Below, piece by piece: positions 1 to 64,000 of a DNA stretch of 64,000 bases. Origin of the DNA: Oceanospirillaceae bacterium (GTDB lineage: Bacteria > Pseudomonadota > Gammaproteobacteria > Pseudomonadales > Balneatricaceae). Position numbers and translations under genes: made by a program. A model generated the notes under the pieces. It searched no databases, was not told the origin of the DNA, and saw nothing but the letters and a program-made list of their open reading frames with translations. Every line of letters begins with the position of its first letter. The first letter of the stretch is position 1. The DNA lies in NCBI GenBank assembly GCA_013215505.1, contig JABSQZ010000017.1, forward strand, positions 1 through 64,000, given 5' to 3'.

Positions 1-77
1 TAGCGAGTAGCGAGTAGCGAGTAGCGAGTAGCGAGTAGCGAGTAGCGAGTAGCGAGTAGCGAGTAGCGAGTAGCGAG
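1..77. repeat. Heptamer tandem array, 11 perfect units
   Basis: Eleven uninterrupted copies of the 7-bp unit TAGCGAG. The array is cut by the window start, so it may be longer. It ends 15 bp downstream of the stop codon of the broken four-helix-bundle gene on the minus strand. The unit is a member of the degenerate AGTNNNN heptamer family found at seven other loci in this window. There are no spacers, so it is not a CRISPR. Confidence 0.97.
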
Positions 78-92
78 GGGGATGTTAGGGGA

Positions 93-463
93 TCAGGTTT
101 TCTTATCTACTATTTTTGGTGGTTTTAAGGAATTTATTAGGCCTTGTAGCATTCTGGATAGTTCTTTGGCTTCCTGGACCCATTTATTACCAGTTTCTGT
201 GTCTATATAATTTATTTTCATGCCGATATAAATCTGGGTTCTGAGCTCGGCGCATGAGCCTTTGAGTAGTATAGAAAATGGATGTTATCTTTATTTGTTG
301 ATCTGTCATTTCCCTCGGCTATGTTTGAAGGGATTGATAAACTTGAACGGGTTATCTGATCTTTAAATCCGTAGTCATTATTTTTTGCAAAATATTTATA
401 AACCTCCACGGATAACTGCAAAGAACGACGCCAAACTTGCAATTTTTCAAATCCAACACCCAT
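93..463 (-). pseudogene. Four-helix-bundle (23S rRNA IVS-type / S23) protein, frameshifted
   Basis: The reading frame from the ATG at 463 gives FEKLQVWRRSLQLSVEVYK and SSLSIPSNIAEG, the hallmark segments of the S23/IVS four-helix-bundle family, a relative of the Avd proteins of diversity-generating retroelements. After residues FLYYSK the frame fails. One missing base in the short A run near position 257-259 would restore it. The downstream frame then reads GSCAELRTQIYIGMKINY and continues for about 55 residues to a TGA at 93-95. The restored product is about 123 residues, which is normal for the family. Either a recent single-base loss inactivated it or the base call is wrong. It is not inside a 23S gene here. 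The molecular role of the family is unclear; it is thought to bind nucleic acid or a partner enzyme. The neighbouring heptamer array starts 15 bp beyond the stop. Confidence 0.85.
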
Positions 464-575
464 ATTACCTCCCCCGATAAGCCAAGCGAGTATCCCCCCT
501 TACCGCCTCCAAAACCTCTCATTTAAATCATGGCAGTTATAATAATATGAGAATTCTAAAATATTTTATCTTTTA

Positions 576-603
576 ACTGACGACTCGTTACTTGCGACTA
601 ATT
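576..603. repeat. Degenerate heptamer repeat (four units)
   Basis: Four consecutive 7-mers that all start with ACT (ACTGACG, ACTCGTT, ACTTGCG, ACTAATT), in register with the heptamer family seen elsewhere. The last unit touches the stop codon of the small minus-strand ORF at 602-781, repeating the pattern of arrays placed immediately 3' of genes. Confidence 0.7.
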
Positions 604-781
604 ACGTTTTAAATTTCCAGCGCACTTTATTTCCTTCTTTACCCAATAGAAAGATTGAGTAATCAAAAAAAGTGTCCGAATGAGCCAGCCTAAAATTTGT
701 TTTCGCTTGCGAATGTAATGACAGGACATACAATGCAATTAAAAGTAATGCACAACACGCTGATTTTGTTGTTTTCTCCAT
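602..781 (-). CDS. Possible small secreted protein, 59 aa
   Basis: An ATG-initiated frame of 59 codons. It has a basic start (MEKTTK), then a hydrophobic run (residues 7-22, ACCALLLIALYVLSL) and a possible signal-peptidase site after HSQA. That would leave a mature peptide of about 33 residues ending in KVRWKFKT. I recognise no family. The ribosome-binding site is weak (GGGAA about 14 bp upstream). A TTGACA hexamer lies about 130 bp upstream on the same strand, but I see no good -10. The stop overlaps the start of a heptamer repeat. The signal-peptide-like organisation is the main support; it could be a chance frame in AT-rich DNA. Confidence 0.35.
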   Translation of the reverse strand: MEKTTKSACCALLLIALYVLSLHSQAKTNFRLAHSDTFFDYSIFLLGKEGNKVRWKFKT

Positions 782-1190
782 TTTTTGTCTATATTCCCAT
801 CAAGATACAAATCTTTTATTTTTAACCATATTATCAAATTAATATTCGCATAGACCATATCCACACTACAGAAAACAAGAATTAGCTAACGTAAAACTCT
901 TAATTAATTGTCAAGCTTTGGCCTAAGAGACTCTCTTTTAGATGAAATTTAGCAAGTACTTATAATTTTTTTAGAAGGCAAAAATTATTGTTGCCTAATT
1001 ATTCCCAAAGTACGTTGTCGCATTTCTCCATCCATAGATTACTATAAAGTAAGTGCAAGCTATCCTAGGCAATAAAATACTTTTGACTATAACAGTTTGA
1101 TATATTGCAAGGAAAAACCGATCTCATAACAACCTTTGGATTTGTGCCATGCCAGGGCCAGCGATACTCGCTATCCTATTCTCTATCGGC
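782..1190. other. AT-rich intergenic DNA
   Basis: About 400 bp between the small ORF and the 3' end of the ankyrin gene. I see no supported coding frame, RNA gene or strong terminator. Base composition is distinctly AT-rich compared with the metabolic genes downstream. Confidence 0.5.
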
Positions 1191-3494
1191 CTAATTGACT
1201 GCAATAGCTACAATGATCTCATTGAAGTTTTTAACCAAGCCCTTCGACTGTTGATGCAAGATCGTGCAGGTTTTTACTGTGTTTTTTCCGCATTTGTAGG
1301 TATTTCTGGATTTTCTGTCAACACTAGATATTGCATGAATGGTGGCAATATCACGATCATAACGTTCTAATCCGCGTCCGCAGTAGACTAATACACCATT
1401 TTTGAATTTTTCTGGATTACGCAGTTTATGTGATGAAAATTTTCGGTTTCTATTGAGCTTAGTATTACCACAACCAACCATACTAAGTGCGGCACCAATC
1501 GTAGGTTGGTCCGAAATGGTCAAATGCTGGATAGGTCCGTCACAGCCCCAAGCTCCTCTGCTGTTAGTCTGATAGCAGTAGGCCACTGCTTCTACCCTTA
1601 TAAGATCAATTTTTGATCTGTTATTTTTCTTTGTTGCATTCGAACTGAGCCTACTAATGTCAGCTTTTTGCTGGTTAGCAGTTGATGCGAGCTGGTTTGT
1701 TTGCTGTACGTTCCTTTGTGCCTCAATATATTTGGCCTGTTTTGTGGCCATTTCCTGTTGCTGCTGCTGTTGTTGGGCATGCACTTTTTTTTGTTCGTTT
1801 AAGATATTCTGTTGCTGATTTTTTATTTCTAATCGAGTTTGAAATAACTCGCGAAGCACCGGATCGCTAATTGCATTACCGCCTTCTGATAAAGCCTTAA
1901 ATCGATTAGTCAGATTATCGCCATTACCATTTTCAACCCATATATCGTTAGCGGCATTTATTGCAATATCCATACCGGCTTCAACCGGAATATTCGATCC
2001 AGATATTACCGCGCCGATTGCTACGCTGGCAAAAATTTTGCCAAATGAGCCACTATCCCCAGAGGAAGCACTCTTCCCACCATAGTTAGCTATCAGTGAT
2101 TTGATCTGTTCAAAACCTAATGCGTCGGCGATATCTAACGATGATTCACTAGAGTAATCCGGGTCTCTCAGATTGGGATTAGCGCCGGATTTTAGTAAGC
2201 GTTCTACCACTTGGTAATGGCCTTTCCAGGCTGCCTGAAAGACTGGCGTGGTACGAAATTGATTATATGCCATTACATTTGGATTAGCGCCCAACTTCAA
2301 TAGTTGATCTACTTGCGAATAATTTCCATTATTTGCCGCTAAATACAATGGTATATATTTATTTTCACTGGTCTCCTGTAGGTTAACATTCGCGCCGGCT
2401 GTTACCAGCAACTTAACCATATAGGCATTACCAACCGTATACTGGGATGCAAGATGTAGCGGTGTTTTACCTGCGAGACTATAAACATTTGGTTTTGCCC
2501 CCGCAGCAAGTAATAAGCGTATAACTTCGATATTACCCTTTGCAATTGCTTCGTGTAATGCGGTCCTCTGCTTTGAGGTGACTTTGGCGTGAATATCAGC
2601 CCCAGATGCAAGCAATAGTTTAACCATAGGCAGATCATTAATTGCTCTAAACAGTGGTGTTACTCCGTATTTATTTGCAATATTACTGTCTGCGCCCGCT
2701 GCCAATAATTGCTTAACCGCAGTCTGATTATGATCCTTAATCGCTTTAAGAAGTGCCGTCTCATTATTGGCGCCATTCAGCGTATTTACCTTTGCGCCAG
2801 CTGCCAACAGTAACTTGAGTATTTCAGGCTGACGTTTGGTTATTGCCACATAAAGGGGAGATAAGTTTGAGGACGTTTGAGTATCAGGATTTGCTCCTGC
2901 CGCTAGTAATGCCTCGATGCCTGATTTTGATAGTGTCTGAATCAAGGCTGGGGATTGGCCATTTTTGTCATTCGGCAGCGCCCCAGCTTTCAGTAATACC
3001 AGAAGCATCGCTGAGGACTCTTGCCCTGCTGCTAAGGTTAACAAGCTGACAGAATTAGGAAATTTCAGATTGGGATTAACCCCAGAATCGAGTAAATAGG
3101 TTACTGTGTCAATTTGATTCTGCTTGACCGCATAAACGATTGCGTTACCTGGTTTGGCTCCTGCTTGAAGTAGCTCTTTAACGATAGCAAAATGGCCATT
3201 TTCAGCGGCAACGTCAATTGCTGTTTCTTTGGTTTGTCCGTTTGTCTTATTGATATTGGCACCGGCATCTAGCAGCAGTGAAATGACCTTTTCATGTCCC
3301 ATACTGGCAGCCCAATAGAGCGCCGTATTGTTAAGGCTATCTTTTTCATCCACCAGCTGACCCTTTATTAAAAATTCAGATACGGCTGGCGCATCTCCAG
3401 CTCTTGCTGCAATTGTATATTCTGAAAGGGTTGCACAACCTGTTATAAAATACAGTACACAAGCTATAAAAATACTTATCCTTTTTATTCTCAT
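1191..3494 (-). CDS. Ankyrin-repeat lipoprotein with Cys-rich C-terminal domain
   Basis: 767 residues. A lipoprotein signal (MRIKRISIFIACVLYFITGC) puts the lipidated cysteine at residue 20, so the protein should be anchored in the envelope. Residues about 25-475 are a solenoid of roughly a dozen ankyrin repeats; typical repeat ends are LLLAAGAKPN and LLLASGADIH. Next come a Gly/Ser-rich stretch and a possible hydrophobic segment (about 490-515). A Gln-rich coiled coil (about 565-630, with a run of seven Gln) follows, then a terminal domain (about 640-767) with six or seven cysteines (YCYQ, WGCDG, VGCGN, VYCGRG, YKCG, KTCT). Disulfides in the periplasm are plausible for this last part, which I do not recognise. 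The gene is monocistronic and sits in AT-rich accessory DNA. Ankyrin repeats imply protein binding; no partner can be named. Confidence 0.85.
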   Translation of the reverse strand: MRIKRISIFIACVLYFITGCATLSEYTIAARAGDAPAVSEFLIKGQLVDEKDSLNNTALYWAASMGHEKVISLLLDAGANINKTNGQTKETAIDVAAENGHFAIVKELLQAGAKPGNAIVYAVKQNQIDTVTYLLDSGVNPNLKFPNSVSLLTLAAGQESSAMLLVLLKAGALPNDKNGQSPALIQTLSKSGIEALLAAGANPDTQTSSNLSPLYVAITKRQPEILKLLLAAGAKVNTLNGANNETALLKAIKDHNQTAVKQLLAAGADSNIANKYGVTPLFRAINDLPMVKLLLASGADIHAKVTSKQRTALHEAIAKGNIEVIRLLLAAGAKPNVYSLAGKTPLHLASQYTVGNAYMVKLLVTAGANVNLQETSENKYIPLYLAANNGNYSQVDQLLKLGANPNVMAYNQFRTTPVFQAAWKGHYQVVERLLKSGANPNLRDPDYSSESSLDIADALGFEQIKSLIANYGGKSASSGDSGSFGKIFASVAIGAVISGSNIPVEAGMDIAINAANDIWVENGNGDNLTNRFKALSEGGNAISDPVLRELFQTRLEIKNQQQNILNEQKKVHAQQQQQQQEMATKQAKYIEAQRNVQQTNQLASTANQQKADISRLSSNATKKNNRSKIDLIRVEAVAYCYQTNSRGAWGCDGPIQHLTISDQPTIGAALSMVGCGNTKLNRNRKFSSHKLRNPEKFKNGVLVYCGRGLERYDRDIATIHAISSVDRKSRNTYKCGKNTVKTCTILHQQSKGLVKNFNEIIVAIAVN

Positions 3495-4330
3495 TTGCTT
3501 ATCCCTTCAAACTTTACTTTATTTTTATATTAAATGCGTTTGCCTACTATTAATTTTACTCGTAGGACTGACCAGTGATATGACCTGTCAAATGTACAGG
3601 CAACTCAATTCTGCATTTTTCTAATTACAACATAAACATCCAGTGTACATAAATCAATCATATATCAATCATAAATGAGCTTTATTTCGATTGATATAAA
3701 CTTCCAACTAATCAACAACATCATTGAGGTTCCCATCATTAGTTTTATATTATTTAAAATACCGCTTCCCCTAAGGTTTCGCTGTATTCGCGGGTCTGGC
3801 TATAAGTTTTTCGTGCATTGATTTGAAAACTCTTTGATGGAATCACTTAGAAACATAGTTGTTAGAATGTCATCAGTAACGCATCCAACAAACTACCACC
3901 AAACGCTTGCTTAGCTGAATACTGTTCAGCTTCTAGAAGAAAATAGACTTAAAGATTGTATGAGTTTAGTACCCAAAATGCACTTTCAGCCACTCAATTC
4001 ACCTACCAGCAAAGTCGTAGACTTGGATCGTATAAACTTGGAGGAAGGAGGAGCTGCGACTAGTTTTCCTTCGTAATATGTATAATTAAATTTATTTGGA
4101 ACTTTATACCAAAAGATACGAGGGATAAAATTCAATTTATGCGTAAGGCTGGATTAATAAAAGTTTTGGCAAAGAAGTTGAATATCTACAATCAACAAAA
4201 AAACTTAAAATACCTTGAGCGGAAGGACCGTTCATTGCCACAATACAATCTGTTTTATATAAATACACTTAGCTTGATCTAGCCCAAGCCTATGTTTTAT
4301 CTCACGCCCCACTACTTTTTTTGTCTTTTA
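3495..4330. other. Long intergenic region, possibly decayed DNA
   Basis: About 830 bp with no convincing gene. An open stretch on the plus strand (about 3914-4076, ATG at 3960) would encode a 38-residue peptide with no recognised homology. A minus-strand stretch near 4140-4260 reads TDCIVAMNGPSAQGI before and after stops. Both could be remnants of decayed genes. I see no terminal inverted repeats or transposase motifs. Confidence 0.4.
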
Positions 4331-4354
4331 ACTCGCTACTCACTACTCACTACT
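4331..4354. repeat. Heptamer repeat, three units plus ACT
   Basis: ACTCGCT-ACTCACT-ACTCACT-ACT, the complementary-strand form of the AGTNNNN family, lying just beyond the aceF terminator. Only the right arm of the element is present here. Confidence 0.85.
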
Positions 4355-4369
4355 TTTTCAATTTCATGA

Positions 4370-4401
4370 GCGCAAAAAAAAAGAGCGCCCAAGGCGCTCT
4401 T
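4370..4401 (-). terminator. Rho-independent terminator of aceEF
   Basis: A 9-bp perfect stem (AAGAGCGCC/GGCGCTCTT, arms 4381-4389 and 4393-4401) with a 3-nt loop. Read on the minus strand it is followed by an uninterrupted run of T. It lies 24 bp beyond the aceF stop codon. Confidence 0.93.
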
Positions 4402-4424
4402 TATCAATCCAGATCAACCGTCCG

Positions 4425-6374
4425 CTAGAGTACCAGTTTGCGTATATCACTAAGCACTGCATTCAGATACGTCATAAACCGTCCGCCGTCGCCGCCGTTG
4501 ATGGCGCGGTGATCGTAGGAAAGGCATAGAGGGAGCATCTTGCGAGGCTCAAACTCTTTACCGTTCCAGCGGGGTTTGATGTCCGCTTTTGAGATACCTA
4601 AGATAGCGACTTCTGGGGTGTTCACTATCGGGGTGAAACCGGTGCCGCCGATGCCGCCTAAGCTGGAGATAGTAAAGCAGGCTCCCTGCATCTCGTTTGG
4701 CTTAAGTTTGCGATCTTTGGCTTTGCCCGCCAGTTCAACGGCTTCGTTGGCCAGTTCGTAGATGCTCTTTTTATCGGCATCTTTGATTACGGGTACCATC
4801 AGGCCGTGTGGGGTATCTACGGCAAAACCTATGTTGATGTATTTCTTTAGCACTAAGTGCTGACCATCAGCGTGTAGCGATGCGTTAAAGCGTGGGTGTA
4901 CCGCCAACGCTTTTGCCACTGCTTTAATGATGAAAGGCATTGGCGTTAATCTAACACCTGACTTAGCCGCTTCCTCTTTCATATCCTTGCGGAATGCTTC
5001 CAGATCGGTAATGTCTGCTTCATCAAACTGGGTTACATGTGGCACGTTCAACCAGGCGCGCGACATGTTATCGCGGGTCAGTCTGGCGATCTTGCTGAGT
5101 TTCTGCAGTTCAATTTCACCAAACTGGCTGAAATCGATTTCCGGTACCTGCGGAATACCTGATCCAGAAGCAACAGTGCCTTTACTTGCTGCAGGGCTTG
5201 CCGTTTTCTTAAGCGCCGCTTTAACCCAAGCCTGCATATCTTCTTTTAAGATACGGCCTCGGTTGCCGGTGCCTTTAACTAAAGTCAGATCGACACCAAA
5301 TTCACGGGCTAAAATACGCACCGCCGGGCCAGCATACAAGGTTGACTGGTTTTTCTTCGCCAGATCAACTGCTGCAGGCGCACTGGCCGCCGCTACTGGA
5401 GCTGAAGCAGTACTTGCTGCGGGAGCAGGTACTGGCGCCGCCACAGGAGCTACTGGTGCGGGTGCTGAACCTACTACTTCAAGGGTCAGTATTACATCGC
5501 CCTCGTTGCAGGTAACACCTTCTTGCATAGCGATGGCTGTCACTACACCGGCTTTAGGTGAAGGTACTTCCATCGCCGCTTTGTCGGTTTCAACCGAGAT
5601 CAGGCTGTCGCCTTCAGCGACAGTATCGCCCAAGGCAACCATCACTTCGATAACGTCTACGTCAGTGGCGCCACTGAGATCCGGAACTTTAATCTCTTCT
5701 TTGCCACCGCTAACGGCTGGCGCTGCAACTGGTGCTGGAGCAGGCGTTGCTGCCACAGGGGCTGCAACTACTGCAGCTGCTACTGGTGCTGTCGCTTCGC
5801 CGGCAACTTGCAGGCTTAGAATTACATCGCCAACGTTGCAGACGCTGCCTTCTTGCATGGCAATGGCTGTTACTACACCGGCTTTAGGGGATGGTACTTC
5901 CATCGCCGCTTTGTCGGTTTCAACTGAGATTAAGCTATCGCCTTCAGCGACTGTATCGCCCACTGCGACCATCACTTCGATAACATCAACATCGGCTGCA
6001 CCGCTTAAATCGGGTACTTTAATCTCTTCAATAGCGCCGCTAGCTGCAACAGATGCTGCTGCCACAGGAGCTGCTTGTGGCGCCGCTGCAACAGCTGCTT
6101 GTTCGGGCTCAGCTGTTACTTCTGCCGGGGCTGTCGCTGCGGTGCTCAGCGTTAAGATGGCATCGCCTTCATTACACACGGCGCCTTCTTGCATGATGAT
6201 TTCGACGACAGTACCGCCTTGTGGTGCCGGTACTTCCATCGCCGCTTTGTCGGTTTCCACAGAGATGATGCTATCGCCTTCCGCGATCACATCACCCGCT
6301 TTTACCAATACTTCAATAACGTCGACATCGGCTGCGCCGCTTAAATCTGGAACTGAAATTGTGATTGTAGTCAC
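4425..6374 (-). CDS. aceF: Pyruvate dehydrogenase E2, dihydrolipoamide acetyltransferase
   Basis: The E2 core of the pyruvate dehydrogenase complex: it takes the acetyl group from E1 on swinging lipoyl arms and transfers it to CoA. 649 residues. There are three N-terminal lipoyl domains with the [10 protein letters not shown] lipoylation motif, the target lysines being K43, K155 and K265, joined by Ala/Pro-rich linkers. A peripheral-subunit-binding domain follows (about 345-385, [17 protein letters not shown]). The acetyltransferase domain (about 420-649) has the catalytic [10 protein letters not shown] motif (His622). Lipoyl domains 2 and 3 are almost identical over 110 residues, a recent internal duplication. 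The gene follows aceE by 74 bp in the same transcript and ends at a strong terminator. No lpd gene follows, so E3 is encoded elsewhere. Confidence 0.97.
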
Positions 6375-6402
6375 TACTTATTTCCTCATTTCTTTCATTA
6401 AT

Positions 6403-6431
6403 CGGCAGGGTTCGTGGTACAAACCCTGCCG
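6403..6431 (-). other. Intercistronic hairpin between aceE and aceF
   Basis: A perfect 10-bp inverted repeat, CGGCAGGGTT/AACCCTGCCG, with a 9-nt loop, in the 74-bp gap between aceE and aceF. No T run follows on the minus strand, so it is unlikely to terminate. It more likely stabilises mRNA or sets the E1:E2 ratio by processing or partial attenuation. Confidence 0.8.
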
Positions 6432-6448
6432 GTAATTACAGGTGGCTA

Positions 6449-9130
6449 TTACACCGTCCAGGGAGCAACTTTTTCTGGATCGATATTAAACTTGTGCATA
6501 GCCTTAACAACGTCAGCGCCTTTAAACTTGCCTTCTTCCTGTAGCGCGCGCAGTGCCGAGATAACGATGTAATAACGGTTAACTTCGAAGAACTCACGCA
6601 GCTTTTCACGGGTATCAGAGCGACCGAAACCGTCGGTACCTAATACTTTGTAACGCTGTGGAATGTATTCACGCAGCTGATCCGGGAACATACGCATGTA
6701 ATCGGTCGCGGCAATAACCGGCTCAACACCTGCTAAACATTCAGTCACATACGCCGTGCGTTGGGTATCTTCTGGGTGTAAAAAGTTCCAGCGTTCAACC
6801 GCTTGCGCTTCGCGGCGCAACTCGTTGATAGAAGTGGTACTCCAGACATCGGATTCAACATTGTACTCGGCACGTAAGATATCCGCCGCGGCGCGTACTT
6901 CGTTTAAGATAGTACCGCAACCGATCAGTTTCACTTTCAGCTCGCTGGCCTTACCTTCATCCAGTAAGTACATGCCTTTGATGATGCCCTCTTCAACGCC
7001 GATTGGCATATCCGGATGGCTGTAGTTCTCGTTCATGGTCGTGATGTAGTAGAAACGGTTTTCACCTTCCTTATACATACGACGAGTACCGTCCTGAATA
7101 ATCACCGCCAGCTCGTAGCCGTAGGTCGGATCGTAGGAGATACAGTTGGGAACCATCTGCGCCATCAAGTGCGAGTGCCCATCCTGATGCTGTAAACCTT
7201 CACCGTTGAGGGTGGTTCTACCGGCAGTAGCACCGATTAAGAAACCGCGCGCCTGCATATCGCCAGCTGCCCAGATAAGGTCCATGACCCGCTGGAAACC
7301 GAACATCGAGTAGAAGATGTAAAACGGCAGCATCGGGCAGTCGTTGTTGACATAAGAAGTGGCACAAGCCATCCAGGCCGACATAGCACCCGCTTCGTTG
7401 ATGCCCTCTTCTAAAATCTGGCCTTTCTTCGACTCTTTGTAATACATGATCTGGTCGGAGTCATGTGGGGTGTAGCGCTGACCGGCAGATGAGTAAATAC
7501 CCAGCTGGCGGAACATGCCTTCCATACCAAAAGTACGAGCTTCATCGGGGATGATTGGTACTATGCGCTTGCCCAGATTTTTGTCTTTCAGCAAGGTATT
7601 TAAGATACGGTTGAAACCCATCTGGCTCGACATATTACGCTTGCCGCTGCCCTTGAGACTACTGGAAAAATCTTCCAGTGGCGGGGTTTCTAATCTAGTA
7701 AAATCAGTGGCGCGAATCGGGTAAGAGCCGCCCAGAGATTTACGCCTGTCCATCATGTAGCGCATCTCTGGTGAATCCGGAGATGGGCGATAGTAAGGCA
7801 TGCCTTTTAGCTGGTCATCAGCTAAGGGGATGTTAAAGCGATCGCGGAAATCTTTAAGATCATCCATCGCCACTTTTTTCATTGAGTGGGTATCGTTTTT
7901 AGCCAGACCGGATTTGCCGGTACCGTAGCCTTTAACCGTCTGCGCCAGAATAACCGTAGGTTGTCCGGTGTGGGTCCTAGCACTCTCGTAAGCGGCGTAT
8001 ACTTTGTAAGGATCGTGACCACCACGGTTAAGTCTCATGATCTCGTCATCGCTCATGTCCTTAACCATTTCTAACAGTTCAGGATACTTGCCGAAGAAAT
8101 GCTCACGGGTGTAAGCGCCGCCGTTGGCTTTGTAGTTTTGCAACTCGCCATCACAGACTTCATCCATACGCTTTTGCAGCAGACCGTGTTTATCTTTAGC
8201 GAACAGTGGATCCCAGTGACGGCCCCACAGACACTTGATAACATTCCAGCCAGCACCGCGAAAGGCGCCTTCTAATTCTTGAACAATCTTGCCGTTACCG
8301 CGTACCGGACCGTCTAAACGCTGCAAGTTACAGTTGATAACAAAAACTAGGTTCTCTAGTTTTTCGGTACCTGCCAGCGAGATAGCACCTAGCGATTCTG
8401 GCTCATCACACTCGCCATCACCTAAGAACGCCCAGACCTTTCTGTCGCCGCGATCAATCATTTCACGGGCCGACAAATAGCGCATGATGTGCGCCTGGTA
8501 AATCGCCTGAATCGGGCCCAAGCCCATAGATACGGTTGGGAACTGCCAGAAGTCCGGCATCAACCAAGGGTGTGGGTAAGAAGGTAAGCCCTTACCGTCT
8601 ACTTCACGGCGGAAGTTATCCAGCTGGTCTTCGGTTAAACGCCCTTCCAGATAGGCACGTGCATAGATACCCGGTGAGATATGCCCCTGGAAGAACACCA
8701 TGTCGGCATTTTGACCATTGGCATTATCATTACCGCGGAAGAAGTAGTTAAAACCTACGTCATATAAGGTTGCCGATGAGGAGAAACTAGAGATATGTCC
8801 GCCCAGTCCATCATCGTTGTCGTTAGCGCGCATCACCATGGCCATCGCATTCCAGCGGATGAATGATCTGATACGACGCTCTACAAATAAATCACCGGGC
8901 ATACGTGCTTCATTAACCGGCGCTATAGTGTTGCGATAAGGTGTAGTTAAAGCAAAACTAGTGCCTACCCCTATTTCCTGAGCTCTGCGGCCCAACTGAC
9001 TAAGAATATATTCGGCGCGCTTGTCGCCACTGTTATTGGCAACAGCTTCGAGGGCTTCTAACCACTCACCTGTTTCTATTGGATCGACATCGTTAATTAA
9101 ATCGTTTTGCATATCGCTATCTACACTCAT
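6449..9130 (-). CDS. aceE: Pyruvate dehydrogenase E1, homodimeric type
   Basis: Thiamine-diphosphate-dependent decarboxylation of pyruvate and reductive acetylation of the E2 lipoyl groups. 893 residues, the normal length for the single-chain E1p of gammaproteobacteria. The ThDP/Mg binding signature GDGECDEPES lies near residues 237-246, followed by the usual Asn (VFVINCNLQRLDGP). FFQGHISPGIYA near 147-158 carries an active-site histidine. First gene of an aceE-aceF operon. No pdhR lies upstream, unlike in E. coli; the upstream region instead holds two palindromic motifs that may be operators. An alternative start at M7 is possible, but M1 is kept. Confidence 0.97.
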   Translation of the reverse strand: MSVDSDMQNDLINDVDPIETGEWLEALEAVANNSGDKRAEYILSQLGRRAQEIGVGTSFALTTPYRNTIAPVNEARMPGDLFVERRIRSFIRWNAMAMVMRANDNDDGLGGHISSFSSSATLYDVGFNYFFRGNDNANGQNADMVFFQGHISPGIYARAYLEGRLTEDQLDNFRREVDGKGLPSYPHPWLMPDFWQFPTVSMGLGPIQAIYQAHIMRYLSAREMIDRGDRKVWAFLGDGECDEPESLGAISLAGTEKLENLVFVINCNLQRLDGPVRGNGKIVQELEGAFRGAGWNVIKCLWGRHWDPLFAKDKHGLLQKRMDEVCDGELQNYKANGGAYTREHFFGKYPELLEMVKDMSDDEIMRLNRGGHDPYKVYAAYESARTHTGQPTVILAQTVKGYGTGKSGLAKNDTHSMKKVAMDDLKDFRDRFNIPLADDQLKGMPYYRPSPDSPEMRYMMDRRKSLGGSYPIRATDFTRLETPPLEDFSSSLKGSGKRNMSSQMGFNRILNTLLKDKNLGKRIVPIIPDEARTFGMEGMFRQLGIYSSAGQRYTPHDSDQIMYYKESKKGQILEEGINEAGAMSAWMACATSYVNNDCPMLPFYIFYSMFGFQRVMDLIWAAGDMQARGFLIGATAGRTTLNGEGLQHQDGHSHLMAQMVPNCISYDPTYGYELAVIIQDGTRRMYKEGENRFYYITTMNENYSHPDMPIGVEEGIIKGMYLLDEGKASELKVKLIGCGTILNEVRAAADILRAEYNVESDVWSTTSINELRREAQAVERWNFLHPEDTQRTAYVTECLAGVEPVIAATDYMRMFPDQLREYIPQRYKVLGTDGFGRSDTREKLREFFEVNRYYIVISALRALQEEGKFKGADVVKAMHKFNIDPEKVAPWTV

Positions 9131-9290
9131 CGAGCAATCATCCCATTTTTAACATAAAAAAAGCCCTTCGAAGGAAATTCAGATGCTGTGCCTTGCCACT
9201 TATTTTCACGGCTTCACCGGGAAGCAATTAAAGTAGCTACAAATTCTGAACTAAGCTCGACTGGCTTTATTAAAACTATGCAATTAAAGT

Positions 9291-9305
9291 TGTAGTAATA
9301 CTACA
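9291..9305. promoter_or_regulatory. Palindrome, candidate operator upstream of aceE
   Basis: TGTAGTAATACTACA is a perfect 7-1-7 palindrome about 160 bp upstream of the aceE start. A related imperfect copy lies 70 bp further away. The symmetry suits a dimeric repressor. The regulator is unknown; the sequence is not the TGGT-N3-ACCA core of PdhR/FadR. Confidence 0.5.
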
Positions 9306-9360
9306 TTTTACTGCCGCAAATGTCTATAAAAGCGTCCATTTTGCGGCTAAAGAAGAGAAT

Positions 9361-9380
9361 ATGTAGTATTAATACATACT
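9361..9380. promoter_or_regulatory. Second, imperfect copy of the aceE palindrome
   Basis: ATGTAGTATTAATACATACT contains the perfect core GTATTAATAC (9366-9375). It shares TGTAGTA and a trailing TACATACT-like half with the palindrome at 9291-9305. Two similar sites 70 bp apart are about seven helical turns from each other, as expected for cooperative binding or looping. Confidence 0.4.
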
Positions 9381-9611
9381 ATTTAAGCCATTACTATCAA
9401 CAACTTAATCGATATATTTAGTGAATTTATCAGTTACCTAGGGCTTTTTATAAAGCTTTCGATCTGATTGTTTTTCAACCAATTTCAGACGCAAGCATAA
9501 CATCCCTAAGGGTAAAATACCGAATTTTACGGTGCGGGACAGTCACAAGGGTGTCGCGCAGTACTACCTACCATGATAATAGTAAATATTTCCCGACATG
9601 CTAGTAAAATT

Positions 9612-9734
9612 AGTCGTAAGTAGCGAGTCGTAAGTCGTAAGTTAAAAACCAAACAAAAAAACAAGGTCAAAAGACATACCAAATTTTAAATTCAAGTCCA
9701 ATCTTGGCTGGAACTTAACTCGCTACTCGATACT
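9612..9734. repeat. Heptamer-armed inverted element, copy 1
   Basis: The left arm at 9612-9642 is AGTCGTA-AGTAGCG-AGTCGTA-AGTCGTA. The right arm at 9718-9734 is ACTCGCT-ACTCGAT-ACT. The arms are reverse complements, so the unit can fold into a hairpin. The core from AGTTAAAAACCAAAC (9640) to the right arm is 95 bp and aligns without gaps to copy 2, offset by 134 bp. No ORF lies inside. Confidence 0.85.
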
Positions 9735-9752
9735 TCTTTTTATTCGCAACTC

Positions 9753-9923
9753 AGTAGCGAGTAGCGAGTCGTGAGTTAAAAACCAAACAAAAAAACAAGG
9801 CCCGAAGACAAGCCGAACTTTAAAGCTAAGCCCCATTTTGGCTGGAACTTTACTCGCTACTTACGACTCATTACTCGCGACTTTGTCACGTAACTCGCTA
9901 CTCGCGACTCGATACTCACTACT
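9753..9923. repeat. Heptamer-armed inverted element, copy 2
   Basis: The left arm at 9753-9779 is AGTAGCG-AGTAGCG-AGTCGTG. A core follows whose first 27 bp match copy 1 exactly and whose remainder has diverged (GGCTGGAACTT is shared near the end). The long right arm at 9852-9923 has about ten ACTNNNN units with one 6-bp slip. The right arm overlaps the last codons of the GIY-YIG gene on the minus strand. Confidence 0.85.
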
Positions 9924-10256
9924 CCCGCGGATAAGCCCCAGCTTATCCCTACGGGATATCTTTTTTATCGCCGCCTCGCGTTTGCAGGCGCTGGATCGGT
10001 CGGGGTGGGGTTCAGACCAGACTATTTGTACCGGTCGGCGGGTTTTGGTGTAGCGGGCGCCGGCTTTGCCCTGGCCGTTGTGTTCGCGCTCGCGGCGCTG
10101 GCAGTCGGTGGTCACGCCGGCGTACAGGGAGCTGTCGGCGCAGCGGGCCAGGTAGACAAACCATTGCGACTTGGGCTTGGACTTAGATTGTGCCTTAGCC
10201 GCGGGTTTGTCTGCTGGCGAGGATTTTTTAGGGCTGGATACTGTGCTGCTGCTCAA
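9861..10256 (-). CDS. GIY-YIG nuclease-domain protein (YhbQ/UPF0213-like)
   Basis: 131 residues. There is a Ser/Lys/Pro-rich disordered N-terminus (1-31). A compact GIY-YIG domain (about 32-112) starts with WFVYLARCADSSLYAGVTTD. It has the following Arg residues (QRREREHN), the GARYTKTRRP segment and the catalytic-type Glu in CKREAAIKKI. This matches the small single-domain YhbQ-like family, which has a nuclease fold but poorly defined substrates. The ATG overlaps the cysG stop (ATGA), so it is translationally coupled to cysG. The last about 18 residues (RVASSEL-type, 7-residue period) are encoded by the heptamer repeat and are unlikely to belong to the ancestral protein. The ancestral stop was probably lost when the repeat inserted. 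Confidence 0.85.
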   Translation of the reverse strand: MSSSTVSSPKKSSPADKPAAKAQSKSKPKSQWFVYLARCADSSLYAGVTTDCQRREREHNGQGKAGARYTKTRRPVQIVWSEPHPDRSSACKREAAIKKISRRDKLGLIRGSSEYRVASSELRDKVASNES

Positions 10257-11662
10257 ATCGAGGAGATTTCCGGCAGATCATTTTCACCAAACCACTTTAG
10301 CTGATCTTGCAGTAATACCACTTTGCCGACAATGATCAGCGCCGGTGCAGCCAACGGGGTCTGGGCATGCAGTGCTACGAGTGTATCCAATGTGCCGACC
10401 AGCACTTTTTGATCGATAGCAGTACCACGCGAGACGATCGCCGCAGGGGTATCTGCAGCTTGTCCGGCGGCGATTAGCTTAGTGCAGATGTTTTCCAGGT
10501 TGTGCAGTCCCATATAAAAAACGACGGTGTGCTCGCCTCTGGCCAGCTGGCTGTAATCTAACTCGCTACTGCGGTTTTTTTGCTGACCGGTGACAAAAGT
10601 AACGCTCTGCGAATAATCTCTGTGGGTCAGTGGAATACCGGCATAGGTTGAACAGGCACTGGCGGCGGTAATGCCCGGCACTACCTGAAACGGGATGCCA
10701 TGCTCTTTTAAGCTCTGCAGTTCTTCACCACCGCGGCCAAAGATAAAGGGATCGCCACCTTTTAAACGCACTACCCGGCGGCCTTTTTTCGCCTGGTCGA
10801 TCAACATCTGGTTAATGTTCTGCTGCGGCACAGAATGATTATCGCGGTTCTTACCGACAAAAATTAACTCGGCATCGCGCCGACACAGCTCCATCACTTC
10901 TTTGGAAACCAAAGCATCGTACATCACCACATCGGCCTGCTGCATCAGCCGCAGTGCTTTAAAGGTCAGTAATTCCGGATCGCCCGGGCCCGCTCCAACT
11001 AAGTACACTTCCCCGGCGGGTAATTCAGTATCGGCATTTTCCAGCTTGCTGCGCATCATGCTATAGGCCTGGCTCTCGCGCCCGGCCAGCATAGTTTCAG
11101 CCACTTGCCCCTGCAAGATACTCTCCCAGAAATTACGCCGCTGATTGATGGTTTTAAATTTCTTTTTTACCTGAGCCCTGAACTGCCCAGCCAAGATTGC
11201 CAATTTACTGTAACCATTGGGGATCAGTGTCTCTAACTTGGCCCTTAACACCCGTACCAGCACAGGCGCCTGACCACCGGAGGAGATGGCAATCACTATC
11301 GGTGATCGGTCGACTATAGCGGGAAAGACAAAAGTACAAAGTTTAGGATTATCGACCACATTCACCGGAATATTGCGCGCCAGTGCGTCTTGATAAACCT
11401 GGGTATTAAGTTGCTCATCATCGGTGGCTGCTGTCACTAACAACATGCCATCGAGTAGCGCATTTGAATATTCACCAATAATAGCCGTGCCATTATTGTC
11501 ATCTAACAACTGTTGCAACTGCGGATCTATTTCTCGGCTGATAACAGTAACGAGCGCCTTGGTACGTACTAACAATCGAGCTTTACGAAGTGCCACCTGA
11601 CCACCGCCTACCAACAATGCGTTACGGTTTTCAAGCTTAAAGAAGAGCGGTAAATAATCCAT
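10253..11662 (-). CDS. cysG: Siroheme synthase, bifunctional CysG
   Basis: Makes siroheme from uroporphyrinogen III for the sulfite reductase encoded nearby. 469 residues. The N-terminal precorrin-2 dehydrogenase/ferrochelatase module has an NAD-binding loop VGGGQVALRKARLL (18-31) and ISSGGQAPVLVRVLR (126-140). The C-terminal uroporphyrinogen-III C-methyltransferase module has VGAGPGDPELLTFKAL (222-237) and GGDPFIFGRGGEE. The length is close to E. coli CysG (457). A 251-bp heptamer-rich gap separates it from cysH, so it probably has its own promoter. The GIY-YIG gene follows with a 4-bp overlap. Confidence 0.97.
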   Translation of the reverse strand: MDYLPLFFKLENRNALLVGGGQVALRKARLLVRTKALVTVISREIDPQLQQLLDDNNGTAIIGEYSNALLDGMLLVTAATDDEQLNTQVYQDALARNIPVNVVDNPKLCTFVFPAIVDRSPIVIAISSGGQAPVLVRVLRAKLETLIPNGYSKLAILAGQFRAQVKKKFKTINQRRNFWESILQGQVAETMLAGRESQAYSMMRSKLENADTELPAGEVYLVGAGPGDPELLTFKALRLMQQADVVMYDALVSKEVMELCRRDAELIFVGKNRDNHSVPQQNINQMLIDQAKKGRRVVRLKGGDPFIFGRGGEELQSLKEHGIPFQVVPGITAASACSTYAGIPLTHRDYSQSVTFVTGQQKNRSSELDYSQLARGEHTVVFYMGLHNLENICTKLIAAGQAADTPAAIVSRGTAIDQKVLVGTLDTLVALHAQTPLAAPALIIVGKVVLLQDQLKWFGENDLPEISSI

Positions 11663-11749
11663 AGAGTTTCCACAGTCTGCAGTTAAAAAGCTCAGCCATT
11701 ATGGCATTCAAAAAAAAAAAAACGACCTGTTTTTTTATAGAAAGTGGTA

Positions 11750-11908
11750 AGTAGCGAGTCGCAAGTAGCGAGGAACAAGAAAAGAGCAGAAATCAGTAGC
11801 TAGTAGCGTAGTAATGAGTCGTAAGTAGCGAGTCGCGAGTAGCGAGTAAAAGCCAACCCAAACTTGGCGTGACCTTAACTTACGACTCGCTACTCGCGAC
11901 TCACTACT
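11750..11908. repeat. Heptamer-armed inverted element, copy 3
   Basis: Left-arm blocks at 11750-11770 (AGTAGCG-AGTCGCA-AGTAGCG) and 11795-11851 (eight units, AGTAGCT to AGTAAAA). A short core has the inverted repeat GCCAA/TTGGC. The right arm at 11878-11908 is ACTTACG-ACTCGCT-ACTCGCG-ACTCACT-ACT. The core end resembles copies 1 and 2 (TTGGC.TG.ACCT). It fills almost the whole gap between cysG and cysH, and its right edge is about 6 bp from the cysH stop. Confidence 0.85.
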
Positions 11909-11913
11909 CTATT

Positions 11914-12537
11914 TTATATCGTCGTGTGCAGTCCGCATTCGCGGTTATCTAACGCCTTCGTTGGATCAAAGTAGGCGAACTCATTAGTCAGGCCGTGTTC
12001 CAACAGGTACTGGTCCAGTTGCTCTTCGCTGCTGTGGTAGAGCGGTGCGACTTTGATGATGCCGTCTTTGCTGGCGGAGATAACTTCCAGGGTGTTGCGA
12101 AACTCGGTCTGTTCTTTGCGGATGGCGTTTAGCCAATAATCCGGCTTGATCTCAGTCAGGGCGCGCCTGAAAGGTTCCAACTTCACTTGCTCGGTAAACT
12201 CGTCGTGCAGTGGCTCGCCGACTTCCGGTATGCCGCCCATTTGCACATTGCGAAAGGCAGTGGTTTGCACTGGGGTGTATACCTGCATGTTCAGATCCAA
12301 CTGCTCGATTAGCGCTTGTGCGTAGCGGTAAGTCGCCGAGGTGTTGTAGCCCGAGTCGATCCACAGAATCTTAAGGTCCGGCTTGATTATCACCGCCATG
12401 TGCAGTATCGCCACTTCGTAGGGGCGAAAGTTGGTGGTTAGAATAGGGTTTTCAGCATTCTCTAACGCCCACTGAATAATCTGTTCTGGAGTCTGGCCCT
12501 GTACCTGGCTGTTGAGTAGTTCGGTATTAATTTGCAT
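11914..12537 (-). CDS. cysH: Phosphoadenylylsulfate (PAPS) reductase
   Basis: Reduces PAPS to sulfite with thioredoxin. About 207 residues from the ATG at 12537, which has GGAA 7 bp upstream. An in-frame TTG directly after the DUF934 stop would add four residues and is less likely. The adenylylsulfate-binding fold and the C-terminal ECGLH catalytic cysteine are present. The two Cys pairs that bind a 4Fe-4S cluster in APS reductases are absent, so the substrate should be PAPS, which needs an APS kinase. The protein is shorter than E. coli CysH (244). Third gene of a sulfite reductase-DUF934-cysH run with essentially no gaps. Confidence 0.92.
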   Translation of the reverse strand: MQINTELLNSQVQGQTPEQIIQWALENAENPILTTNFRPYEVAILHMAVIIKPDLKILWIDSGYNTSATYRYAQALIEQLDLNMQVYTPVQTTAFRNVQMGGIPEVGEPLHDEFTEQVKLEPFRRALTEIKPDYWLNAIRKEQTEFRNTLEVISASKDGIIKVAPLYHSSEEQLDQYLLEHGLTNEFAYFDPTKALDNRECGLHTTI

Positions 12538-12549
12538 AGTTAGTTCCAA

Positions 12550-13041
12550 TTAACGTGGGTGGGTCGGCTGATAGTTAACGCTAATTTCGCTAAAGGCCTT
12601 CAGTGTTTGTGGGCCGTAGCGCTGATCATCCAGTTGATAGGCATTAAAACCTGATCTGTGCATATTATCCAGACGATCATAGCTCACATCACCTACAGCT
12701 CTAACCTCACCGGAAAAACCGCGACGGGTGATATTGCGGGCAATACTGAAGCCGCGACCATCTCGCAGTACCGGAAAATCTATGGCTATCAGTGAAACAT
12801 TCGGTAACAGTGAGGCAATCTGACTCAGATCATCGTCGCCGGTCACTAACAGGCCGATCTTTTGTGAATTAGCTTGTAACTCAGCACTGTGTTCTAAATA
12901 GATGGCAATCGGATAAATAGCCGCCTTAGTTAATTTCAGTCTAAGCAATTCAGAGCGTGCATCCTGCTGATAGGAGTCGGCATTCAGAGAAACCCATGGA
13001 TCGACGCTTTCTCTACCATTAATGAGAAGTGGCATATACAT
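12550..13041 (-). CDS. DUF934 protein of the sulfite-reduction cluster
   Basis: 163 residues of the DUF934 family (MPLLING start, FPVLRDGRGFSIARNITRRG, YQLDDQRYG). The gene is almost always found between a siroheme sulfite/nitrite reductase and cysH in pseudomonads and relatives. It overlaps the reductase gene by 23 bp and abuts cysH, so all three are probably translated together. A role in electron delivery to, or assembly of, the reductase is often suggested but unproven. A second ATG two codons in is an equally good start. Confidence 0.9.
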   Translation of the reverse strand: MYMPLLINGRESVDPWVSLNADSYQQDARSELLRLKLTKAAIYPIAIYLEHSAELQANSQKIGLLVTGDDDLSQIASLLPNVSLIAIDFPVLRDGRGFSIARNITRRGFSGEVRAVGDVSYDRLDNMHRSGFNAYQLDDQRYGPQTLKAFSEISVNYQPTHPR

Positions 13042-14680
13042 ACTCCTTAAAAGGCGCTAGCCCGATTCTTTTAATCACCTCACGGAAAGTTTCATCTTCA
13101 GTGCGGTGCTGCACAAATACGTGCAAGATTTTTTCAACAGTGGTGGCGACTTCAGTCGCGGCTACCGCTTTACCGATAGTCTTGCCCAGTGAAGCATCCG
13201 TTTTAGAGCTTCCGCCCAAGGTGAACTGGTAGTAGTTTTCGCCTTTGCGATCTACCCCTAAAATGCCGATATCGGCCACGTGGTGGTGACCACAGGCATT
13301 GATACAACCGGACATATTCAGCTGAATCTCCCCCAGATCATAGAGGTAGTCTAAATCGTCAAACTTGCGGTTAATCTGATCGGCGATCGGCAGTGTCTCG
13401 GCGTTGGCCAAAGCACAGAACTCATAGCCCGGGCAGCAGATCATATCGGTGAGCGTGCCTATGTTAGCTCTGGCTAAATTAGCCGCGCTCAGCGCTTGCC
13501 ACAACGGGTACAGCTGCTGGATTTGCACGTCTGTCAGTACTAAATTCTGGTCGTGGGTAGAGCGAATTTCTCCGAAGCTATACTGATCGGCCAGATCTGC
13601 CAACAAATCCATCTGCAAGTCAGTGACATCTCCCGGGGGCAGCAGATGCGGCTTCAGTGAGATCACCGCAATGCGATACCCCGCCACTTTATGCTCCACT
13701 GTGTTGCGCTCGTACCAGGCTTTAAAGTCGGCACTTTTCTCAAAGTAGGCTGTTAAATCAGTATTCTCAGCAGCTTCTGCACTGTAGTCAGGGTCGGCGA
13801 AATAACCCTTAAACTTCTCAATTTCGGCGGCGCTTAAGTGCAAATCAGACGCTTTAGTAAAGCCCAGCCACTCTTCTTCCACCAGCTCAGCAAATTTCTC
13901 AATGCCCAGCGCTTTGACTAAAATCTTGATACGTGCTTTGTATTTGTTATCGCGGCGACCGTTTAAGTTATAAACCCTTAAGATCGCATCCAGGTAGGAG
14001 CGCAAGTGCTCTACCGGCAGAAACTCTTTAATCACTTTACCTATGATAGGAGTACGGCCTAAGCCCCCGCCTACTAATACTTCAAACCCAAGCTCACCGG
14101 CTGCGTTAGTAATTAAATGCAAGCCAACATCGTGCACTTGAGAGGCCGCTCGGTCTTCCGGGCCGCCCGTGACGGCGATCTTAAACTTGCGTGGCAGATA
14201 GGCAAATTCAGGGTGTAATGTAGACCACTGACGGATAATCTCGCAGTACGGACGCGGATCTTCAACTTCGCCTTTATAGACACCGGCATAGGGATCAGTG
14301 GTGGTGTTTCGGATACAGTTGCCGGAAGTCTGAATGGCGTGCATTTGCACTTCTGCCAATTCCCCGAGTATATCCGGCACTTCTTCCAGCTTCGGCCAGT
14401 TGTACTGAATGTTTGTACGGGTAGTGAAGTGGGCGTAGTTTCGATCATATTTACGCGAGATATCCGACAGTTTACGCAGCTGTTTTGACGACATCAAACC
14501 GTAGGGTATAGCGACCCTGAGCATAGGAGCCTGGCGTTGAACGTACAAGCCATTCATCAGCCGCAGCGCCAGAAACTCATCTTCAGGGAGAGTTCCGGCT
14601 AAAAATCTATTGGTTTGGTCGCGGTATTGCTCTACCCGCTGTTCAACTAATTGCTGATCATCATTGTTATATAAATACAT
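13019..14680 (-). CDS. cysI: Assimilatory sulfite reductase, siroheme/4Fe-4S protein
   Basis: Six-electron reduction of sulfite to sulfide. 553 residues with the duplicated ferredoxin-nitrite/sulfite reductase fold. The siroheme and 4Fe-4S ligands are the Cys of CCPGYEFC (C416 and C422) and SGCINAC (C459 and C463). The conserved Arg/Lys sulfite-binding segments lie in the N-terminal half (HFTTRTNIQYNW). There is no adjacent flavoprotein CysJ; this cluster type is thought to use other donors. The neighbouring DUF934 and cysH genes favour sulfite over nitrite as substrate. It lies 82 bp downstream of the TauE-like permease on the same strand. Confidence 0.93.
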   Translation of the reverse strand: MYLYNNDDQQLVEQRVEQYRDQTNRFLAGTLPEDEFLALRLMNGLYVQRQAPMLRVAIPYGLMSSKQLRKLSDISRKYDRNYAHFTTRTNIQYNWPKLEEVPDILGELAEVQMHAIQTSGNCIRNTTTDPYAGVYKGEVEDPRPYCEIIRQWSTLHPEFAYLPRKFKIAVTGGPEDRAASQVHDVGLHLITNAAGELGFEVLVGGGLGRTPIIGKVIKEFLPVEHLRSYLDAILRVYNLNGRRDNKYKARIKILVKALGIEKFAELVEEEWLGFTKASDLHLSAAEIEKFKGYFADPDYSAEAAENTDLTAYFEKSADFKAWYERNTVEHKVAGYRIAVISLKPHLLPPGDVTDLQMDLLADLADQYSFGEIRSTHDQNLVLTDVQIQQLYPLWQALSAANLARANIGTLTDMICCPGYEFCALANAETLPIADQINRKFDDLDYLYDLGEIQLNMSGCINACGHHHVADIGILGVDRKGENYYQFTLGGSSKTDASLGKTIGKAVAATEVATTVEKILHVFVQHRTEDETFREVIKRIGLAPFKEYVYATSH

Positions 14681-14762
14681 GCCTATCGCCTATCTCTTAT
14701 GCAAGTAGTTAACTACTTTTATACTCGGTTCAAAATTGTCTGTGCACTCATCTGAGAGAGTT

Positions 14763-15548
14763 TCAGAGCGAAAAAATAAAATGCCCACCAATGACCATCA
14801 GCACTGTGCCCATCACAGGTTGCATAATGTTCGCGGAAAGCTTTACTCCATAATAACTGCCGATCAATACACCCGGCAGTGATCCAATAATTAAATACAG
14901 CAGCAAACTTAAATCGACGCTGCCCATGCTGTAGTGGCCTACACCTGCAACTGTGGTCAGGATTACTGCGTGTAGCAGATCAGTGCCGACTATTTCCGGC
15001 ATTTTCATCCGCGGGTAACAGCAAATTAACAGTGCCGTACCTAAAGCGCCCGCCCCCACCGAGGACAAACTGACTAATACGCCCAGCCCCAAGCCAGTGA
15101 CGACGGTAATTGACGGCCTGAACTTGCCCAGCCACAGATACTTACCGGCAGTTGCCAGCTCGCTACTGAGGCGTTGAATTTTAGAGCGCACAAACACTGC
15201 GACTGAGGTCAGTATCAGCGAGATACCCAACACGGTATTGATCAGCGATTCTATATCACTAATGTTGTCCAATTCAGACAGATAGTTAAGGGTGATCCAA
15301 CTACCCGGTAAGCTGCCGCTGAGCATCAGCACTACCACTTTCCAGTTGATCATTCTCTGGCGGTAATAATTAACCACCCCACCACATTTAGTAATCGCCG
15401 CGTACAGTAAGTCAGTACTGACCGCCGTAATCACCGGTATGCCAAAAACAACGATCAGCACCGGGGTCATCAATGCGCCCCCGCCAATACCCGTCAAGCC
15501 AACTAACAAGCCCACTACAAAGCCGGCCAAGCTGTAATACAATTCCAT
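14763..15548 (-). CDS. TauE/SafE (TSUP) family membrane permease
   Basis: 261 residues, hydrophobic throughout, with about seven or eight membrane spans. It shows the family's repeated glycine-rich motif (VGLTGIGGGALMTPVLIVVFG near the N-terminus, SLSSVGAGALGTALL in the second half). TSUP proteins move sulfite, sulfate or organosulfonates. Its place as the first gene before the sulfite reductase, and divergent to cysD, points to sulfate uptake or sulfite export. No other sulfate importer is in the window. The direction of transport cannot be read from sequence. Confidence 0.9.
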   Translation of the reverse strand: MELYYSLAGFVVGLLVGLTGIGGGALMTPVLIVVFGIPVITAVSTDLLYAAITKCGGVVNYYRQRMINWKVVVLMLSGSLPGSWITLNYLSELDNISDIESLINTVLGISLILTSVAVFVRSKIQRLSSELATAGKYLWLGKFRPSITVVTGLGLGVLVSLSSVGAGALGTALLICCYPRMKMPEIVGTDLLHAVILTTVAGVGHYSMGSVDLSLLLYLIIGSLPGVLIGSYYGVKLSANIMQPVMGTVLMVIGGHFIFSL

Positions 15549-15836
15549 AACGACTACTTCAATTTAATCAATCCAGCGAGTGTAAAGTAGTTTCTTTATA
15601 ACTCAAAAGATCAATTTAAACTTTTCTTATTCCATTAGGAAATAAGAAGGCGCTGACTCTATATTATAGCCTCCAATTAGTTTTAATTACTTTTAGTTAT
15701 ATTAAAATCTCTTTTTATTCTTTTTGTTTGTATCGATAGTTTGCCATAATCCCCGCAACTTTTAAGGTCGAGTTAAGAATCTGTTAATTCGCCGGACCAC
15801 ACTTTAGATCAACACTACTGCAGCACAGGGATTATC
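15549..15836. promoter_or_regulatory. Divergent control region of the sulfur genes
   Basis: 288 bp between the TSUP permease and cysD, AT-rich on the cysD side. It must hold promoters for both arms of the sulfur regulon. I cannot point to a convincing CysB site because that motif is too degenerate to call by eye. Confidence 0.5.
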
Positions 15837-16751
15837 ATGGCCGTATCATCGAGAAGACTCACCCACTTAAAGCAACTGGAAGCCGAGAGCATTCAGATTT
15901 TCCGCGAAGTCGCCGCTGAGTTTAACAATCCAGTGATGCTCTATTCAGTCGGTAAAGACTCCGCGGTGATGCTGCACTTAGCCCGCAAGGCATTTTTTCC
16001 CGCCAGTCCGCCGTTTCCGCTACTGCACGTAGACACCACCTGGAAATTCAAAGAGATGATTGAGTTTCGCGACAAGATGGCCAAAGAGGCGGGCATGGAC
16101 TTACTGGTGCATATCAACCAGGACGGTGTCGACATGGACATCAATCCCTTTGTGCACGGCTCCAGCAAACATACCGACATCATGAAAACTCAGGGCCTGA
16201 AACAAGCCCTGAACAAGTATAAGTTTGACGCCGCCTTTGGTGGCGCCCGCCGCGATGAGGAAAAGTCCCGGGCCAAAGAGCGAATTTTTTCATTCCGCGA
16301 TCCGAATCATCGCTGGGATCCAAAAAACCAGCGCCCGGAGCTGTGGAACATTTTTAATACCAAAGTAGAAAAGGACGAGAGCATTCGGGTCTTTCCCCTT
16401 TCTAACTGGACTGAGCTGGATATCTGGCAGTACATCTACCTCGAGAGCATCCCGATTGTGCCCTTGTATTTATCCGCACCGCGTCCAGTTGTGGAGCGCG
16501 ACGGCATGACCATCATGGTCGATGATGATCGACTACCGCTCAAAGAGGGCGAAGTGCCAGAGATTAAGAACATCAGATTCAGAACATTAGGCTGTTACCC
16601 ACTGACCGGCGCCGTTGAATCAGAGGCCGATACATTGCCACAGATCATTCAGGAAATGCTGCTGACAAAAACGTCAGAGCGACAGGGGCGCGCCATCGAT
16701 CACGACGAATCGGGCTCTATGGAACAGAAGAAGATGGAAGGCTATTTCTAG
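15837..16751 (+). CDS. cysD: Sulfate adenylyltransferase subunit 2
   Basis: The catalytic subunit of ATP sulfurylase, forming APS from sulfate and ATP together with CysN. 304 residues, as in E. coli (302). The PP-loop motif [10 protein letters not shown] lies at residues 37-46. The conserved [16 protein letters not shown] and a C-terminal [24 protein letters not shown] follow. First gene of cysDN. A GC-rich hairpin lies in the 130-bp gap before cysN. Confidence 0.97.
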
Positions 16752-16789
16752 CCGCCATCCACAGCGCCACATGTAACCGAATTAACCTA

Positions 16790-16810
16790 CCCGGCCTGAA
16801 TCAGGCGGGG
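16790..16810 (+). other. Intercistronic hairpin between cysD and cysN
   Basis: GCCTG-AAT-CAGGC flanked by C/G runs (CCCG on the left, GGGG on the right) gives a stable stem of about 8 bp with one imperfection. No T run follows, so it is more likely an mRNA-processing or stability element than a terminator. Confidence 0.55.
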
Positions 16811-16883
16811 TGACCACACTGTTATTGCACTTATGTTTACTACTGGGTGCAGTATTTGTGTATCAGAAATACAGAGAACAGCT

Positions 16884-18557
16884 ATGAGCCATCAGTCAGA
16901 ATTAATCAGTCAAGACATCGAACGTTATTTACAGAAACATGAAGACAAGCAGTTACTGCGCTTTTTAACTTGCGGTAGCGTCGACGACGGAAAATCCACC
17001 TTAATTGGCCGGCTGCTGCACGATTCAAAAATGATTTATGAAGATCAACTGGCCGCGATCAAAAAAGACAGTGCCCGGATCGGCAATGCCGGTGAAGAAC
17101 TGGATCTGGCGTTACTGGTTGATGGCCTGCAAGCTGAGCGCGAGCAGGGTATTACTATCGATGTGGCTTATCGCTACTTTTCCACCGAAAAGCGTAAGTT
17201 CATTATCGCCGACACCCCGGGGCACGAGCAATACACGCGCAACATGGCTACCGGTGCCTCCAGCTGTGATTTAGCCATTATCCTGATCGACGCCCGCCAC
17301 GGCGTGCAAGTACAGACCAAGCGCCACAGTTTTATCACCGCTAAACTGGGCATAAAACATACCATAGTGGCCATTAACAAAATGGACCTGGTTGACTATG
17401 ACCAACAGCGCTTTGAACAGATCAAAGCGGATTACCTGGAGTTTGCCGCCGAACTGGGACAACAGGATCTGCAGTTCATGCCTATCTCAGCACTTAAAGG
17501 CGACAACATCGTCAACCCTTCGACGCAGATGGACTGGTATCAAGGCGAGCCGCTGTTAACGACACTGGAGAACATCCAGCTGAACACTGGCGTGCAGCTT
17601 GAACACTTGCGCTTTCCAGTGCAATACGTTAACCGTCCTAACCTAAATTTTCGCGGCTACTGTGGCACCCTGACCTCCGGGGTGGTTAAAGTGGGCGATG
17701 AGATCCGGGTACTGCCCTCGGGCAAGCGCTCAAAAGTCGCTTCTATCATTACTTACGATGGCGAACTGCAAGAGGCCTATCCGCCAATGTCAGTTACCCT
17801 GACCCTGGAAGATGAAATAGACATATCGCGCGGCGATACTATCACTCACTATAGGGACCAGATTCAAACCAGCGATAAACTCACTGCCACACTGGTGTGG
17901 ATGTCCGAGCAGCCACTGAATATCGGCAGCACTTACGACATCAAGCTACTGGCCGGACGTGTCGCCGGGTCAGTGGTCAATATCCAACACAAAATAGACG
18001 TGAATACACTGGCCAAACAGCCTGCTCACAATTTGGCGCTGAATGAAATTGCGCTCTGTGATATCCAGCTGGAACGCCCGGTTATTGGCGATATCTACTC
18101 GCAGCTTCCCGGCACTGGCTCGTTTATTATTATCGACAGATTTAGCAATGCCACTGTCGGGGCTGGCATGATAGAACAAGTTGCCAGCAATGATCAGCAA
18201 CAACAACTTTTTACTGACTCACAGTACAGCGCTGAGCAAAAAGCCAGCCGCTTCGGTCAGCGCCCGGCACTGCTCAGCTTTAGTACCGACGGCCAGGAGA
18301 GCATGCTGCAGGTTCTGTTTAGTCTGGAAAAGAAGTTGATTGATAGCGGACGCGCCGTAGCTGTGCTCAGCGATTCGACAACAGAATTTAGCGATGCTGC
18401 CAGCGCCCAGCTACTGCTAGCCAATGGCCTGCTGGTGCTGGCTATCCATAGCGATAACTTAGCCCCTGAACAACACTTTGATCTGAGCGGTAAAGTCGTT
18501 AACAGTGCGCTTATCGATGAATTGTTCAGCGCGATTCAAGATAAAGGTATCATTTAA
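16884..18557 (+). CDS. cysN: Sulfate adenylyltransferase GTPase subunit, with degenerate C-terminal kinase-like domain
   Basis: A GTPase that drives APS synthesis by CysD. From the ATG at 16884 it has 557 residues; the 17 codons before it look non-coding. The P-loop GSVDDGKST is at 31-39, [11 protein letters not shown] is the G3 motif and NKMD is G4, followed by EF-Tu-like beta-barrels. Residues 460-557 are beyond the normal end (E. coli CysN has 475). They resemble the APS kinase domain of CysNC in layout: a strand, a helix with [19 protein letters not shown], then [14 protein letters not shown]. The Walker A loop, normally GLSGSGKST, is replaced by STDGQES with no lysine. The domain should be catalytically dead, so PAPS must be made by a CysC elsewhere. 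Confidence 0.93.
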
Positions 18558-18565
18558 ACCCACCG

Positions 18566-18597
18566 GTAATGCTTATTGCTCAGGTGATAAGCATTAC
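18566..18597 (+). terminator. Hairpin after cysN, possible terminator
   Basis: A perfect 11-bp stem, GTAATGCTTAT/ATAAGCATTAC, with a 10-nt loop, 9 bp after the cysN stop. Only TT follows before mixed sequence, so termination would be weak or assisted. The position after the last cys gene fits an operon end. Confidence 0.55.
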
Positions 18598-18817
18598 TTA
18601 ACATTAGCTGCACAGGCACAAGGCAACCCGCTATGCAGCCAAAACGCCGACATTGTGTCCAGCTGCGGCATAAACTAATTATAGATGCGAATAATATTGT
18701 CTCGGTGCAAGCAAAACCACATCAACTGCTGTGTTTATCGCGCGACTGATGTAAAATACCGGCCGAGATAAATGATAATAGGCTATGTGACAGATAGCTA
18801 ACTGGAAACGGCCGTAA

Positions 18818-19399
18818 ATGAGCGACTTTTTACTAATACTGGTTAGTACTGTTTTAGTTAATAATTTTGTTTTAGTACAATTTTTGGGATTGTGCCCTTT
18901 CATGGGTGTGTCCAACAAACTAGAAACAGCCATGGGCATGTCCCTGGCCACCACTTTTGTACTGACAATCTCCTCAGTTTGCAGCTACTTAGTCCACCAA
19001 TATCTGTTGGTCCCCTTCTCGCTCGGTTATATGAAAACTATCGCCTTTATTTTAGTGATCGCGGTAGTGGTACAGTTCACAGAAATGGTGGTACGCAAGA
19101 CCAGCCCGATGTTGCATAAAGTACTGGGCATCTTCCTGCCACTGATCACCACTAACTGTGCGGTGCTCGGGGTTGCCTTACTGAATATCAAAAAAGCCAA
19201 CAGTTTCATGGAATCTATTGTCTTTGGTTTTGGTGCCGCGGTCGGCTTTTCCATGGCACTGATTCTGTTTTCGGCCATTCGCGAGCGCATCGCGGTGGCG
19301 GATGTGCCACTGCCTTTTAAAGGTGCGGCTATCGGCATGGTGACTGCCGGCTTGATGTCACTGGCATTCCTCGGTTTCACCGGCCTTGTGCAGATATAA
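18818..19399 (+). CDS. rnfA: Rnf complex subunit A
   Basis: A membrane subunit of the Rnf (Rsx) ferredoxin:NAD+ oxidoreductase, which couples electron transfer to Na+ or H+ movement. 193 residues, the same as E. coli RsxA, with six membrane spans and the conserved [18 protein letters not shown] and [11 protein letters not shown]-type segments. First gene of rnfABCDGE. Only 11 bp separate it from rnfB. Confidence 0.97.
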
Positions 19400-19410
19400 C
19401 GGGGCATGCT

Positions 19411-20007
19411 ATGAGTACTATTATTATCGCCGTTACTGTACTGCTGGGCCTGGCCATTATTTTTGGTCTAATTCTCGGTTTCTCTTCGATCAAATTTCAC
19501 GTCGCCGGCAATCCTATTGTCGAGCAGATAGATGAATTGCTGCCGCAAACCCAATGCGGTCAATGTGGCCACCCCGGCTGTCGGCCCTACGCTGAGAGCA
19601 TTGCCAACGGCGAGGCGATTAACAAATGCCCGCCAGGTGGACAGACAACCATTGAGGCACTGGCCAACTTACTGGATCTTGAAATACTGGAACTGGACGG
19701 TGACCACGATGAAAATCCGGTTAAAACCGTTGCCTATATTCGCGAAGATGAATGCATAGGTTGCACTAAGTGTATTACTGCCTGCCCGGTTGACGCCATC
19801 TTAGGCGCGGCAAAACAGATGCATACAGTAATCATTGATGAATGCACCGGCTGTGATTTGTGTGTCGCCCCCTGCCCGGTTGACTGTATCGACATGCTGC
19901 CGCTGGCGGTCAATATCAACAGCTGGAAATGGCAGGCGCCTGAGACTACTTTTACTAAACAACTGATCGCCACCGATAAACGCCCTGTTGTGGAGCTAGA
20001 TTCTTAA
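19411..20007 (+). CDS. rnfB: Rnf complex iron-sulfur subunit B
   Basis: Electron-transfer subunit. 198 residues. An N-terminal membrane anchor (about 3-26) is followed by the 4Fe-4S domain CGQCGHPGC...NKCPPGG and then two ferredoxin-type 4Fe-4S motifs, [12 protein letters not shown] and [12 protein letters not shown]. The stop codon overlaps the ATG of a short chimeric ORF (TAATG), because the rnfB 3' end and the rnfC 5' end are tandemly duplicated here. Confidence 0.97.
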
Positions 20008-20288
20008 TGGCTAAAGTCTTTGCATTTCACGGCGGCATCCATCCACCTGAAAACAAATATCAGTCGGCGCAGCGGCCTATCGTGAGTGCGCCGCTGACTA
20101 AGGTGCCGCAAGAACCACTGCGACAACTGATAGCCACCGATAAACGATTTGCCGTGGAGCTAGAATTTTAATGGCTAAAGTTTTTGCATTTCACGGCGGC
20201 ATCCATCCACCTGAAAACAAATATCAGTCGGCGCAGCGGCCCATCGTTAGTGCTCCAGTGCCGGAAATACTACAAGTGCCACTGCGAC
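19959..20288 (+). repeat. Tandem duplication across the rnfB/rnfC junction (period 164 bp)
   Basis: Copy A (about 19959-20124) and copy B (about 20123-20288) each hold the last about 15 codons of rnfB, the TAATG stop/start and the first about 35 codons of rnfC. Every aligned landmark is offset by exactly 164 bp: CAACTGAT at 19960/20124, the ATG at 20007/20171, CCACTGCGAC at 20115/20279. The first 28 or so rnfC codons differ only silently. The stretch after SAP has diverged in amino acids. The junction lies at a short ACA-type microhomology. Confidence 0.95.
20007..20171 (+). CDS. Chimeric 54-residue ORF (RnfC N-terminus fused to RnfB C-terminus)
   Basis: An open frame created by the duplication. 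Residues 1-31 repeat the RnfC start ([18 protein letters not shown]), residues 32-40 are diverged (LTKVPQEPL), and residues 41-54 repeat the RnfB end ([15 protein letters not shown]). Its ATG overlaps the rnfB stop, and its TAA overlaps the true rnfC ATG, so translation can be passed from rnfB through this frame to rnfC. Whether the peptide has a function is unknown. Its preserved frame and stop/start overlaps mean it does not break coupling. Confidence 0.75.
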   Translation: MAKVFAFHGGIHPPENKYQSAQRPIVSAPLTKVPQEPLRQLIATDKRFAVELEF

Positions 20289-23158
20289 AGCACATAGGTG
20301 TCGCCGCTAAAGCTTGTGTCAGTGTCGGTGACAAAGTATTAAAAGGGCAGCGGATTGCCGATGCCTCTGGCAAGCTCAGTGTTCCGGTGCATGCCCCCTC
20401 ATCCGGTGTCGTTATTGCCATCGCTGATCAGCCGGTACCCCATCCATCGGGGATGTCGGGACTCTGTATCAGTATTGAGACTGACGGACTGGAGCAGTGG
20501 ATAGAGCACAGCGGTTTAGCTGACTATAAAGCTCTGTCGCAAAACCAGTTAATTGACTATATTCGCGATCGCGGCATCGCCGGCATGGGTGGCGCGGGAT
20601 TTCCCACCGCAGTTAAACTGCACTTGGGTGATGATCACATCATCAATACCTTAATCATCAACGCCGCCGAGTGTGAGCCCTACATTACCGCCGATGATTT
20701 ACTGATGCGCGAACGCGCCGAGCAGATAATCGCCGGTATCGAGATACTGCAGCACTTAATTAAGCCCAGTCATGTGTTGATCGGCATTGAAGACAACAAA
20801 CCGAAAGCGATCCGCGCCCTGGAAATCGCCCTGCAAGATTGTAAATACAATATTGATGTGGTGACAGTGCCGACCAAATACCCCTCCGGTGGTGAGAAGC
20901 AACTGATTCAATTGCTGACCAATGTCGAAGTCCCCCATGGCGGCATTCCCGCTGACGTCGGCATCGTCTGTCAGAACATCGGTACTGTGTACGCGATTCA
21001 CCGCGCGGTGGCACATGGCGAGTCACTGATCAGTCGCATAGTCACGGTCACTGGCGCCGGGGTCAGCAAGGCGCAAAATTATGAAACGCTGATAGGTACC
21101 CCTTTCGATACTCTGCTCCAGGCAGCCGGACACAACCCACAGCGCACCACCCGATTGGTATTGGGCGGACCGATGATGGGCTACAGTATCGACAACTCGC
21201 AGATACCTGTGGTTAAAACCAGCAACTGCATTATCGCCGCTACCGCTGGCGAGATGCCCGAACAACCTGACGCCCAGGCCTGCATTCGCTGCGGTCTGTG
21301 TGAGCAAGTCTGTCCGGCGCAGCTACTGCCGCAACAGCTGCACTGGTTCGCCAAGAGCCAGGAATACGACAAAGCCGAGCAACACAACTTATTCGACTGC
21401 ATAGAATGTGGTGCCTGCTCTTTTGTCTGCCCCAGTAATATACCGCTAGTGCAGTACTACCGGCATGCAAAGAGCTCTATCCGCGAACAACAGCAAGACA
21501 AACGCAAGGCAGATTTAGCCCGCGAGCGCTTCGAGGCTAAGCAGCATCGGGAACAGCGCGCTGTAGAAGAGAAAGCGGCAAAGCGTAAAGCCCGCGCCGA
21601 ACAGGCAGCCAAAGCGCAGGCCGAGAAAAAAGCGCTGGCGGAAAAATCACTGCAACAGCCGCAACAACAACTGGATAAACTAGCAGCAGCAGTGCCTGCC
21701 GCCCAGGCGAAAGTCACGGCAGCCAAGGCGCAGCTGGCACAAGCCAACAGCACCGAGGGCAACAGTGCCGATATCAATTCAGCAGATTTGCAGTTTAAAA
21801 CCGCCACCGCTAACCTGCTAAAAGCACAACAAGCCGTTAGCGACTTTACACCTGCTGCCAAGCCAGCGATCGATAGCAAGAAACTAAAAGTCGCCGCCGC
21901 TATAGCCAACACCCGTTTAAACAAAGCCCTGACGGCGTTAAAAGCGGCGCAGGAAAAGAGCCAACCGGGCATTGAATCTCTACAGAATACTATTGCCAAA
22001 CTGCAGCTGGAAGCAGCCAGTGCCGATAGCGCCTACCAGAGCGCTGCCGGGGAACCTGCTGCCAGCGCCGCCAAGCCTGATGTCGAGACTAAAAAACTTA
22101 AGACCGCAGTGGCAGTGGCGCGCACTAAAGTTAAACGCGCCGAGGCAAAACTTAGCGCGGCGCAGCACTCTGGAGCTGACAATTGCAGCGAACTGCAGCA
22201 GCAACTGGACCTGCTCAAGCAGACCTTGAACACTGCTGAGCTAGCCTATCAACAGTCAGATAGCAGCACTCAGGGATCAGCAGCTGTCACCGCCATCAAC
22301 AGCGCTCCGGATCTTAAAGTATTGAAAACAGCGGCCGCGGTGGCGCGCACTAAGCTTAAGCAAGCCCAGGCACAATTAGCTAAACTGAGTCCGCTAGAAT
22401 CTGCGGATACTGAACAAGTGCAGCAACTGCAACAGCAAATCAACTTGCTAAGCCAAAAGGTAACTGACACAGAAGCCAGCTACCTCCAGGCCAAGCCCAC
22501 TGAATCGGCTGAAACAGATCTGCAGCAGCTGCAAGATAACTATGAAAAAATCAATAAGATGGCCGATAAGGCCGGTGCTGCACTGCTTAAGGCTGAGGCC
22601 GATCAGAGTCCGGCAGTCGCGAAGATGAGGGTCGGCATTGATAAACTAAAACTTAAGCTGGATGCCGCCAAACAGGCACTGACGCAGGGCAACAGCACTG
22701 ACCCTGATAAACCTGCAGCTGCGATGATCCAGCAACAGCCAGCGCAGCCAGGCATCGACAAAAAAGCACTGAAACAAAAAGTGGCCATAGCCCGCACTAA
22801 ACTGGGAAAAGCACAGCAACAATTGGCCGCCTCTGGCAGTGAAAATAACCAGTTATCAGCCACTGTCGACCAGCTGAGCAAAGCGCATCGGGATGCTCTG
22901 GCAGAACTAGAGGCAGTCGATGCTGCGGCCCAAGCTAAGGCAAAAGAAATGGGCATTGATTTAAAACAGTTGCGCAGCGATCTGGCACTGGCAAAAGTGA
23001 CCCTGATTAAAGCACAAAAGGCTCTGGCCGAGTCCGGGCCAGATGACCCGGCAGATAAAGAGCTCGAACAACGGCGCAGCGCCGTCAGCGCTGCCAGCGA
23101 GCAGCTGGACAGCCTCAACGCAACACTGGCATCGATTGATACGATAATGGGCTCCTAA
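20171..23158 (+). CDS. rnfC: Rnf complex subunit C with very long repeat-rich C-terminus
   Basis: The NADH/flavin-binding and iron-sulfur subunit of Rnf. 995 residues, against about 740 for E. coli RsxC. The N-terminal part has the nucleotide-binding loop GIAGMGGAGFPTAVK (about 137-151). Two 4Fe-4S motifs follow, CIRCGLCEQVCP (about 371) and CIECGACSFVCP (about 410). Residues about 430-990 are an Ala/Gln/Lys-rich coiled coil. It contains at least five copies of a unit like LKTAVAVARTKVKRAEAKL, starting near residues 575, 643, 718, 863 and 937. Such tails vary between species and are thought to be spacer or interaction regions. The ATG overlaps the preceding stop. Confidence 0.96.
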   Translation: MAKVFAFHGGIHPPENKYQSAQRPIVSAPVPEILQVPLRQHIGVAAKACVSVGDKVLKGQRIADASGKLSVPVHAPSSGVVIAIADQPVPHPSGMSGLCISIETDGLEQWIEHSGLADYKALSQNQLIDYIRDRGIAGMGGAGFPTAVKLHLGDDHIINTLIINAAECEPYITADDLLMRERAEQIIAGIEILQHLIKPSHVLIGIEDNKPKAIRALEIALQDCKYNIDVVTVPTKYPSGGEKQLIQLLTNVEVPHGGIPADVGIVCQNIGTVYAIHRAVAHGESLISRIVTVTGAGVSKAQNYETLIGTPFDTLLQAAGHNPQRTTRLVLGGPMMGYSIDNSQIPVVKTSNCIIAATAGEMPEQPDAQACIRCGLCEQVCPAQLLPQQLHWFAKSQEYDKAEQHNLFDCIECGACSFVCPSNIPLVQYYRHAKSSIREQQQDKRKADLARERFEAKQHREQRAVEEKAAKRKARAEQAAKAQAEKKALAEKSLQQPQQQLDKLAAAVPAAQAKVTAAKAQLAQANSTEGNSADINSADLQFKTATANLLKAQQAVSDFTPAAKPAIDSKKLKVAAAIANTRLNKALTALKAAQEKSQPGIESLQNTIAKLQLEAASADSAYQSAAGEPAASAAKPDVETKKLKTAVAVARTKVKRAEAKLSAAQHSGADNCSELQQQLDLLKQTLNTAELAYQQSDSSTQGSAAVTAINSAPDLKVLKTAAAVARTKLKQAQAQLAKLSPLESADTEQVQQLQQQINLLSQKVTDTEASYLQAKPTESAETDLQQLQDNYEKINKMADKAGAALLKAEADQSPAVAKMRVGIDKLKLKLDAAKQALTQGNSTDPDKPAAAMIQQQPAQPGIDKKALKQKVAIARTKLGKAQQQLAASGSENNQLSATVDQLSKAHRDALAELEAVDAAAQAKAKEMGIDLKQLRSDLALAKVTLIKAQKALAESGPDDPADKELEQRRSAVSAASEQLDSLNATLASIDTIMGS

Positions 23159-23159
23159 T

Positions 23160-24233
23160 ATGGCATTAATTAACATCAGCTCTCCACATGTACAGCGTCC
23201 CACCCGGACCGCCGACATTATGCGCTTAGTGATCATCGCGACTATCCCCGGTCTGATCGCCATGACCTTTTTCTTCGGCTGGGGCACCCTGATCAATGTG
23301 CTGCTGGCCTCGCTAATAGCACTGACCTGCGAGGCCGCCTGCTTAAAAGCCCGCAAGCGCCCGCTAATGTTTTTCCTCAAAGATAACAGTGCCCTGTTAA
23401 CGGCGATATTGCTCGGCTTATCACTGCCGCCCTTTGCCCCCTGGTGGGTTACCGGCTGCGCAGTGTTTGTGGCGATAGTCATCGCCAAACACTTGTACGG
23501 GGGCTTGGGACAAAACCCGTTCAACCCGGCGATGGTCGGCTACGCTTTAGTATTGATCTCCTTCCCGATAGAAATGACTCGCTGGACCTCGCCGTTCGAG
23601 CTCAGCGGCAACAGCTGGGACTTGCTGTCGTTTGTCGATACTTTTAAGATTATCTTCGCCGGTTGGAGCGAGACCTTGGCCAGCAACAGTTACATCGACG
23701 GCTACAGTGGCGCCACCCCGCTGGATATCCTTAAACACCGCAACGGCTTAACCAATGAAGAAGTGTGGCAGAGCAGCTCGGTACTGGCCAATGTCGGGGC
23801 CTGGTATGCAGTCAGTCTGGCCTATTTTGTCGGGGGTATCTTTCTGATCTACCGGAAAATTTTTACCTGGCACGCCCCTATCACCTTGCTGTTTACGTTA
23901 ACGCTGATCTCGGCAATATTTTTCGCCATTGACCCCGATACTTATGCGGACCCGCTGATCCATCTGACCACCGGCGCCACTATGTTGGGGGCTTTTTTCA
24001 TCGTCACTGATCCGGTGTCCAGTGCCACCAGTAACAAAGGTAAAATCATTTTCGCCGCAGGTATCGCCATACTGATCTATATTGTCCGCACTTGGGGTAG
24101 CTACCCGGATGCTATGGCCTTTGCCGTCATGCTGATGAACCTCAGCGCACCTTTTATCGACCAGTACACACAGCCGCGAAGTTATGGTCACGCTCGCGCT
24201 AACAAGGGCCTCAGTTCCAAGGGGAGAAGCTAA
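23160..24233 (+). CDS. rnfD: Rnf complex subunit D
   Basis: An integral membrane subunit of Rnf carrying covalent FMN. 357 residues with about nine or ten spans. GYSGATPLDIL contains the SGAT flavinylation-type motif, and GQNPFNPAMVGYALVLI is a family signature. It starts one base after the rnfC stop and overlaps rnfG by one base (TAATG). Confidence 0.96.
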   Translation: MALINISSPHVQRPTRTADIMRLVIIATIPGLIAMTFFFGWGTLINVLLASLIALTCEAACLKARKRPLMFFLKDNSALLTAILLGLSLPPFAPWWVTGCAVFVAIVIAKHLYGGLGQNPFNPAMVGYALVLISFPIEMTRWTSPFELSGNSWDLLSFVDTFKIIFAGWSETLASNSYIDGYSGATPLDILKHRNGLTNEEVWQSSSVLANVGAWYAVSLAYFVGGIFLIYRKIFTWHAPITLLFTLTLISAIFFAIDPDTYADPLIHLTTGATMLGAFFIVTDPVSSATSNKGKIIFAAGIAILIYIVRTWGSYPDAMAFAVMLMNLSAPFIDQYTQPRSYGHARANKGLSSKGRS

Positions 24234-24889
24234 TGAATATGCAGCAGTCGTTATCCGTTAACGCCTTCGGTATCGGCTGCTTTGCCGCTATCACCGCCAC
24301 CTTAATCGCCGTTACTTTTGTGCTGACCAAAACACCAATTGAAGAGAATGTACGTCGGCATAAAACGGCTGCGCTCTATGAAATCATCACCACAGATAAA
24401 TTCGACAACGATTTATTTGCCGATACTATTGAGCTGCCAGGCACTGAATTTGGCTACAGTCAAAACATCAGTGCACACGTTGCCACCACTGCAGGGCGCG
24501 TCACTACGATTATCTTTCCAGTGCTGAGCTCACAGGGCTATTCCGGTGACATCAGCTTGTTAGTCGGCATCAATGCCGACAGCAGCATCGCCGGAGTCAG
24601 AGTCATCACCCACACTGAAACACCGGGCCTGGGAGACAAACTGGAACTGAAAAAATCCCCCTGGTTACTGTCCTTTAACGGCTTAAAGAAAGTAGCACAG
24701 CAGCCCTGGGCGGTGAAAAAAGACGGCGGGCAGTTCGATCAGTTTACCGGCGCCACCATCACCCCCAGAGCCGTGGTCAATGCCGTCGGTAAAAGCCTTG
24801 ATTACTTCCACAAGCATCGTCGGCAACTGCTTGACCGCAGCGCGGGCAATCGTGCTAAAAATACCGGAGACATTAGCAATGGCAACTAA
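24233..24889 (+). CDS. rnfG: Rnf complex subunit G, FMN-binding
   Basis: 218 residues. One N-terminal membrane anchor is followed by a periplasmic FMN-binding domain with the covalent flavin motif [11 protein letters not shown] (the Thr is near residue 173) and [12 protein letters not shown]. It overlaps rnfE by 11 bp. Confidence 0.95.
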
Positions 24890-25583
24890 CTATCGCGAAC
24901 TGACCATCAATGGCCTGTGGAAAAACAATCCGGCACTGGTGCAACTGCTGGGCCTCTGTCCGCTATTGGCAGTGACTGCATCTGTAGTGAATGCGCTGAG
25001 TTTAGGCATTGCCAGTATGCTGGTATTAATAGGTTCGAATTTTGCCGTATCACTGTTTCGAAATTTTATCCCCAGCGCGGTACGCCTGCCTATTTACGTG
25101 ATGATCATCGCCGCACTGGTCACCTCTATTGAGCTGGCGATGCAAGCGCTCACTTACGAGCTGTATCTGATACTGGGTATATTTATTCCACTGATTGTAA
25201 CCAACTGCATTATCATGGGCCGCGCTGAAGCTTACGCTGCCAAAAACACGGTCACAGCTTCGCTGTACGACGGTTTCATCATGGGGCTGGGCTTTACTAT
25301 AGTGCTGGTACTGTTAGGCGCTATCCGGGAAATTTTGGGCGCAGGCACCTTGTTTGCCGATATGCAATTGCTGTTTGGCCCGGCTGCAGAAAGCTGGAAA
25401 ATTGTCCTGTTTGTCGACTATGTAGGCTTCCTGTTTGCGATACTGCCACCGGGTGCATTTGTCGGTTTAGGTCTGCTGATCGCAGTTAAAAACTGGCTGG
25501 ACCAGAGCATTGACAGACGAAACAGAGCAAAAAACAACCAGCCAAAAACCCTGCAGATACAGCCGTTAAAAAGCCAGCCATAG
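24879..25583 (+). CDS. rnfE: Rnf complex subunit E
   Basis: An integral membrane subunit paralogous to RnfA. 234 residues from the ATG at 24879; an upstream in-frame ATG inside rnfG would add 33 residues of rnfG-shadow sequence and is rejected. About six spans, with [17 protein letters not shown] and [18 protein letters not shown] matching the family. Last gene of the operon. The nth gene that often follows in gammaproteobacteria is absent. Confidence 0.96.
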
Positions 25584-25863
25584 TTTGAAAATTCTCATCC
25601 ACTAGCAACCTCTACTAAATAAGCTACTGAGATGCAATGATAATTATCAAACAAGCGTTTGCAATTTTTCCTGCATATTGTTTTAAATCTACATTAAGCC
25701 AGGAATCAACTGATTGTTAATACAGTACTTTTTTGACTGTTTATTAACACAGCATAAACATTAATAAAACTGTGAATAGTTTGGTTAAAAAGCGTCCGTA
25801 AGTTAGCTTTTTGCCTTTCAATTGTCTAAACTAGCGCAAAATTAATATAAAAAAGTATTTAAC
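25584..25863. other. Intergenic region before the response-regulator pair
   Basis: 280 bp, AT-rich toward the next gene, with no hairpin that looks like a terminator for rnf. It presumably carries the promoter for the two-gene signalling operon. Nothing else recognised. Confidence 0.4.
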
Positions 25864-26883
25864 TTGAGCCATACACTTAAAGTCACAATCTGCGATGATT
25901 CCCGCTTAGCCCAGAGACAACTCGCTCTGGCGATTAAAAATTGGAATGCAGACATTTCCTTTGCCGATAACGGCCAGATGGCTATTGAAGCTATTAATGA
26001 CGGACGTGCCGACTTATTGTTTTTAGACTTGAATATGCCAATTATGGACGGCTATCAGGCACTGCAGGCAATCCGCGATCAAGATTTACCGACACTGGTG
26101 ATTGTCGTCTCTGGTGACATACAGGAAAGAGCACTGCAGAGAGTCACTGAGCTGGGCGCAATCGCTTTTATTAAAAAGCCAATCAGTTTAGACAAACTCA
26201 ATCAAATTATCGAAGATTACGGTTTAGTCGAACAACTGCTGCTAACCGAGCAGGCCCTGACTGACACTGCCGACCAAGAAGTGACTATACATCCTACCCA
26301 GGAAGAGCGCTTTTCAGAAACAGCTAACATTGCCATGGGTAAAGCTGCAGACAGATTGGCGATATTATTAGATACGTTTATCAGTCTCTCTATCCCCACT
26401 GTCAACTTGATCAGCAATTCCGAACTCTACATGATGATCAAAGGTACCAGTGAAAACGATTTTACCGCAACCATCAGCCAGGGTTTTGTCGGCGGCGGCA
26501 TCAGTGGTGAATCGATCTTAATTACCGATAAGTCCGGATTGCCACATATTGCACAACTTTTAGGCTTTTCCGCTGAAATCGATGCAGACCTGGAACGCGA
26601 CATATTGGTCGATCTGGCGGGGCTGCTAAGTAGCTCTTTCCTTAAAGCCTATTTCCAACAAATTGGCATCAGCCATATTAACCAGGGAATACCCGCTTTT
26701 TTGGATTATAAAGGCCAACTTGACCACTTATTGAAAGGGCGAGCACAAGACAAAACCTTGGCCATTGAAGTAACTTACAGTATCCCCAGCCACGAAATTT
26801 ACTGCGATTTACTGTTACTTTTTACCCTTGACTCTATAGAACCTATGGACCAACGCTCGGAGCTGTTTTCATGGACGTTATAA
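25864..26883 (+). CDS. Response regulator with CheC/CheX-like phosphatase-fold output
   Basis: 339 residues from a TTG start. The receiver domain (about 6-120) has the acidic pocket CDDS, the phospho-acceptor Asp in LLFLDLNMP and the Lys in FIKKP. A second domain (about 155-330) resembles CheC/CheX/CheA-interacting phosphatases: FSETANIAMGKAADRL carries the ExxN active-site pair, while the second half (DILVDLAGLLSSSF) lacks it. The protein probably dephosphorylates a receiver domain, or uses the fold for binding, under control of its own receiver. It overlaps the diguanylate cyclase gene by 13 bp, so the two work together. Confidence 0.85.
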   Translation: MSHTLKVTICDDSRLAQRQLALAIKNWNADISFADNGQMAIEAINDGRADLLFLDLNMPIMDGYQALQAIRDQDLPTLVIVVSGDIQERALQRVTELGAIAFIKKPISLDKLNQIIEDYGLVEQLLLTEQALTDTADQEVTIHPTQEERFSETANIAMGKAADRLAILLDTFISLSIPTVNLISNSELYMMIKGTSENDFTATISQGFVGGGISGESILITDKSGLPHIAQLLGFSAEIDADLERDILVDLAGLLSSSFLKAYFQQIGISHINQGIPAFLDYKGQLDHLLKGRAQDKTLAIEVTYSIPSHEIYCDLLLLFTLDSIEPMDQRSELFSWTL

Positions 26884-27833
26884 CAAAAACGGAATTTGAC
26901 GTTAAGCAACAGCTGGAACTGGTACAGTTTTTAGATATTGGCTTGATTGTTATCGATTGCCAGCTGCAGATTAAGATGTGGAATAGCTTTATGACTAACC
27001 ACACCGCCATTGAAGCACACGAAGCAATTGGCCAGCAATTATTTTCTCTGCTTGCACAGCTGCCAGAAGACTACCTGAGGCGTAAATTCCAATCGGTGAT
27101 TACCCTGCAGAGCGCCCTGAACATCACCTGGCAGCAGCGCCCTTACATATTTAAAATGAACAGCTATCGGCCGATCACCAGTAAGGCGGAGTTTATGTAT
27201 CAAAACATCCGTATTATCCCGCTGATGAATGGCAATGCAGTCGTTGAGCATATCGCCATTGCCATTTACGACGTCACTGAAGCCGCGCGTTCACAGATAA
27301 ATTTCAAAGAACAGAACAAGCAGCTAAAGCTTGCCAGCCGCATTGACCCACTGACTAAGCTTTTCAATCGTGGCTATTGGGAGAGTCGCCTGGAGGCAGA
27401 ATTTAAAAGATTTTCCCGGGTGAAGTCCAGCTCAGTATTGGTGATGCTAGATATCGATCACTTTAAATCCATCAACGACACCTACGGCCACCAGGGCGGA
27501 GACGCGGTTCTGCGCGCACTCGGTGATTTGCTGATTAAACAGCACCGTATTACCGATATCATCGGTCGTTACGGCGGTGAAGAATTTGGTATTTTACTAC
27601 TAGACACCACCACAGAAAAAGCCGTCACCCTAGTGCAAAACTTTACCAATGAGCTGGAAAAAAGCACGGTGATCTATGATCAACAAAAAATCAGCATCAC
27701 TTTGAGTTTTGGAATTACCGAAATTAACAAAGACTTCACCAGCCACGAACAGTGGATTGACATGGCCGATAAAGCACTCTATCAGTCCAAACAAAATGGC
27801 CGAAACCAGTTAACGGTACTCAACCAAGAGTAA
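26871..27833 (+). CDS. PAS-GGDEF diguanylate cyclase
   Basis: Makes cyclic di-GMP from GTP. 320 residues. A PAS-like sensor (about 15-130; LVQFLDIGLIVIDCQLQIKMWN) is followed by a short coiled linker and a GGDEF domain (about 150-318) with RIDPLTKLFNRGYWE at its start. The active-site motif is GGEEF. RITD placed five residues before GGEEF matches the RxxD inhibitory site, so product feedback is likely. There are no membrane spans. The overlap with the CheC-like response regulator suggests phosphorylation-linked control. Confidence 0.94.
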   Translation: MDVITKTEFDVKQQLELVQFLDIGLIVIDCQLQIKMWNSFMTNHTAIEAHEAIGQQLFSLLAQLPEDYLRRKFQSVITLQSALNITWQQRPYIFKMNSYRPITSKAEFMYQNIRIIPLMNGNAVVEHIAIAIYDVTEAARSQINFKEQNKQLKLASRIDPLTKLFNRGYWESRLEAEFKRFSRVKSSSVLVMLDIDHFKSINDTYGHQGGDAVLRALGDLLIKQHRITDIIGRYGGEEFGILLLDTTTEKAVTLVQNFTNELEKSTVIYDQQKISITLSFGITEINKDFTSHEQWIDMADKALYQSKQNGRNQLTVLNQE

Positions 27834-28098
27834 CGGGGCACACCGCTCACAGAGTAATATCACCCTTGCCACAGCCTGTGGACAGATCTAGGGATAACTT
27901 AACCCAAGTCATCAGTATCAGCCAAGATGACAGCTATCAGTGGCTATAGCGCCCCCAAAAACAATCAAATTTTGAGTAAAATTTCAACAACCTAGCAGCA
28001 TCCGCAGATATCTACCGCCAGAGGCCAGACTGTGAACTGATTTAAGAGACGATGTGGATTAAATTTTTCGCGGGGGTTTTCAACAGCACAAAGCCGAC
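27834..28098. other. Convergent intergenic region
   Basis: 265 bp between the convergent cyclase and ferredoxin genes. No clear intrinsic terminator or repeat was found on either strand. Confidence 0.4.
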
Positions 28099-28380
28099 TT
28101 AATCATCGGGCATTTCTATTTCGATATGCGATTCAGGTATGCAAATGCAGGTCAGTATCTCTTCATCCTTGAGATCCACCATACTCTCATCTGTATATCT
28201 CACCTGCCCCTGCAGCAGCCGCACTTTGCAGCAGCCACAATAACCGCCACGACAGTTGTAAGGCGCCGATATTTCCTGCGCCTCCAGAGAATCTAATAAA
28301 CTGGGCTCGTACTGGTAATAGAAGGTCTGATTGCCAACCTTAATGCGTGGAATGCCCATTTTTTTGCCACTATCACTCAA
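28099..28380 (-). CDS. yfaE: 2Fe-2S ferredoxin of class I RNR (YfaE-like)
   Basis: 93 residues of the plant-type ferredoxin fold with cluster ligands in [12 protein letters not shown] (C-x4-C-x2-C) and ILTCIC. YfaE in E. coli delivers electrons to maintain the diferric-tyrosyl cofactor of NrdB. The start overlaps the nrdB stop by 4 bp, which fixes both the start and the assignment. Confidence 0.93.
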
Positions 28381-29507
28381 AAATCAAAATCATCGAAGTC
28401 GCCATCTTCCAGCGAGTTATCGATTTGCCCCACTAAATAGGAACTAATTTCTGATTCCTGAGGTGCCACTTGTACGTTATCACTGCTCAACCAGGCATTC
28501 ATCCACGGCAGTGGATTCTGTCTGGAGGGAAAAATCTCATCAAAGCCAACTGCCTTTAGGCGTACGTTGGTAATATATTCCACGTAATCACTTAATATTG
28601 CCGCGTTTAAACCTATCATGGAACCGTCGCGGAACAGATAACTGGCCCATTCTTTTTCCTGTTCTGCCGCCTCGGCAAAAATAGCAATCGCCTCGTCCCG
28701 ACAAGCGACAGCGACTTCTTTAAACTCGGCATCATCTGCACCAGAGGCCAAGGTATTGAGAATATTTTGTGTACCGGTTAAATGCAGTGCTTCGTCACGC
28801 GCTATCAGCTTAATAATTTTCGCGTTGCCCTCCATGATTGCCCTCTCAGCGAAAGCAAAAGAACAGGCAAAACTGACGTAGAAGCGAATCGCCTCTAACA
28901 CGTTAACCGACACCATGGTCAGATACACTTTGCACTTTAAATTCCACAAGCTGCAATCATGCTCGAGTCCGTCGATAGTATGCTTGCCGTAGCCATGCAC
29001 CGCCTGCACATTAATCAAATGAATCAACTCGTCGTAGAATTTAGTCACTGTTTCTGCACGCTTGACTATTTCTGGATTAGTGACGATTTCATCAAATATC
29101 ACTGAGGGTTCAGTGACGATGTTACGGATAATATGGGTGTAAGAGCGCGAATGTACTGTTTCACTGAAAGCCCAGGTTTCCATCCATGTCTCTAACTCTG
29201 GAATTGAAACTATCGGCAGAAAAGCCACGTTTGGCGATCGCCCCTGCACTGAATCAAGCAAGGTCTGATATTTAATATTGCTGAGGAAGATATGCTTTTC
29301 ATGTTCCGGCATATCAATAAAATCTTTGCGGTCACTCGACAAATCCACTTCTTCCGGGCGCCAAAAGAATGACAACTGCTTTTCAATCAGCTTTTCAAAT
29401 ATAGGGTATTTTTGTTTATCGTAGCGCGCTACGTTAACATTTTGCCCAAAGAACATAGGCTCTTTAGTAGAATCGAAATTTTTAGCGTTAAAAGTGGTAT
29501 AAGCCAT
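28377..29507 (-). CDS. nrdB: Ribonucleotide reductase class Ia, beta subunit
   Basis: Holds the diiron-tyrosyl radical that starts nucleotide reduction. 376 residues, identical in length to E. coli NrdB. Iron ligands sit in the [19 protein letters not shown] and [11 protein letters not shown] helices. The C-terminal acidic tail ([12 protein letters not shown]) docks on NrdA. Second gene of nrdA-nrdB-yfaE, with 108 bp separating it from nrdA. Confidence 0.97.
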
Positions 29508-29615
29508 GAGTCACTGCCGGAAATGGTAATATATTTAGAACTGGCAGCATTACCTCTGGTAGCAAGGTAGCGCCGCGCCATCTTCACTGCGCCCAATAAC
29601 ATGGACACAAACTAG

Positions 29616-31880
29616 TTACAGCTTACAAGCACCACTGTCGCAACCGTCGTCAGAATGATCTTCAGAGGCGCCATCGCGGGTATTGTGATAGTAGAGAGTC
29701 TTCAAGCCATATTTATAGGCCGTTAACAAATCTTTCAACAACTGCTTCATTGGCACTTTGTCACCGGGGAACCGGGTCGGATCATAGTTGGTATTAGCGG
29801 AGATCGCCTGATCGACAAACTTCTGCATAATACCCACTAACTGCAAATACCCTTCGTTGTTAGGGATATCCCAAAGTAACTCGTACTTGTCCTTGAGGGC
29901 CAAATACTCTGGTACTACTTGCTTTAATATACCATCTTTACTGGCCTTCACTGACACATAGCCACGCGGTGGTTCAATACCATTGGTAGAGTTAGTAATT
30001 TGCGAAGAAGTTTCACAGGGCATCAGCGCCATTAAAGTACTGTTGCGCAGACCGTGTTTCACAATGCTACTGCGCAGTGTCTCCCAGTCATAGTGTAACG
30101 GCTCATCACAGTAGTTATCGATGTCTTTTTTGTAGCTATCGATAGGTAAAATACCCTTTGAGTAAGTGGTCTCATTGAATTTCAGGCAGGGACCAAAGTC
30201 TTTAGAGAGCTGATTAGAAGCCGTTAATAAACTGTGCTGAATAGCTTCGAAAGTACGATGCACTAATCCATTGGCCGAACCATCTGAGTATTTAACTCCG
30301 TTCTTAGCCAGATAGTAAGCCAGGTTGGTGACCCCCACCCCTAAGGTTCTGCGGTTATCTGTGGCCAATTTTGCCGCAATAATCGGGTAATCCTGATAAT
30401 CCAATAAATTATCCAGGGCCCTGACAATCAGGTCAGATAATCCCGGTAGTTCATCTAAGCTCTGCAGCGCTCCTAAGTTGAAAGCCGACAAAGTACACAG
30501 CGCTATTTCTCCCTCTTCATCGTGGGTATGTAACAACGGCTTAGTCGGCAGGGCAATCTCTAAACATAAGTTGGATTGTTTTATCGGAGCGACCAGCGGA
30601 TCAAAGGGACTGTGAGTATTACAGTGATCGACATTCTGGATATAGATACGTCCGGTTGAGGCGCGTTCCGACGCCAACTTGCCAAACAACTCAGCGGCTT
30701 TAATGCTTATTTTACGTATGCTTGGATCTTGCTCATATTTTACATAGAGGCGTTCAAATTCAACCTGGTCGGCAAAAAACGCATCGTACAAGCCCGGCAC
30801 TTCATGGGGACTAAACAAGGTAATATTGCCGCCTTTGACTAAGCGCTGGTACATCAGCTTGTTCAGCTGCACCCCGTAGTCCAGATGACGAACGCGGTTT
30901 TCTTCGACACCGCGGTTATTTTTTAACACCAGTAAGGATTCAACTTCCAAGTGCCAGATAGGATAGAACAATGTGGCCGCGCCGCCGCGAACACCGCCTT
31001 GCGAGCAAGACTTAACCGCGGTCTGGAAATGCTTATAGAAGGGAATACAACCGGTGTGGAAAGCTTCTCCACCTCTGATAGGGCTCCCTAAGGCACGGAT
31101 ATTACCGGCATTGATACCAATGCCCGCCCGCTGCGATACGTATTTGATAATGGAGGCAGATGTCGCGTTGATAGAGTCTAAACTGTCCCCTGTTTCAATT
31201 AATACGCAGGAGCTGAACTGCCGTGTCGGGGTGCGCACTCCGGCCATAATAGGCGTCGGCAGCGACAGCTTAAAGGTAGAAGTCGCATCGTAAAAACGCT
31301 TCACATAATCTAGCCGGGTGTCCTTTGGATATGTGGCGAACAGGCAAGCTGCAACTAACATATATAAGATCTGCGGGCTTTCATAAATCTCACCGGTGAC
31401 CCGGTTTTGTACTAAATATTTACCTTCTAACTGCTTTACCGCCGCGTAGGAGAAAGACATATCGCGGCTGTGATCCAGGTACTGCTGCAGCTCGGCGAAC
31501 TCTTCGACGCTGTAGTCTTCAATAATATGCTTGTCGTAACGGCCCGCCTCGACCATAGCCAAAGTGTGATCGTAAAGCACTGGTGGCTCAAATTGACCGA
31601 AGGCACGCTTGCGCAAATGAAAGATGGCCAGGCGTGCCGCCAAATATTGGTAATCAGGCGTCTCTTCAGAAATCAGATCGGCCGCAGACTTAATCAAAGT
31701 CTCGTGAATGTCAGCTGTTTTCATCCCCTGATAGAACTGAATATGTGCTTTCAACTCTACTTCTGAGGGTGATACTTGATCTAATCCTTCAGCGGCCCAA
31801 ATAACGACTCGATGAATCTTTTCAAGATCTAACTTCTCTTGCCGACCATCGCGCTTGGTAACCATTAAATCCTGCTGCAT
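29616..31880 (-). CDS. nrdA: Ribonucleotide reductase class Ia, alpha subunit
   Basis: Reduces NDPs to dNDPs. 754 residues from the ATG at 31880 (MQQDLMVTKRDGR). The frame is open for 40 more codons upstream, but that extension has no NrdA homology and runs toward the promoter. The N-terminal ATP-cone (about 5-95) provides dATP/ATP control. Active-site Cys residues lie in FSSCVLIET, NLCLEIALP and MPCETSSQ. The C-terminal CDSGACKL carries the redox pair. It is preceded by two NrdR boxes. Confidence 0.97.
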   Translation of the reverse strand: MQQDLMVTKRDGRQEKLDLEKIHRVVIWAAEGLDQVSPSEVELKAHIQFYQGMKTADIHETLIKSAADLISEETPDYQYLAARLAIFHLRKRAFGQFEPPVLYDHTLAMVEAGRYDKHIIEDYSVEEFAELQQYLDHSRDMSFSYAAVKQLEGKYLVQNRVTGEIYESPQILYMLVAACLFATYPKDTRLDYVKRFYDATSTFKLSLPTPIMAGVRTPTRQFSSCVLIETGDSLDSINATSASIIKYVSQRAGIGINAGNIRALGSPIRGGEAFHTGCIPFYKHFQTAVKSCSQGGVRGGAATLFYPIWHLEVESLLVLKNNRGVEENRVRHLDYGVQLNKLMYQRLVKGGNITLFSPHEVPGLYDAFFADQVEFERLYVKYEQDPSIRKISIKAAELFGKLASERASTGRIYIQNVDHCNTHSPFDPLVAPIKQSNLCLEIALPTKPLLHTHDEEGEIALCTLSAFNLGALQSLDELPGLSDLIVRALDNLLDYQDYPIIAAKLATDNRRTLGVGVTNLAYYLAKNGVKYSDGSANGLVHRTFEAIQHSLLTASNQLSKDFGPCLKFNETTYSKGILPIDSYKKDIDNYCDEPLHYDWETLRSSIVKHGLRNSTLMALMPCETSSQITNSTNGIEPPRGYVSVKASKDGILKQVVPEYLALKDKYELLWDIPNNEGYLQLVGIMQKFVDQAISANTNYDPTRFPGDKVPMKQLLKDLLTAYKYGLKTLYYHNTRDGASEDHSDDGCDSGACKL

Positions 31881-31998
31881 TGAAACTGACACTCCGTAGT
31901 TAATATATTTGCAATAAGCCTTGCAACAAGCCGCAAATATCAAAAAGTTCTGAATTCGCTTTAATTCTGGTAGAAACACACACAGAAATACTAAAGCC

Positions 31999-32014
31999 AC
32001 ACAATATGTAGTGA
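31999..32014. promoter_or_regulatory. NrdR box 1 upstream of nrdA
   Basis: ACACAATATGTAGTGA closely fits the NrdR consensus (ACACWATATATAGTGT-type palindrome). It lies about 120 bp upstream of the nrdA start, 32 bp (three helical turns) from box 2, which is the characteristic spacing of paired NrdR boxes. Confidence 0.85.
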
Positions 32015-32030
32015 TTATTATTATTTACAG

Positions 32031-32046
32031 ACACCAAATATAGAGA
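32031..32046. promoter_or_regulatory. NrdR box 2, overlapping the nrdA promoter
   Basis: ACACCAAATATAGAGA is a slightly weaker match to the NrdR palindrome. It covers the predicted -10 element, as expected for repression. NrdR with bound dATP would shut off nrdAB transcription when dNTPs are plentiful. Confidence 0.8.
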
Positions 32047-32064
32047 CTTTAGGCTTTATTTCAA
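32037..32064 (-). promoter_or_regulatory. Sigma-70-type promoter of nrdAB
   Basis: On the minus strand: TTGAAA (32064-32059), a 16-bp spacer, and TATATT (32042-32037). The -10 lies inside NrdR box 2. Confidence 0.65.
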
Positions 32065-32642
32065 CTCTTGACATTTGCCAATTTAGCCGCCAAATAACAC
32101 AAAATCGACGCCAGTCCAGAGGTGGTGCGGCGAGCGGGAATTTAAAAAAAATTGAACTTTTTTTGGCAATCTTGAACAAAGATTTATCCGCAGCTTTTAA
32201 TCGGATAAAGCACAGAAAATTATTTACAATGCCAGCGCCGATCACTATCATACGCGACCCTCATTCTATTCTAAAAAAGCCTTTAATCGAAGTACATGAT
32301 TGCTCCTGCCGTCACAGGCAACGCTCTATTACTGCCAACCGACCCGAGCCACTTATCAGTCTGCAAATCAACACAGTTCAATCCTCAGCCAAGATTGCCT
32401 AGTTGCATAGCCAAATAATACCACGGCTGCTAGTCTGGCAATTCAATCAATAGTATCTGTTTCATCTAAGCTTTAGCGCCCGAAAAAACTGTCGCTTTAC
32501 GGTCACTGATATTTATTTTGTTATTTTTTAAAAATAGCATTTACAAATGCTCATTGCCTGTCTATTATACGCGCCCTCAGCAATGCTGTTCACTAGCCAG
32601 TTCAGTAATCAATTGTTGATAATTCAAATCTTTGAATTGTTT
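32065..32642. other. Intergenic region between nrdA promoter and tRNA-Tyr
   Basis: About 580 bp. An 80-codon plus-strand frame (32163-32402) lacks a good ribosome-binding site and any recognisable motif, so I do not call it. It presumably contains the tRNA promoter. Nothing else recognised. Confidence 0.4.
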
Positions 32643-32726
32643 GGTGGGGTTCCCGAGTGGCCAAAGGGATCAGACTGTAAATCTGACGCGAAAGCTTCGG
32701 TGGTTCGAATCCACCCCCCACCACCA
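32643..32726 (+). tRNA. tyrT: tRNA-Tyr (anticodon GUA)
   Basis: 84 nt. The acceptor stem GGTGGGG pairs with CCCCACC, the discriminator is A and CCA is encoded. The anticodon stem is CAGA/TCTG with loop CTGTAAA (GTA at 32677-32679). A long class II variable arm follows, then the T arm GGTGG-TTCGAAT-CCACC. Nearly identical in layout to E. coli tRNA-Tyr. Single gene, 34 bp upstream of the DUF2788 gene. Confidence 0.97.
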
Positions 32727-32760
32727 TTTTACACTGCCACTGTCCGTTGAGATTCAAGTC

Positions 32761-32961
32761 ATGCGTTTAGCTGAAATTGAAGCCATTGCGCTAAATGTCG
32801 GGATTATTGCCCTGGCATGTTTTGTCACCTTTATTATTTACGATCTGGCAAAAAAATCCAACGCTGGAAAATTCGGCACTATCATCCTCTTTTCGGTACT
32901 GGGCTTAGGCCTGGGCGCATTCCTGATCAAGACTATCATCGTTGCATTAATGGAGCAGTAG
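32761..32961 (+). CDS. DUF2788 small membrane protein
   Basis: 66 residues with two membrane spans (about 9-28 and 40-62) around a basic loop, YDLAKKSNAGKFGT. This matches the DUF2788 family found in many gammaproteobacteria. The function is unknown. The frame is open back into the tRNA, but the ATG at 32761 is the sensible start. Confidence 0.85.
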   Translation: MRLAEIEAIALNVGIIALACFVTFIIYDLAKKSNAGKFGTIILFSVLGLGLGAFLIKTIIVALMEQ

Positions 32962-33128
32962 CTCTTAACTACGCTGCAACCCCGCTACAGGTTTTATCCC
33001 CAGCCCTATCATTAATACTCATTGTGCATAACTTTTTAATTTCGTGATTTTGCGACACAACTATCTGCGAGCAACGCTCTGTATCATCATTAACAGCACT
33101 GAACACAGCCCCCTCAACGCCACAACAG

Positions 33129-33638
33129 TTAAGACTTTTTTTTGGCTAACTCTTCTGCCGATACGTGCTTGAGAGTACCCGCCGCAACATCCCAATCATA
33201 AGCTTTGCCAAAGCCGACCACAAAACGCCCTTGTTGCGGGCGTAATTCCAGTAACTTAAAATCAGCCAAGCTGCGCAACAGCTCTATGGTGTTGCCGAGC
33301 TCTTGGCGCATCTGCTCGAACACCGCTTGCGCTATCTTTGAATCGAGGTCGATCTGATGTACGTTCATTTGCAGCACGGCCCTTTTACGAGCATAGAGGT
33401 TCTTAGCGCTGTGCTCATCTTCAATAAACATGGCGCTGGCAACAGGATTAGCCAGCATATTATTAGTGTGTTCAGACAAAGTACTGACAAAGATATAAAA
33501 GCTGCCGGAAAATTCAATGTAAGGGGCATAACTGACCAGCGGCTGGCCCTGCTGATTGACGCTCGATAACAGTATCGTGGAAAAACTTTGCTGCAACTGC
33601 TGACAATCTGCCAACAGCTGCTGTAATTCAGTAGCCAT
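33129..33638 (-). CDS. HugZ-like FMN-binding split-barrel protein
   Basis: 169 residues of the pyridoxamine-5-phosphate-oxidase-like split barrel. VSYAPYIEFSGSFYIFVSTLSEHTNN covers the first strands, and GRFVVGFGKAYDWD near the C-terminus is typical of the HugZ/HutZ heme-utilisation group. Members bind heme and can degrade it. No heme uptake genes are adjacent, so the role here is not confirmed by context. Confidence 0.8.
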   Translation of the reverse strand: MATELQQLLADCQQLQQSFSTILLSSVNQQGQPLVSYAPYIEFSGSFYIFVSTLSEHTNNMLANPVASAMFIEDEHSAKNLYARKRAVLQMNVHQIDLDSKIAQAVFEQMRQELGNTIELLRSLADFKLLELRPQQGRFVVGFGKAYDWDVAAGTLKHVSAEELAKKKS

Positions 33639-33821
33639 TTAAAGCTCCGGAAGATATATAAAATAAACTATTGTTTGCTATAATGAAATACTGTCCCCAA
33701 GGTAAACCATATCAGGCTCTCAGATCAATATCTTTATCTGCCTGACCACTATAGAGCGCTGAGATAGTGGCAAAGCGATGGTTTACAGACTTCTTTTATC
33801 GACCAGATTATAGGCACTTAG

Positions 33822-34670
<849 letters not shown>

Positions 34671-34749
34671 AAAAAACTCCCGGGATTTAGCGCCAGCTTC
34701 AGGTTAAACTATGGCTGTGATATAACTTTGAGAAAAAGATCTGGAACTT

Positions 34750-36723
34750 ATGGCCCAATCAAGAGAAGACATATTTAACGATTTAAAAGATGGTCAGTTA
34801 GTAGGTCCTGATCACCATAAGTTCCAGCTAACCGGTAGCTCCCTCGACTGTCCGCTCGGGCAATTGTGGCAGGCGGAAGATGTCAGCACTAAAAACCCGA
34901 TTAGCGTCAGTCTGATCATGCTGGACCCCGTTTTTCTGCAATCTAAAACCTTCCTGGCCAAGTTTAAGAAGCAAATAGTGCGCTCCAAAACTATCAACCA
35001 CTCACATGTCGCCGACATTTACGGCTATTTTATTCACCGGGGTGGTTTGTTATTTTTTGCCTTTGAACCTGTAGACGGATTAAACCTGGCAGAATTAAGC
35101 GCCAGTAAAAGCCTCAATATAAAACAAATTCAAGGACTATTAACCCAGCTGACCACCGCCATCAATAGCTGCAGCAGGCAATGGCATCAGCCGCTGGGAG
35201 CACTTGATAGCCAGTTTGTATTTGTCAATAAAAAGGGCGGAGTTAAATTATTACCGGTATCGATGCGTGATTTTTTTCTGGAAAATCAGGGCATGCCAGA
35301 CAGTGTCTACAACTACAAAAGCTACTGCTCCCCTCAGGCCCTCACCGACGATAAATTGGATGCCACCTCTGATAGCTTTACACTCGCCTGTGCCGCTTAC
35401 CGCTTACTAGGTGGCGATGAATTTTCCATTAAACACACCCCTGAGCAACGCGATGAAATAACCTACAAACGGCCCGCGGATATCTCGGATGAGCAATGGG
35501 ATTGTCTGCAACAGGCCCTAAGCGGCGAGAGTTCTCGGCGCTATGCCAATGCCGCGGATTTTATCAAAGCATTCTTTCCGACACTGCCCGAGGAGAAAAA
35601 CGGCAGCGGCGCCACTGCTGCTGATGTAGAAGAAATAGACATTCCAGTGCCTGAAAAGGCTAAACTTCCCAGCACTGAAATCAACTTTAAGTTAGGCAAA
35701 AAACAAATTAACTTCAGTGTGCCAAGCTTCACTATTCCACTGTTTATATTTGTAGTGGGCATCGGCATCGGCTTTATCTTAGGGGTCTTTTCCAGCTCTG
35801 GAAAAATAGACTCAGCCAACGCCGCCACTGCCAAGTTGCAATTGCAGAGTGAGACATTACAGCAACAACTGACAGAGCAACAACAACTGCTGCAGGACTC
35901 TCAGGCCCGGGCCACTAATCTGCAGATTAAGCTGAAGTCACTGGAAAAGCAGCATGGCCAGCCAACAACATCAGGCGCCATACCTTTAAGCATGTTTCGC
36001 GATGAGCTAGATGAGGGACAGTACGGACCGGACATGGTGGTGATAGGCGCAGGTAACTTTATAATGGGAGATGTAAACGGCTCTGGTGATGACAATGAGA
36101 AGCCTGCCCATGAAGTGACCTTTAAACATAACTTCGCCATTTCCCGATTTGAGATCACCTTTGCCCAATATGATTTTTTTGCCCAGCAAACCGATAGAAA
36201 GTTACCCGATGACGAGGGCTGGGGACGTGATCAACAACCGGTAGTGAATGTCACCTGGCGCGAGGCCAGAGCTTATACTCAGTGGCTGGCAAAGGAAACT
36301 AAACTACCCTACAGGCTGCCCACTGAAGCGGAGTGGGAATACTCGGCCCGCGCCGGCACTGGTACTAATTTCTGGTGGGGCGATGAAACCAAAGTCGGCT
36401 ACGCCCAGTGTTCAGATTGCGGTCACCCGCTTGCGGGTAAGCAACCGCTCAGCGTTGGCTCCCTTGAACCCAATCCCTGGGGCCTATACGATTTCAACGG
36501 CAATGTCGATGAGTGGGTGATTGACTGCTACACCAAAGATTACCAGGGCGCCCAGCAAGACGGCCGCCCCTATACTACCTCAGGCTGTCAAAACCGGGCT
36601 ATGCGCGGAGGCTCCTGGTTCGATATCAATCGCATCACCCGCTCTGCCAGTCGCTACCGACACCCGCCCGACTCGAAACGTAATACCTGGGGATTCAGAG
36701 TTGCACTGGATTTAGCTCCCTGA
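34750..36723 (+). CDS. Pseudokinase-transmembrane-FGE-domain protein
   Basis: 657 residues. Residues about 15-280 resemble a Ser/Thr kinase fold but lack the catalytic core: the HRD-type loop reads WHQPLGALDSQFVFVN and no DFG follows, so it is probably a pseudokinase. A membrane span (about 326-350, IFVVGIGIGFILGVF) and a Gln-rich coiled coil (about 362-405) follow. The C-terminal formylglycine-generating-enzyme/SUMF1 domain (about 425-655) has VVIGAGNFIMGD, YRLPTEAEWEYSAR, GNVDEWV and MRGGSWF. The topology puts the kinase fold in the cytoplasm and the FGE domain in the periplasm. FGE-like domains also occur without enzymatic activity as binding modules. The DUF4139 gene follows 46 bp later. 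No sulfatase is nearby. Confidence 0.85.
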   Translation: MAQSREDIFNDLKDGQLVGPDHHKFQLTGSSLDCPLGQLWQAEDVSTKNPISVSLIMLDPVFLQSKTFLAKFKKQIVRSKTINHSHVADIYGYFIHRGGLLFFAFEPVDGLNLAELSASKSLNIKQIQGLLTQLTTAINSCSRQWHQPLGALDSQFVFVNKKGGVKLLPVSMRDFFLENQGMPDSVYNYKSYCSPQALTDDKLDATSDSFTLACAAYRLLGGDEFSIKHTPEQRDEITYKRPADISDEQWDCLQQALSGESSRRYANAADFIKAFFPTLPEEKNGSGATAADVEEIDIPVPEKAKLPSTEINFKLGKKQINFSVPSFTIPLFIFVVGIGIGFILGVFSSSGKIDSANAATAKLQLQSETLQQQLTEQQQLLQDSQARATNLQIKLKSLEKQHGQPTTSGAIPLSMFRDELDEGQYGPDMVVIGAGNFIMGDVNGSGDDNEKPAHEVTFKHNFAISRFEITFAQYDFFAQQTDRKLPDDEGWGRDQQPVVNVTWREARAYTQWLAKETKLPYRLPTEAEWEYSARAGTGTNFWWGDETKVGYAQCSDCGHPLAGKQPLSVGSLEPNPWGLYDFNGNVDEWVIDCYTKDYQGAQQDGRPYTTSGCQNRAMRGGSWFDINRITRSASRYRHPPDSKRNTWGFRVALDLAP

Positions 36724-36769
36724 CAAATCCTAACGTTTCTCTCTGGTCATTGCTGATAAAGGATAATGC

Positions 36770-38170
36770 ATGAATTATTTATACCTGAGCGCGCTCGCTA
36801 CTATTTTAGCCACCAGTGTACAGGCGCAACAAATCACTTTAAGCGAGAGTGATCAGACCCAATTATCGGTGACCTTTTATTCGCAAAACCTCGGCCTGAT
36901 TCAAGAGAGCCGAACGCTGGGACCGCTAAGCAATACAGATACGGTTGTGGTCACAGACATCAGTCAACAGATGGACCCCCGCAGTTTACAAATACAAAAT
37001 GCCGGGGTCATTACCGCCCAGAGCTTCAATAAATCAGTGATCAGCTATCAAAGCTTAATGAACAGCTATATTGGCAAACAGATAATTTTAGTCAAAGCTA
37101 GCGGGGCCGCGGGCGACGATATCAGACAATCCGTCACACTGCTCAATGTCAGTGACAAGACTGTGATAGTAGAATTAAACAATGCGATTGAGTCAATCCC
37201 GCTACACAGTGACCAGTGGCGTTTTATATTCCCGAAAAAGCCCGATAATTTACTGCTAAAGCCCAGTCTGACGTTCCAGTCAGAGGGAAAAACCGGCAGC
37301 AGCAACATCCAACTCAGTTATCTCAGCAGCGGCATTGAATGGCAAATGGATTATGTACTGGCACTCAATAAAAATAGCGACCAGCTACAATTGAAGGGCC
37401 TGGCGTCACTGTTTAACAACACCGGCATTACTTTTCGCAACGCCAATATTAAACTCCTAGCTGGCAGTATTTCTCAACCAGCAAAGAACTTCTCCCAGGA
37501 AGCTGACAGCAGTGTCAGGATGATGGTACAGACTGACAAACTCTCTGTAGCCCCACAGACCACCGGTGATCTACAACTGTATAAATTGCCCAATAAAACC
37601 ACCTTATACTCCGGCCAGCAAACCCAAGTGCCACTGTTACAGGCTGACGCGGTAAAAGTAATAGCCAGCTATCGCTATCAATTTCATGTCACCCCCTATC
37701 TGGACAACAACCTGTTTAAAAGTAACCCCAGCTCCTATTTAACTTTCACTAATAACAGCGCCAGCGGCCTGGGAAAACCCCTACCCGCAGGACAAGCCAG
37801 AGTCTTTAGCCCTGATCAAAGTGGTGGATTACAATTTGTCGGTGCCAGCTTCCTGCCACAGAGCGCCGTCAATGAAAAGATAGAACTGCAGACCGGCAAA
37901 GCTTTTGACATGAGCATCAGCCAAAAGCAGACCAGCCATAAAAAAACCTTTAACGGCGCCGTGATTGGTATTCAATTAAATATTAACAACAGCGCTGCAG
38001 ACAATAAAACCTTGGATCTCTCCAGCAGTTTCAGCCACGCCTGGGAGATAATCAGCAGCACATTCCCAACCATTGCTAAAAGGGGTGCAGCTGCCAACTG
38101 GAGCATAAAATTACCCGCCAACAGCGCCACTATATTCAACTTAGTAGTTCGGTTAAAAACTAAGAATTAA
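36770..38170 (+). CDS. Secreted DUF4139 family protein
   Basis: 466 residues. It has a signal peptide (cleavage near ATSVQA-QQ, residue 20). The N-terminal section VTFYSQNLGLIQESRTL with VVTDISQQMDPRSLQI, and later YLSSGIEWQMDYVLAL with NIKLLAGS, match the DUF4139 family (mucoidy-inhibitor-like beta-rich proteins). Probably periplasmic or surface-located. It follows the pseudokinase-FGE gene closely and could be its partner. Just past its stop the heptamer repeat field begins. Confidence 0.78.
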   Translation: MNYLYLSALATILATSVQAQQITLSESDQTQLSVTFYSQNLGLIQESRTLGPLSNTDTVVVTDISQQMDPRSLQIQNAGVITAQSFNKSVISYQSLMNSYIGKQIILVKASGAAGDDIRQSVTLLNVSDKTVIVELNNAIESIPLHSDQWRFIFPKKPDNLLLKPSLTFQSEGKTGSSNIQLSYLSSGIEWQMDYVLALNKNSDQLQLKGLASLFNNTGITFRNANIKLLAGSISQPAKNFSQEADSSVRMMVQTDKLSVAPQTTGDLQLYKLPNKTTLYSGQQTQVPLLQADAVKVIASYRYQFHVTPYLDNNLFKSNPSSYLTFTNNSASGLGKPLPAGQARVFSPDQSGGLQFVGASFLPQSAVNEKIELQTGKAFDMSISQKQTSHKKTFNGAVIGIQLNINNSAADNKTLDLSSSFSHAWEIISSTFPTIAKRGAAANWSIKLPANSATIFNLVVRLKTKN

Positions 38171-38177
38171 AAATTCT

Positions 38178-38333
38178 AGTTGGAAGTTGGAAATTAAAGT
38201 CGGAAGTTGGAAGTTGGAAGTTGGAAGTTGGAAGTTGGAAGTCGGAAGTCGAAATTAACTAACTGCTTTTGCGGTTAAATACTTACGACTTACGACTTGC
38301 GACTTACTACTCGAGAGTCGCGAGTCGCGAGTC
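38178..38333. repeat. Heptamer-armed inverted repeat field
   Basis: The left arm at 38178-38253 has about ten units (AGTTGGA mostly, with AGTCGGA and AGTCGAA). A core has AACTGCTTTTGCGGTT. The right arm at 38281-38315 is ACTTACG x2, ACTTGCG, ACTTACT, ACTCGAG, then AGTCGCG x2 at 38316-38329. The last part forms the palindrome CGCGACTCTCGAGAGTCGCG on reading both strands. The right arm supplies the final codons and stop of yibQ. The AGTTGGA variant dominates only here. Confidence 0.85.
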
Positions 38334-39143
38334 AACCGCCTTGCGGTTGAGAGTAGCAATAAGCGAAGACACTGAAACTAACTGTACTTGTTGCGACGAA
38401 AAATTGCTCAGCCGCTTTTGTAAAAACTTGATAGTTAGCGCATGCGGGTGAGCAATCACTACCGCGTGCCCCTGGGATTTAGCTATTCGCAGAGCCCGCT
38501 CAAACTGTTCATTCAGGGCTGCAGTGGTCAACTTGTGATCTAAAAACACATCGCGTTTCAGGCAGTCGATACCCGCTTGTTTTGCCTGCTGCCAGGCGAC
38601 ACTTTGCGCGCTGGTTTTACTGTCAAGAAAAAACAACCCACGTTCCTTCACCACTTCCATTGTCCAGCGCATTTGCAACTGCATCGCCGTCAGCTTACTT
38701 CCCATGTGATTGTTGACACCGATCAGGTTCGGGATAGCATCTATATTTTTGTGCAGTGTCGCTTTAAAACTCTGCTCTGTCATCTTTGAGGTCATACCAC
38801 CTGGCCCTAAGGGCAAGTTGTAAATCGCCTCCATCGGCGCGTGCAGCAAGACGTCTCTGTTCAACGCCCGAGCTGTAGCTGCCAAAGTTTTGCTATAAGT
38901 TGCGTGCGGCAAGAAGGCAAAGCTCAGCTCTGCAGGGAGATTTAGCGCAGCTTGGTTGGAGATCAGTGAGTGACCCATATCATCAATTAAGATGGCTAAC
39001 TTGGCTGTTTCAGCTGGGATTATCAACGCCTTATCAGCGCTGTCTGGGCTTCCAGTGGCACTGTTGAGCCCTGCGGGCTCCAGCTCAGCGGCAACAGCTA
39101 AATCTGCGGCCAGTGCAGCAATAACACTAAGGGCAACACACAA
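38307..39143 (-). CDS. yibQ: Divergent polysaccharide deacetylase family protein (YibQ)
   Basis: 278 residues from a TTG. LAILIDDMGHS near residue 50, LLHAPMEAIYN, GVNNHMGSKLT and VVIAHPHALT are the conserved motifs of the divergent polysaccharide deacetylase (DUF610) family, which follows envC-ctpA in many gammaproteobacteria. The start is uncertain. The frame stays open 15 codons further upstream through a basic stretch (KIIKILKSRF) that would complete the signal peptide, but there is no ATG or GTG there. The last about eight residues (DSRLATLE) come from the heptamer repeat, so the original stop was lost. Periplasmic; the substrate is unknown. Confidence 0.85.
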   Translation of the reverse strand: MCVALSVIAALAADLAVAAELEPAGLNSATGSPDSADKALIIPAETAKLAILIDDMGHSLISNQAALNLPAELSFAFLPHATYSKTLAATARALNRDVLLHAPMEAIYNLPLGPGGMTSKMTEQSFKATLHKNIDAIPNLIGVNNHMGSKLTAMQLQMRWTMEVVKERGLFFLDSKTSAQSVAWQQAKQAGIDCLKRDVFLDHKLTTAALNEQFERALRIAKSQGHAVVIAHPHALTIKFLQKRLSNFSSQQVQLVSVSSLIATLNRKAVDSRLATLE

Positions 39144-39415
39144 TCCGAGAAAACGGCTTTTTAATATTTTAATTATTTTTATCCAGATATAGACTAAAAT
39201 TTATGCATGCAACATGCAAACAAGCCTGCTAGGCATCTATCCTACAGCGCTTCCTGATAGACAGAGATCGCAGCCAGAGAGCATCCAGGCTACCCACATG
39301 GATGTAGGGACTGAGTCATTGCATGAAGTAAAAAGTCTGAGGCTGTCGAAAGTTAGCATGCCCCTGGCTGCGATAGCAATCAGATCGGCATGCTCTGTCA
39401 TCAATTAGCGGACTG
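39144..39415. other. yibQ-ctpA gap with long-range inverted repeat
   Basis: 272 bp where yibQ usually follows ctpA closely. It holds an 11-bp perfect inverted repeat, ATCGCAGCCAG (39267-39277) and CTGGCTGCGAT (39364-39374), 86 bp apart, plus several GCATGC motifs. No coding frame is credible. It may be an inserted element or a structured RNA region. Confidence 0.5.
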
Positions 39416-40708
39416 TTAGTTGGTGGACTGGCGAACGATTACCAACCCTTTTAACAAGTTAACCGCCTCGTACAACTGGAAGTCAGTTTCAATCAGATCA
39501 GTCTTGCGGATCTTTAGCGAGCCCTTCTCTGAGTTTTGCAAATGGCCACTTAAGTCTTGCTCTTTAACTGTGCGACTACTCTTTTTCGCTTTCACTTGCT
39601 GTTGTTCTACCAAGATATCAGGCTCAATGCCCTTGGCCTGAATAGAGCGACCGCTGGGGGTATAATAGCGTGCAGTGGTCAGTTTCATGGCACGTTTTTC
39701 ACTGAGCTGTAACACCGTTTGCACTGATCCTTTACCAAAGCTGGTTGTTCCCATAATAATGGCGCGGTTTTTATCTTGCAGTGCTCCAGCAACAATTTCT
39801 GAGGCCGAGGCGGAACCGCCATTGATCAGAACTACCATAGGAATATCGGCAATAGACATCTCCGCGGTAGCTTCAAAAGACATCTGCGAGCTGGCCAGGC
39901 GGCCCTTGGTAGAAACAATCACTCCCTCACTGATAAAGGCATCTGAGACATCGACTGCGCCACGCAAAACACCCCCAGGATTGTTACGCAAATCCAGTAC
40001 TAACCCTGTGAGAGCACCCTGCTGCTGCATCTGCTTCAGGGCTTTATCTAAATCTCTGGCCGTATGGTGCTGAAACTGGCTGATCCGCAAGTAGCCGATC
40101 CCGTCGTCCACATAGCGAGAGCGGACACTAGTGACTCTGATAATATCGCGCTTCAAGCTTATCTCAATCGGCTTATCAGCATCATCGCGAACGATGGTCA
40201 AAACAATCAGGGTGCCAGGCTTACCGCGCATCATCGCTATTGCCTGGTCTAAACCAATACTGCGGATAATTACATCGTCAATTTTGATGATTAAATCGCC
40301 GGGTTTTATTCCCGCTTCCATGGCCGGGGTACCGTCGATCGGAGTTATCACCCGAATCATCCCGTCCTCCTGGCTAATTTCTATGCCGACACCACCAAAC
40401 TGCCCAGAGGTTTGAATTTGTAATTCTGAGTAGTCATCGGCTGACAGGTATGAAGAGTGAGGATCGAGACCCGTTAGCATGCCGCGCACTGCGTCTTCCA
40501 GTAATTCTGCATCGGATACAGGTTCAACATAAGCCTGTTTTATCCGGTCAAAAACTTCACTAAAGCGGCGCAACTCAGCCAGCGGCAAGTTTTTTTCCGG
40601 GTTTAATTTTCCGCCTTCCAAACTCTCGTCATCGGCTGCGTAAGCCGTCGAAATTGACAGCGATAACACTGTGCTCACTAATACTGTAACAATCGCTCTA
40701 TACATCAT
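39416..40708 (-). CDS. ctpA: C-terminal processing peptidase, S41 family
   Basis: 430 residues. It has a signal peptide, a PDZ domain (about 95-175; FGGVGIEISQEDGMIRVI, IKPGDLIIKID) and an S41 protease domain with the catalytic Ser in NGGSASASEIVAGAL and Lys in TSFGKGSVQT. A periplasmic protease, likely acting on cell-wall hydrolases or their regulators, consistent with envC directly upstream. 56 bp from envC. Confidence 0.95.
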   Translation of the reverse strand: MMYRAIVTVLVSTVLSLSISTAYAADDESLEGGKLNPEKNLPLAELRRFSEVFDRIKQAYVEPVSDAELLEDAVRGMLTGLDPHSSYLSADDYSELQIQTSGQFGGVGIEISQEDGMIRVITPIDGTPAMEAGIKPGDLIIKIDDVIIRSIGLDQAIAMMRGKPGTLIVLTIVRDDADKPIEISLKRDIIRVTSVRSRYVDDGIGYLRISQFQHHTARDLDKALKQMQQQGALTGLVLDLRNNPGGVLRGAVDVSDAFISEGVIVSTKGRLASSQMSFEATAEMSIADIPMVVLINGGSASASEIVAGALQDKNRAIIMGTTSFGKGSVQTVLQLSEKRAMKLTTARYYTPSGRSIQAKGIEPDILVEQQQVKAKKSSRTVKEQDLSGHLQNSEKGSLKIRKTDLIETDFQLYEAVNLLKGLVIVRQSTN

Positions 40709-40764
40709 TTAAATCCTTATCAGACTGCAGCTAATCATCATTGACTGCTCTGGTCTTTATATCA

Positions 40765-41958
40765 TCAACGTCTTGCAAACCAAGTACGGGGATTGGTGGT
40801 TTGTCCATTGTGGCGAATAGCAAAATACAATCCGCTATTGAGATTGCCGCCACTGTTTCCAGTCATGGCAATGGGTTCCAAATTAGACACTGAATCCCCA
40901 ACGCTCTTCAGCAGCTGCTGATTGTGTCCATACAAAGTCATGTAGCCATCGCCATGATCTATAATCATCAGCATTCCGTAACTGCGCAGCCAATCTGCAA
41001 ATACTACCATACCGCTGTGCACTGCCTGTACCGAGCGCCCTGCTACGGCACTAATCAAGACCCCATCGTAGGCAATTTTATTTTCCACTGAAGCAAACTT
41101 ACGGATCACTTTACCTTTGACTGGCCAAGGTAATTTCCCTTTTAATACTTTGAAAGGGCGATTATCTTGAACTTTAGATTTAGCTTTAACTTTAACAACT
41201 GCTTTAACTAAAACTTTCTCTATACGGCTTATGACCTTTTCTAATCTTTTTTTATCCGCAGCTAACTTTTTTATTTTGCTACGACTTTTGGATATCTGTG
41301 TATCTATCTTCGTTAACGCTTGCCGGCGCTTATCCCGAGAGCTCTGCAATTGTTGCTGTCGCTGCTGCAATTGTTGCTTTTTCGCCAACATTTGTGCTTG
41401 AGTCTTATCGATTTTGCTGTTGTTATCATCCTGTTCGGCCAACACTTGGCGAAACGCTAATATATCTGCGTTTTGCCGCTGGCGTATTTTTTCAAAATAT
41501 ATCAGCATTCTAGAGACGTATTCAGGATTCTGCTGTCGAAGCAGTAACTTTAATGGCGTCTCTTCGCCCATTTGATAGCGCTGTATGATTAGCGAATTTA
41601 GGTTTTTTTGCTGCAAATTCAGCTGTTGCTGTAACTGTTTCTGCCGGCTCATAAAACCGTGCAGATCGCTATCAATACTCGCCAGATTTTTGTTCAACTT
41701 GCTTATCTGTGCCGCCGCTGTGGCAATGTTTTGCTCACTGAGCTGCAGCGCCCGCTCTTCTTTGCTGCGCTTAGCGCGCTCTTTTTTCAATCCGGACTGC
41801 AGCTTTTTGAGCACCGCCTGCAACTGTTTAACTTCAGCTTTTTTTCCTCCCAGAGATTGGGCCGCACTGAGAGTCGACGCCGGAGCAGCAAACAACAGCG
41901 TCAATAATAAGCTTAGTACAATAGAGCGATATTTGGCGTATTTAGCCCTTTTTAACAA
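40765..41958 (-). CDS. envC: EnvC-like murein hydrolase activator
   Basis: 397 residues. A signal peptide is followed by long coiled coils (about 40-250) and a C-terminal LytM/M23 domain (about 285-397). The zinc ligands of active M23 enzymes are replaced: the first motif reads YDGVLISA instead of HxGxD, although LYGHN remains. This is the pattern of EnvC, which activates amidases at the septum rather than cutting peptidoglycan. It overlaps the gpmI 3' end by 17 bp, a conserved arrangement. Confidence 0.94.
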   Translation of the reverse strand: MLKRAKYAKYRSIVLSLLLTLLFAAPASTLSAAQSLGGKKAEVKQLQAVLKKLQSGLKKERAKRSKEERALQLSEQNIATAAAQISKLNKNLASIDSDLHGFMSRQKQLQQQLNLQQKNLNSLIIQRYQMGEETPLKLLLRQQNPEYVSRMLIYFEKIRQRQNADILAFRQVLAEQDDNNSKIDKTQAQMLAKKQQLQQRQQQLQSSRDKRRQALTKIDTQISKSRSKIKKLAADKKRLEKVISRIEKVLVKAVVKVKAKSKVQDNRPFKVLKGKLPWPVKGKVIRKFASVENKIAYDGVLISAVAGRSVQAVHSGMVVFADWLRSYGMLMIIDHGDGYMTLYGHNQQLLKSVGDSVSNLEPIAMTGNSGGNLNSGLYFAIRHNGQTTNPRTWFARR

Positions 41959-43492
41959 GCGATGCCCCTGTCATTTCATTGGGTTGGGCTAATCCCATCA
42001 GCTCCAGCAAAGTCGGAGCCAAATCGCAAAGTGCACCGTCACTGAGTGTTAAGGTAGAATTTTTCGGCCCGTCGTAGACCAAACCCACCGGAAAGATAGT
42101 ATGCGAGGTATGTGCCTGGCCGGTCTCAGGGTTAAGCATCATTTCGACGTTGCCGTGATCAGCTGTGACTAAGGTCTCACCTTGCACTTCTCGCATGGCG
42201 GCCAGTACTTTGCCAAGCGCCAAATCGACCGCTTCTACTGCTTCAACTGCGGCACTAAAGACTCCGGTATGCCCGACCATGTCGGGGTTGGCAAAATTAC
42301 AAATAATAAGGTCAAACTCTTTTGCACGGATCGCCGCACAAAGTTTTTCGGTGACTTCAGGGGCACTCATTTCCGGCTGCAAATCATAAGTCGCCACATC
42401 AGGAGAGGGGACTAATATTCGTTTTTCACCCGGGTATTCGCTCTCCTGCCCACCATTAAAGAAAAATGTCACATGGGCATATTTTTCAGTTTCAGCAATG
42501 CGCAGCTGAGTTTTACCTAAACTGGAGACATACTCACCGATATCGTTACTGATCGGGCTAGGCAGATAGGCGCAGCTGGCTGGAATATCGGCAGCGTACT
42601 GGGTCAACATCACATAATCTGATAAAGCGATTTTCGCGGCTCGGGGGAAGCGATCAAAGCCGGGTTCGACAAAGGCACGGGTAATTTCACGGGAGCGATC
42701 TGGGCGGAAGTTAAAACAGATCAAGCTATCGGCATCGGTGACCCGACCATCCAGGCCATTGATACAAGTGGCGCTGACAAACTCATCATTTTCACCGCGC
42801 TCATAGGCATCTTGCAACGCCTGCACTGCAGTATCAGTGCGGTATTCAGCTCTGGCATGAGCCATAGCGTTATACGCTCGCTCTACCCTGTCCCAGCGAT
42901 TATCCCGGTCCATGGCAAAGTATCGACCTACCACAGTGGCGACACCGCCCTCCTCAAGCTGCGGCGCCAGCTCAGAAAATAACTGTTGCGCTTGTTGCAG
43001 TGAGCTCTGAGCTGATCTGGGAGGCATATCACGGCCATCCAGAATAGCGTGCAGGTAAACTCTTTTGGCTCCTCGCTCCACGGCCATGCGAATAGCGGCA
43101 AAACAATGTTGCTCGTGGGAGTGCACCCCGCCCGGGGATAATAATCCGCTGAAGTGAATCGCCCCACCACTGGCAATGGCCTTATCCATCGCGGCTATCA
43201 GCACTGAATTCTTGTTAAAAGATCCATCGCTGATGGCTTTAGTAATACGGGTCAAGTTTTGATAGACAATACGCCCGGCACCAATATTCATATGCCCAAC
43301 TTCTGAATTACCCATCTGTCCATCGGGTAATCCAACAGCAGTACCTGAGGTTTCAATCAGGCTATTGGGGTTTTGCGCCATCAACTTATCCCAGATCGGA
43401 GTATTAGCGGCAGCTATAGCGGATGAATCGGTTATCTCGATGCCAAAACCATCGAGTATAATTAATGCGGTGGGAATACTTGTGCCTGTCAT
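41942..43492 (-). CDS. gpmI: Phosphoglycerate mutase, 2,3-BPG-independent
   Basis: Interconverts 3- and 2-phosphoglycerate using two Mn ions. 516 residues, the usual length. LIILDGFG gives a metal ligand, MGNSEVGHMNIGAGR carries the phospho-serine, and TADHGNVEMM and HTSHTIFPVG carry further ligands. First gene of gpmI-envC-ctpA-yibQ. Confidence 0.97.
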   Translation of the reverse strand: MTGTSIPTALIILDGFGIEITDSSAIAAANTPIWDKLMAQNPNSLIETSGTAVGLPDGQMGNSEVGHMNIGAGRIVYQNLTRITKAISDGSFNKNSVLIAAMDKAIASGGAIHFSGLLSPGGVHSHEQHCFAAIRMAVERGAKRVYLHAILDGRDMPPRSAQSSLQQAQQLFSELAPQLEEGGVATVVGRYFAMDRDNRWDRVERAYNAMAHARAEYRTDTAVQALQDAYERGENDEFVSATCINGLDGRVTDADSLICFNFRPDRSREITRAFVEPGFDRFPRAAKIALSDYVMLTQYAADIPASCAYLPSPISNDIGEYVSSLGKTQLRIAETEKYAHVTFFFNGGQESEYPGEKRILVPSPDVATYDLQPEMSAPEVTEKLCAAIRAKEFDLIICNFANPDMVGHTGVFSAAVEAVEAVDLALGKVLAAMREVQGETLVTADHGNVEMMLNPETGQAHTSHTIFPVGLVYDGPKNSTLTLSDGALCDLAPTLLELMGLAQPNEMTGASLVKKG

Positions 43493-43968
43493 GTGTAACT
43501 TTTCCCCTCTGGGATATAAATTTCAGAGATATTCTGACGTGCCTTGATGTCTATGATTTAAAGAGCCATTAGCCGTTCGCGGATGATACAGCCTCTGCAG
43601 CCATCTTGGCTTTCAGTTCAACATGTAAGCGGAACCAAAGGGCTTATCCTACCGAAAAAAGTGCAGCGCTAAAAGTAAACTAAGCACTTATTGACCTTTA
43701 TCTGCCATCTGCACTTTTCAAAGCAATTCAATCATTAACTTCAGTGGTCTGGGCATTATTTCAGAGCTTTATGTTGCCCTACTTATGCATTGCCAAAGCG
43801 GCTATCAATCAAACTCCCAGTGCTAAAACTACGCCAGAGAATTAGATAATAAATGAGCCGTTCCTGCAGCTGAGATTTTATTAACAATATTGTCGGTAAA
43901 GCTCTTACCAGCACAGATATCCCCATGTATACTTGGGCGCTGTAATTTTTTTCGGATTAAGGTAAAAA
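43493..43968. other. Divergent intergenic region gpmI/rhodanese
   Basis: 476 bp that should contain promoters for both directions. I see no repeat, RNA gene or coding frame that I can support. Confidence 0.4.
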
Positions 43969-44382
43969 ATGGAACAACTCATCGAATTCATTACTAATAA
44001 CTATTTATTAGTACTCGCCTTCTTATTAGCTCTCGGAATGCTGTTATGGTCTGAAAGCAAAAAAGCGGGTGCCTCTGTTAGCAGCACTGAAGCTGTACAA
44101 CTAATGAATAAAGACAATGCAGTACTCTTAGATATTCGCAGTAAAAAAGAGTGGGAGAGCGGGTCAATCACCAACTCCACGCATATACCCTTGGTCGACC
44201 TGGACAAACGTCTCTCTGAACTAGAGAAATATAAAAGCCGCAACGTTATCGTGGTTTGCAATATGGGCCAATCATCTGGCACTGCCTGCAAAAAACTAAT
44301 GGCTGCTGGTTTTGAAAAAGTAGTACGTCTGAAAGGCGGAATCACTGAGTGGAAAGCACAAAACTTACCCTTAGTGAAATAA
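43969..44382 (+). CDS. yibN: Membrane-anchored rhodanese (YibN-like)
   Basis: 137 residues. One N-terminal span (about 12-28) is followed by a rhodanese domain (about 42-135) with LLDIRSKKEWESGSI and the catalytic Cys in VVCNMGQSSG. A putative sulfur-transfer role. It is the conserved first gene of the rhodanese-grxC-secB group; the grxC start is 2 bp after its stop. Confidence 0.93.
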   Translation: MEQLIEFITNNYLLVLAFLLALGMLLWSESKKAGASVSSTEAVQLMNKDNAVLLDIRSKKEWESGSITNSTHIPLVDLDKRLSELEKYKSRNVIVVCNMGQSSGTACKKLMAAGFEKVVRLKGGITEWKAQNLPLVK

Positions 44383-44383
44383 T

Positions 44384-44638
44384 ATGCCAACAGTAGAAAT
44401 ATACACGACTAGATTCTGCCCTTACTGTGTCAGAGCTAAAATGTTACTCGAACAAAAAAACACGCCTTACACTGAGTTTGCCATCGATCAGACAGCAAGC
44501 TTGCGTAAACAAATGATGACCCGAAGCGGTGGCCACACCGTTCCGCAAATCTTCATTGGCGATAAACATGTCGGCGGCTGCGATGAACTCTATGCTTTAG
44601 AGCGCAAGGGCCAGCTAGACAAATTACTTTCACTATAG
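44384..44638 (+). CDS. grxC: Glutaredoxin 3
   Basis: 84 residues with the dithiol active site CPYC (residues 12-15) and the TVPQIFIGDKHVGGCDEL glutathione-binding region. A glutathione-dependent disulfide reductase. It sits between rhodanese and secB in one operon. Confidence 0.96.
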   Translation: MPTVEIYTTRFCPYCVRAKMLLEQKNTPYTEFAIDQTASLRKQMMTRSGGHTVPQIFIGDKHVGGCDELYALERKGQLDKLLSL

Positions 44639-44655
44639 AATTTTAAGGATTTACC

Positions 44656-45141
44656 ATGGCTGAAGAACAATCTCCGCAATTTAGCATCCAGCGCATCTAT
44701 CTAAAAGACCTGTCACTGGAAGCGCCTAACAGCCCGCAATCATTCACTCAAGAATGGCAGCCAGAAATCAACTTAGAAATGAACACTCAGTCCCAGGAAC
44801 TTGGAGACAATGTTTATGAAGTTGTATTGACCCTGACGGTCACTGCTAAGAATGATGGCGAAACTGCTTTTCTAATTGAAGCGCAGCAAGCGGGTATCTT
44901 TGTAGTATCTGGAATGGAAGAAGGTGAGACTCACCATGCACTGGGTGCTTTTTGCCCTAACATTTTATTCCCATACGCCAGAGAGACAATTGACAGCTTA
45001 GTCGTTAAAGCGAGTTTCCCGGCACTGATGTTAGCTCCGGTAAACTTCGACGCTCTGTTTGCACAGCAGCTAGAGAAGCTACAGCAGGAATCTACCACTG
45101 AAGCAACCGCTGAAGACGCCGCTGAGACTACTGCACACTAA
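44656..45141 (+). CDS. secB: Protein-export chaperone SecB
   Basis: A tetrameric chaperone that holds preproteins unfolded and hands them to SecA. 161 residues (E. coli 155). [17 protein letters not shown] at the start and [17 protein letters not shown] are signatures. The acidic C-terminal tail is slightly longer than usual. Followed by a strong terminator. Confidence 0.97.
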
Positions 45142-45160
45142 ACAACTGCCAATCTCAGAT

Positions 45161-45189
45161 AAAAACAGAGCTGCTGCTCTGTTTTTTTT
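45161..45189 (+). terminator. Terminator of the secB operon
   Basis: Stem ACAGAGC/GCTCTGT, extended by A/T pairs, with a TGCT loop and then eight T residues, 20 bp past the secB stop. Confidence 0.95.
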
Positions 45190-45328
45190 CGGCCGATTTT
45201 TCGCCCGCATAGTCACTGCCATAATGACTTGTTACGCGACTTCAAGCTCAATGCCACCGACCTACAACCAGCGCTTTCTCCCCCCGGTCTACACAGGTAT
45301 ACTGCAAGCCAATTTTTAGGAGCTGCAT

Positions 45329-45793
45329 ATGCTAAACGTCGTACTTTTCGAACCTGAGATCCCACCAAACACTGGTAACATTATCAGGCTCTGTGCCAAC
45401 ACCGGCTTCCAGTTGCACTTGATAGAACCATTGGGGTTCGAGTTAGAAGATAAACGCATGCGTCGCGCCGGTTTGGATTACGCTGAATTTGCGCAGATGA
45501 AAATCCACCCTAACTTAACTGCCTGTCTGACTTCACTGCCTGAGGCCAAAGTCTGGGCGATGACCACCAAGGCCACTGTTTTGCACAGCGACGCTCAATT
45601 TAGCGCCGGTGATGTATTACTTTTTGGACCCGAAACCAGAGGATTGCCGCTGGATGTGCGCCAGAGCATCCCAGAACAACAGTGGTTGAAGCTGCCTATG
45701 GTAGAAAATAGCCGCAGTTTAAATTTGTCCAATGCCTGTGCTGTTACTGTATATGAAGCCTGGCGACAGCTAGGATATGCGAACCAGAAATAG
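45329..45793 (+). CDS. trmL: tRNA (cytidine(34)-2'-O)-methyltransferase
   Basis: 154 residues of the SPOUT family. [27 protein letters not shown] and the knot segment [23 protein letters not shown] are diagnostic. It methylates the wobble base of tRNA-Leu isoacceptors. It has its own transcript after the secB terminator. Confidence 0.96.
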
Positions 45794-45992
45794 CAGTGTT
45801 TTAGCGCTACTGCGCAGCCACAGCTATTGTGCTAAAGTGTGCTGGATATTATCTATTGGGCTGCCAGCGACTATCAACAAGCCTGCAGATATAAGCCAGT
45901 GTCACAGCACCGCAGTATTTTCGTTATTTGCTCGAAGCTAGTTCGGCAGATGTTCCATTTACAAGACCTGAAGTCATGGCCTGTAATATTTA

Positions 45993-46886
45993 ATGAAACT
46001 TTTCCCCGCAGCAACAACATTTCGATGCAAACTGGCCACTATTGCCTTTATTGGCTTGGGCTTGTCCGCAAACCCAATAGCAGCGGAGGTTATCAGCGTC
46101 GATGAGCTCTGCAAGAAGATTGGCAAAAAGCTCTCCAGCGTCTCTGTGGCCGAGTGTCGCAAGCTAGAGTTCGATAAACCCCGCTTCTATTCAGTCAACG
46201 GGCTACCGCTTTTAGAAAAACACTACTGGGCTAAAGCCAGCAAAGTTTATGCACCTAAGATTCTGTTTATCGGTGGCATCCACGGTGACGAATACTCCAG
46301 CGTCAGTGTAACCTTTAAATGGCTGAAGACTCTGGATCGTTATCACAGCGGTTCCTACGATTGGCATTTTCTGCCACTGGCCAATCCCGATGGTTTACTG
46401 CAAAAGAAGTCAAGCCGGGTAAACGCCCGCAACATAGACTTAAATCGTAATTTCCTGACCGACCAAGAGCAGATTAGCGCCATTGATCACTGGCAACACA
46501 AAACCAAACAAAGGCCGCGCTACTACCCGGGTTTAAGCCCTTTGAGCGAACCTGAGTCAAGTGCTATTCACCAGTTAATCGCCCAGATCAAACCTACGGT
46601 GATAGTTTCAGTGCATGCCCCTCACGGAATCCTCGATTTTGACGGCCAAGTGCAACCCCCAAGTCGCCTGGGCCCGCTGCGCTTAAGGCAACTGGGCACT
46701 TATCCTGGATCACTGGGAAACTACGGCTATAACATTAAAGACATCCCGGTCATGACTATCGAGTTACAGCACGCCGGCATCATGCCCAAGCGAGCGCAAA
46801 TTTCTGCAATGTGGATGGACTTAGTGCGCTGGATAAAAATTAAAACTAAGTCGAAAGAAATAGTCGCTCTGATTGAACAACAGTAG
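45993..46886 (+). CDS. M14-type zinc carboxypeptidase, MpaA-like murein peptide amidase
   Basis: 297 residues with a signal peptide (cleavage near ANPIAA, residue 31). Zinc ligands lie in GGIHGDEYSS and in VSVHAPHG. NARNIDLNRNF holds the substrate-binding Asn-Arg, and MTIELQHAG holds the catalytic Glu. It probably trims peptidoglycan peptides. A signal peptide is unusual for MpaA itself, which is cytoplasmic in E. coli, so a periplasmic role is more likely. Confidence 0.85.
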   Translation: MKLFPAATTFRCKLATIAFIGLGLSANPIAAEVISVDELCKKIGKKLSSVSVAECRKLEFDKPRFYSVNGLPLLEKHYWAKASKVYAPKILFIGGIHGDEYSSVSVTFKWLKTLDRYHSGSYDWHFLPLANPDGLLQKKSSRVNARNIDLNRNFLTDQEQISAIDHWQHKTKQRPRYYPGLSPLSEPESSAIHQLIAQIKPTVIVSVHAPHGILDFDGQVQPPSRLGPLRLRQLGTYPGSLGNYGYNIKDIPVMTIELQHAGIMPKRAQISAMWMDLVRWIKIKTKSKEIVALIEQQ

Positions 46887-46953
46887 CTGCGACGATGCAA
46901 CCAACAGCTAACAGCGGCCTACTCTGCACCTAGTGGCCGCCGTTGATGGGTTT

Positions 46954-48369
46954 TTAGTCGCTAAGGTCCAACTCTTTTAATTTACGGGTCAAGGTATTAC
47001 GCCCCCAACCCAATAATATTGCCGCCTGCTGTTTTTTACCGCCACTGTGCTTTAGCGCCGCTCTAATTGCCACCGTCTCAAAACAGGGCAACGCAGTATC
47101 TAATATACTGGTCTGGCCCGCTTCTAGCTGCTGCTGCATCCAGATTGCCAACAGCTGCTGCCAATCGCCGACATCACCCGTACTTTCTAACACTAGCTGC
47201 TGTTCGAGCTTCAATTCAGGCGGCATATCTACCAGTAGAATCTCCCGACCGGCACACATCACCGTCAACCAGCGACAGGTATTTTCCAGTTGTCGTACAT
47301 TACCGGGCCAGGACAGCGATTGAAAGAATGTCTCCGCCTCTGCAGAGAGCGTTTTAACTTCCACTTCCAGCTCTTTGGCCGCACTGTGCAGAAAATGCTT
47401 AGCCAATTTAATAATATCGCCACGCCTTGTCGCCAGAGTTGGCAGGTGGATTCGAATCACATTCAGGCGATGAAACAAATCTTCCCGGAACTTGCCCTGC
47501 TCTACCAGCCCTTCCAGGTTTTGATGGGTGGCCGTGATTATCCGCACATCGACTTTTACCGAAGTATGCCCCCCCACTCGATAAAACTCACCATCAGCTA
47601 ATACCCGCAGCAGACGCGTCTGAGCCTCAGCGGGCATATCGCCAATCTCATCGAGAAATAACGTACCGCCATCTGCCTGTTCAAAACGGCCGCGGCGAGC
47701 GCTATTAGCGCCGGTAAAGGCACCTTTCTCGTGGCCAAACAGCTCAGACTCAATCAAATCTTTGGGGATAGCAGCCATATTCAGAGCAATAAATTCGCGT
47801 TTATTTCTCGGGCTATGATGATGCAACGCATGCGCTACCAGTTCTTTACCGGTACCGGAATCACCGTTGATCAGCACCGTAATATTGGATTTAGCTAACC
47901 TGCCTATGGCCCGAAACACCTCTTGCATCGCGGGAGACTCACCAATAATTTCTGTGCTTTGCATTGGCAGCTCAGTTATTTGCTCGCCGCTGAGCTCAGA
48001 TGAAAAAGCAATCGCACGATCGACAATAGACACCGCATCATCAATATCAAAGGGTTTGGGCAAATATTCAAAAGCTCCGCCCTGATAGGATGCCACTGCA
48101 CTGTCCAGATCAGAATGCGCAGTCATTATCACAGTCGGTATTTTCGGAAAACGTTGCTTTAGATACTCCAGTAGCTGCAATCCATCAGTGCCCGGCATGC
48201 GAATATCACTGACAATCACATCCGGCTGCTGCTTTTTTAGCTGTTCAATCAACTTGTCGGCACTGTCAAAAGTACGGGTACTGACCAGCGCTGTGGTTAA
48301 AGATTTCTCTAATACCCAACGTATTGAAGTATCATCATCGACAATCCATACCGTTGCTACTTTATTCAC
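46954..48369 (-). CDS. ntrC: Nitrogen regulation response regulator NtrC
   Basis: 471 residues. The receiver has its phospho-Asp in [10 protein letters not shown]. The sigma-54-interacting AAA+ domain (about 140-375) has [14 protein letters not shown] (Walker A), the GAFTGA loop and [13 protein letters not shown] (Walker B). A Fis-type HTH at the C-terminus ([19 protein letters not shown]) completes it. Activates glnA and other nitrogen-limitation promoters. It lies 106 bp after ntrB. Confidence 0.97.
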
Positions 48370-48475
48370 TTAACATTCCTCATATCGGACTAACCAGCAA
48401 CACAGATAAACTTAAACTATCTAATATTAACCATTTAAAATCATTTAGTTACACTAACAAACAGAAACTTTTAGC

Positions 48476-49543
48476 TTAGGGTAAAGGCAGCCAGAGGGAG
48501 AACACCGTATGCCCGGGCTCACTGTCACACTCGATCAAGCCCCCGTGCTGACTGACGATAGATTGAGAGATCGACAACCCTAAGCCGCTGCCATCAGCTC
48601 TGCCGCTGATCATCGGAAAAAACATGCTGTTTAACAGTTTTTCAGCAACCCCCTGGCCATTATCTATAATCTCAATTAAACACACTAAGCGATGCTTGGT
48701 AGAACCTAAGGTCACCTGCCGTTTAGTGCGAGTGCGGATAGTTATTTGAGGCCTCTGCACTGGATTTTCCATCAGTGATTGCACTGCATTGCGCAAAAGA
48801 TTGAGCACAGCTTGGATAAGCTGTCCCCGGTCGCCGCGGATATCCGGAATACTGGGATCATAATCACGCACTAACTTAATCTGCTTGGCCACCTCTGCTA
48901 CACCTAAGGTATAGACTCTCTCCAGGACGCTGTGCACGTTGATAGGCGCCAGTTCTGGTAACACTCTTGGACCTAACAATTTATCCACCAGATCACGCAG
49001 ACGATCCGCTTCATCGATAATTACTTGGGTATATTCCTGCAGAGCGGCATCCGGCAACTGTCTCTCCAACAATTGCGCCGCTCCGCGGATACCGCCGAGT
49101 GGATTTTTGATTTCATGAGCCATGCCCCGCACTAAATTGCGGGTGGTTGCATGACGCTCAATCAATTCTTCCTCTTTTTCAATCCTTAACAGCCGATCCC
49201 GGCCTTGAATCTCAATTAGCAGTCCCGGTTCAGTGGCTAAATCCAGCGGTGAGACGCTGTAGTCAATAACCATTTCCAGGCCTTTTATAGTCACCACCGA
49301 AGCTTCGCGAATAGTATAAGGATGGTTTTCCAGCAGCGCACGGTGCAGCATCTCCTTCTCTTTGTCATTAAAAAACAGCCACTTATAAATTGGCTTTGGT
49401 GCCAGCCGAGTAGCACTCACACCAATCAACACTTCCGCAGAACTATTCATATACACAGCACACAGAGCACTGTCTAAAACAATCACACTGGTGGTCAGAT
49501 TACTGATGACCTGGTTATAATCGGTTATTTTTGAAATAGTCAT
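48476..49543 (-). CDS. ntrB: Nitrogen regulation sensor kinase NtrB
   Basis: About 355 residues from the ATG at 49543; the frame is open 35 codons further, but that part is unlike NtrB. PAS domain (about 10-110), HisKA with GMAHEIKNPLGGIRGAAQL, and HATPase with NLLRNAVQSL and GSGLGLSISQSI. A cytoplasmic kinase/phosphatase controlled by PII. Its upstream region carries two NtrC-type sites. Confidence 0.95.
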   Translation of the reverse strand: MTISKITDYNQVISNLTTSVIVLDSALCAVYMNSSAEVLIGVSATRLAPKPIYKWLFFNDKEKEMLHRALLENHPYTIREASVVTIKGLEMVIDYSVSPLDLATEPGLLIEIQGRDRLLRIEKEEELIERHATTRNLVRGMAHEIKNPLGGIRGAAQLLERQLPDAALQEYTQVIIDEADRLRDLVDKLLGPRVLPELAPINVHSVLERVYTLGVAEVAKQIKLVRDYDPSIPDIRGDRGQLIQAVLNLLRNAVQSLMENPVQRPQITIRTRTKRQVTLGSTKHRLVCLIEIIDNGQGVAEKLLNSMFFPMISGRADGSGLGLSISQSIVSQHGGLIECDSEPGHTVFSLWLPLP

Positions 49544-49724
49544 ATCTGTGCACTGAAGCACTTCCTCGGGATCGGTTAATGGGCTGTTGAAGTGACACTT
49601 AGAAGCTATAGCAGAGCGATAATTGACGGCTATGCACAATACTGACACAGCAATATATATACCAACTTATTAAACAAGATAAAGCGCTATAGTGAGACTT
49701 CACTACTGTCTATTATCCAATGGC

Positions 49725-49769
49725 GCACCAATTTAGTGCAAGTGCTATTTCTCTGCTCAAGATAGTGCA
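49725..49769. promoter_or_regulatory. Pair of NtrC-binding sites upstream of ntrB
   Basis: Site 1 at 49725-49740 (GCACCAATTTAGTGCA) has the same half-sites as the glnA operator. Site 2 at 49755-49769 (GCTCAAGATAGTGCA) is weaker. They are 30 bp apart. They suggest autoregulation of ntrBC, separate from read-through from glnA. Confidence 0.8.
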
Positions 49770-49894
49770 GTAATGAAAAAAGGCAGCCGGGCAAGAAAAT
49801 ATTATTGCAGACAAAAAAATACCCCCGGTTAAGGAGGCATAATAAGCTAACGCTGCTACTGGGGATGCCAGTAACAACCTCACAATGAAACTTT

Positions 49895-51298
49895 TTACAC
49901 TGAGTAGTACATATCGAACTCAATTGGGTGAGTAGTCATATTAATACGATCTACTTCAGCCTGCTTCAGCTCAGTATAAGCATCTAACATCTCGTCGGAG
50001 AATACGCCGCCTTTAGTCAAGAACTCACGATCTGACTTAAGTGCATCAAGCGCCTCTTGTAGAGAAGCTGCAACTACCGGGATCTCAGCCGCCTCTTCAG
50101 GAGGAAGGTCATACAAATCTTTATCTGCAGACTCACCCGGGTGAATTTTGTTCTGGATTCCGTCCAGACCCGCCATCATTAACGCTGCGAAACATAGGTA
50201 CGGGTTAGCCGCCGGATCAGGGAAACGTGTTTCGATACGGCGCGCTTTAGGGCTAGTGACGTAGGGAATACGAATAGAAGCAGAGCGGTTACGAGCAGAG
50301 TACGCCAGCATAACAGGTGCTTCAAAACCAGGCACTAAACGCTTGTAAGAGTTAGTAGTCGGATTACAGATGGCATTAAGTGCTTTAGCGTGCTTGATGA
50401 TACCACCGATGTAATACAGCGCCGTCTCACTCATACCCGCATAGGCATCACCGGCGAAGATGTTAACACCATCTTTAGACAGAGACTGATGTACGTGCAT
50501 ACCCGATCCGTTGTCACCAACAATTGGCTTAGGCATGAAAGTAGAGGTCTTGCCAAAGGCGTGCGCTACGTTGTGTACACAGTACTTAAGCACTTGTACT
50601 TCATCGGCTTTTGCGACTAAGGTATTGGCGCCAACACCGATTTCACACTGACCAGCAGTTGAAACTTCGTGATGGTGAACTTCGATGTACAGACCCATAG
50701 CTTCCATGGCATTACACATCTGCCCGCGAATATCGTGTAGTGAATCAACAGGCGGTACCGGGAAATAGCCACCTTTAACTCTGGGGCGATGACCTGTGTT
50801 GCCGTTCTCTAATTTACGATCCGATGACCAGGCAGCTTCTTCAGAGGTAATAGAGTAGCTGCAGCCGCTCATGTCTGATTTAAAATGTACTTCATCAAAA
50901 ACAAAAAACTCTGGCTCTGGACCAAACAAGGCTGAATCGGCAATACCGGTAGACTTCAAATACTCTTCAGCACGATGCCCTACAGAGCGAGGATCGCGGT
51001 CATAACCTTGACCTGTGGCTGGCTCAACGATGTCACAGCGAACGATTACGGTAGACTCTTCAGTGAAAGGGTCGATCACTGAAGCGCTGTCGTCTGGCTT
51101 CAAAATCATGTCGGAGTCATCAATGCTTTTCCAACCACTTATTGAAGAACCGTCAAACATCTTTCCCTCTTCAAAGAACTCATCGCCCATATCCTTAACA
51201 GGAACAGTAATATGGTGCTCTTTTCCGTGGAAATCGGTAAAACGTAAATCAACCCATTTTACCTCATGTTCTTCAATCAAATTCATCGTTTTAGACAT
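49895..51298 (-). CDS. glnA: Glutamine synthetase type I
   Basis: ATP-dependent amidation of glutamate. 467 residues, GSI-beta type, with [24 protein letters not shown] and metal-binding segments such as [12 protein letters not shown]. The adenylylation Tyr is in [10 protein letters not shown], so GlnE control is expected. Its promoter region has a sigma-54 promoter and NtrC sites. ntrB lies 351 bp downstream on the same strand, the classical glnA-ntrBC order. Confidence 0.97.
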
Positions 51299-51378
51299 TC
51301 GTAGTCTCCAAAGGCTTAGTTACAAGAGCGGTATATTCCGCGGGTAACAACAATATAAAATTCACTTATCGCTTATAA

Positions 51379-51395
51379 AGCAAATGCCGTGCCAA
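51379..51395 (-). promoter_or_regulatory. Sigma-54 promoter of glnA
   Basis: On the minus strand TTGGCACGGCATTTGCT matches the -24/-12 consensus TTGGCAC-N5-TTGCW exactly, with 10 bp between the invariant GG and GC. It lies about 80 bp upstream of the glnA start. Confidence 0.95.
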
Positions 51396-51446
51396 AATAC
51401 AAAAGCAACTTATCAAGGGCTTTTGCACGACCCTCTGACCGACAAA

Positions 51447-51462
51447 GCACCAAAAAAACGCA
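51447..51462. promoter_or_regulatory. NtrC site, proximal, weaker (glnA)
   Basis: GCACCAAAAAAACGCA keeps one strong half-site and a degenerate second half. Its centre is about 85 bp upstream of the predicted start of transcription and 31 bp from the distal site, three helical turns. Confidence 0.65.
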
Positions 51463-51477
51463 CAGCAGCAACATATC

Positions 51478-51493
51478 GCACCAATATAGTGCA
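51478..51493. promoter_or_regulatory. NtrC site, distal, strong (glnA enhancer)
   Basis: GCACCAATATAGTGCA matches the NtrC consensus dyad. It lies about 115 bp upstream of the predicted transcription start, like the strong enhancer sites of E. coli glnA. Confidence 0.9.
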
Positions 51494-51835
51494 AAATTCA
51501 CAGAAATCAAATTCCGACGCCCAACACCTGAACACAGCGCAGGCAAACTTCGGTAAGTTTAGACAGAACCTTGCTTGCTCCAGGCGAGCCTGTTTCTGAG
51601 CCCAGTAACCGTCCTTCTGAGCTTTTCAGTGACTAACCTATATTTGCGTTATTTACCAATAATCTTTCGACACAAGCCTGCTCTAACATGTATAATACCC
51701 CACATTTTTCCGCCTGCTGAGCTAAAACCTCGTCCGGCTAACATTTTCAGTGGCAATTATGCTGCATTAGTTCATCTGATAAATTTTCGATTTATTAGGT
51801 GGATCAAATTAAAAACTATAGGCTAAATAGAAACA

Positions 51836-53665
51836 ATGGCTAAAGATCTTGATAAGATACGCAATATTGCAATCATTGCGCACGTCGACCATGGCAAGAC
51901 CACACTCGTAGACAAACTACTTGAGCAATCTGGTACTTTAGACCGTCGTACTGCTGGTGAAGAGAGACTCATGGATTCTAACGACCAGGAGCGCGAGCGC
52001 GGAATTACTATCCTGGCAAAAAACACTGCTATTGAGTGGAACGGCTACAATATCAACATCGTTGATACTCCTGGTCACGCCGACTTCGGTGGTGAAGTAG
52101 AACGTGTTATGTCAATGGTAGATTGCGTATTACTATTAGTAGATGCTGTTGATGGACCTATGCCGCAGACGCGCTTTGTAACTAAAAAAGCGTTCGAGCA
52201 GGGCTTAAACCCGATCGTTGTTGTTAACAAAGTCGACCGCCCAGGTGCCAACCCCGACAATGCTGTAGATCTTGTATTTGATCTGTTTGACAGCTTAGGC
52301 GCTACCGACAAGCAGTTAGACTTCCCCATTGTCTATGCCTCTGCGCTAAACGGTGTTGCAGGACTAGAGCACGAAAACCTAGCGGACGACATGACCCCAC
52401 TCTTTGAAGCGATCGTTAAACACGTAGAATCGCCTAACGTAGATATGGATGGTCCTTTCCAGATGCAGATCTCGGCACTGGATTACAACAGCTATGTTGG
52501 CGTTATCGGTGTGGGTCGTATCCAGCGCGGTAATGTTAAGTTAAACCAGAAAGTCACTGTTATCGGCGCAGACGGCAAGCAGCGTAACGCCAAAGTACAA
52601 AAGATAATGAGCCATCTAGGCCTGGAGCGTATTGACGTTACTGACGCGCACGCCGGCGATATCGTCTGTATTACTGGTATCGAGGAGCTATTTATCTCCG
52701 ACACACTCTGTGATCCTGACAATGTTGAAGCACTGCCGCCTCTTAGCATCGACGAGCCGACTGTCTCTATGACCTTTATGGTTAACGACTCGCCTTTCGC
52801 CGGCCAGGACGGTAAGTTTGTTACCAGCCGCAACATCAAAGAGCGCCTGGACCGCGAACTGATTCACAACGTCGCATTGCGTGTTGAGCAAGGTGACTCT
52901 CCTGAGAAGTTCATTGTCTCAGGTCGTGGTGAATTGCACTTGTCAGTTCTGATCGAATCTATGCGTCGCGAAGGCTTTGAGCTGGGAGTTTCCCGTCCTG
53001 AAGTAATACAACGCGAAGTAGACGGCGTGATTCAAGAGCCGTTTGAAGAAGTTGTTATCGATGTGGAATCTCAACATCAGGGTTCTATCATCGAAGAGCT
53101 AAGCAGCCGTAAAGGTGACATGACCAATATGGAAGTTGATGCTGATCGTATCCGTCTTACTTTTATCATGCCATCTCGCGGCCTGATTGGTTTCCGCAGT
53201 AAATTCCTGACCATGACCTCAGGTACTGGCATCATGACTTCGGTCTTTGATCACTACGGTCCGGTTAAACAAGGTGAAGTAATCTACCGTAAGAACGGTG
53301 TATTGGTTTCTATGGTCACAGGTAAAGCACTAGGTTACTCACTGTGGACCCTGCAGGAACGCGGACGTTTATTCGCCACTCCAAACATCGAAGTCTACGA
53401 GGGAATGCTGCTAGGTATTCACTCGCGCACTAACGATTTAGCCGTTAACCCTATTAAAGGCAAGCAGCTAACCAACGTTCGTGCTTCAGGTACTGATGAA
53501 AACATCCAACTGACACCTGCTATCATATACACACTTGAGCAAGCGTTGGATTTCATCGAAGATGACGAGTTAGTAGAAGTTACTCCTAACCACATACGTC
53601 TACGTAAAAAGCTGCTGACTGAAAACGAGCGCAAGCGTTACGCTCGCTCAGGCAAAGGCAAGTAG
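51836..53665 (+). CDS. typA: Ribosome-associated translational GTPase BipA/TypA
   Basis: 609 residues (E. coli 607). [14 protein letters not shown] (G1), RGITI (G2), [11 protein letters not shown] (G3) and NKVDRPGA (G4), then EF-G-like domains and the BipA-specific C-terminal domain. Assists ribosome assembly and stress or cold adaptation. Monocistronic, ending at a strong terminator. Confidence 0.97.
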
Positions 53666-53700
53666 AGACAACTGCATTGAGTTAGCTCAATTCGGATAAT

Positions 53701-53740
53701 AAAAAAGCGACACTGGTTAATCCAGGGTCGCTTTTTTTTG
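53701..53740. terminator. Bidirectional terminator between typA and the PhnA-like gene
   Basis: Stem AGCGACACTGG/CCAGGGTCGCT with one mismatch and a TTAAT loop, an A run before it and eight T after it. It serves typA on the plus strand and the convergent gene on the minus strand. Confidence 0.93.
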
Positions 53741-53759
53741 CCTGCTAGTTACAATTTAA

Positions 53760-54164
53760 CTACAAACTCCATTCATCAACCCAGGCCTGCTCATCTGCAT
53801 CCAAATACGCCTGCTCTAAACACTCCTGCGCCCATGCATGATCCCCAGCTAAATATTGCAGCACAACAATAGCGACGATTTTTGCAGCCACCACTTCACT
53901 CCACATCGTGGTTGTCAGGCAGCGCCAGTGATTAACTTGCATCTTTTTAGGATGTATTAAATTTTGCTGGCAGAGATCACAAATCATCAGGCAGTGTTTT
54001 AACTGCGGCTCTTTAGGTACCGGTTCCACCTCAAAGATACTCAGTGGCACTGAGCCTGCGGCACAGAGCTCACAGGTCGCGGCGCAACGGCGCACTAAGT
54101 CTTTGCCAAAATAGCTAAGGCTCTGAGCTCTCTCTTGTTTTTTGCTTTGGGATTTTTTCGACAA
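53760..54164 (-). CDS. PhnA/YjdM N-terminal zinc-ribbon domain protein
   Basis: 134 residues. Cys pairs CELC and CDLC form a zinc ribbon. VNHWRCLTTTMWSEVVAAKIVA and WAQECLEQAYLDADEQAWV match the proteobacterial PhnA N-terminal domain. The C-terminal half of full PhnA (the SH3-like KVKNI region) is missing. No phosphonate genes are nearby; the PhnA name does not imply phosphonate metabolism. Confidence 0.78.
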   Translation of the reverse strand: MSKKSQSKKQERAQSLSYFGKDLVRRCAATCELCAAGSVPLSIFEVEPVPKEPQLKHCLMICDLCQQNLIHPKKMQVNHWRCLTTTMWSEVVAAKIVAIVVLQYLAGDHAWAQECLEQAYLDADEQAWVDEWSL

Positions 54165-54628
54165 AGGTCAATCTCTCTTAATGCTCTAGGTATAACAATA
54201 ATACTCTGCCGCTGGCGAACACGGCAAGTATTACGTTTAAAATCATCGGCCAATGGCCGAAAATCAGCTCTACATAAGCGCTGCATATAGCTTGGGAGCT
54301 AAAGATCAATAATTAAATCAGGTGAGCAAGTGTGGACCAACCAAGGGAAACAATAGACTAAGAGCTATTTTTAAATAACTCTTAGTGTTGGGAATTCAGC
54401 CAACTAAAGTCATGAAGACTATTGAGGAGCTTACTAAAAAACTACATAAACAATCAAGTTGCCGAAAATCTAATCCCGACCCTTAAACAATAGCAGCGAA
54501 AATAGAAAAGTAGATAGGAATAACGCTATATTTTGTAATTAGATACCGTTACAGCTTTAATTCTGCAGGTAACTGGCCAGCAGTAGCGGGACTGCTGCAA
54601 TGCATTCACTGCAGCAAACACTGAGCTG
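54165..54628. other. Intergenic region with an inverted repeat
   Basis: 464 bp. An 8-bp perfect inverted repeat, ACTAAGAG/CTCTTAGT (54357-54364 and 54379-54386), surrounds an AT-rich loop. No T run follows, so it is not a clear terminator. No coding frame recognised. Confidence 0.45.
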
Positions 54629-55777
54629 TTAAAGCTTTACTAATTTCTCACAGGCCGCTTTTAGGGTCTCATCACTCTTGGCGAAGCAGAATCTGACCAG
54701 GCGCATTTTTGGCGGCACTTTACAAAACACCGAGATAGGAATAGCAGCGACCCCCACTTCTTCGGTTAGATACTGGCAAAAAGCCATATCATCTAAATCA
54801 CTGATTTGACTGTAATCCAGCACCTGGAAATAGCTACCCGCTGCCGGGATGCCGCTAAAGCGTCCAGGCGCCATCAACTGGTTAAACAAGTCCCGTTTGC
54901 GTTGATAAAATTCTGGCAGCTGCAGATAGTGCTGTGGCTGCTTGGCCATGATATCTGCCAAGGCGTATTGCAGAGGAGTTGCTGTACAGAAGTTCAGAAA
55001 CTGATGCACTTTACGAAACTCGCTAGTTAAGTGCGCCGGGGCAACACAGTAGCCAATTTTCCAACCCGTAACATGGTAAGTTTTACCAAATGATGAGATA
55101 ACAAAACTGCGTTGGTATAGCTCATCGTATTTAACAAAGCTTAAATGTTCGGCCCCGTCAAAAATAATATGCTCATAGACATCATCACCAATCAGTAATA
55201 TGTCCGTGCCCCTGACCAACTCAGTCAACTGTTGCAGATCCGCACTGCTCATCACCGCACCGGTTGGATTATGTGGTGTATTGAAGATGATCAGTTTGGT
55301 TTTAGTGGTAATGGCAGCGGCCACCGCCTGCCAATCCAGTGCGAAAGTGGGCGGCTTAAGCTGCACGTGTACCGCGACACCTCCATTGAGCACTATCGCC
55401 GGATTATAGCAATCAAAAGCGGGGTCAAGCACCAGCACTTCATCTCCGGGATGCACCACCGCAGCGATAGCCGCATAGATGGCTTCTGTGGCACCGGAAG
55501 TAACGGTAATTTCGTTATTGGCAGAGACTTTGCGGCCGTATAAGCGCTGCACTTTTATGGCTATCTGTTCCCTGAGTTCGGCAACCCCTGTCATAGGCGC
55601 GTATTGATTGGCACCGCTGGAAACATATTTATCGACGGCATCCAGCAGTAACTTAGGGCCATTAAAATCCGGAAACCCCTGGGCTAAATTTATCGCATTA
55701 TGCTCTGCAGCTAACTGCGACATAACGGTAAAAATTGTCGTGCCAACATCCGGTAATTTTGATTCCGGGTAACGCAT
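54629..55777 (-). CDS. ybdL: Class I aminotransferase (YbdL/methionine-type)
   Basis: 382 residues, PLP fold type I. ISSFGKTYHVTGWKIGYC contains the PLP-binding Lys, with NTPHNPTGAV and INLAQGFPDFNGP. The set matches YbdL/kynurenine-aminotransferase-like enzymes that prefer methionine and aromatic amino acids. Single gene. Confidence 0.88.
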   Translation of the reverse strand: MRYPESKLPDVGTTIFTVMSQLAAEHNAINLAQGFPDFNGPKLLLDAVDKYVSSGANQYAPMTGVAELREQIAIKVQRLYGRKVSANNEITVTSGATEAIYAAIAAVVHPGDEVLVLDPAFDCYNPAIVLNGGVAVHVQLKPPTFALDWQAVAAAITTKTKLIIFNTPHNPTGAVMSSADLQQLTELVRGTDILLIGDDVYEHIIFDGAEHLSFVKYDELYQRSFVISSFGKTYHVTGWKIGYCVAPAHLTSEFRKVHQFLNFCTATPLQYALADIMAKQPQHYLQLPEFYQRKRDLFNQLMAPGRFSGIPAAGSYFQVLDYSQISDLDDMAFCQYLTEEVGVAAIPISVFCKVPPKMRLVRFCFAKSDETLKAACEKLVKL

Positions 55778-56095
55778 AGTAACTCCTTATATAGTCATGA
55801 TATTCATAACAATTTAATTTTATATTAGGCAATATATTGGAAATCTTAGCCCCTTAGATCAAAAGATTATTACTTGAAAGCCCCGATAAAGCTACTCAGA
55901 TCACTCTCTAATTAAACAAATATGCCCTGACAGTATCTGCCGCTAATTTTCAGCGGGCACTTTTTATCAATCAACCGGGGGATTAGTTTGTACAGCGGCA
56001 AAATCGACAATTATCAACCGCTAAACGCTCTAGCTAAAGCCGGAAAATCATATACAATGGCAGCCCCATCAGCCGCTGTACTACAGGATAAAACT
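55778..56095. other. Divergent region upstream of hisA-like gene
   Basis: 318 bp with a small palindrome CAATATATTG (55830-55839). The hisA-like frame is open from a TTG at 55988, but that extension has no family match and is treated as non-coding. Confidence 0.45.
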
Positions 56096-56854
56096 ATGAC
56101 TTTATTTCGCCCATGTATTGACCTTCATCAGGGTAAAGTAAAGCAAATAGTCGGCGGCAGCCTCAACGATAGCGGTGCGCAAACTAACTTTATCTCCGAA
56201 TATGACGCCGCTTATTACGCTAATTTATATCGACAAAAACAACTTACTGGGGGCCATGTTATCGCCCTGGGTCCGAACAACGAGCAACAGGCAAAACTGG
56301 CTTTGAGCAGCTGGCCGAAAGGCCTGCAGTTTGGTGGCGGGGTAAATTTAGATAACGCCCAACAATGGCTGGATGCAGGTGCCTCACATGTGATAGTCAC
56401 TTCCTACTTGTTTACAGACGGACAGTTCAGCTGGGAAAAGTTGGATGCCCTGGTGGCAGAGATCGGCCGGGAATCACTGGTATTAGATCTCAGTTGCCGC
56501 CAGAGTGACAGTGGTTGGAACATCGCCACTGACCGCTGGCAGACTATTACCGATACGGCTATTAATGCAACAAATCTGCAACAGCTAGCAAACTATTGTG
56601 CCGAGTTTTTAATTCACAGTGCCGATGTTGAGGGGCTACAAGGGGGAATCGATCATCAACTGGTGGCGTTTCTCGCCCAGCACTGTGATATTCCGGTGAC
56701 TTACGCCGGCGGCGCGCGGTCCATTGCCGACCTGGAATACGTGCAGCAATTATCTGCGGGTAGCGTTGATCTGACCATAGGCAGTGCCCTAGACATATTT
56801 GGCGGCAGTGGCATTAGTTTAGAGCAGTGCATAGCCTGGAATAACACTGACTAA
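56096..56854 (+). CDS. hisA: Eukaryotic-type ProFAR isomerase (HisA/HIS6-like)
   Basis: Isomerises ProFAR to PRFAR in histidine synthesis. 252 residues from the ATG at 56096, which has AGGA 8 bp upstream. FRPCIDLHQGKVKQIVGGSL, GGHVIALGPNN, GGGVNLDNAQQWLDAGASHV, VIVTSYLF, LVLDLSCR and VTYAGGARS follow the eukaryotic (plant/yeast) HisA subfamily rather than the usual bacterial HisA. It stands alone, outside any his operon. If the genome also has a normal hisA, this copy is a paralogue of other or redundant function; if not, it is a replacement. Confidence 0.9.
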   Translation: MTLFRPCIDLHQGKVKQIVGGSLNDSGAQTNFISEYDAAYYANLYRQKQLTGGHVIALGPNNEQQAKLALSSWPKGLQFGGGVNLDNAQQWLDAGASHVIVTSYLFTDGQFSWEKLDALVAEIGRESLVLDLSCRQSDSGWNIATDRWQTITDTAINATNLQQLANYCAEFLIHSADVEGLQGGIDHQLVAFLAQHCDIPVTYAGGARSIADLEYVQQLSAGSVDLTIGSALDIFGGSGISLEQCIAWNNTD

Positions 56855-56883
56855 CAAAACCGCTCATTCAGTTCACTGCTCTT

Positions 56884-56904
56884 ACTTACTACTTACTACT
56901 TACT
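56884..56904. repeat. Heptamer repeat, three ACTTACT units
   Basis: Three perfect ACTTACT units 30 bp after the hisA-like stop, in the short gap before the EamA gene. A single-arm member of the heptamer family. Confidence 0.75.
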
Positions 56905-56918
56905 TGGATATTTCTTAG

Positions 56919-57803
56919 ATGTCATCACAACAGATAAACTGGCTAATTTTCTACACTTTAGTGGCCATGTGGGGTACTTCATTTTTATTTACCGCCATCG
57001 CAGTAGCAGACTTTAGCGCCATCCAGATTTCCTCAATGCGCATCGTGCTTGGTGCTCTGGTGCTGACTATCGCTGTCTATAGCAAAGGCAAGCGCCTGCC
57101 TTTAGACTGGAAATCCTGGTCGGCGTTTATCTTATTGGGACTGGCGGGTAACTCGCTACCTTTCTTTCTGATTTCCTGGGGACAGCAGTCGATATCCTCC
57201 GGCACTACCGGAGTATTAATGACTTTCATGCCAATAATGACGGTGCTGCTAGCGCATTATTTTGTCGGGGGGGAGAGTTTAAATAAATACAAAATAAGTG
57301 GCTGTCTAATCAGTTTCGCCGGAGTAGTCTTACTGCTGGGACCGCAGTTCGATGGCGGTGCAACATTACTGGCACAACTAGCCGTTTTTGCCGCCGCTAC
57401 TTGTTACGCCATCCAGACTATTTTAATTCGATTGCTGCCAAAATTTGATCCGCTAGTCGCTGGCGCAGGTATGTTGATTGCCGCCAGCTTACTGTCTGCA
57501 CCACTGGCGATCAATGCTGGCTTTGATAATATCGGGCAGATTAGCGATCAATCGCTTTACGCCATTATCTGGCTGGGCATAGTCCCCACGGGAGTGGCTT
57601 CAATTTTGTTCTTCTTATTAGTAGAACGTGCCGGCCCCAGTTTTATTTCCAATGTAAACTACTTCATTCCGGTAGTGGCTTTTTTCAGTGGCATTATTAT
57701 TTTAAACGAACCCCTCACCAGCAGTAACTTTATCGCCGTTGCGGTAATTATTAGCGGTGTAGCACTGACCCGCAAGAAAATCAAAACTATTCAGCGCAGT
57801 TAG
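56919..57803 (+). CDS. EamA/DMT family permease
   Basis: 294 residues with ten predicted membrane spans in two EamA repeats. GTSFLFTAIAVADFSAIQISSMR in the first, and PVVAFFSGIIILNEPL in the second, are typical. An inner-membrane exporter or importer of small metabolites; the substrate cannot be deduced. Confidence 0.92.
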   Translation: MSSQQINWLIFYTLVAMWGTSFLFTAIAVADFSAIQISSMRIVLGALVLTIAVYSKGKRLPLDWKSWSAFILLGLAGNSLPFFLISWGQQSISSGTTGVLMTFMPIMTVLLAHYFVGGESLNKYKISGCLISFAGVVLLLGPQFDGGATLLAQLAVFAAATCYAIQTILIRLLPKFDPLVAGAGMLIAASLLSAPLAINAGFDNIGQISDQSLYAIIWLGIVPTGVASILFFLLVERAGPSFISNVNYFIPVVAFFSGIIILNEPLTSSNFIAVAVIISGVALTRKKIKTIQRS

Positions 57804-57815
57804 CCAGCACGAATA

Positions 57816-57839
57816 AGCCCGCTAACTTGGCTGCGGGCT
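57816..57839 (+). terminator. Hairpin after the EamA gene
   Basis: AGCCCGC/GCGGGCT with a 10-nt loop, 13 bp beyond the stop. A GC-rich stem but no T run, so a weak or factor-assisted terminator in the convergent gap with acpH. Confidence 0.5.
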
Positions 57840-57913
57840 ATAGAGCTCTGCGATGTGCGACCGACTGAGCGGCGTAATGACCTTCACCACCCTTGCAACG
57901 CTGCCGCGTCCTG

Positions 57914-58507
57914 TTATCGCTCAAGTACAGATTGATTGTACTGGGCGATATGCTGTTGCAGCTGCGGAAAAAAATCCAGGAACAGCCTTTCCAGCTGAAA
58001 ATTATGTCGCTCAATATCTTCAATGCAGCCGGAAAAGGTATTGTTAAAACGAATCCGCGCGGCAATCCGATCCAACGCAAAACCTATCCCCTCCAGGCTT
58101 TCATAAGTTGCAAACCAGTCATTGCTAACCACAGAGTTCATCACTGTTGCCATCTTCGGTGGCATCAATGGCTGCCCTCGCTGTAACAGCTGATAAGTTT
58201 GAGTTTTAAAATCTGTATAGCTGTGCGGTGAATAACGAGCCCAGTGCACAATCAAATAGTGATCAAAAAGCACATCCACAGCGACGGCGGCAAAGCGGCG
58301 CCTGGCGGGGCTGAAACATTGCTTAGCTTGCGCTATCAGCGGATGACTATCAGTGTACTTATCAACTAAACGATGCGTTAACAACCCGGCTCTCACTTCT
58401 GCCGGTATGCTTTGCAGGTCAACGCCTTTACAGAAATCTCCCAGCAGATTTCCGACCACAGACTGGCTGTTGGCAGAGGCAAAAAAACAGTGGGCAAGAA
58501 AATTCAC
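57914..58507 (-). CDS. acpH: ACP phosphodiesterase
   Basis: Removes the phosphopantetheine arm from acyl carrier protein. 197 residues. MNFLAHCFFA, GNLLGDFCKG, HRLVDKYTDSHP and DVLFDHYLIVHW give the His/Asp metal ligands of the family. It lies 29 bp downstream of the ModE-like regulator gene on the same strand. Confidence 0.94.
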   Translation of the reverse strand: MNFLAHCFFASANSQSVVGNLLGDFCKGVDLQSIPAEVRAGLLTHRLVDKYTDSHPLIAQAKQCFSPARRRFAAVAVDVLFDHYLIVHWARYSPHSYTDFKTQTYQLLQRGQPLMPPKMATVMNSVVSNDWFATYESLEGIGFALDRIAARIRFNNTFSGCIEDIERHNFQLERLFLDFFPQLQQHIAQYNQSVLER

Positions 58508-58536
58508 CTCTGCTCCACTGTAGCTAGCAGCTGAAC

Positions 58537-59589
58537 TTACAGGTCTTCAACATTGATGACCTCCCCGCACTGGTCTGGGGTATATCCGGCTAAAGTTGCA
58601 ACACTGGAATGAAAATCTGCAGAGGATATTTCCGCTAAAAATCTTTGCATCGACTCCTGCTGCAAGGTTTTATTATTGCACACAAACAAGTAGTGCTCAG
58701 TGGTTAAAGGGATAAAATGCAGTGAGAATTTTTTAGCTGCAGCCTCCACACCAAAGCCTACATCTGCCATACCCGCCGCCACGTAAGCGGCTATTGCCGA
58801 GTGAGTGTATTCGACATCATCAAAGCCATCGATGGACTCTACCGGTAGATCCTGGCGCTGCAGTAGCTCCTCAAAAAGCAAGCGCGTTCCCGATGCCGGT
58901 TCGCGATTGATGAACTGCACTTCGCTATCCGCTACATCTTGTAGCGATAATATTTGTTTAGGGTTCCCTGCCTTAACCATCAGACCCATCCGTCGGGTGA
59001 TAAAACGAATCACTTTATGGGCTCTTGGGCGTAAATGCCGAAGATAGCGGGCCAGGTATTTTGCGTCGCGCAACTCTACCGGTAAATGAAAGCCGGCCAC
59101 ATCACACTGACCTCGATTGAGGGCAATCAGTGCCTCTTCCACTTCTTTATACTGTAAGTTTAGCTGGTAGTTTTGCGCATAATTGGGCAGTAATTCAACC
59201 GCGTAACCAAAGCTAGCGTAAATATTCAGCAGTGGCTTTATCCCATCCAGCGAGCGCTGGATTTCCAGGTTAATCTCAGAGGCAAAACTTTTTAACTGCG
59301 GCTCCAGGCGCGCGATCAAACGCTGTTGCGCCCACAATAGTTTTTCGCCCAGAGGGGTTAAGCTGGCACCACGGCCCTTTTGCAAGTGTACTAATTTACA
59401 ACCAAAAAAACCCGCCCAATGATTCAGTATATTCCAGCTGTGACGGTAGGAGATACCCACTTGTTTTGCCGCTAAGGTCAGCTTGCCCTGCTCGTGAATA
59501 GCACTGATCAATAAAAACAGCTGTGGATCCAAACGACTGCCACTGTCATCTTTAAATATCCAGGCGGGCTCTACACTAATGCGTTTCAT
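58537..59589 (-). CDS. ModE-type HTH regulator with periplasmic-binding-protein-like domain
   Basis: 350 residues. The N-terminal winged helix (about 15-105) has LTLAAKQVGISYRHSWNILNHW, the ModE/LysR-like HTH. The rest (about 120-345) is a type 2 periplasmic-binding-protein fold (NREPASGTRLLFEELL, GMADVGFGVEAAAKKF) like that of molybdate/tungstate sensors. Probably binds an oxyanion or small ligand. No mod transporter genes are nearby, so the ligand is not supported by context. Confidence 0.85.
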   Translation of the reverse strand: MKRISVEPAWIFKDDSGSRLDPQLFLLISAIHEQGKLTLAAKQVGISYRHSWNILNHWAGFFGCKLVHLQKGRGASLTPLGEKLLWAQQRLIARLEPQLKSFASEINLEIQRSLDGIKPLLNIYASFGYAVELLPNYAQNYQLNLQYKEVEEALIALNRGQCDVAGFHLPVELRDAKYLARYLRHLRPRAHKVIRFITRRMGLMVKAGNPKQILSLQDVADSEVQFINREPASGTRLLFEELLQRQDLPVESIDGFDDVEYTHSAIAAYVAAGMADVGFGVEAAAKKFSLHFIPLTTEHYLFVCNNKTLQQESMQRFLAEISSADFHSSVATLAGYTPDQCGEVINVEDL

Positions 59590-59658
59590 CAGATCTCCAA
59601 CGGCGTAATAAGTTGCTCATTGTAGCCTGCTTACAGCAGCAGAGCGCTTAACAACATA

Positions 59659-59686
59659 ACAAGTGCAAGAAACTACACTTGTTTTT
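59659..59686. terminator. Inverted repeat downstream of the class V aminotransferase
   Basis: ACAAGTG/CACTTGT with a 10-nt loop, followed by four T on the plus strand only. It lies 33 bp beyond the minus-strand aminotransferase stop, where it lacks a T run. Weak candidate. Confidence 0.35.
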
Positions 59687-59718
59687 CGCCGATGAAAACA
59701 GTTAATTGTCGATTAGGC

Positions 59719-61359
59719 TTATTCTGGCAGGGCAAACCAGCGCAACTCTTCCGCCGAGGCACTGAGCTCTAATGGTTTCACATCTGGATTGGCTTTTGCC
59801 GCCAACAGAATCTCTAATCCCTGTGTCAAATAGTCACTCAGCTGATCGCTGGTAACTGATTGGTGCTCTGGGCTATCTACGCCGGCAACAGCAAAGTCCA
59901 ACAAATCTTGTAGGGTCAAGGTATTGCTCTGCTGGCCGCCGACATACTCCCAAGTACCAGAGCTTTGATTGAACTGATAGCTGGCCAGTAAACGCCAACC
60001 GTGCTCAGCGACTAACTTCAAGGCACCAATCAAATAATCGAAAGTCTGTTGATCGATAAAGTAGTTGAAGTTCAACCGAGTCCAACCTGGTCTTAGCACC
60101 ATGTTTCCACGATGCAACTCCCCTTCTATCGCGGTGCTCTCCAGCATCGACAAGTCCAGCAATTCATGGCCGTAAGGACCGGCACAAGAACAGCCGCCAC
60201 GCGCCTGGATACCGAAGATATCATTCAGCAGCGCCACCACAAAGCCATAGTGCAGGACACTGTCTTTATGTTTGATATTAAAAGATAAGATCGACAGACG
60301 CGGTTGTGAAGTGCCACCGAGAATTTGAAAATTTGGCAGTTGCGATAAACTCTGCATCGCGCTTTGAATATAATTGTGCTCTAACTGCTCAATTTTTTCA
60401 GTACCAACCTGCTGCTGTAAATTAAACACTAAGCCGGCGCGAATGGATTCTACTATACTCGGCGTACCCCCCTCTTCACGACGCTCGATGTCGTTAATAA
60501 AGGTATGAGATTCAGGTGATACATAGACCACTGTGCCACCACCGGGTACCGCAGGGACTGAGTTTGACAGCCAATCACCATTCACCACCAATAGTCCGGG
60601 AGTACCTGGGCCACCAATAAATTTATGGGTCGAGATAAACACCGCATCTAGTTGATCACGGGCCATATCTATTCCGACATAGGGAGCAGCAGCGGCATAA
60701 TCCCAACAGGACATAGCCCCGTATTGCTTTAAAATGGCAGAAATTTTTGCCACATCGGTTTTTACTCCAGTGACATTGGACGCAGCGGAAAAACTGCCGA
60801 TCAATTTTGGCCGAGCACTATATTTTTGTAACTGTTGCTCTAAGTAAGCAGCATCTATCTGCCCTTGGTTATCCAGTGGAATAGAAACCAAAGTGACAAT
60901 ACTCTCGCGCCAGGGTAGCTCGTTAGAGTGATGCTCGTAGGGGCCGATAAAAACCACCGGACGGTCCTGCTCTTTTATCTGCGCCTCAAACTGATACTGG
61001 GCATTAAGCTCCGCTGGCAAGCGCAAATTCAGCATATCAATTAATTTATTAATCGCCGCGGTTGCGCCAGAACCGGCAAAGATGACCTTATGGCTAGCAG
61101 TGGTATGCAGCGCCTGGTGGATAGCTGCGCGGGCCTGCTCGCGAAATTTAGTGCTCTGCTTACCGGTAAATGAAGTTTCCGAGTGAGTATTGGCATAAAA
61201 AGGTAAGACATTTTTGGTAATGGTCTCTTCGATAAAACTTAAAGAGCGTCCCGATGCTGTGTAATCGGCGTAAATCATAGGTTTACTACCGAAGGCGGTG
61301 TCAAATAACATGCCATCCCCGATTACACCCTGGCGGATAGTTTGTATAGATATGGTCAT
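59719..61359 (-). CDS. Class V aminotransferase (cysteine-desulfurase-like)
   Basis: 546 residues from the ATG at 61359, which has AGGAG 7 bp upstream; the upstream ATG (24 codons earlier) gives an unlikely hydrophobic extension. IYADYTASGRSLSFIE, YANTHSETSFTG, VFAGSGATAAINKLI, SAASNVTGVKTD, STHKFIGGPGTPG (PLP Lys) and GGCSCAGPYGHELL define the NifS/CsdA-like fold. The Cys near the active-site loop could support desulfurase activity, but the length (about 400 is usual) and the C-terminal extension are atypical. Divergent from an lrp-type gene that probably controls it. Confidence 0.85.
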   Translation of the reverse strand: MTISIQTIRQGVIGDGMLFDTAFGSKPMIYADYTASGRSLSFIEETITKNVLPFYANTHSETSFTGKQSTKFREQARAAIHQALHTTASHKVIFAGSGATAAINKLIDMLNLRLPAELNAQYQFEAQIKEQDRPVVFIGPYEHHSNELPWRESIVTLVSIPLDNQGQIDAAYLEQQLQKYSARPKLIGSFSAASNVTGVKTDVAKISAILKQYGAMSCWDYAAAAPYVGIDMARDQLDAVFISTHKFIGGPGTPGLLVVNGDWLSNSVPAVPGGGTVVYVSPESHTFINDIERREEGGTPSIVESIRAGLVFNLQQQVGTEKIEQLEHNYIQSAMQSLSQLPNFQILGGTSQPRLSILSFNIKHKDSVLHYGFVVALLNDIFGIQARGGCSCAGPYGHELLDLSMLESTAIEGELHRGNMVLRPGWTRLNFNYFIDQQTFDYLIGALKLVAEHGWRLLASYQFNQSSGTWEYVGGQQSNTLTLQDLLDFAVAGVDSPEHQSVTSDQLSDYLTQGLEILLAAKANPDVKPLELSASAEELRWFALPE

Positions 61360-61523
61360 GGGGATCTCCTGTTTCACACTCTGAATTAATAGGACTATTT
61401 TAACCACTATAATGAGAAACATTATTTTCAATTGACACTTAGTATCGTAGAATTACAGAACGATACTCCCAATATCACCTTGGATACGAAACAACGTTCT
61501 TAATTTCAGAGAAACCAGTAATC

Positions 61524-61979
61524 ATGGATAAAATCGACAAAGCCATTCTAGATTCAATGCAACACGACGACACTTTGTCAGTGGCACAAGTCGCTGACAA
61601 AGTGGCCATTTCAAAAACAGCGTGCTGGCGCAGAATTCAAAAATTGGTTGCCAGCAATGTCATCAACAGCCGGGTCGCACTGCTGACCCCCGCCGCTGTA
61701 AATTTATCACTGACTGTATTTATAGCTATTCGCACCAACAAACACAACGATGAGTGGGTTCAGGAATTTCGAAAAGTACTGGATGAGTTGCCACAAATAT
61801 TAGAAGTGTATCGCATGAGTGGCGATTTAGATTACCTGCTAAAAGCAGTGGTCAGCGATATGCCAGATTATGACAAGCTATACAAACAGTTAATAAAAGC
61901 CGACATATTTGATGTCAGCTCCAGTTTTGTGATGGAAGAGCTAAAGTACCGTACCCAACTACCTTTAGACCATATTTAA
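61524..61979 (+). CDS. Lrp/AsnC family regulator
   Basis: 151 residues. The HTH (about 1-55, VAQVADKVAISKTACWRRIQKL) is followed by a RAM ligand-binding domain (about 65-145; VYRMSGDLDYLLKAVV). It binds amino acids as an effector in this family. It lies 165 bp from the divergent class V aminotransferase start, the common regulator-target layout. Confidence 0.94.
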   Translation: MDKIDKAILDSMQHDDTLSVAQVADKVAISKTACWRRIQKLVASNVINSRVALLTPAAVNLSLTVFIAIRTNKHNDEWVQEFRKVLDELPQILEVYRMSGDLDYLLKAVVSDMPDYDKLYKQLIKADIFDVSSSFVMEELKYRTQLPLDHI

Positions 61980-62020
61980 GACATATGCCTATTTTACCTA
62001 AAAGCCCAATTTAGCTGACA

Positions 62021-62058
62021 ACTTACGACTCGCTACTTACGACTTACGACTTACGACT
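62021..62058. repeat. Heptamer repeat, five units (convergent gap)
   Basis: ACTTACG-ACTCGCT-ACTTACG x3-ACT, between the convergent lrp and rsmJ genes, 9 bp past the rsmJ stop. The preceding TAAAAGCCCAATTTAGCTGAC resembles the core end of the element at 11750-11908, so this is the right half of the same element. Confidence 0.8.
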
Positions 62059-62066
62059 TTATATTG

Positions 62067-62879
62067 TCAATCGATCTTCTTTAACGCATAGATATCGTAA
62101 CGGCTGGACTTACCTTCCAGTGCATAACTGGGTTTTAGCTGGCTAAGTCCCGGTACATTGATTATAGGCGCCTTGCGCGGGCGCTTGACCACGACCCTGG
62201 CCTGGGCAGTTTCCAGCGCAGCCGCCAGCAATTCACCGGCATCTAAATCCTCACCGACAACATCGCGAAACAGCAACATCTCTTTTTTAACCGCGGCGCT
62301 TTTTGCGGAATGTGGAAACATAGGATCGACATACACCACTTGCGGGGCCTCTACACACTGGCGCAGCCATTCAATACTGTCACTGCAATGCAAGTGCATA
62401 CGAGCGATGATGTCCATAATTTCAAAATTTAATTCGGCGCGGCTGAAACCGTCAGCCAACAAACTATGTATGATTGGAGAGCGCTCAATCAGCTGCACCT
62501 CACAACCTAAAGTTGCCAGAACAAAACTGTCTTTGCCCAACCCCGCTGTGACATCTGCAATACTGGGGCGAAGACTGCCTTTAATACCCACTGCTTTGGC
62601 AATCATCTGGCCAGAGCCACCGCCAAATATGCGTCTATGTGCTACCGATCCACTGACGAAATCAACTGTCACAGGGCCTGGAGCTTTTTTCCCGGTCTGC
62701 TGTAATTGCAGCCCCCTGTCGGTCAGATATAACAATACCGGGATTTTGCAGTGTTTCAGGTCGCTGATCACTTTGGCGTAGGGCAAGCCTAAACTGCTCG
62801 CTAATTGCTGAGCGTTACTTTGCAAACCACCCTGAGCGGCAGCCACGGTGAGTGTATTCTCATTCATATCTGTCATCAT
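62067..62879 (-). CDS. rsmJ: 16S rRNA (guanine(1516)-N2)-methyltransferase
   Basis: About 270 residues from the ATG near 62879 (AGGT 8 bp upstream); several close ATGs exist. [26 protein letters not shown] is the SAM-binding motif, and [19 protein letters not shown] is the catalytic DPPY-like motif. Family RsmJ (YhiQ). A heptamer repeat starts just past the stop. Confidence 0.93.
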
Positions 62880-62991
62880 CAACGACCTGCAGTATATAAA
62901 CGTAAACTGCTGGCTAACTCCTGTATCCAAAAATGCAATCTATGTTGGGTGTCGGCCCTGCTGGGGCTATTTTCAACGTTAATATTAATCA

Positions 62992-63798
62992 TCAGCTACC
63001 CGTAGCAAAATAGATGGCGAATAGCGCCAGCCCTAAAAACATTCGATAGATAACAAAAGGCAACATGCCAATTTTTTCTAACCAGATCAGAAACAAATGG
63101 ATACAGGCAATAGCCACCAGCGCAGAGACGACTACCCCGGTCAACACCATATCCCAGCGCACAGCAAAATCTGCTGTGGCTAGCTCAACACCTTTATAGG
63201 AACCCGCCGCCAATATTACCGGTATTGACAGGAAAAATGAGAACTTGGCCGCCGCCTCGCGGCTATAGCCTAACATCAGCGCCGCGGTCATAGTGATACC
63301 TGATCTGGAAGTACCGGGGATAAGTGCGACGGCCTGAGCTAAGCCGATAAACACACTGTGCCGCAAGGTCAGGTCTGGTATTTTTTTCTGCTGCTGGAAC
63401 TTGTTATCTGCAACCCATAACAAGGCACCAAAAATCATAGTAGTAGCGGCGATCACTAACATCGAGCGGCCATATGTTTCGATCAGCGAGTGGAACATTA
63501 AACCTGCGACAAGCGCAGGTACTGTAGCGGCGATGATAAACCAGGCGGTACAGGCATCCACGGACTTCTGTCCGGTTAGACTCTTGAAAAAGGCCACTAA
63601 CATTTTCCAGACATCGCGGCGAAAATAATAAACCACTGCGACTAGCGTTCCCAAGTGCACCCCTACATCAAATGCCAGCCCCTGATCGGGCCAGCCAAAC
63701 AGCTGCGAGGGCAAGATTAAATGCGCGGAACTGGAGACAGGTAAAAATTCTGACAATCCTTGTATTACAGCTAATACAAATACATGCAGCCATTCCAT
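62992..63798 (-). CDS. uppP: Undecaprenyl-diphosphatase
   Basis: Recycles the undecaprenyl carrier for peptidoglycan and LPS. 268 residues, about eight spans. GLSEFLPVSSSAHLIL (Glu-rich catalytic motif) and PGTSRSGITMTAALMLG are signatures. The start codon directly follows the tsaB stop (TAG-ATG). Confidence 0.96.
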   Translation of the reverse strand: MEWLHVFVLAVIQGLSEFLPVSSSAHLILPSQLFGWPDQGLAFDVGVHLGTLVAVVYYFRRDVWKMLVAFFKSLTGQKSVDACTAWFIIAATVPALVAGLMFHSLIETYGRSMLVIAATTMIFGALLWVADNKFQQQKKIPDLTLRHSVFIGLAQAVALIPGTSRSGITMTAALMLGYSREAAAKFSFFLSIPVILAAGSYKGVELATADFAVRWDMVLTGVVVSALVAIACIHLFLIWLEKIGMLPFVIYRMFLGLALFAIYFATGS

Positions 63799-64000
63799 CT
63801 ACTGCTGATCCTTCTTTTTCCAGGCCACTTGGTTACGCAGATAGACAGGTTGCGCATGCTCGGCGATGACAGTGTTCCCCAGTGCGTACTCGGTACTGGC
63901 AATCGCCAGAATATCCAGCGCCTGTGGGTATACTTGTGTCTCAATAGTCGTCAATTGAGCGCGCACTGCAGTGCTCATCTGCTCGGCGTAGTTAAAACCA
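63799..64000 (-). CDS. tsaB: tRNA threonylcarbamoyladenosine synthesis protein TsaB, C-terminus (partial)
   Basis: The last 66 residues of a frame that continues beyond the window. It ends in [18 protein letters not shown], the characteristic TsaB C-terminus, preceded by [14 protein letters not shown]. TsaB works with TsaD and TsaE to make t6A on tRNAs. Its 5' end is outside the window. Confidence 0.88.

Follow-up and report, generated by a model that had tools for sequence, protein, structure and literature searches.

Units of seven bases beginning with AGT on one strand, or ACT on the other, recur along a stretch of Oceanospirillaceae DNA (the window; 64,000 nucleotides, the start of contig C11), and at several places two such arrays face each other as inverted arms. 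This raises the question of whether the locus carries dispersed, hairpin-armed and possibly mobile elements, as the first-pass annotation had proposed, or repeats that arise in some other way.

To assess whether the repeats are real, we examined their periodicity in the window and in the genome. All eight loci listed earlier showed AGTNNNN or ACTNNNN units repeating every 7 bp, with just three units at 56884-56904. When 64 trinucleotides were scored at 11 periods in the window, AGT and ACT at period 7 ranked one and two. Four-unit runs numbered 19 for AGT and 13 for ACT; each of 100 first-order Markov simulations had 0. A whole-genome search for AGT or ACT every 7 bases returned 1,049 five-unit matches (443 + 606) versus 63 (22 + 41) for the mirrored pattern. 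In 1.248 Mb, perfect tandem repeats with roughly three copies or more were concentrated at period 7 (146, versus 4, 9, 2 and 2 at periods 5, 6, 8 and 9). AGT or ACT was present in 128 of these 146; when the letters of each unit were shuffled over 2,000 rounds, the count averaged 47 and never exceeded 66.

The unit proved less free than had been described. AGT is not the only fixed part: of 965 units, 89% had G at position 5 and 90% had a purine at position 7, giving the consensus AGTNGNR, which is G-rich and C-poor in mRNA (AGT strand G 0.37, C 0.08). The arrays form a single genome-wide family with a small vocabulary common to unlinked loci; AGTCGTA occurred at 52 loci and AGTAGCG at 34, and both rank among the four units with the widest distribution. 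Arrays mixed more than ten unit variants. The suggestion of local expansion of unit variants was borne out, and in an age-gradient check the identity of neighbouring units rose toward the middle of arrays, alike from both ends. The units are contiguous, lack unique spacers and form no conserved palindrome, in agreement with the earlier view that they are neither REP nor CRISPR. REP and BIME sequences are numerous, intergenic, inverted and common at gene 3' ends, and REPs are conserved palindromes; the arms here, in contrast, are made of tandem heptamers and neither match each other nor enclose a conserved core. Degenerate heptamers like those here are also known from cyanobacterial STRR repeats and the tRNA-Leu intron. 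Those involve slippage and can lie in a stem-loop, but by description differ in units and locations. A search of the window against Rfam gave nothing over gathering score except one tRNA.

Arrays tended to start at, or a few bases from, a stop codon, as 5'-(AGTNGNR)n-3' on the mRNA strand. The arrays of the window were placed relative to called genes as follows, with strand referring to AGT and sense to the mRNA strand of the named gene.

6-71, plus: AGTAGCG array at one end of contig C11 (position 1 is the contig end), with 10 AGT units; unplaced, because no gene was called on its 5' side
576-599, minus: degenerate array of 4 units, not placed between two called genes
4331-4354, minus: array of 4 units, sense, 70 bp behind the stop of gene 4425-6374 (minus; 2-oxoacid dehydrogenase acyltransferase)
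9612-9642, plus: AGT arm belonging to the first copy of an element duplicated in tandem; it has no gene 3' end behind it and departs from the positional rule
9643-9717, no strand: 75-bp spacer ("core"), with a second copy at about 9774-9851 and nowhere else in the genome
9718-9734, minus: ACT arm of 3 units
9753-9776, plus: AGT arm of the second copy, 4 units
9852-9923, minus: two 5-unit arrays, sense, overlapping the 3' end of a GIY-YIG gene (9861-10256, minus)
11743-11847, plus: AGT arrays with 4 and 6 units, upstream of cysG (called at 10253-11662, minus) and separated from its 5' end by 80 bp; also an exception
11878-11908, minus: array of 5 units, sense, 5 bp behind the stop of gene 11914-12549 (minus; PAPS reductase domain)
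38179-38249, plus: AGTTGGA-type array, sense, behind the stop of gene 36770-38170 (plus); convergent partner of the next array
38281-38311, minus: array of 5 units, sense, overlapping the stop of gene 38307-39143 (minus; polysaccharide deacetylase)
56884-56904, minus: three-unit run, antisense to the plus-strand genes on either side; again an exception
62021-62058, minus: array of 6 units, sense, 8 bp behind the stop of gene 62067-62882 (minus; SAM methyltransferase), in a convergent gap shared with an Lrp-type gene

Positional numbers were drawn from 1.248 Mb of the 5.73-Mb genome. C1:1-400000 and the window were picked irrespective of arrays; 28 of the 40 other stretches were positioned around known array hits, and array densities were therefore not taken from the sampled stretches. 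Genes were called with a hexamer caller (79% coverage), which replaced a first caller (57%); the 80-bp gap to cysG was the same in both. A gene 3' end lay on the 5' side of the AGT strand in 98 of 129 placed arrays, versus 44% under random placement. The median distance from the stop was 6 bp, and 76 of the 98 were within 40 bp. In the other 31 of 129, a gene 5' end lay behind the AGT strand at a median of 170 bp, with 2 within 40 bp. Four or more units followed gene ends in sense at 55 of 696 and in antisense at 3 of 696. An independent test using open frames of at least 120 codons gave 84 versus 32 of 154 within -45 to +60 bp, a test that counts any such frame and so includes false frames on both strands. 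The array middle fell inside a gene call in 10 of 154 arrays. Arrays preferred convergent genes at gaps of 30-100 bp (15/106 vs 1/151 ends) and 100-300 bp (32/138 vs 15/193 ends); the preference was absent above 300 bp (3/82 vs 9/129).

We then considered the inverted arms. The earlier description placed them around a related core of about 95 bp. The cores are indeed related (82-83% identical), but 75 bp separate the arms, and the relatedness of 9612-9734 to 9753-9882 reflects a local tandem duplication of period 134. Genome-wide, the window core matched only its own tandem copy, and six other matches spanned 14-27 bp at E 0.06 or worse. The window core is thus shared nowhere else, an outcome that the first-pass annotation had itself named as counting against an element, though the units themselves are shared across loci, and the arrays are therefore not slippage of unrelated sequences. 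Inverted arms are mostly explained by convergent genes each having their own sense array, since 14 of 19 placed mixed-orientation clusters lay between convergent genes. The two best elements of the window, 9612-9923 and 11743-11908, are among the 5 of 19 outside convergent gaps.

Mobile hairpin elements of MITE or REP type, dispersed through the genome, would account for inverted arms that fold well compared with shuffles (z -2.8 to -7.4 in six folds), for a 12-bp spacer common to four loci and a 33-41-bp flank common to three, and for three near-identical array segments on contig C29. The shared spacer and flank do indicate some copying with flanks. However, 88 of 108 clusters had one orientation only, the window spacer is unique save for its tandem copy, and strict gene-strand polarity is unexpected under random insertion. 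Swapped arms paired as well as native ones: across 21 inverted pairs, arm-swap permutations were at least as stable in 203 of 300, and selection for hairpins was rejected. A MITE has a shared core and terminal inverted repeats at many sites; the arrays here have no such core. Sites were also largely kept between the host genome (G000) and G006, its closest relative. We consider such mobile elements highly improbable, and the hairpin-armed element was not supported, with a unique spacer, unmatched arms and sites mostly kept in the closest relative.

Comparison with G006 covered 17 of 24 sites with flank, three-unit clusters included. A heptamer array was kept at 14 of the 17 with its units changed, 13 in AGT register and 1 as a drifted heptamer array; most sites thus persist in the two closest species, and their units turn over. 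One of the 17 sites lacked the array in G006; flanking sequences had diverged. At the window sites in G001, G002, G004 and G005, arrays were absent as judged by eye.

AGT polarity was seen elsewhere with the open-frame test: 22 versus 8 of 33 in G006, 9 versus 2 of 17 in G001-G005, 17 versus 4 of 22 in genus g3, and 52 versus 19 of 125 at GTDB loci among the matches listed. The G-richer strand of any perfect heptamer behaved similarly in the host (56 vs 7 of 142), G006 (11 vs 3 of 25), g3 (22 vs 2 of 58) and GTDB loci among the matches listed (48 vs 8 of 181). Cyanobacteria gave 9 versus 2 of 66, which are small numbers, and five loci in three other genomes of the family showed no stop anchoring (0 vs 0 of 5). 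The GTDB scan analysed 80 stretches of at least 116, those among the matches listed; its pattern was AGTNGNR, which biases unit composition but leaves strand relative to genes unbiased. A sister genus carried a different triplet, in TGA-phased units, with similar polarity, and some g3 arrays enter both the AGT and the TGA tests. Named genomes from several phyla showed the same polarity. Such arrays were present in 21 of 57 relatives searched, though not in most genera.

The closest known system is the G-rich heptamers of Xanthomonas and Nostoc, GGGNATC and GGGGA(C/T)T (Rehm et al. 2015; PMC4692102). Their strand and stop-codon placement was recorded in these two genera without a reported explanation or function. 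As described there, they share with the present arrays a tandem 7-base unit in mostly intergenic positions, coding-strand placement no more than 50 bp past a stop codon, rarity between divergent genes, and gene neighbours that are kept while repeat sequence and length vary. They differ in several respects. Here the consensus is AGTNGNR, two of the four most widely distributed units lack a G-tract, and more than ten variants are mixed within arrays. The Xanthomonas and Nostoc repeats prefer four quadruplex-capable units and aligned genes; the arrays here prefer convergent genes and show no four-unit preference. Those repeats also occur on the non-coding strand up to 50 bp ahead of ORFs, a location represented here by 2 of 31 arrays within 40 bp.

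G-quadruplex formation, as proposed for the Xanthomonas and Nostoc heptamers, would fit the matching strand and place relative to stops described in PMC4692102, and GG tracts are present in AGTTGGA, AGTCGGA and AGTAGGA. It is nevertheless very improbable here: AGTCGTA and AGTAGCG have no GG, and four units are not preferred (5 runs of four, 14 of five). All-frame stop cassettes, in which the 7-base period would put unit stops in three frames and catch read-through, are extremely improbable. A sense stop was held by 561 of 965 units, AGTNGNR units have none in antisense, and many reading frames terminate within an array; yet the 58% observed is close to the 57% expected of any AGTNNNN. Stop cassettes were rejected because stopless arrays were also polar (13 vs 2 of 28 placed). 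Polar anchoring with different units, in arrays that lack G-tracts and in arrays that lack stops, thus argues against both ideas for this genome.

Two other reports bear on the period. TAACTGA heptamers occur in marine Beggiatoaceae, cyanobacteria and Bacteroidetes, with 7-nt-step indels between close strains (MacGregor 2015; PMC4679880). They, too, form intergenic heptamer arrays scattered over phyla, and the reverse complement of TAACTGA also contains AGT. Unlike the arrays here, they consist of one fixed unit in short arrays and lie, in Beggiatoaceae, mostly just upstream of starts. AGTTATC, the rotated complement of TAACTGA, was outside the 60 commonest of 63 unit types listed here. An excess of heptanucleotides among long simple repeats, with polymerase slippage proposed, was reported by Mrazek (2007, cited in PMC4679880 and PMC4692102). 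Period 7 is likewise preferred there; as summarized in the citing passages, that work carries no positional, fixed-triplet or strand rule.

The anchoring pattern points toward the mRNA or R-loop side of gene ends. Our preferred reading, to which we give about an even chance, is that the heptamer arrays do not move, belong to gene 3' ends and arise by slippage, with no R-loop step required. We are confident of the array anatomy and of non-mobility. The cause of the polarity we infer. Replication slippage in 7-base steps, a bias previously proposed for bacteria, would make and renew arrays, and exchange between arrays would keep the vocabulary common. Nucleation may occur right after the stop, where G-rich, C-poor nascent RNA leaves the translating ribosome. 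By hybridizing with the DNA (an R-loop), the freed RNA could leave the displaced strand open to slippage, a tentative step that we hold to be doubtful. Gene ends would tolerate existing arrays, which may as a secondary effect shape the 3' ends of transcripts.

Several results stand against this reading. Among them are the loss of convergent preference above 300 bp, the lack of a coding-score difference for array genes, the signs of some copying with flanks and the five unanchored loci of other genomes of the family. The 31 of 129 placed arrays that follow a gene 5' end include the AGT arms at 9612 and 11743. The fixed AG(T) of 128 of 146 perfect units is unexplained by slippage and composition alone. 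Run lengths in sense at stops were flat (two units 17, three 8, four 5, five 14, then up to 22), which differs from the decay expected if small seeds grow. Two-unit seeds at 994 array-free gene ends showed no clear excess (27 sense vs 20 antisense). A general bacterial process linked to translation termination might write and renew 7-base arrays on the mRNA strand just behind stops, leaving G-rich 3'-end tags that limit transcription into or out of neighbouring genes. Lineages would then have dialects, AGTNGNR here, TGA-phased units in the sister genus and GGGNATC in Xanthomonas. We regard this as unlikely.

Ribbon-helix-helix proteins can bind contiguous 7-bp heptads, as in omega repressor-type heptad operators, and the period of these operators fits the arrays here. 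If such a lineage protein, or an RNA-binding protein, read AGT every 7 bases, selection would keep the sites at gene ends. Fixation of AGT beside variable positions, sites kept across species during unit turnover, a flat spread of array lengths, most of them at least five units, and a different triplet in the sister genus, compatible with a co-evolving reader, all agree with this. The recurrence of similar polarity across many phyla, where units differ, speaks against a single lineage-specific reader. The presence of arrays in 21/57 relatives but not in most genera also counts against binding arrays, which we consider quite unlikely.

Alternatively, the arrays may be functional Rho loading sites facing antisense transcription, as the opposite-strand RNA, (ACTYNCN)n, is C-rich and G-poor. 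Rho would halt transcripts entering a gene 3' end backwards, and the need would be greatest between convergent genes. Antisense-strand composition (C 0.37, G 0.08), array orientation and the convergent preference to 300 bp fit this proposal, and the host has a full-length Rho (707 bits). Intrinsic-terminator-like structures were no commoner, perhaps rarer, at convergent array genes (4/49 vs 37/224; not significant, too few); at co-directional genes they numbered 3/25 with arrays versus 38/388. Rho was found in all four other genomes searched. However, six cyanobacterial genomes with a sense-anchored array, several of them MAGs, had no Rho over the curated cut-off; Rho is therefore not the general cause. 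Nor does composition alone demand a fixed AGT or a strict 7-bp period, and we judge Rho loading rather unlikely.

Array genes and others did not differ in coding score (Mann-Whitney p 0.26) and so gave no sign of an expression link. Convergent array pairs invite a mistaken "hairpin element" reading, and assemblies of such genomes from short reads can be interrupted at gene ends. A search for boundary motifs revealed weak enrichment of TAAAAGA, AAAGACA and AGGTCAA. By GC skew, array genes leaned weakly toward co-directionality with replication (50/77 vs 539/964 for other genes).

The first-pass annotation claimed period-7 arrays, runs of AGTNNNN units (ACTNNNN on the opposite strand), at eight loci of the window, and arrays were present at all eight. 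Among 64 trinucleotides tested at 11 periods, AGT and ACT at period 7 ranked above all others in the window, and 32 four-unit runs were counted compared to none in 100 simulations. Array abundance in the host is unusual. Genome-wide (5.73 Mb, 52 contigs), a five-unit AGT pattern matched 1,049 times compared to 63 times for the mirror pattern, and it was present in 6/6 other searched genomes of the genus, 27 to 284 times each. A six-unit pattern had 794 matches in the host; eight of 149 other genomes of the phylum had any, at most 20 each. The host sample of 1.248 Mb (22%) comprised the window, a 400-kb part of contig C1 chosen regardless of arrays, and another 40 stretches, of which 28 were laid out around array hits. 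It held 108 clusters of at least four units, 88 in a single orientation; the unselected 400 kb held 18 clusters.

Perfect repeats in this sample numbered 146 for period 7, compared to 4, 9, 2 and 2 for periods 5, 6, 8 and 9. AGT or ACT occurred in 128 of the 146, while letter-shuffled units gave a mean of 47 and a maximum of 66. The consensus over 965 units was AGTNGNR, with G at position 5 in 89%, a purine at position 7 in 90% and G at position 4 in 4%. Unlinked loci share a small vocabulary: AGTCGTA (52 loci), AGTTGGA (42), AGTAGCG (34), AGTCGGA (28) and AGTAGGA (18). Quadruplex elements were rejected as a class, since two of the four units found at most loci contain no GG.

Arrays were placed relative to host genes predicted with a hexamer script (coding fraction 79%). 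Of 154 arrays, 129 had a called gene on each side, 10 fell within gene calls and the other 15 at the edges of stretches. For 98 of these 129 placed arrays, a 3' end formed the gene boundary 5' of the AGT strand; arrays placed at random between genes would give 44%. The first AGT lay a median of 6 bp from the stop codon, and 76 of these 98 arrays began within 40 bp. The remaining 31 had a gene 5' end behind the AGT strand, only two within 40 bp. Gene 3' ends were frequent beyond the array as well (87), yet distant (median 86 bp). We call an array sense when its AGT strand is the mRNA strand behind a stop codon, and antisense when it is the opposite. Among 696 gene ends, runs of at least four consecutive units were sense in 55 cases and antisense in 3. 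An open-frame method using only frames of at least 120 codons concurred (84 sense v 32 antisense of 154). Arrays in the window both followed and broke this positional rule.

Window arrays and the positional rule
4331: array, follows the rule, 70 bp from the stop codon
9612-9776: AGT arms, break the rule
9852-9923: array, follows the rule
11743-11847: AGT arms, break the rule
11878: array, follows the rule
38179: array, follows the rule
38281: array, follows the rule
56884: three-unit run, breaks the rule
62021: array, follows the rule

At 9852-9923 and 38281-38311, the stop codons of a called GIY-YIG gene and a called polysaccharide deacetylase gene, respectively, are supplied by the array that the gene enters; several further sampled genes also terminate within arrays. 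As a general reading, stop-codon cassettes were rejected: a sense stop occurs in 58% of units compared to 57% for any AGTNNNN, and stopless arrays are also polar (13 v 2 of 28).

At similar gap lengths up to 300 bp, sense arrays were about three times or more as common at convergent as at co-directional ends (32/138 v 15/193 for gaps of 100-300 bp; 15/106 v 1/151 for 30-100 bp). Gaps above 300 bp showed no convergent preference (3/82 v 9/129 ends). Sense arrays occupied both ends of 14 of the 163 convergent gaps and a single end of 22; the other 127 had none. Placed clusters with both orientations fell in convergent gaps in 14 of 19 cases and in co-directional gaps in five. By geometry, two sense arrays sharing a convergent gap form an inverted repeat. 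Such pairs fold well compared with shuffles; however, across 21 inverted pairs arrays paired no better with their own partner than with a randomly dealt one (stability was equalled or exceeded in 203 of 300 permutations). The best reading of the hairpin is thus a side effect of the units and the orientation that arrays share. The elements at 9612-9882, annotated as having a related core, form a tandem duplication of one another. Outside this duplication, a genome search with the spacer gave nothing beyond hits of 14-27 bp (E 0.06 or worse). On the features tested, the arrays did not fit REP, MITE or CRISPR.

Polarity extended to other lineages. In the open-frame test, sense v antisense counts were 22 v 8 of 33 in G006, the closest relative compared, 9 v 2 of 17 in the five other congeners (G001-G005), and 17 v 4 of 22 in a sister genus of the same family; for five arrays from three further family members, no qualifying stop lay on either side. 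A GTDB scan gave 52 v 19 of 125 at 80 loci of named organisms among the matches listed, with sense cases in records titled Bacteroidales, Verrucomicrobiales, Nostoc, Moorena, Vibrio, Planctomycetia, Roseiflexaceae and Clostridiales. When any perfect heptamer was taken and the strand with more G used as reference, counts were 56 v 7 of 142 in the host, 11 v 3 of 25 in G006, 22 v 2 of 58 in the sister genus and 48 v 8 of 181 for GTDB loci among the matches listed. In G008, of the sister genus, the period-7 triplet is TGA, not AGT (209 six-unit windows compared to 3 for the mirror). TGA-phased arrays at loci of G008 and its congener G023 gave 14 v 4 of 29, and some double as AGT arrays. A region of about 90 kb (G008:C1:201234-289915) carries dense TGATTCG and TGATTGG arrays and holds most places among the matches listed.

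Rho sites were rejected as a general cause, as six cyanobacteria with sense arrays had no Rho over the cut-off. The host encodes full-length Rho and also a 314-aa paralogue (L355:2311-3255; contig C7:64310-65254) scoring 356.6 bits to the Rho model over positions 116-411, below the cut-off. The paralogue corresponds to the ATPase part; Pfam, scanned over 295 aa, gave only ATP-synt_ab and general P-loop domains.

Orthologous flanks were found in G006 at 24 host sites, in stretches mostly 75-90% identical, and 17 were compared. An AGT-register array was kept at 13 (at one of these, just one of two arms). Of the other four, one had a drifted heptamer array, one two units only, one was split between a contig with and a contig without the array, and one was uninformative, the compared stretch ending too early. 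Unit make-up differed at most compared sites. In more distant congeners, comparison by eye found arrays in 0/4 genomes at 11750, 0/3 at 9612 and 0/3 at 4331, and a 114 kb sample of G001-G005 held no perfect heptamer array. Position 1 of the window (contig C11), position 1 of contig C7 and ends of several G006 contigs lie inside heptamer arrays, indicating that draft assemblies break there.

G-rich heptamers near stop codons on the coding strand are already reported: in PMC4692102 they lie no more than 50 bp from the stop in two strains of Xanthomonas and one of Nostoc, and are assigned no function. PMC4679880 describes TAACTGA heptamers upstream of starts, and PMC6749651 mentions a heptamer satellite in Chloroflexus. 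A literature search, with most subscription papers outside its reach, returned no title on AGT-type arrays or a cross-phylum rule.

The observations establish the anatomy of the heptamer arrays. Under the favoured reading, arrays would be born by slippage, a step resting on the known heptamer bias (cited in the introduction of PMC4679880 and the discussion of PMC4692102). They would nucleate and be renewed where G-rich, C-poor RNA comes out unshielded past the stop codon, and exchange among arrays may keep units alike. We infer an R-loop step at gene ends, in which a nascent RNA-DNA hybrid would expose the displaced strand to slippage. This mechanism does not account for the constancy of AG(T), for array lengths whose distribution is flat and includes few cases of three or four units, for the excess of convergent gaps bearing arrays on both sides, or for the 31 arrays without a 3' end behind.

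Other repeats adjoin some arrays. Three near-identical array segments lie on one 40-kb contig (L103, C29) at 319, 2791 and 14957; their flanks of about 120 bp are 84-100% identical, a segmental duplication. A dispersed repeat of 33-41 bp containing CTTGAGCGCATAAAA adjoins three arrays (C1 near 273700 and 391590; stretch L119 near 100-130), with a weaker match in L112. A GGTCAAGCCAAG / TCACGCCAAG motif recurs a few bases past the 3' end of some arrays (for example L119 12602, C1 264032 and L091 344), and [AC]GCCAA occurred within 60 bp downstream of 11/154 arrays compared to upstream of 5/154. The window also contains a 164-bp tandem duplication at 19959-20289, its two copies 85% alike.
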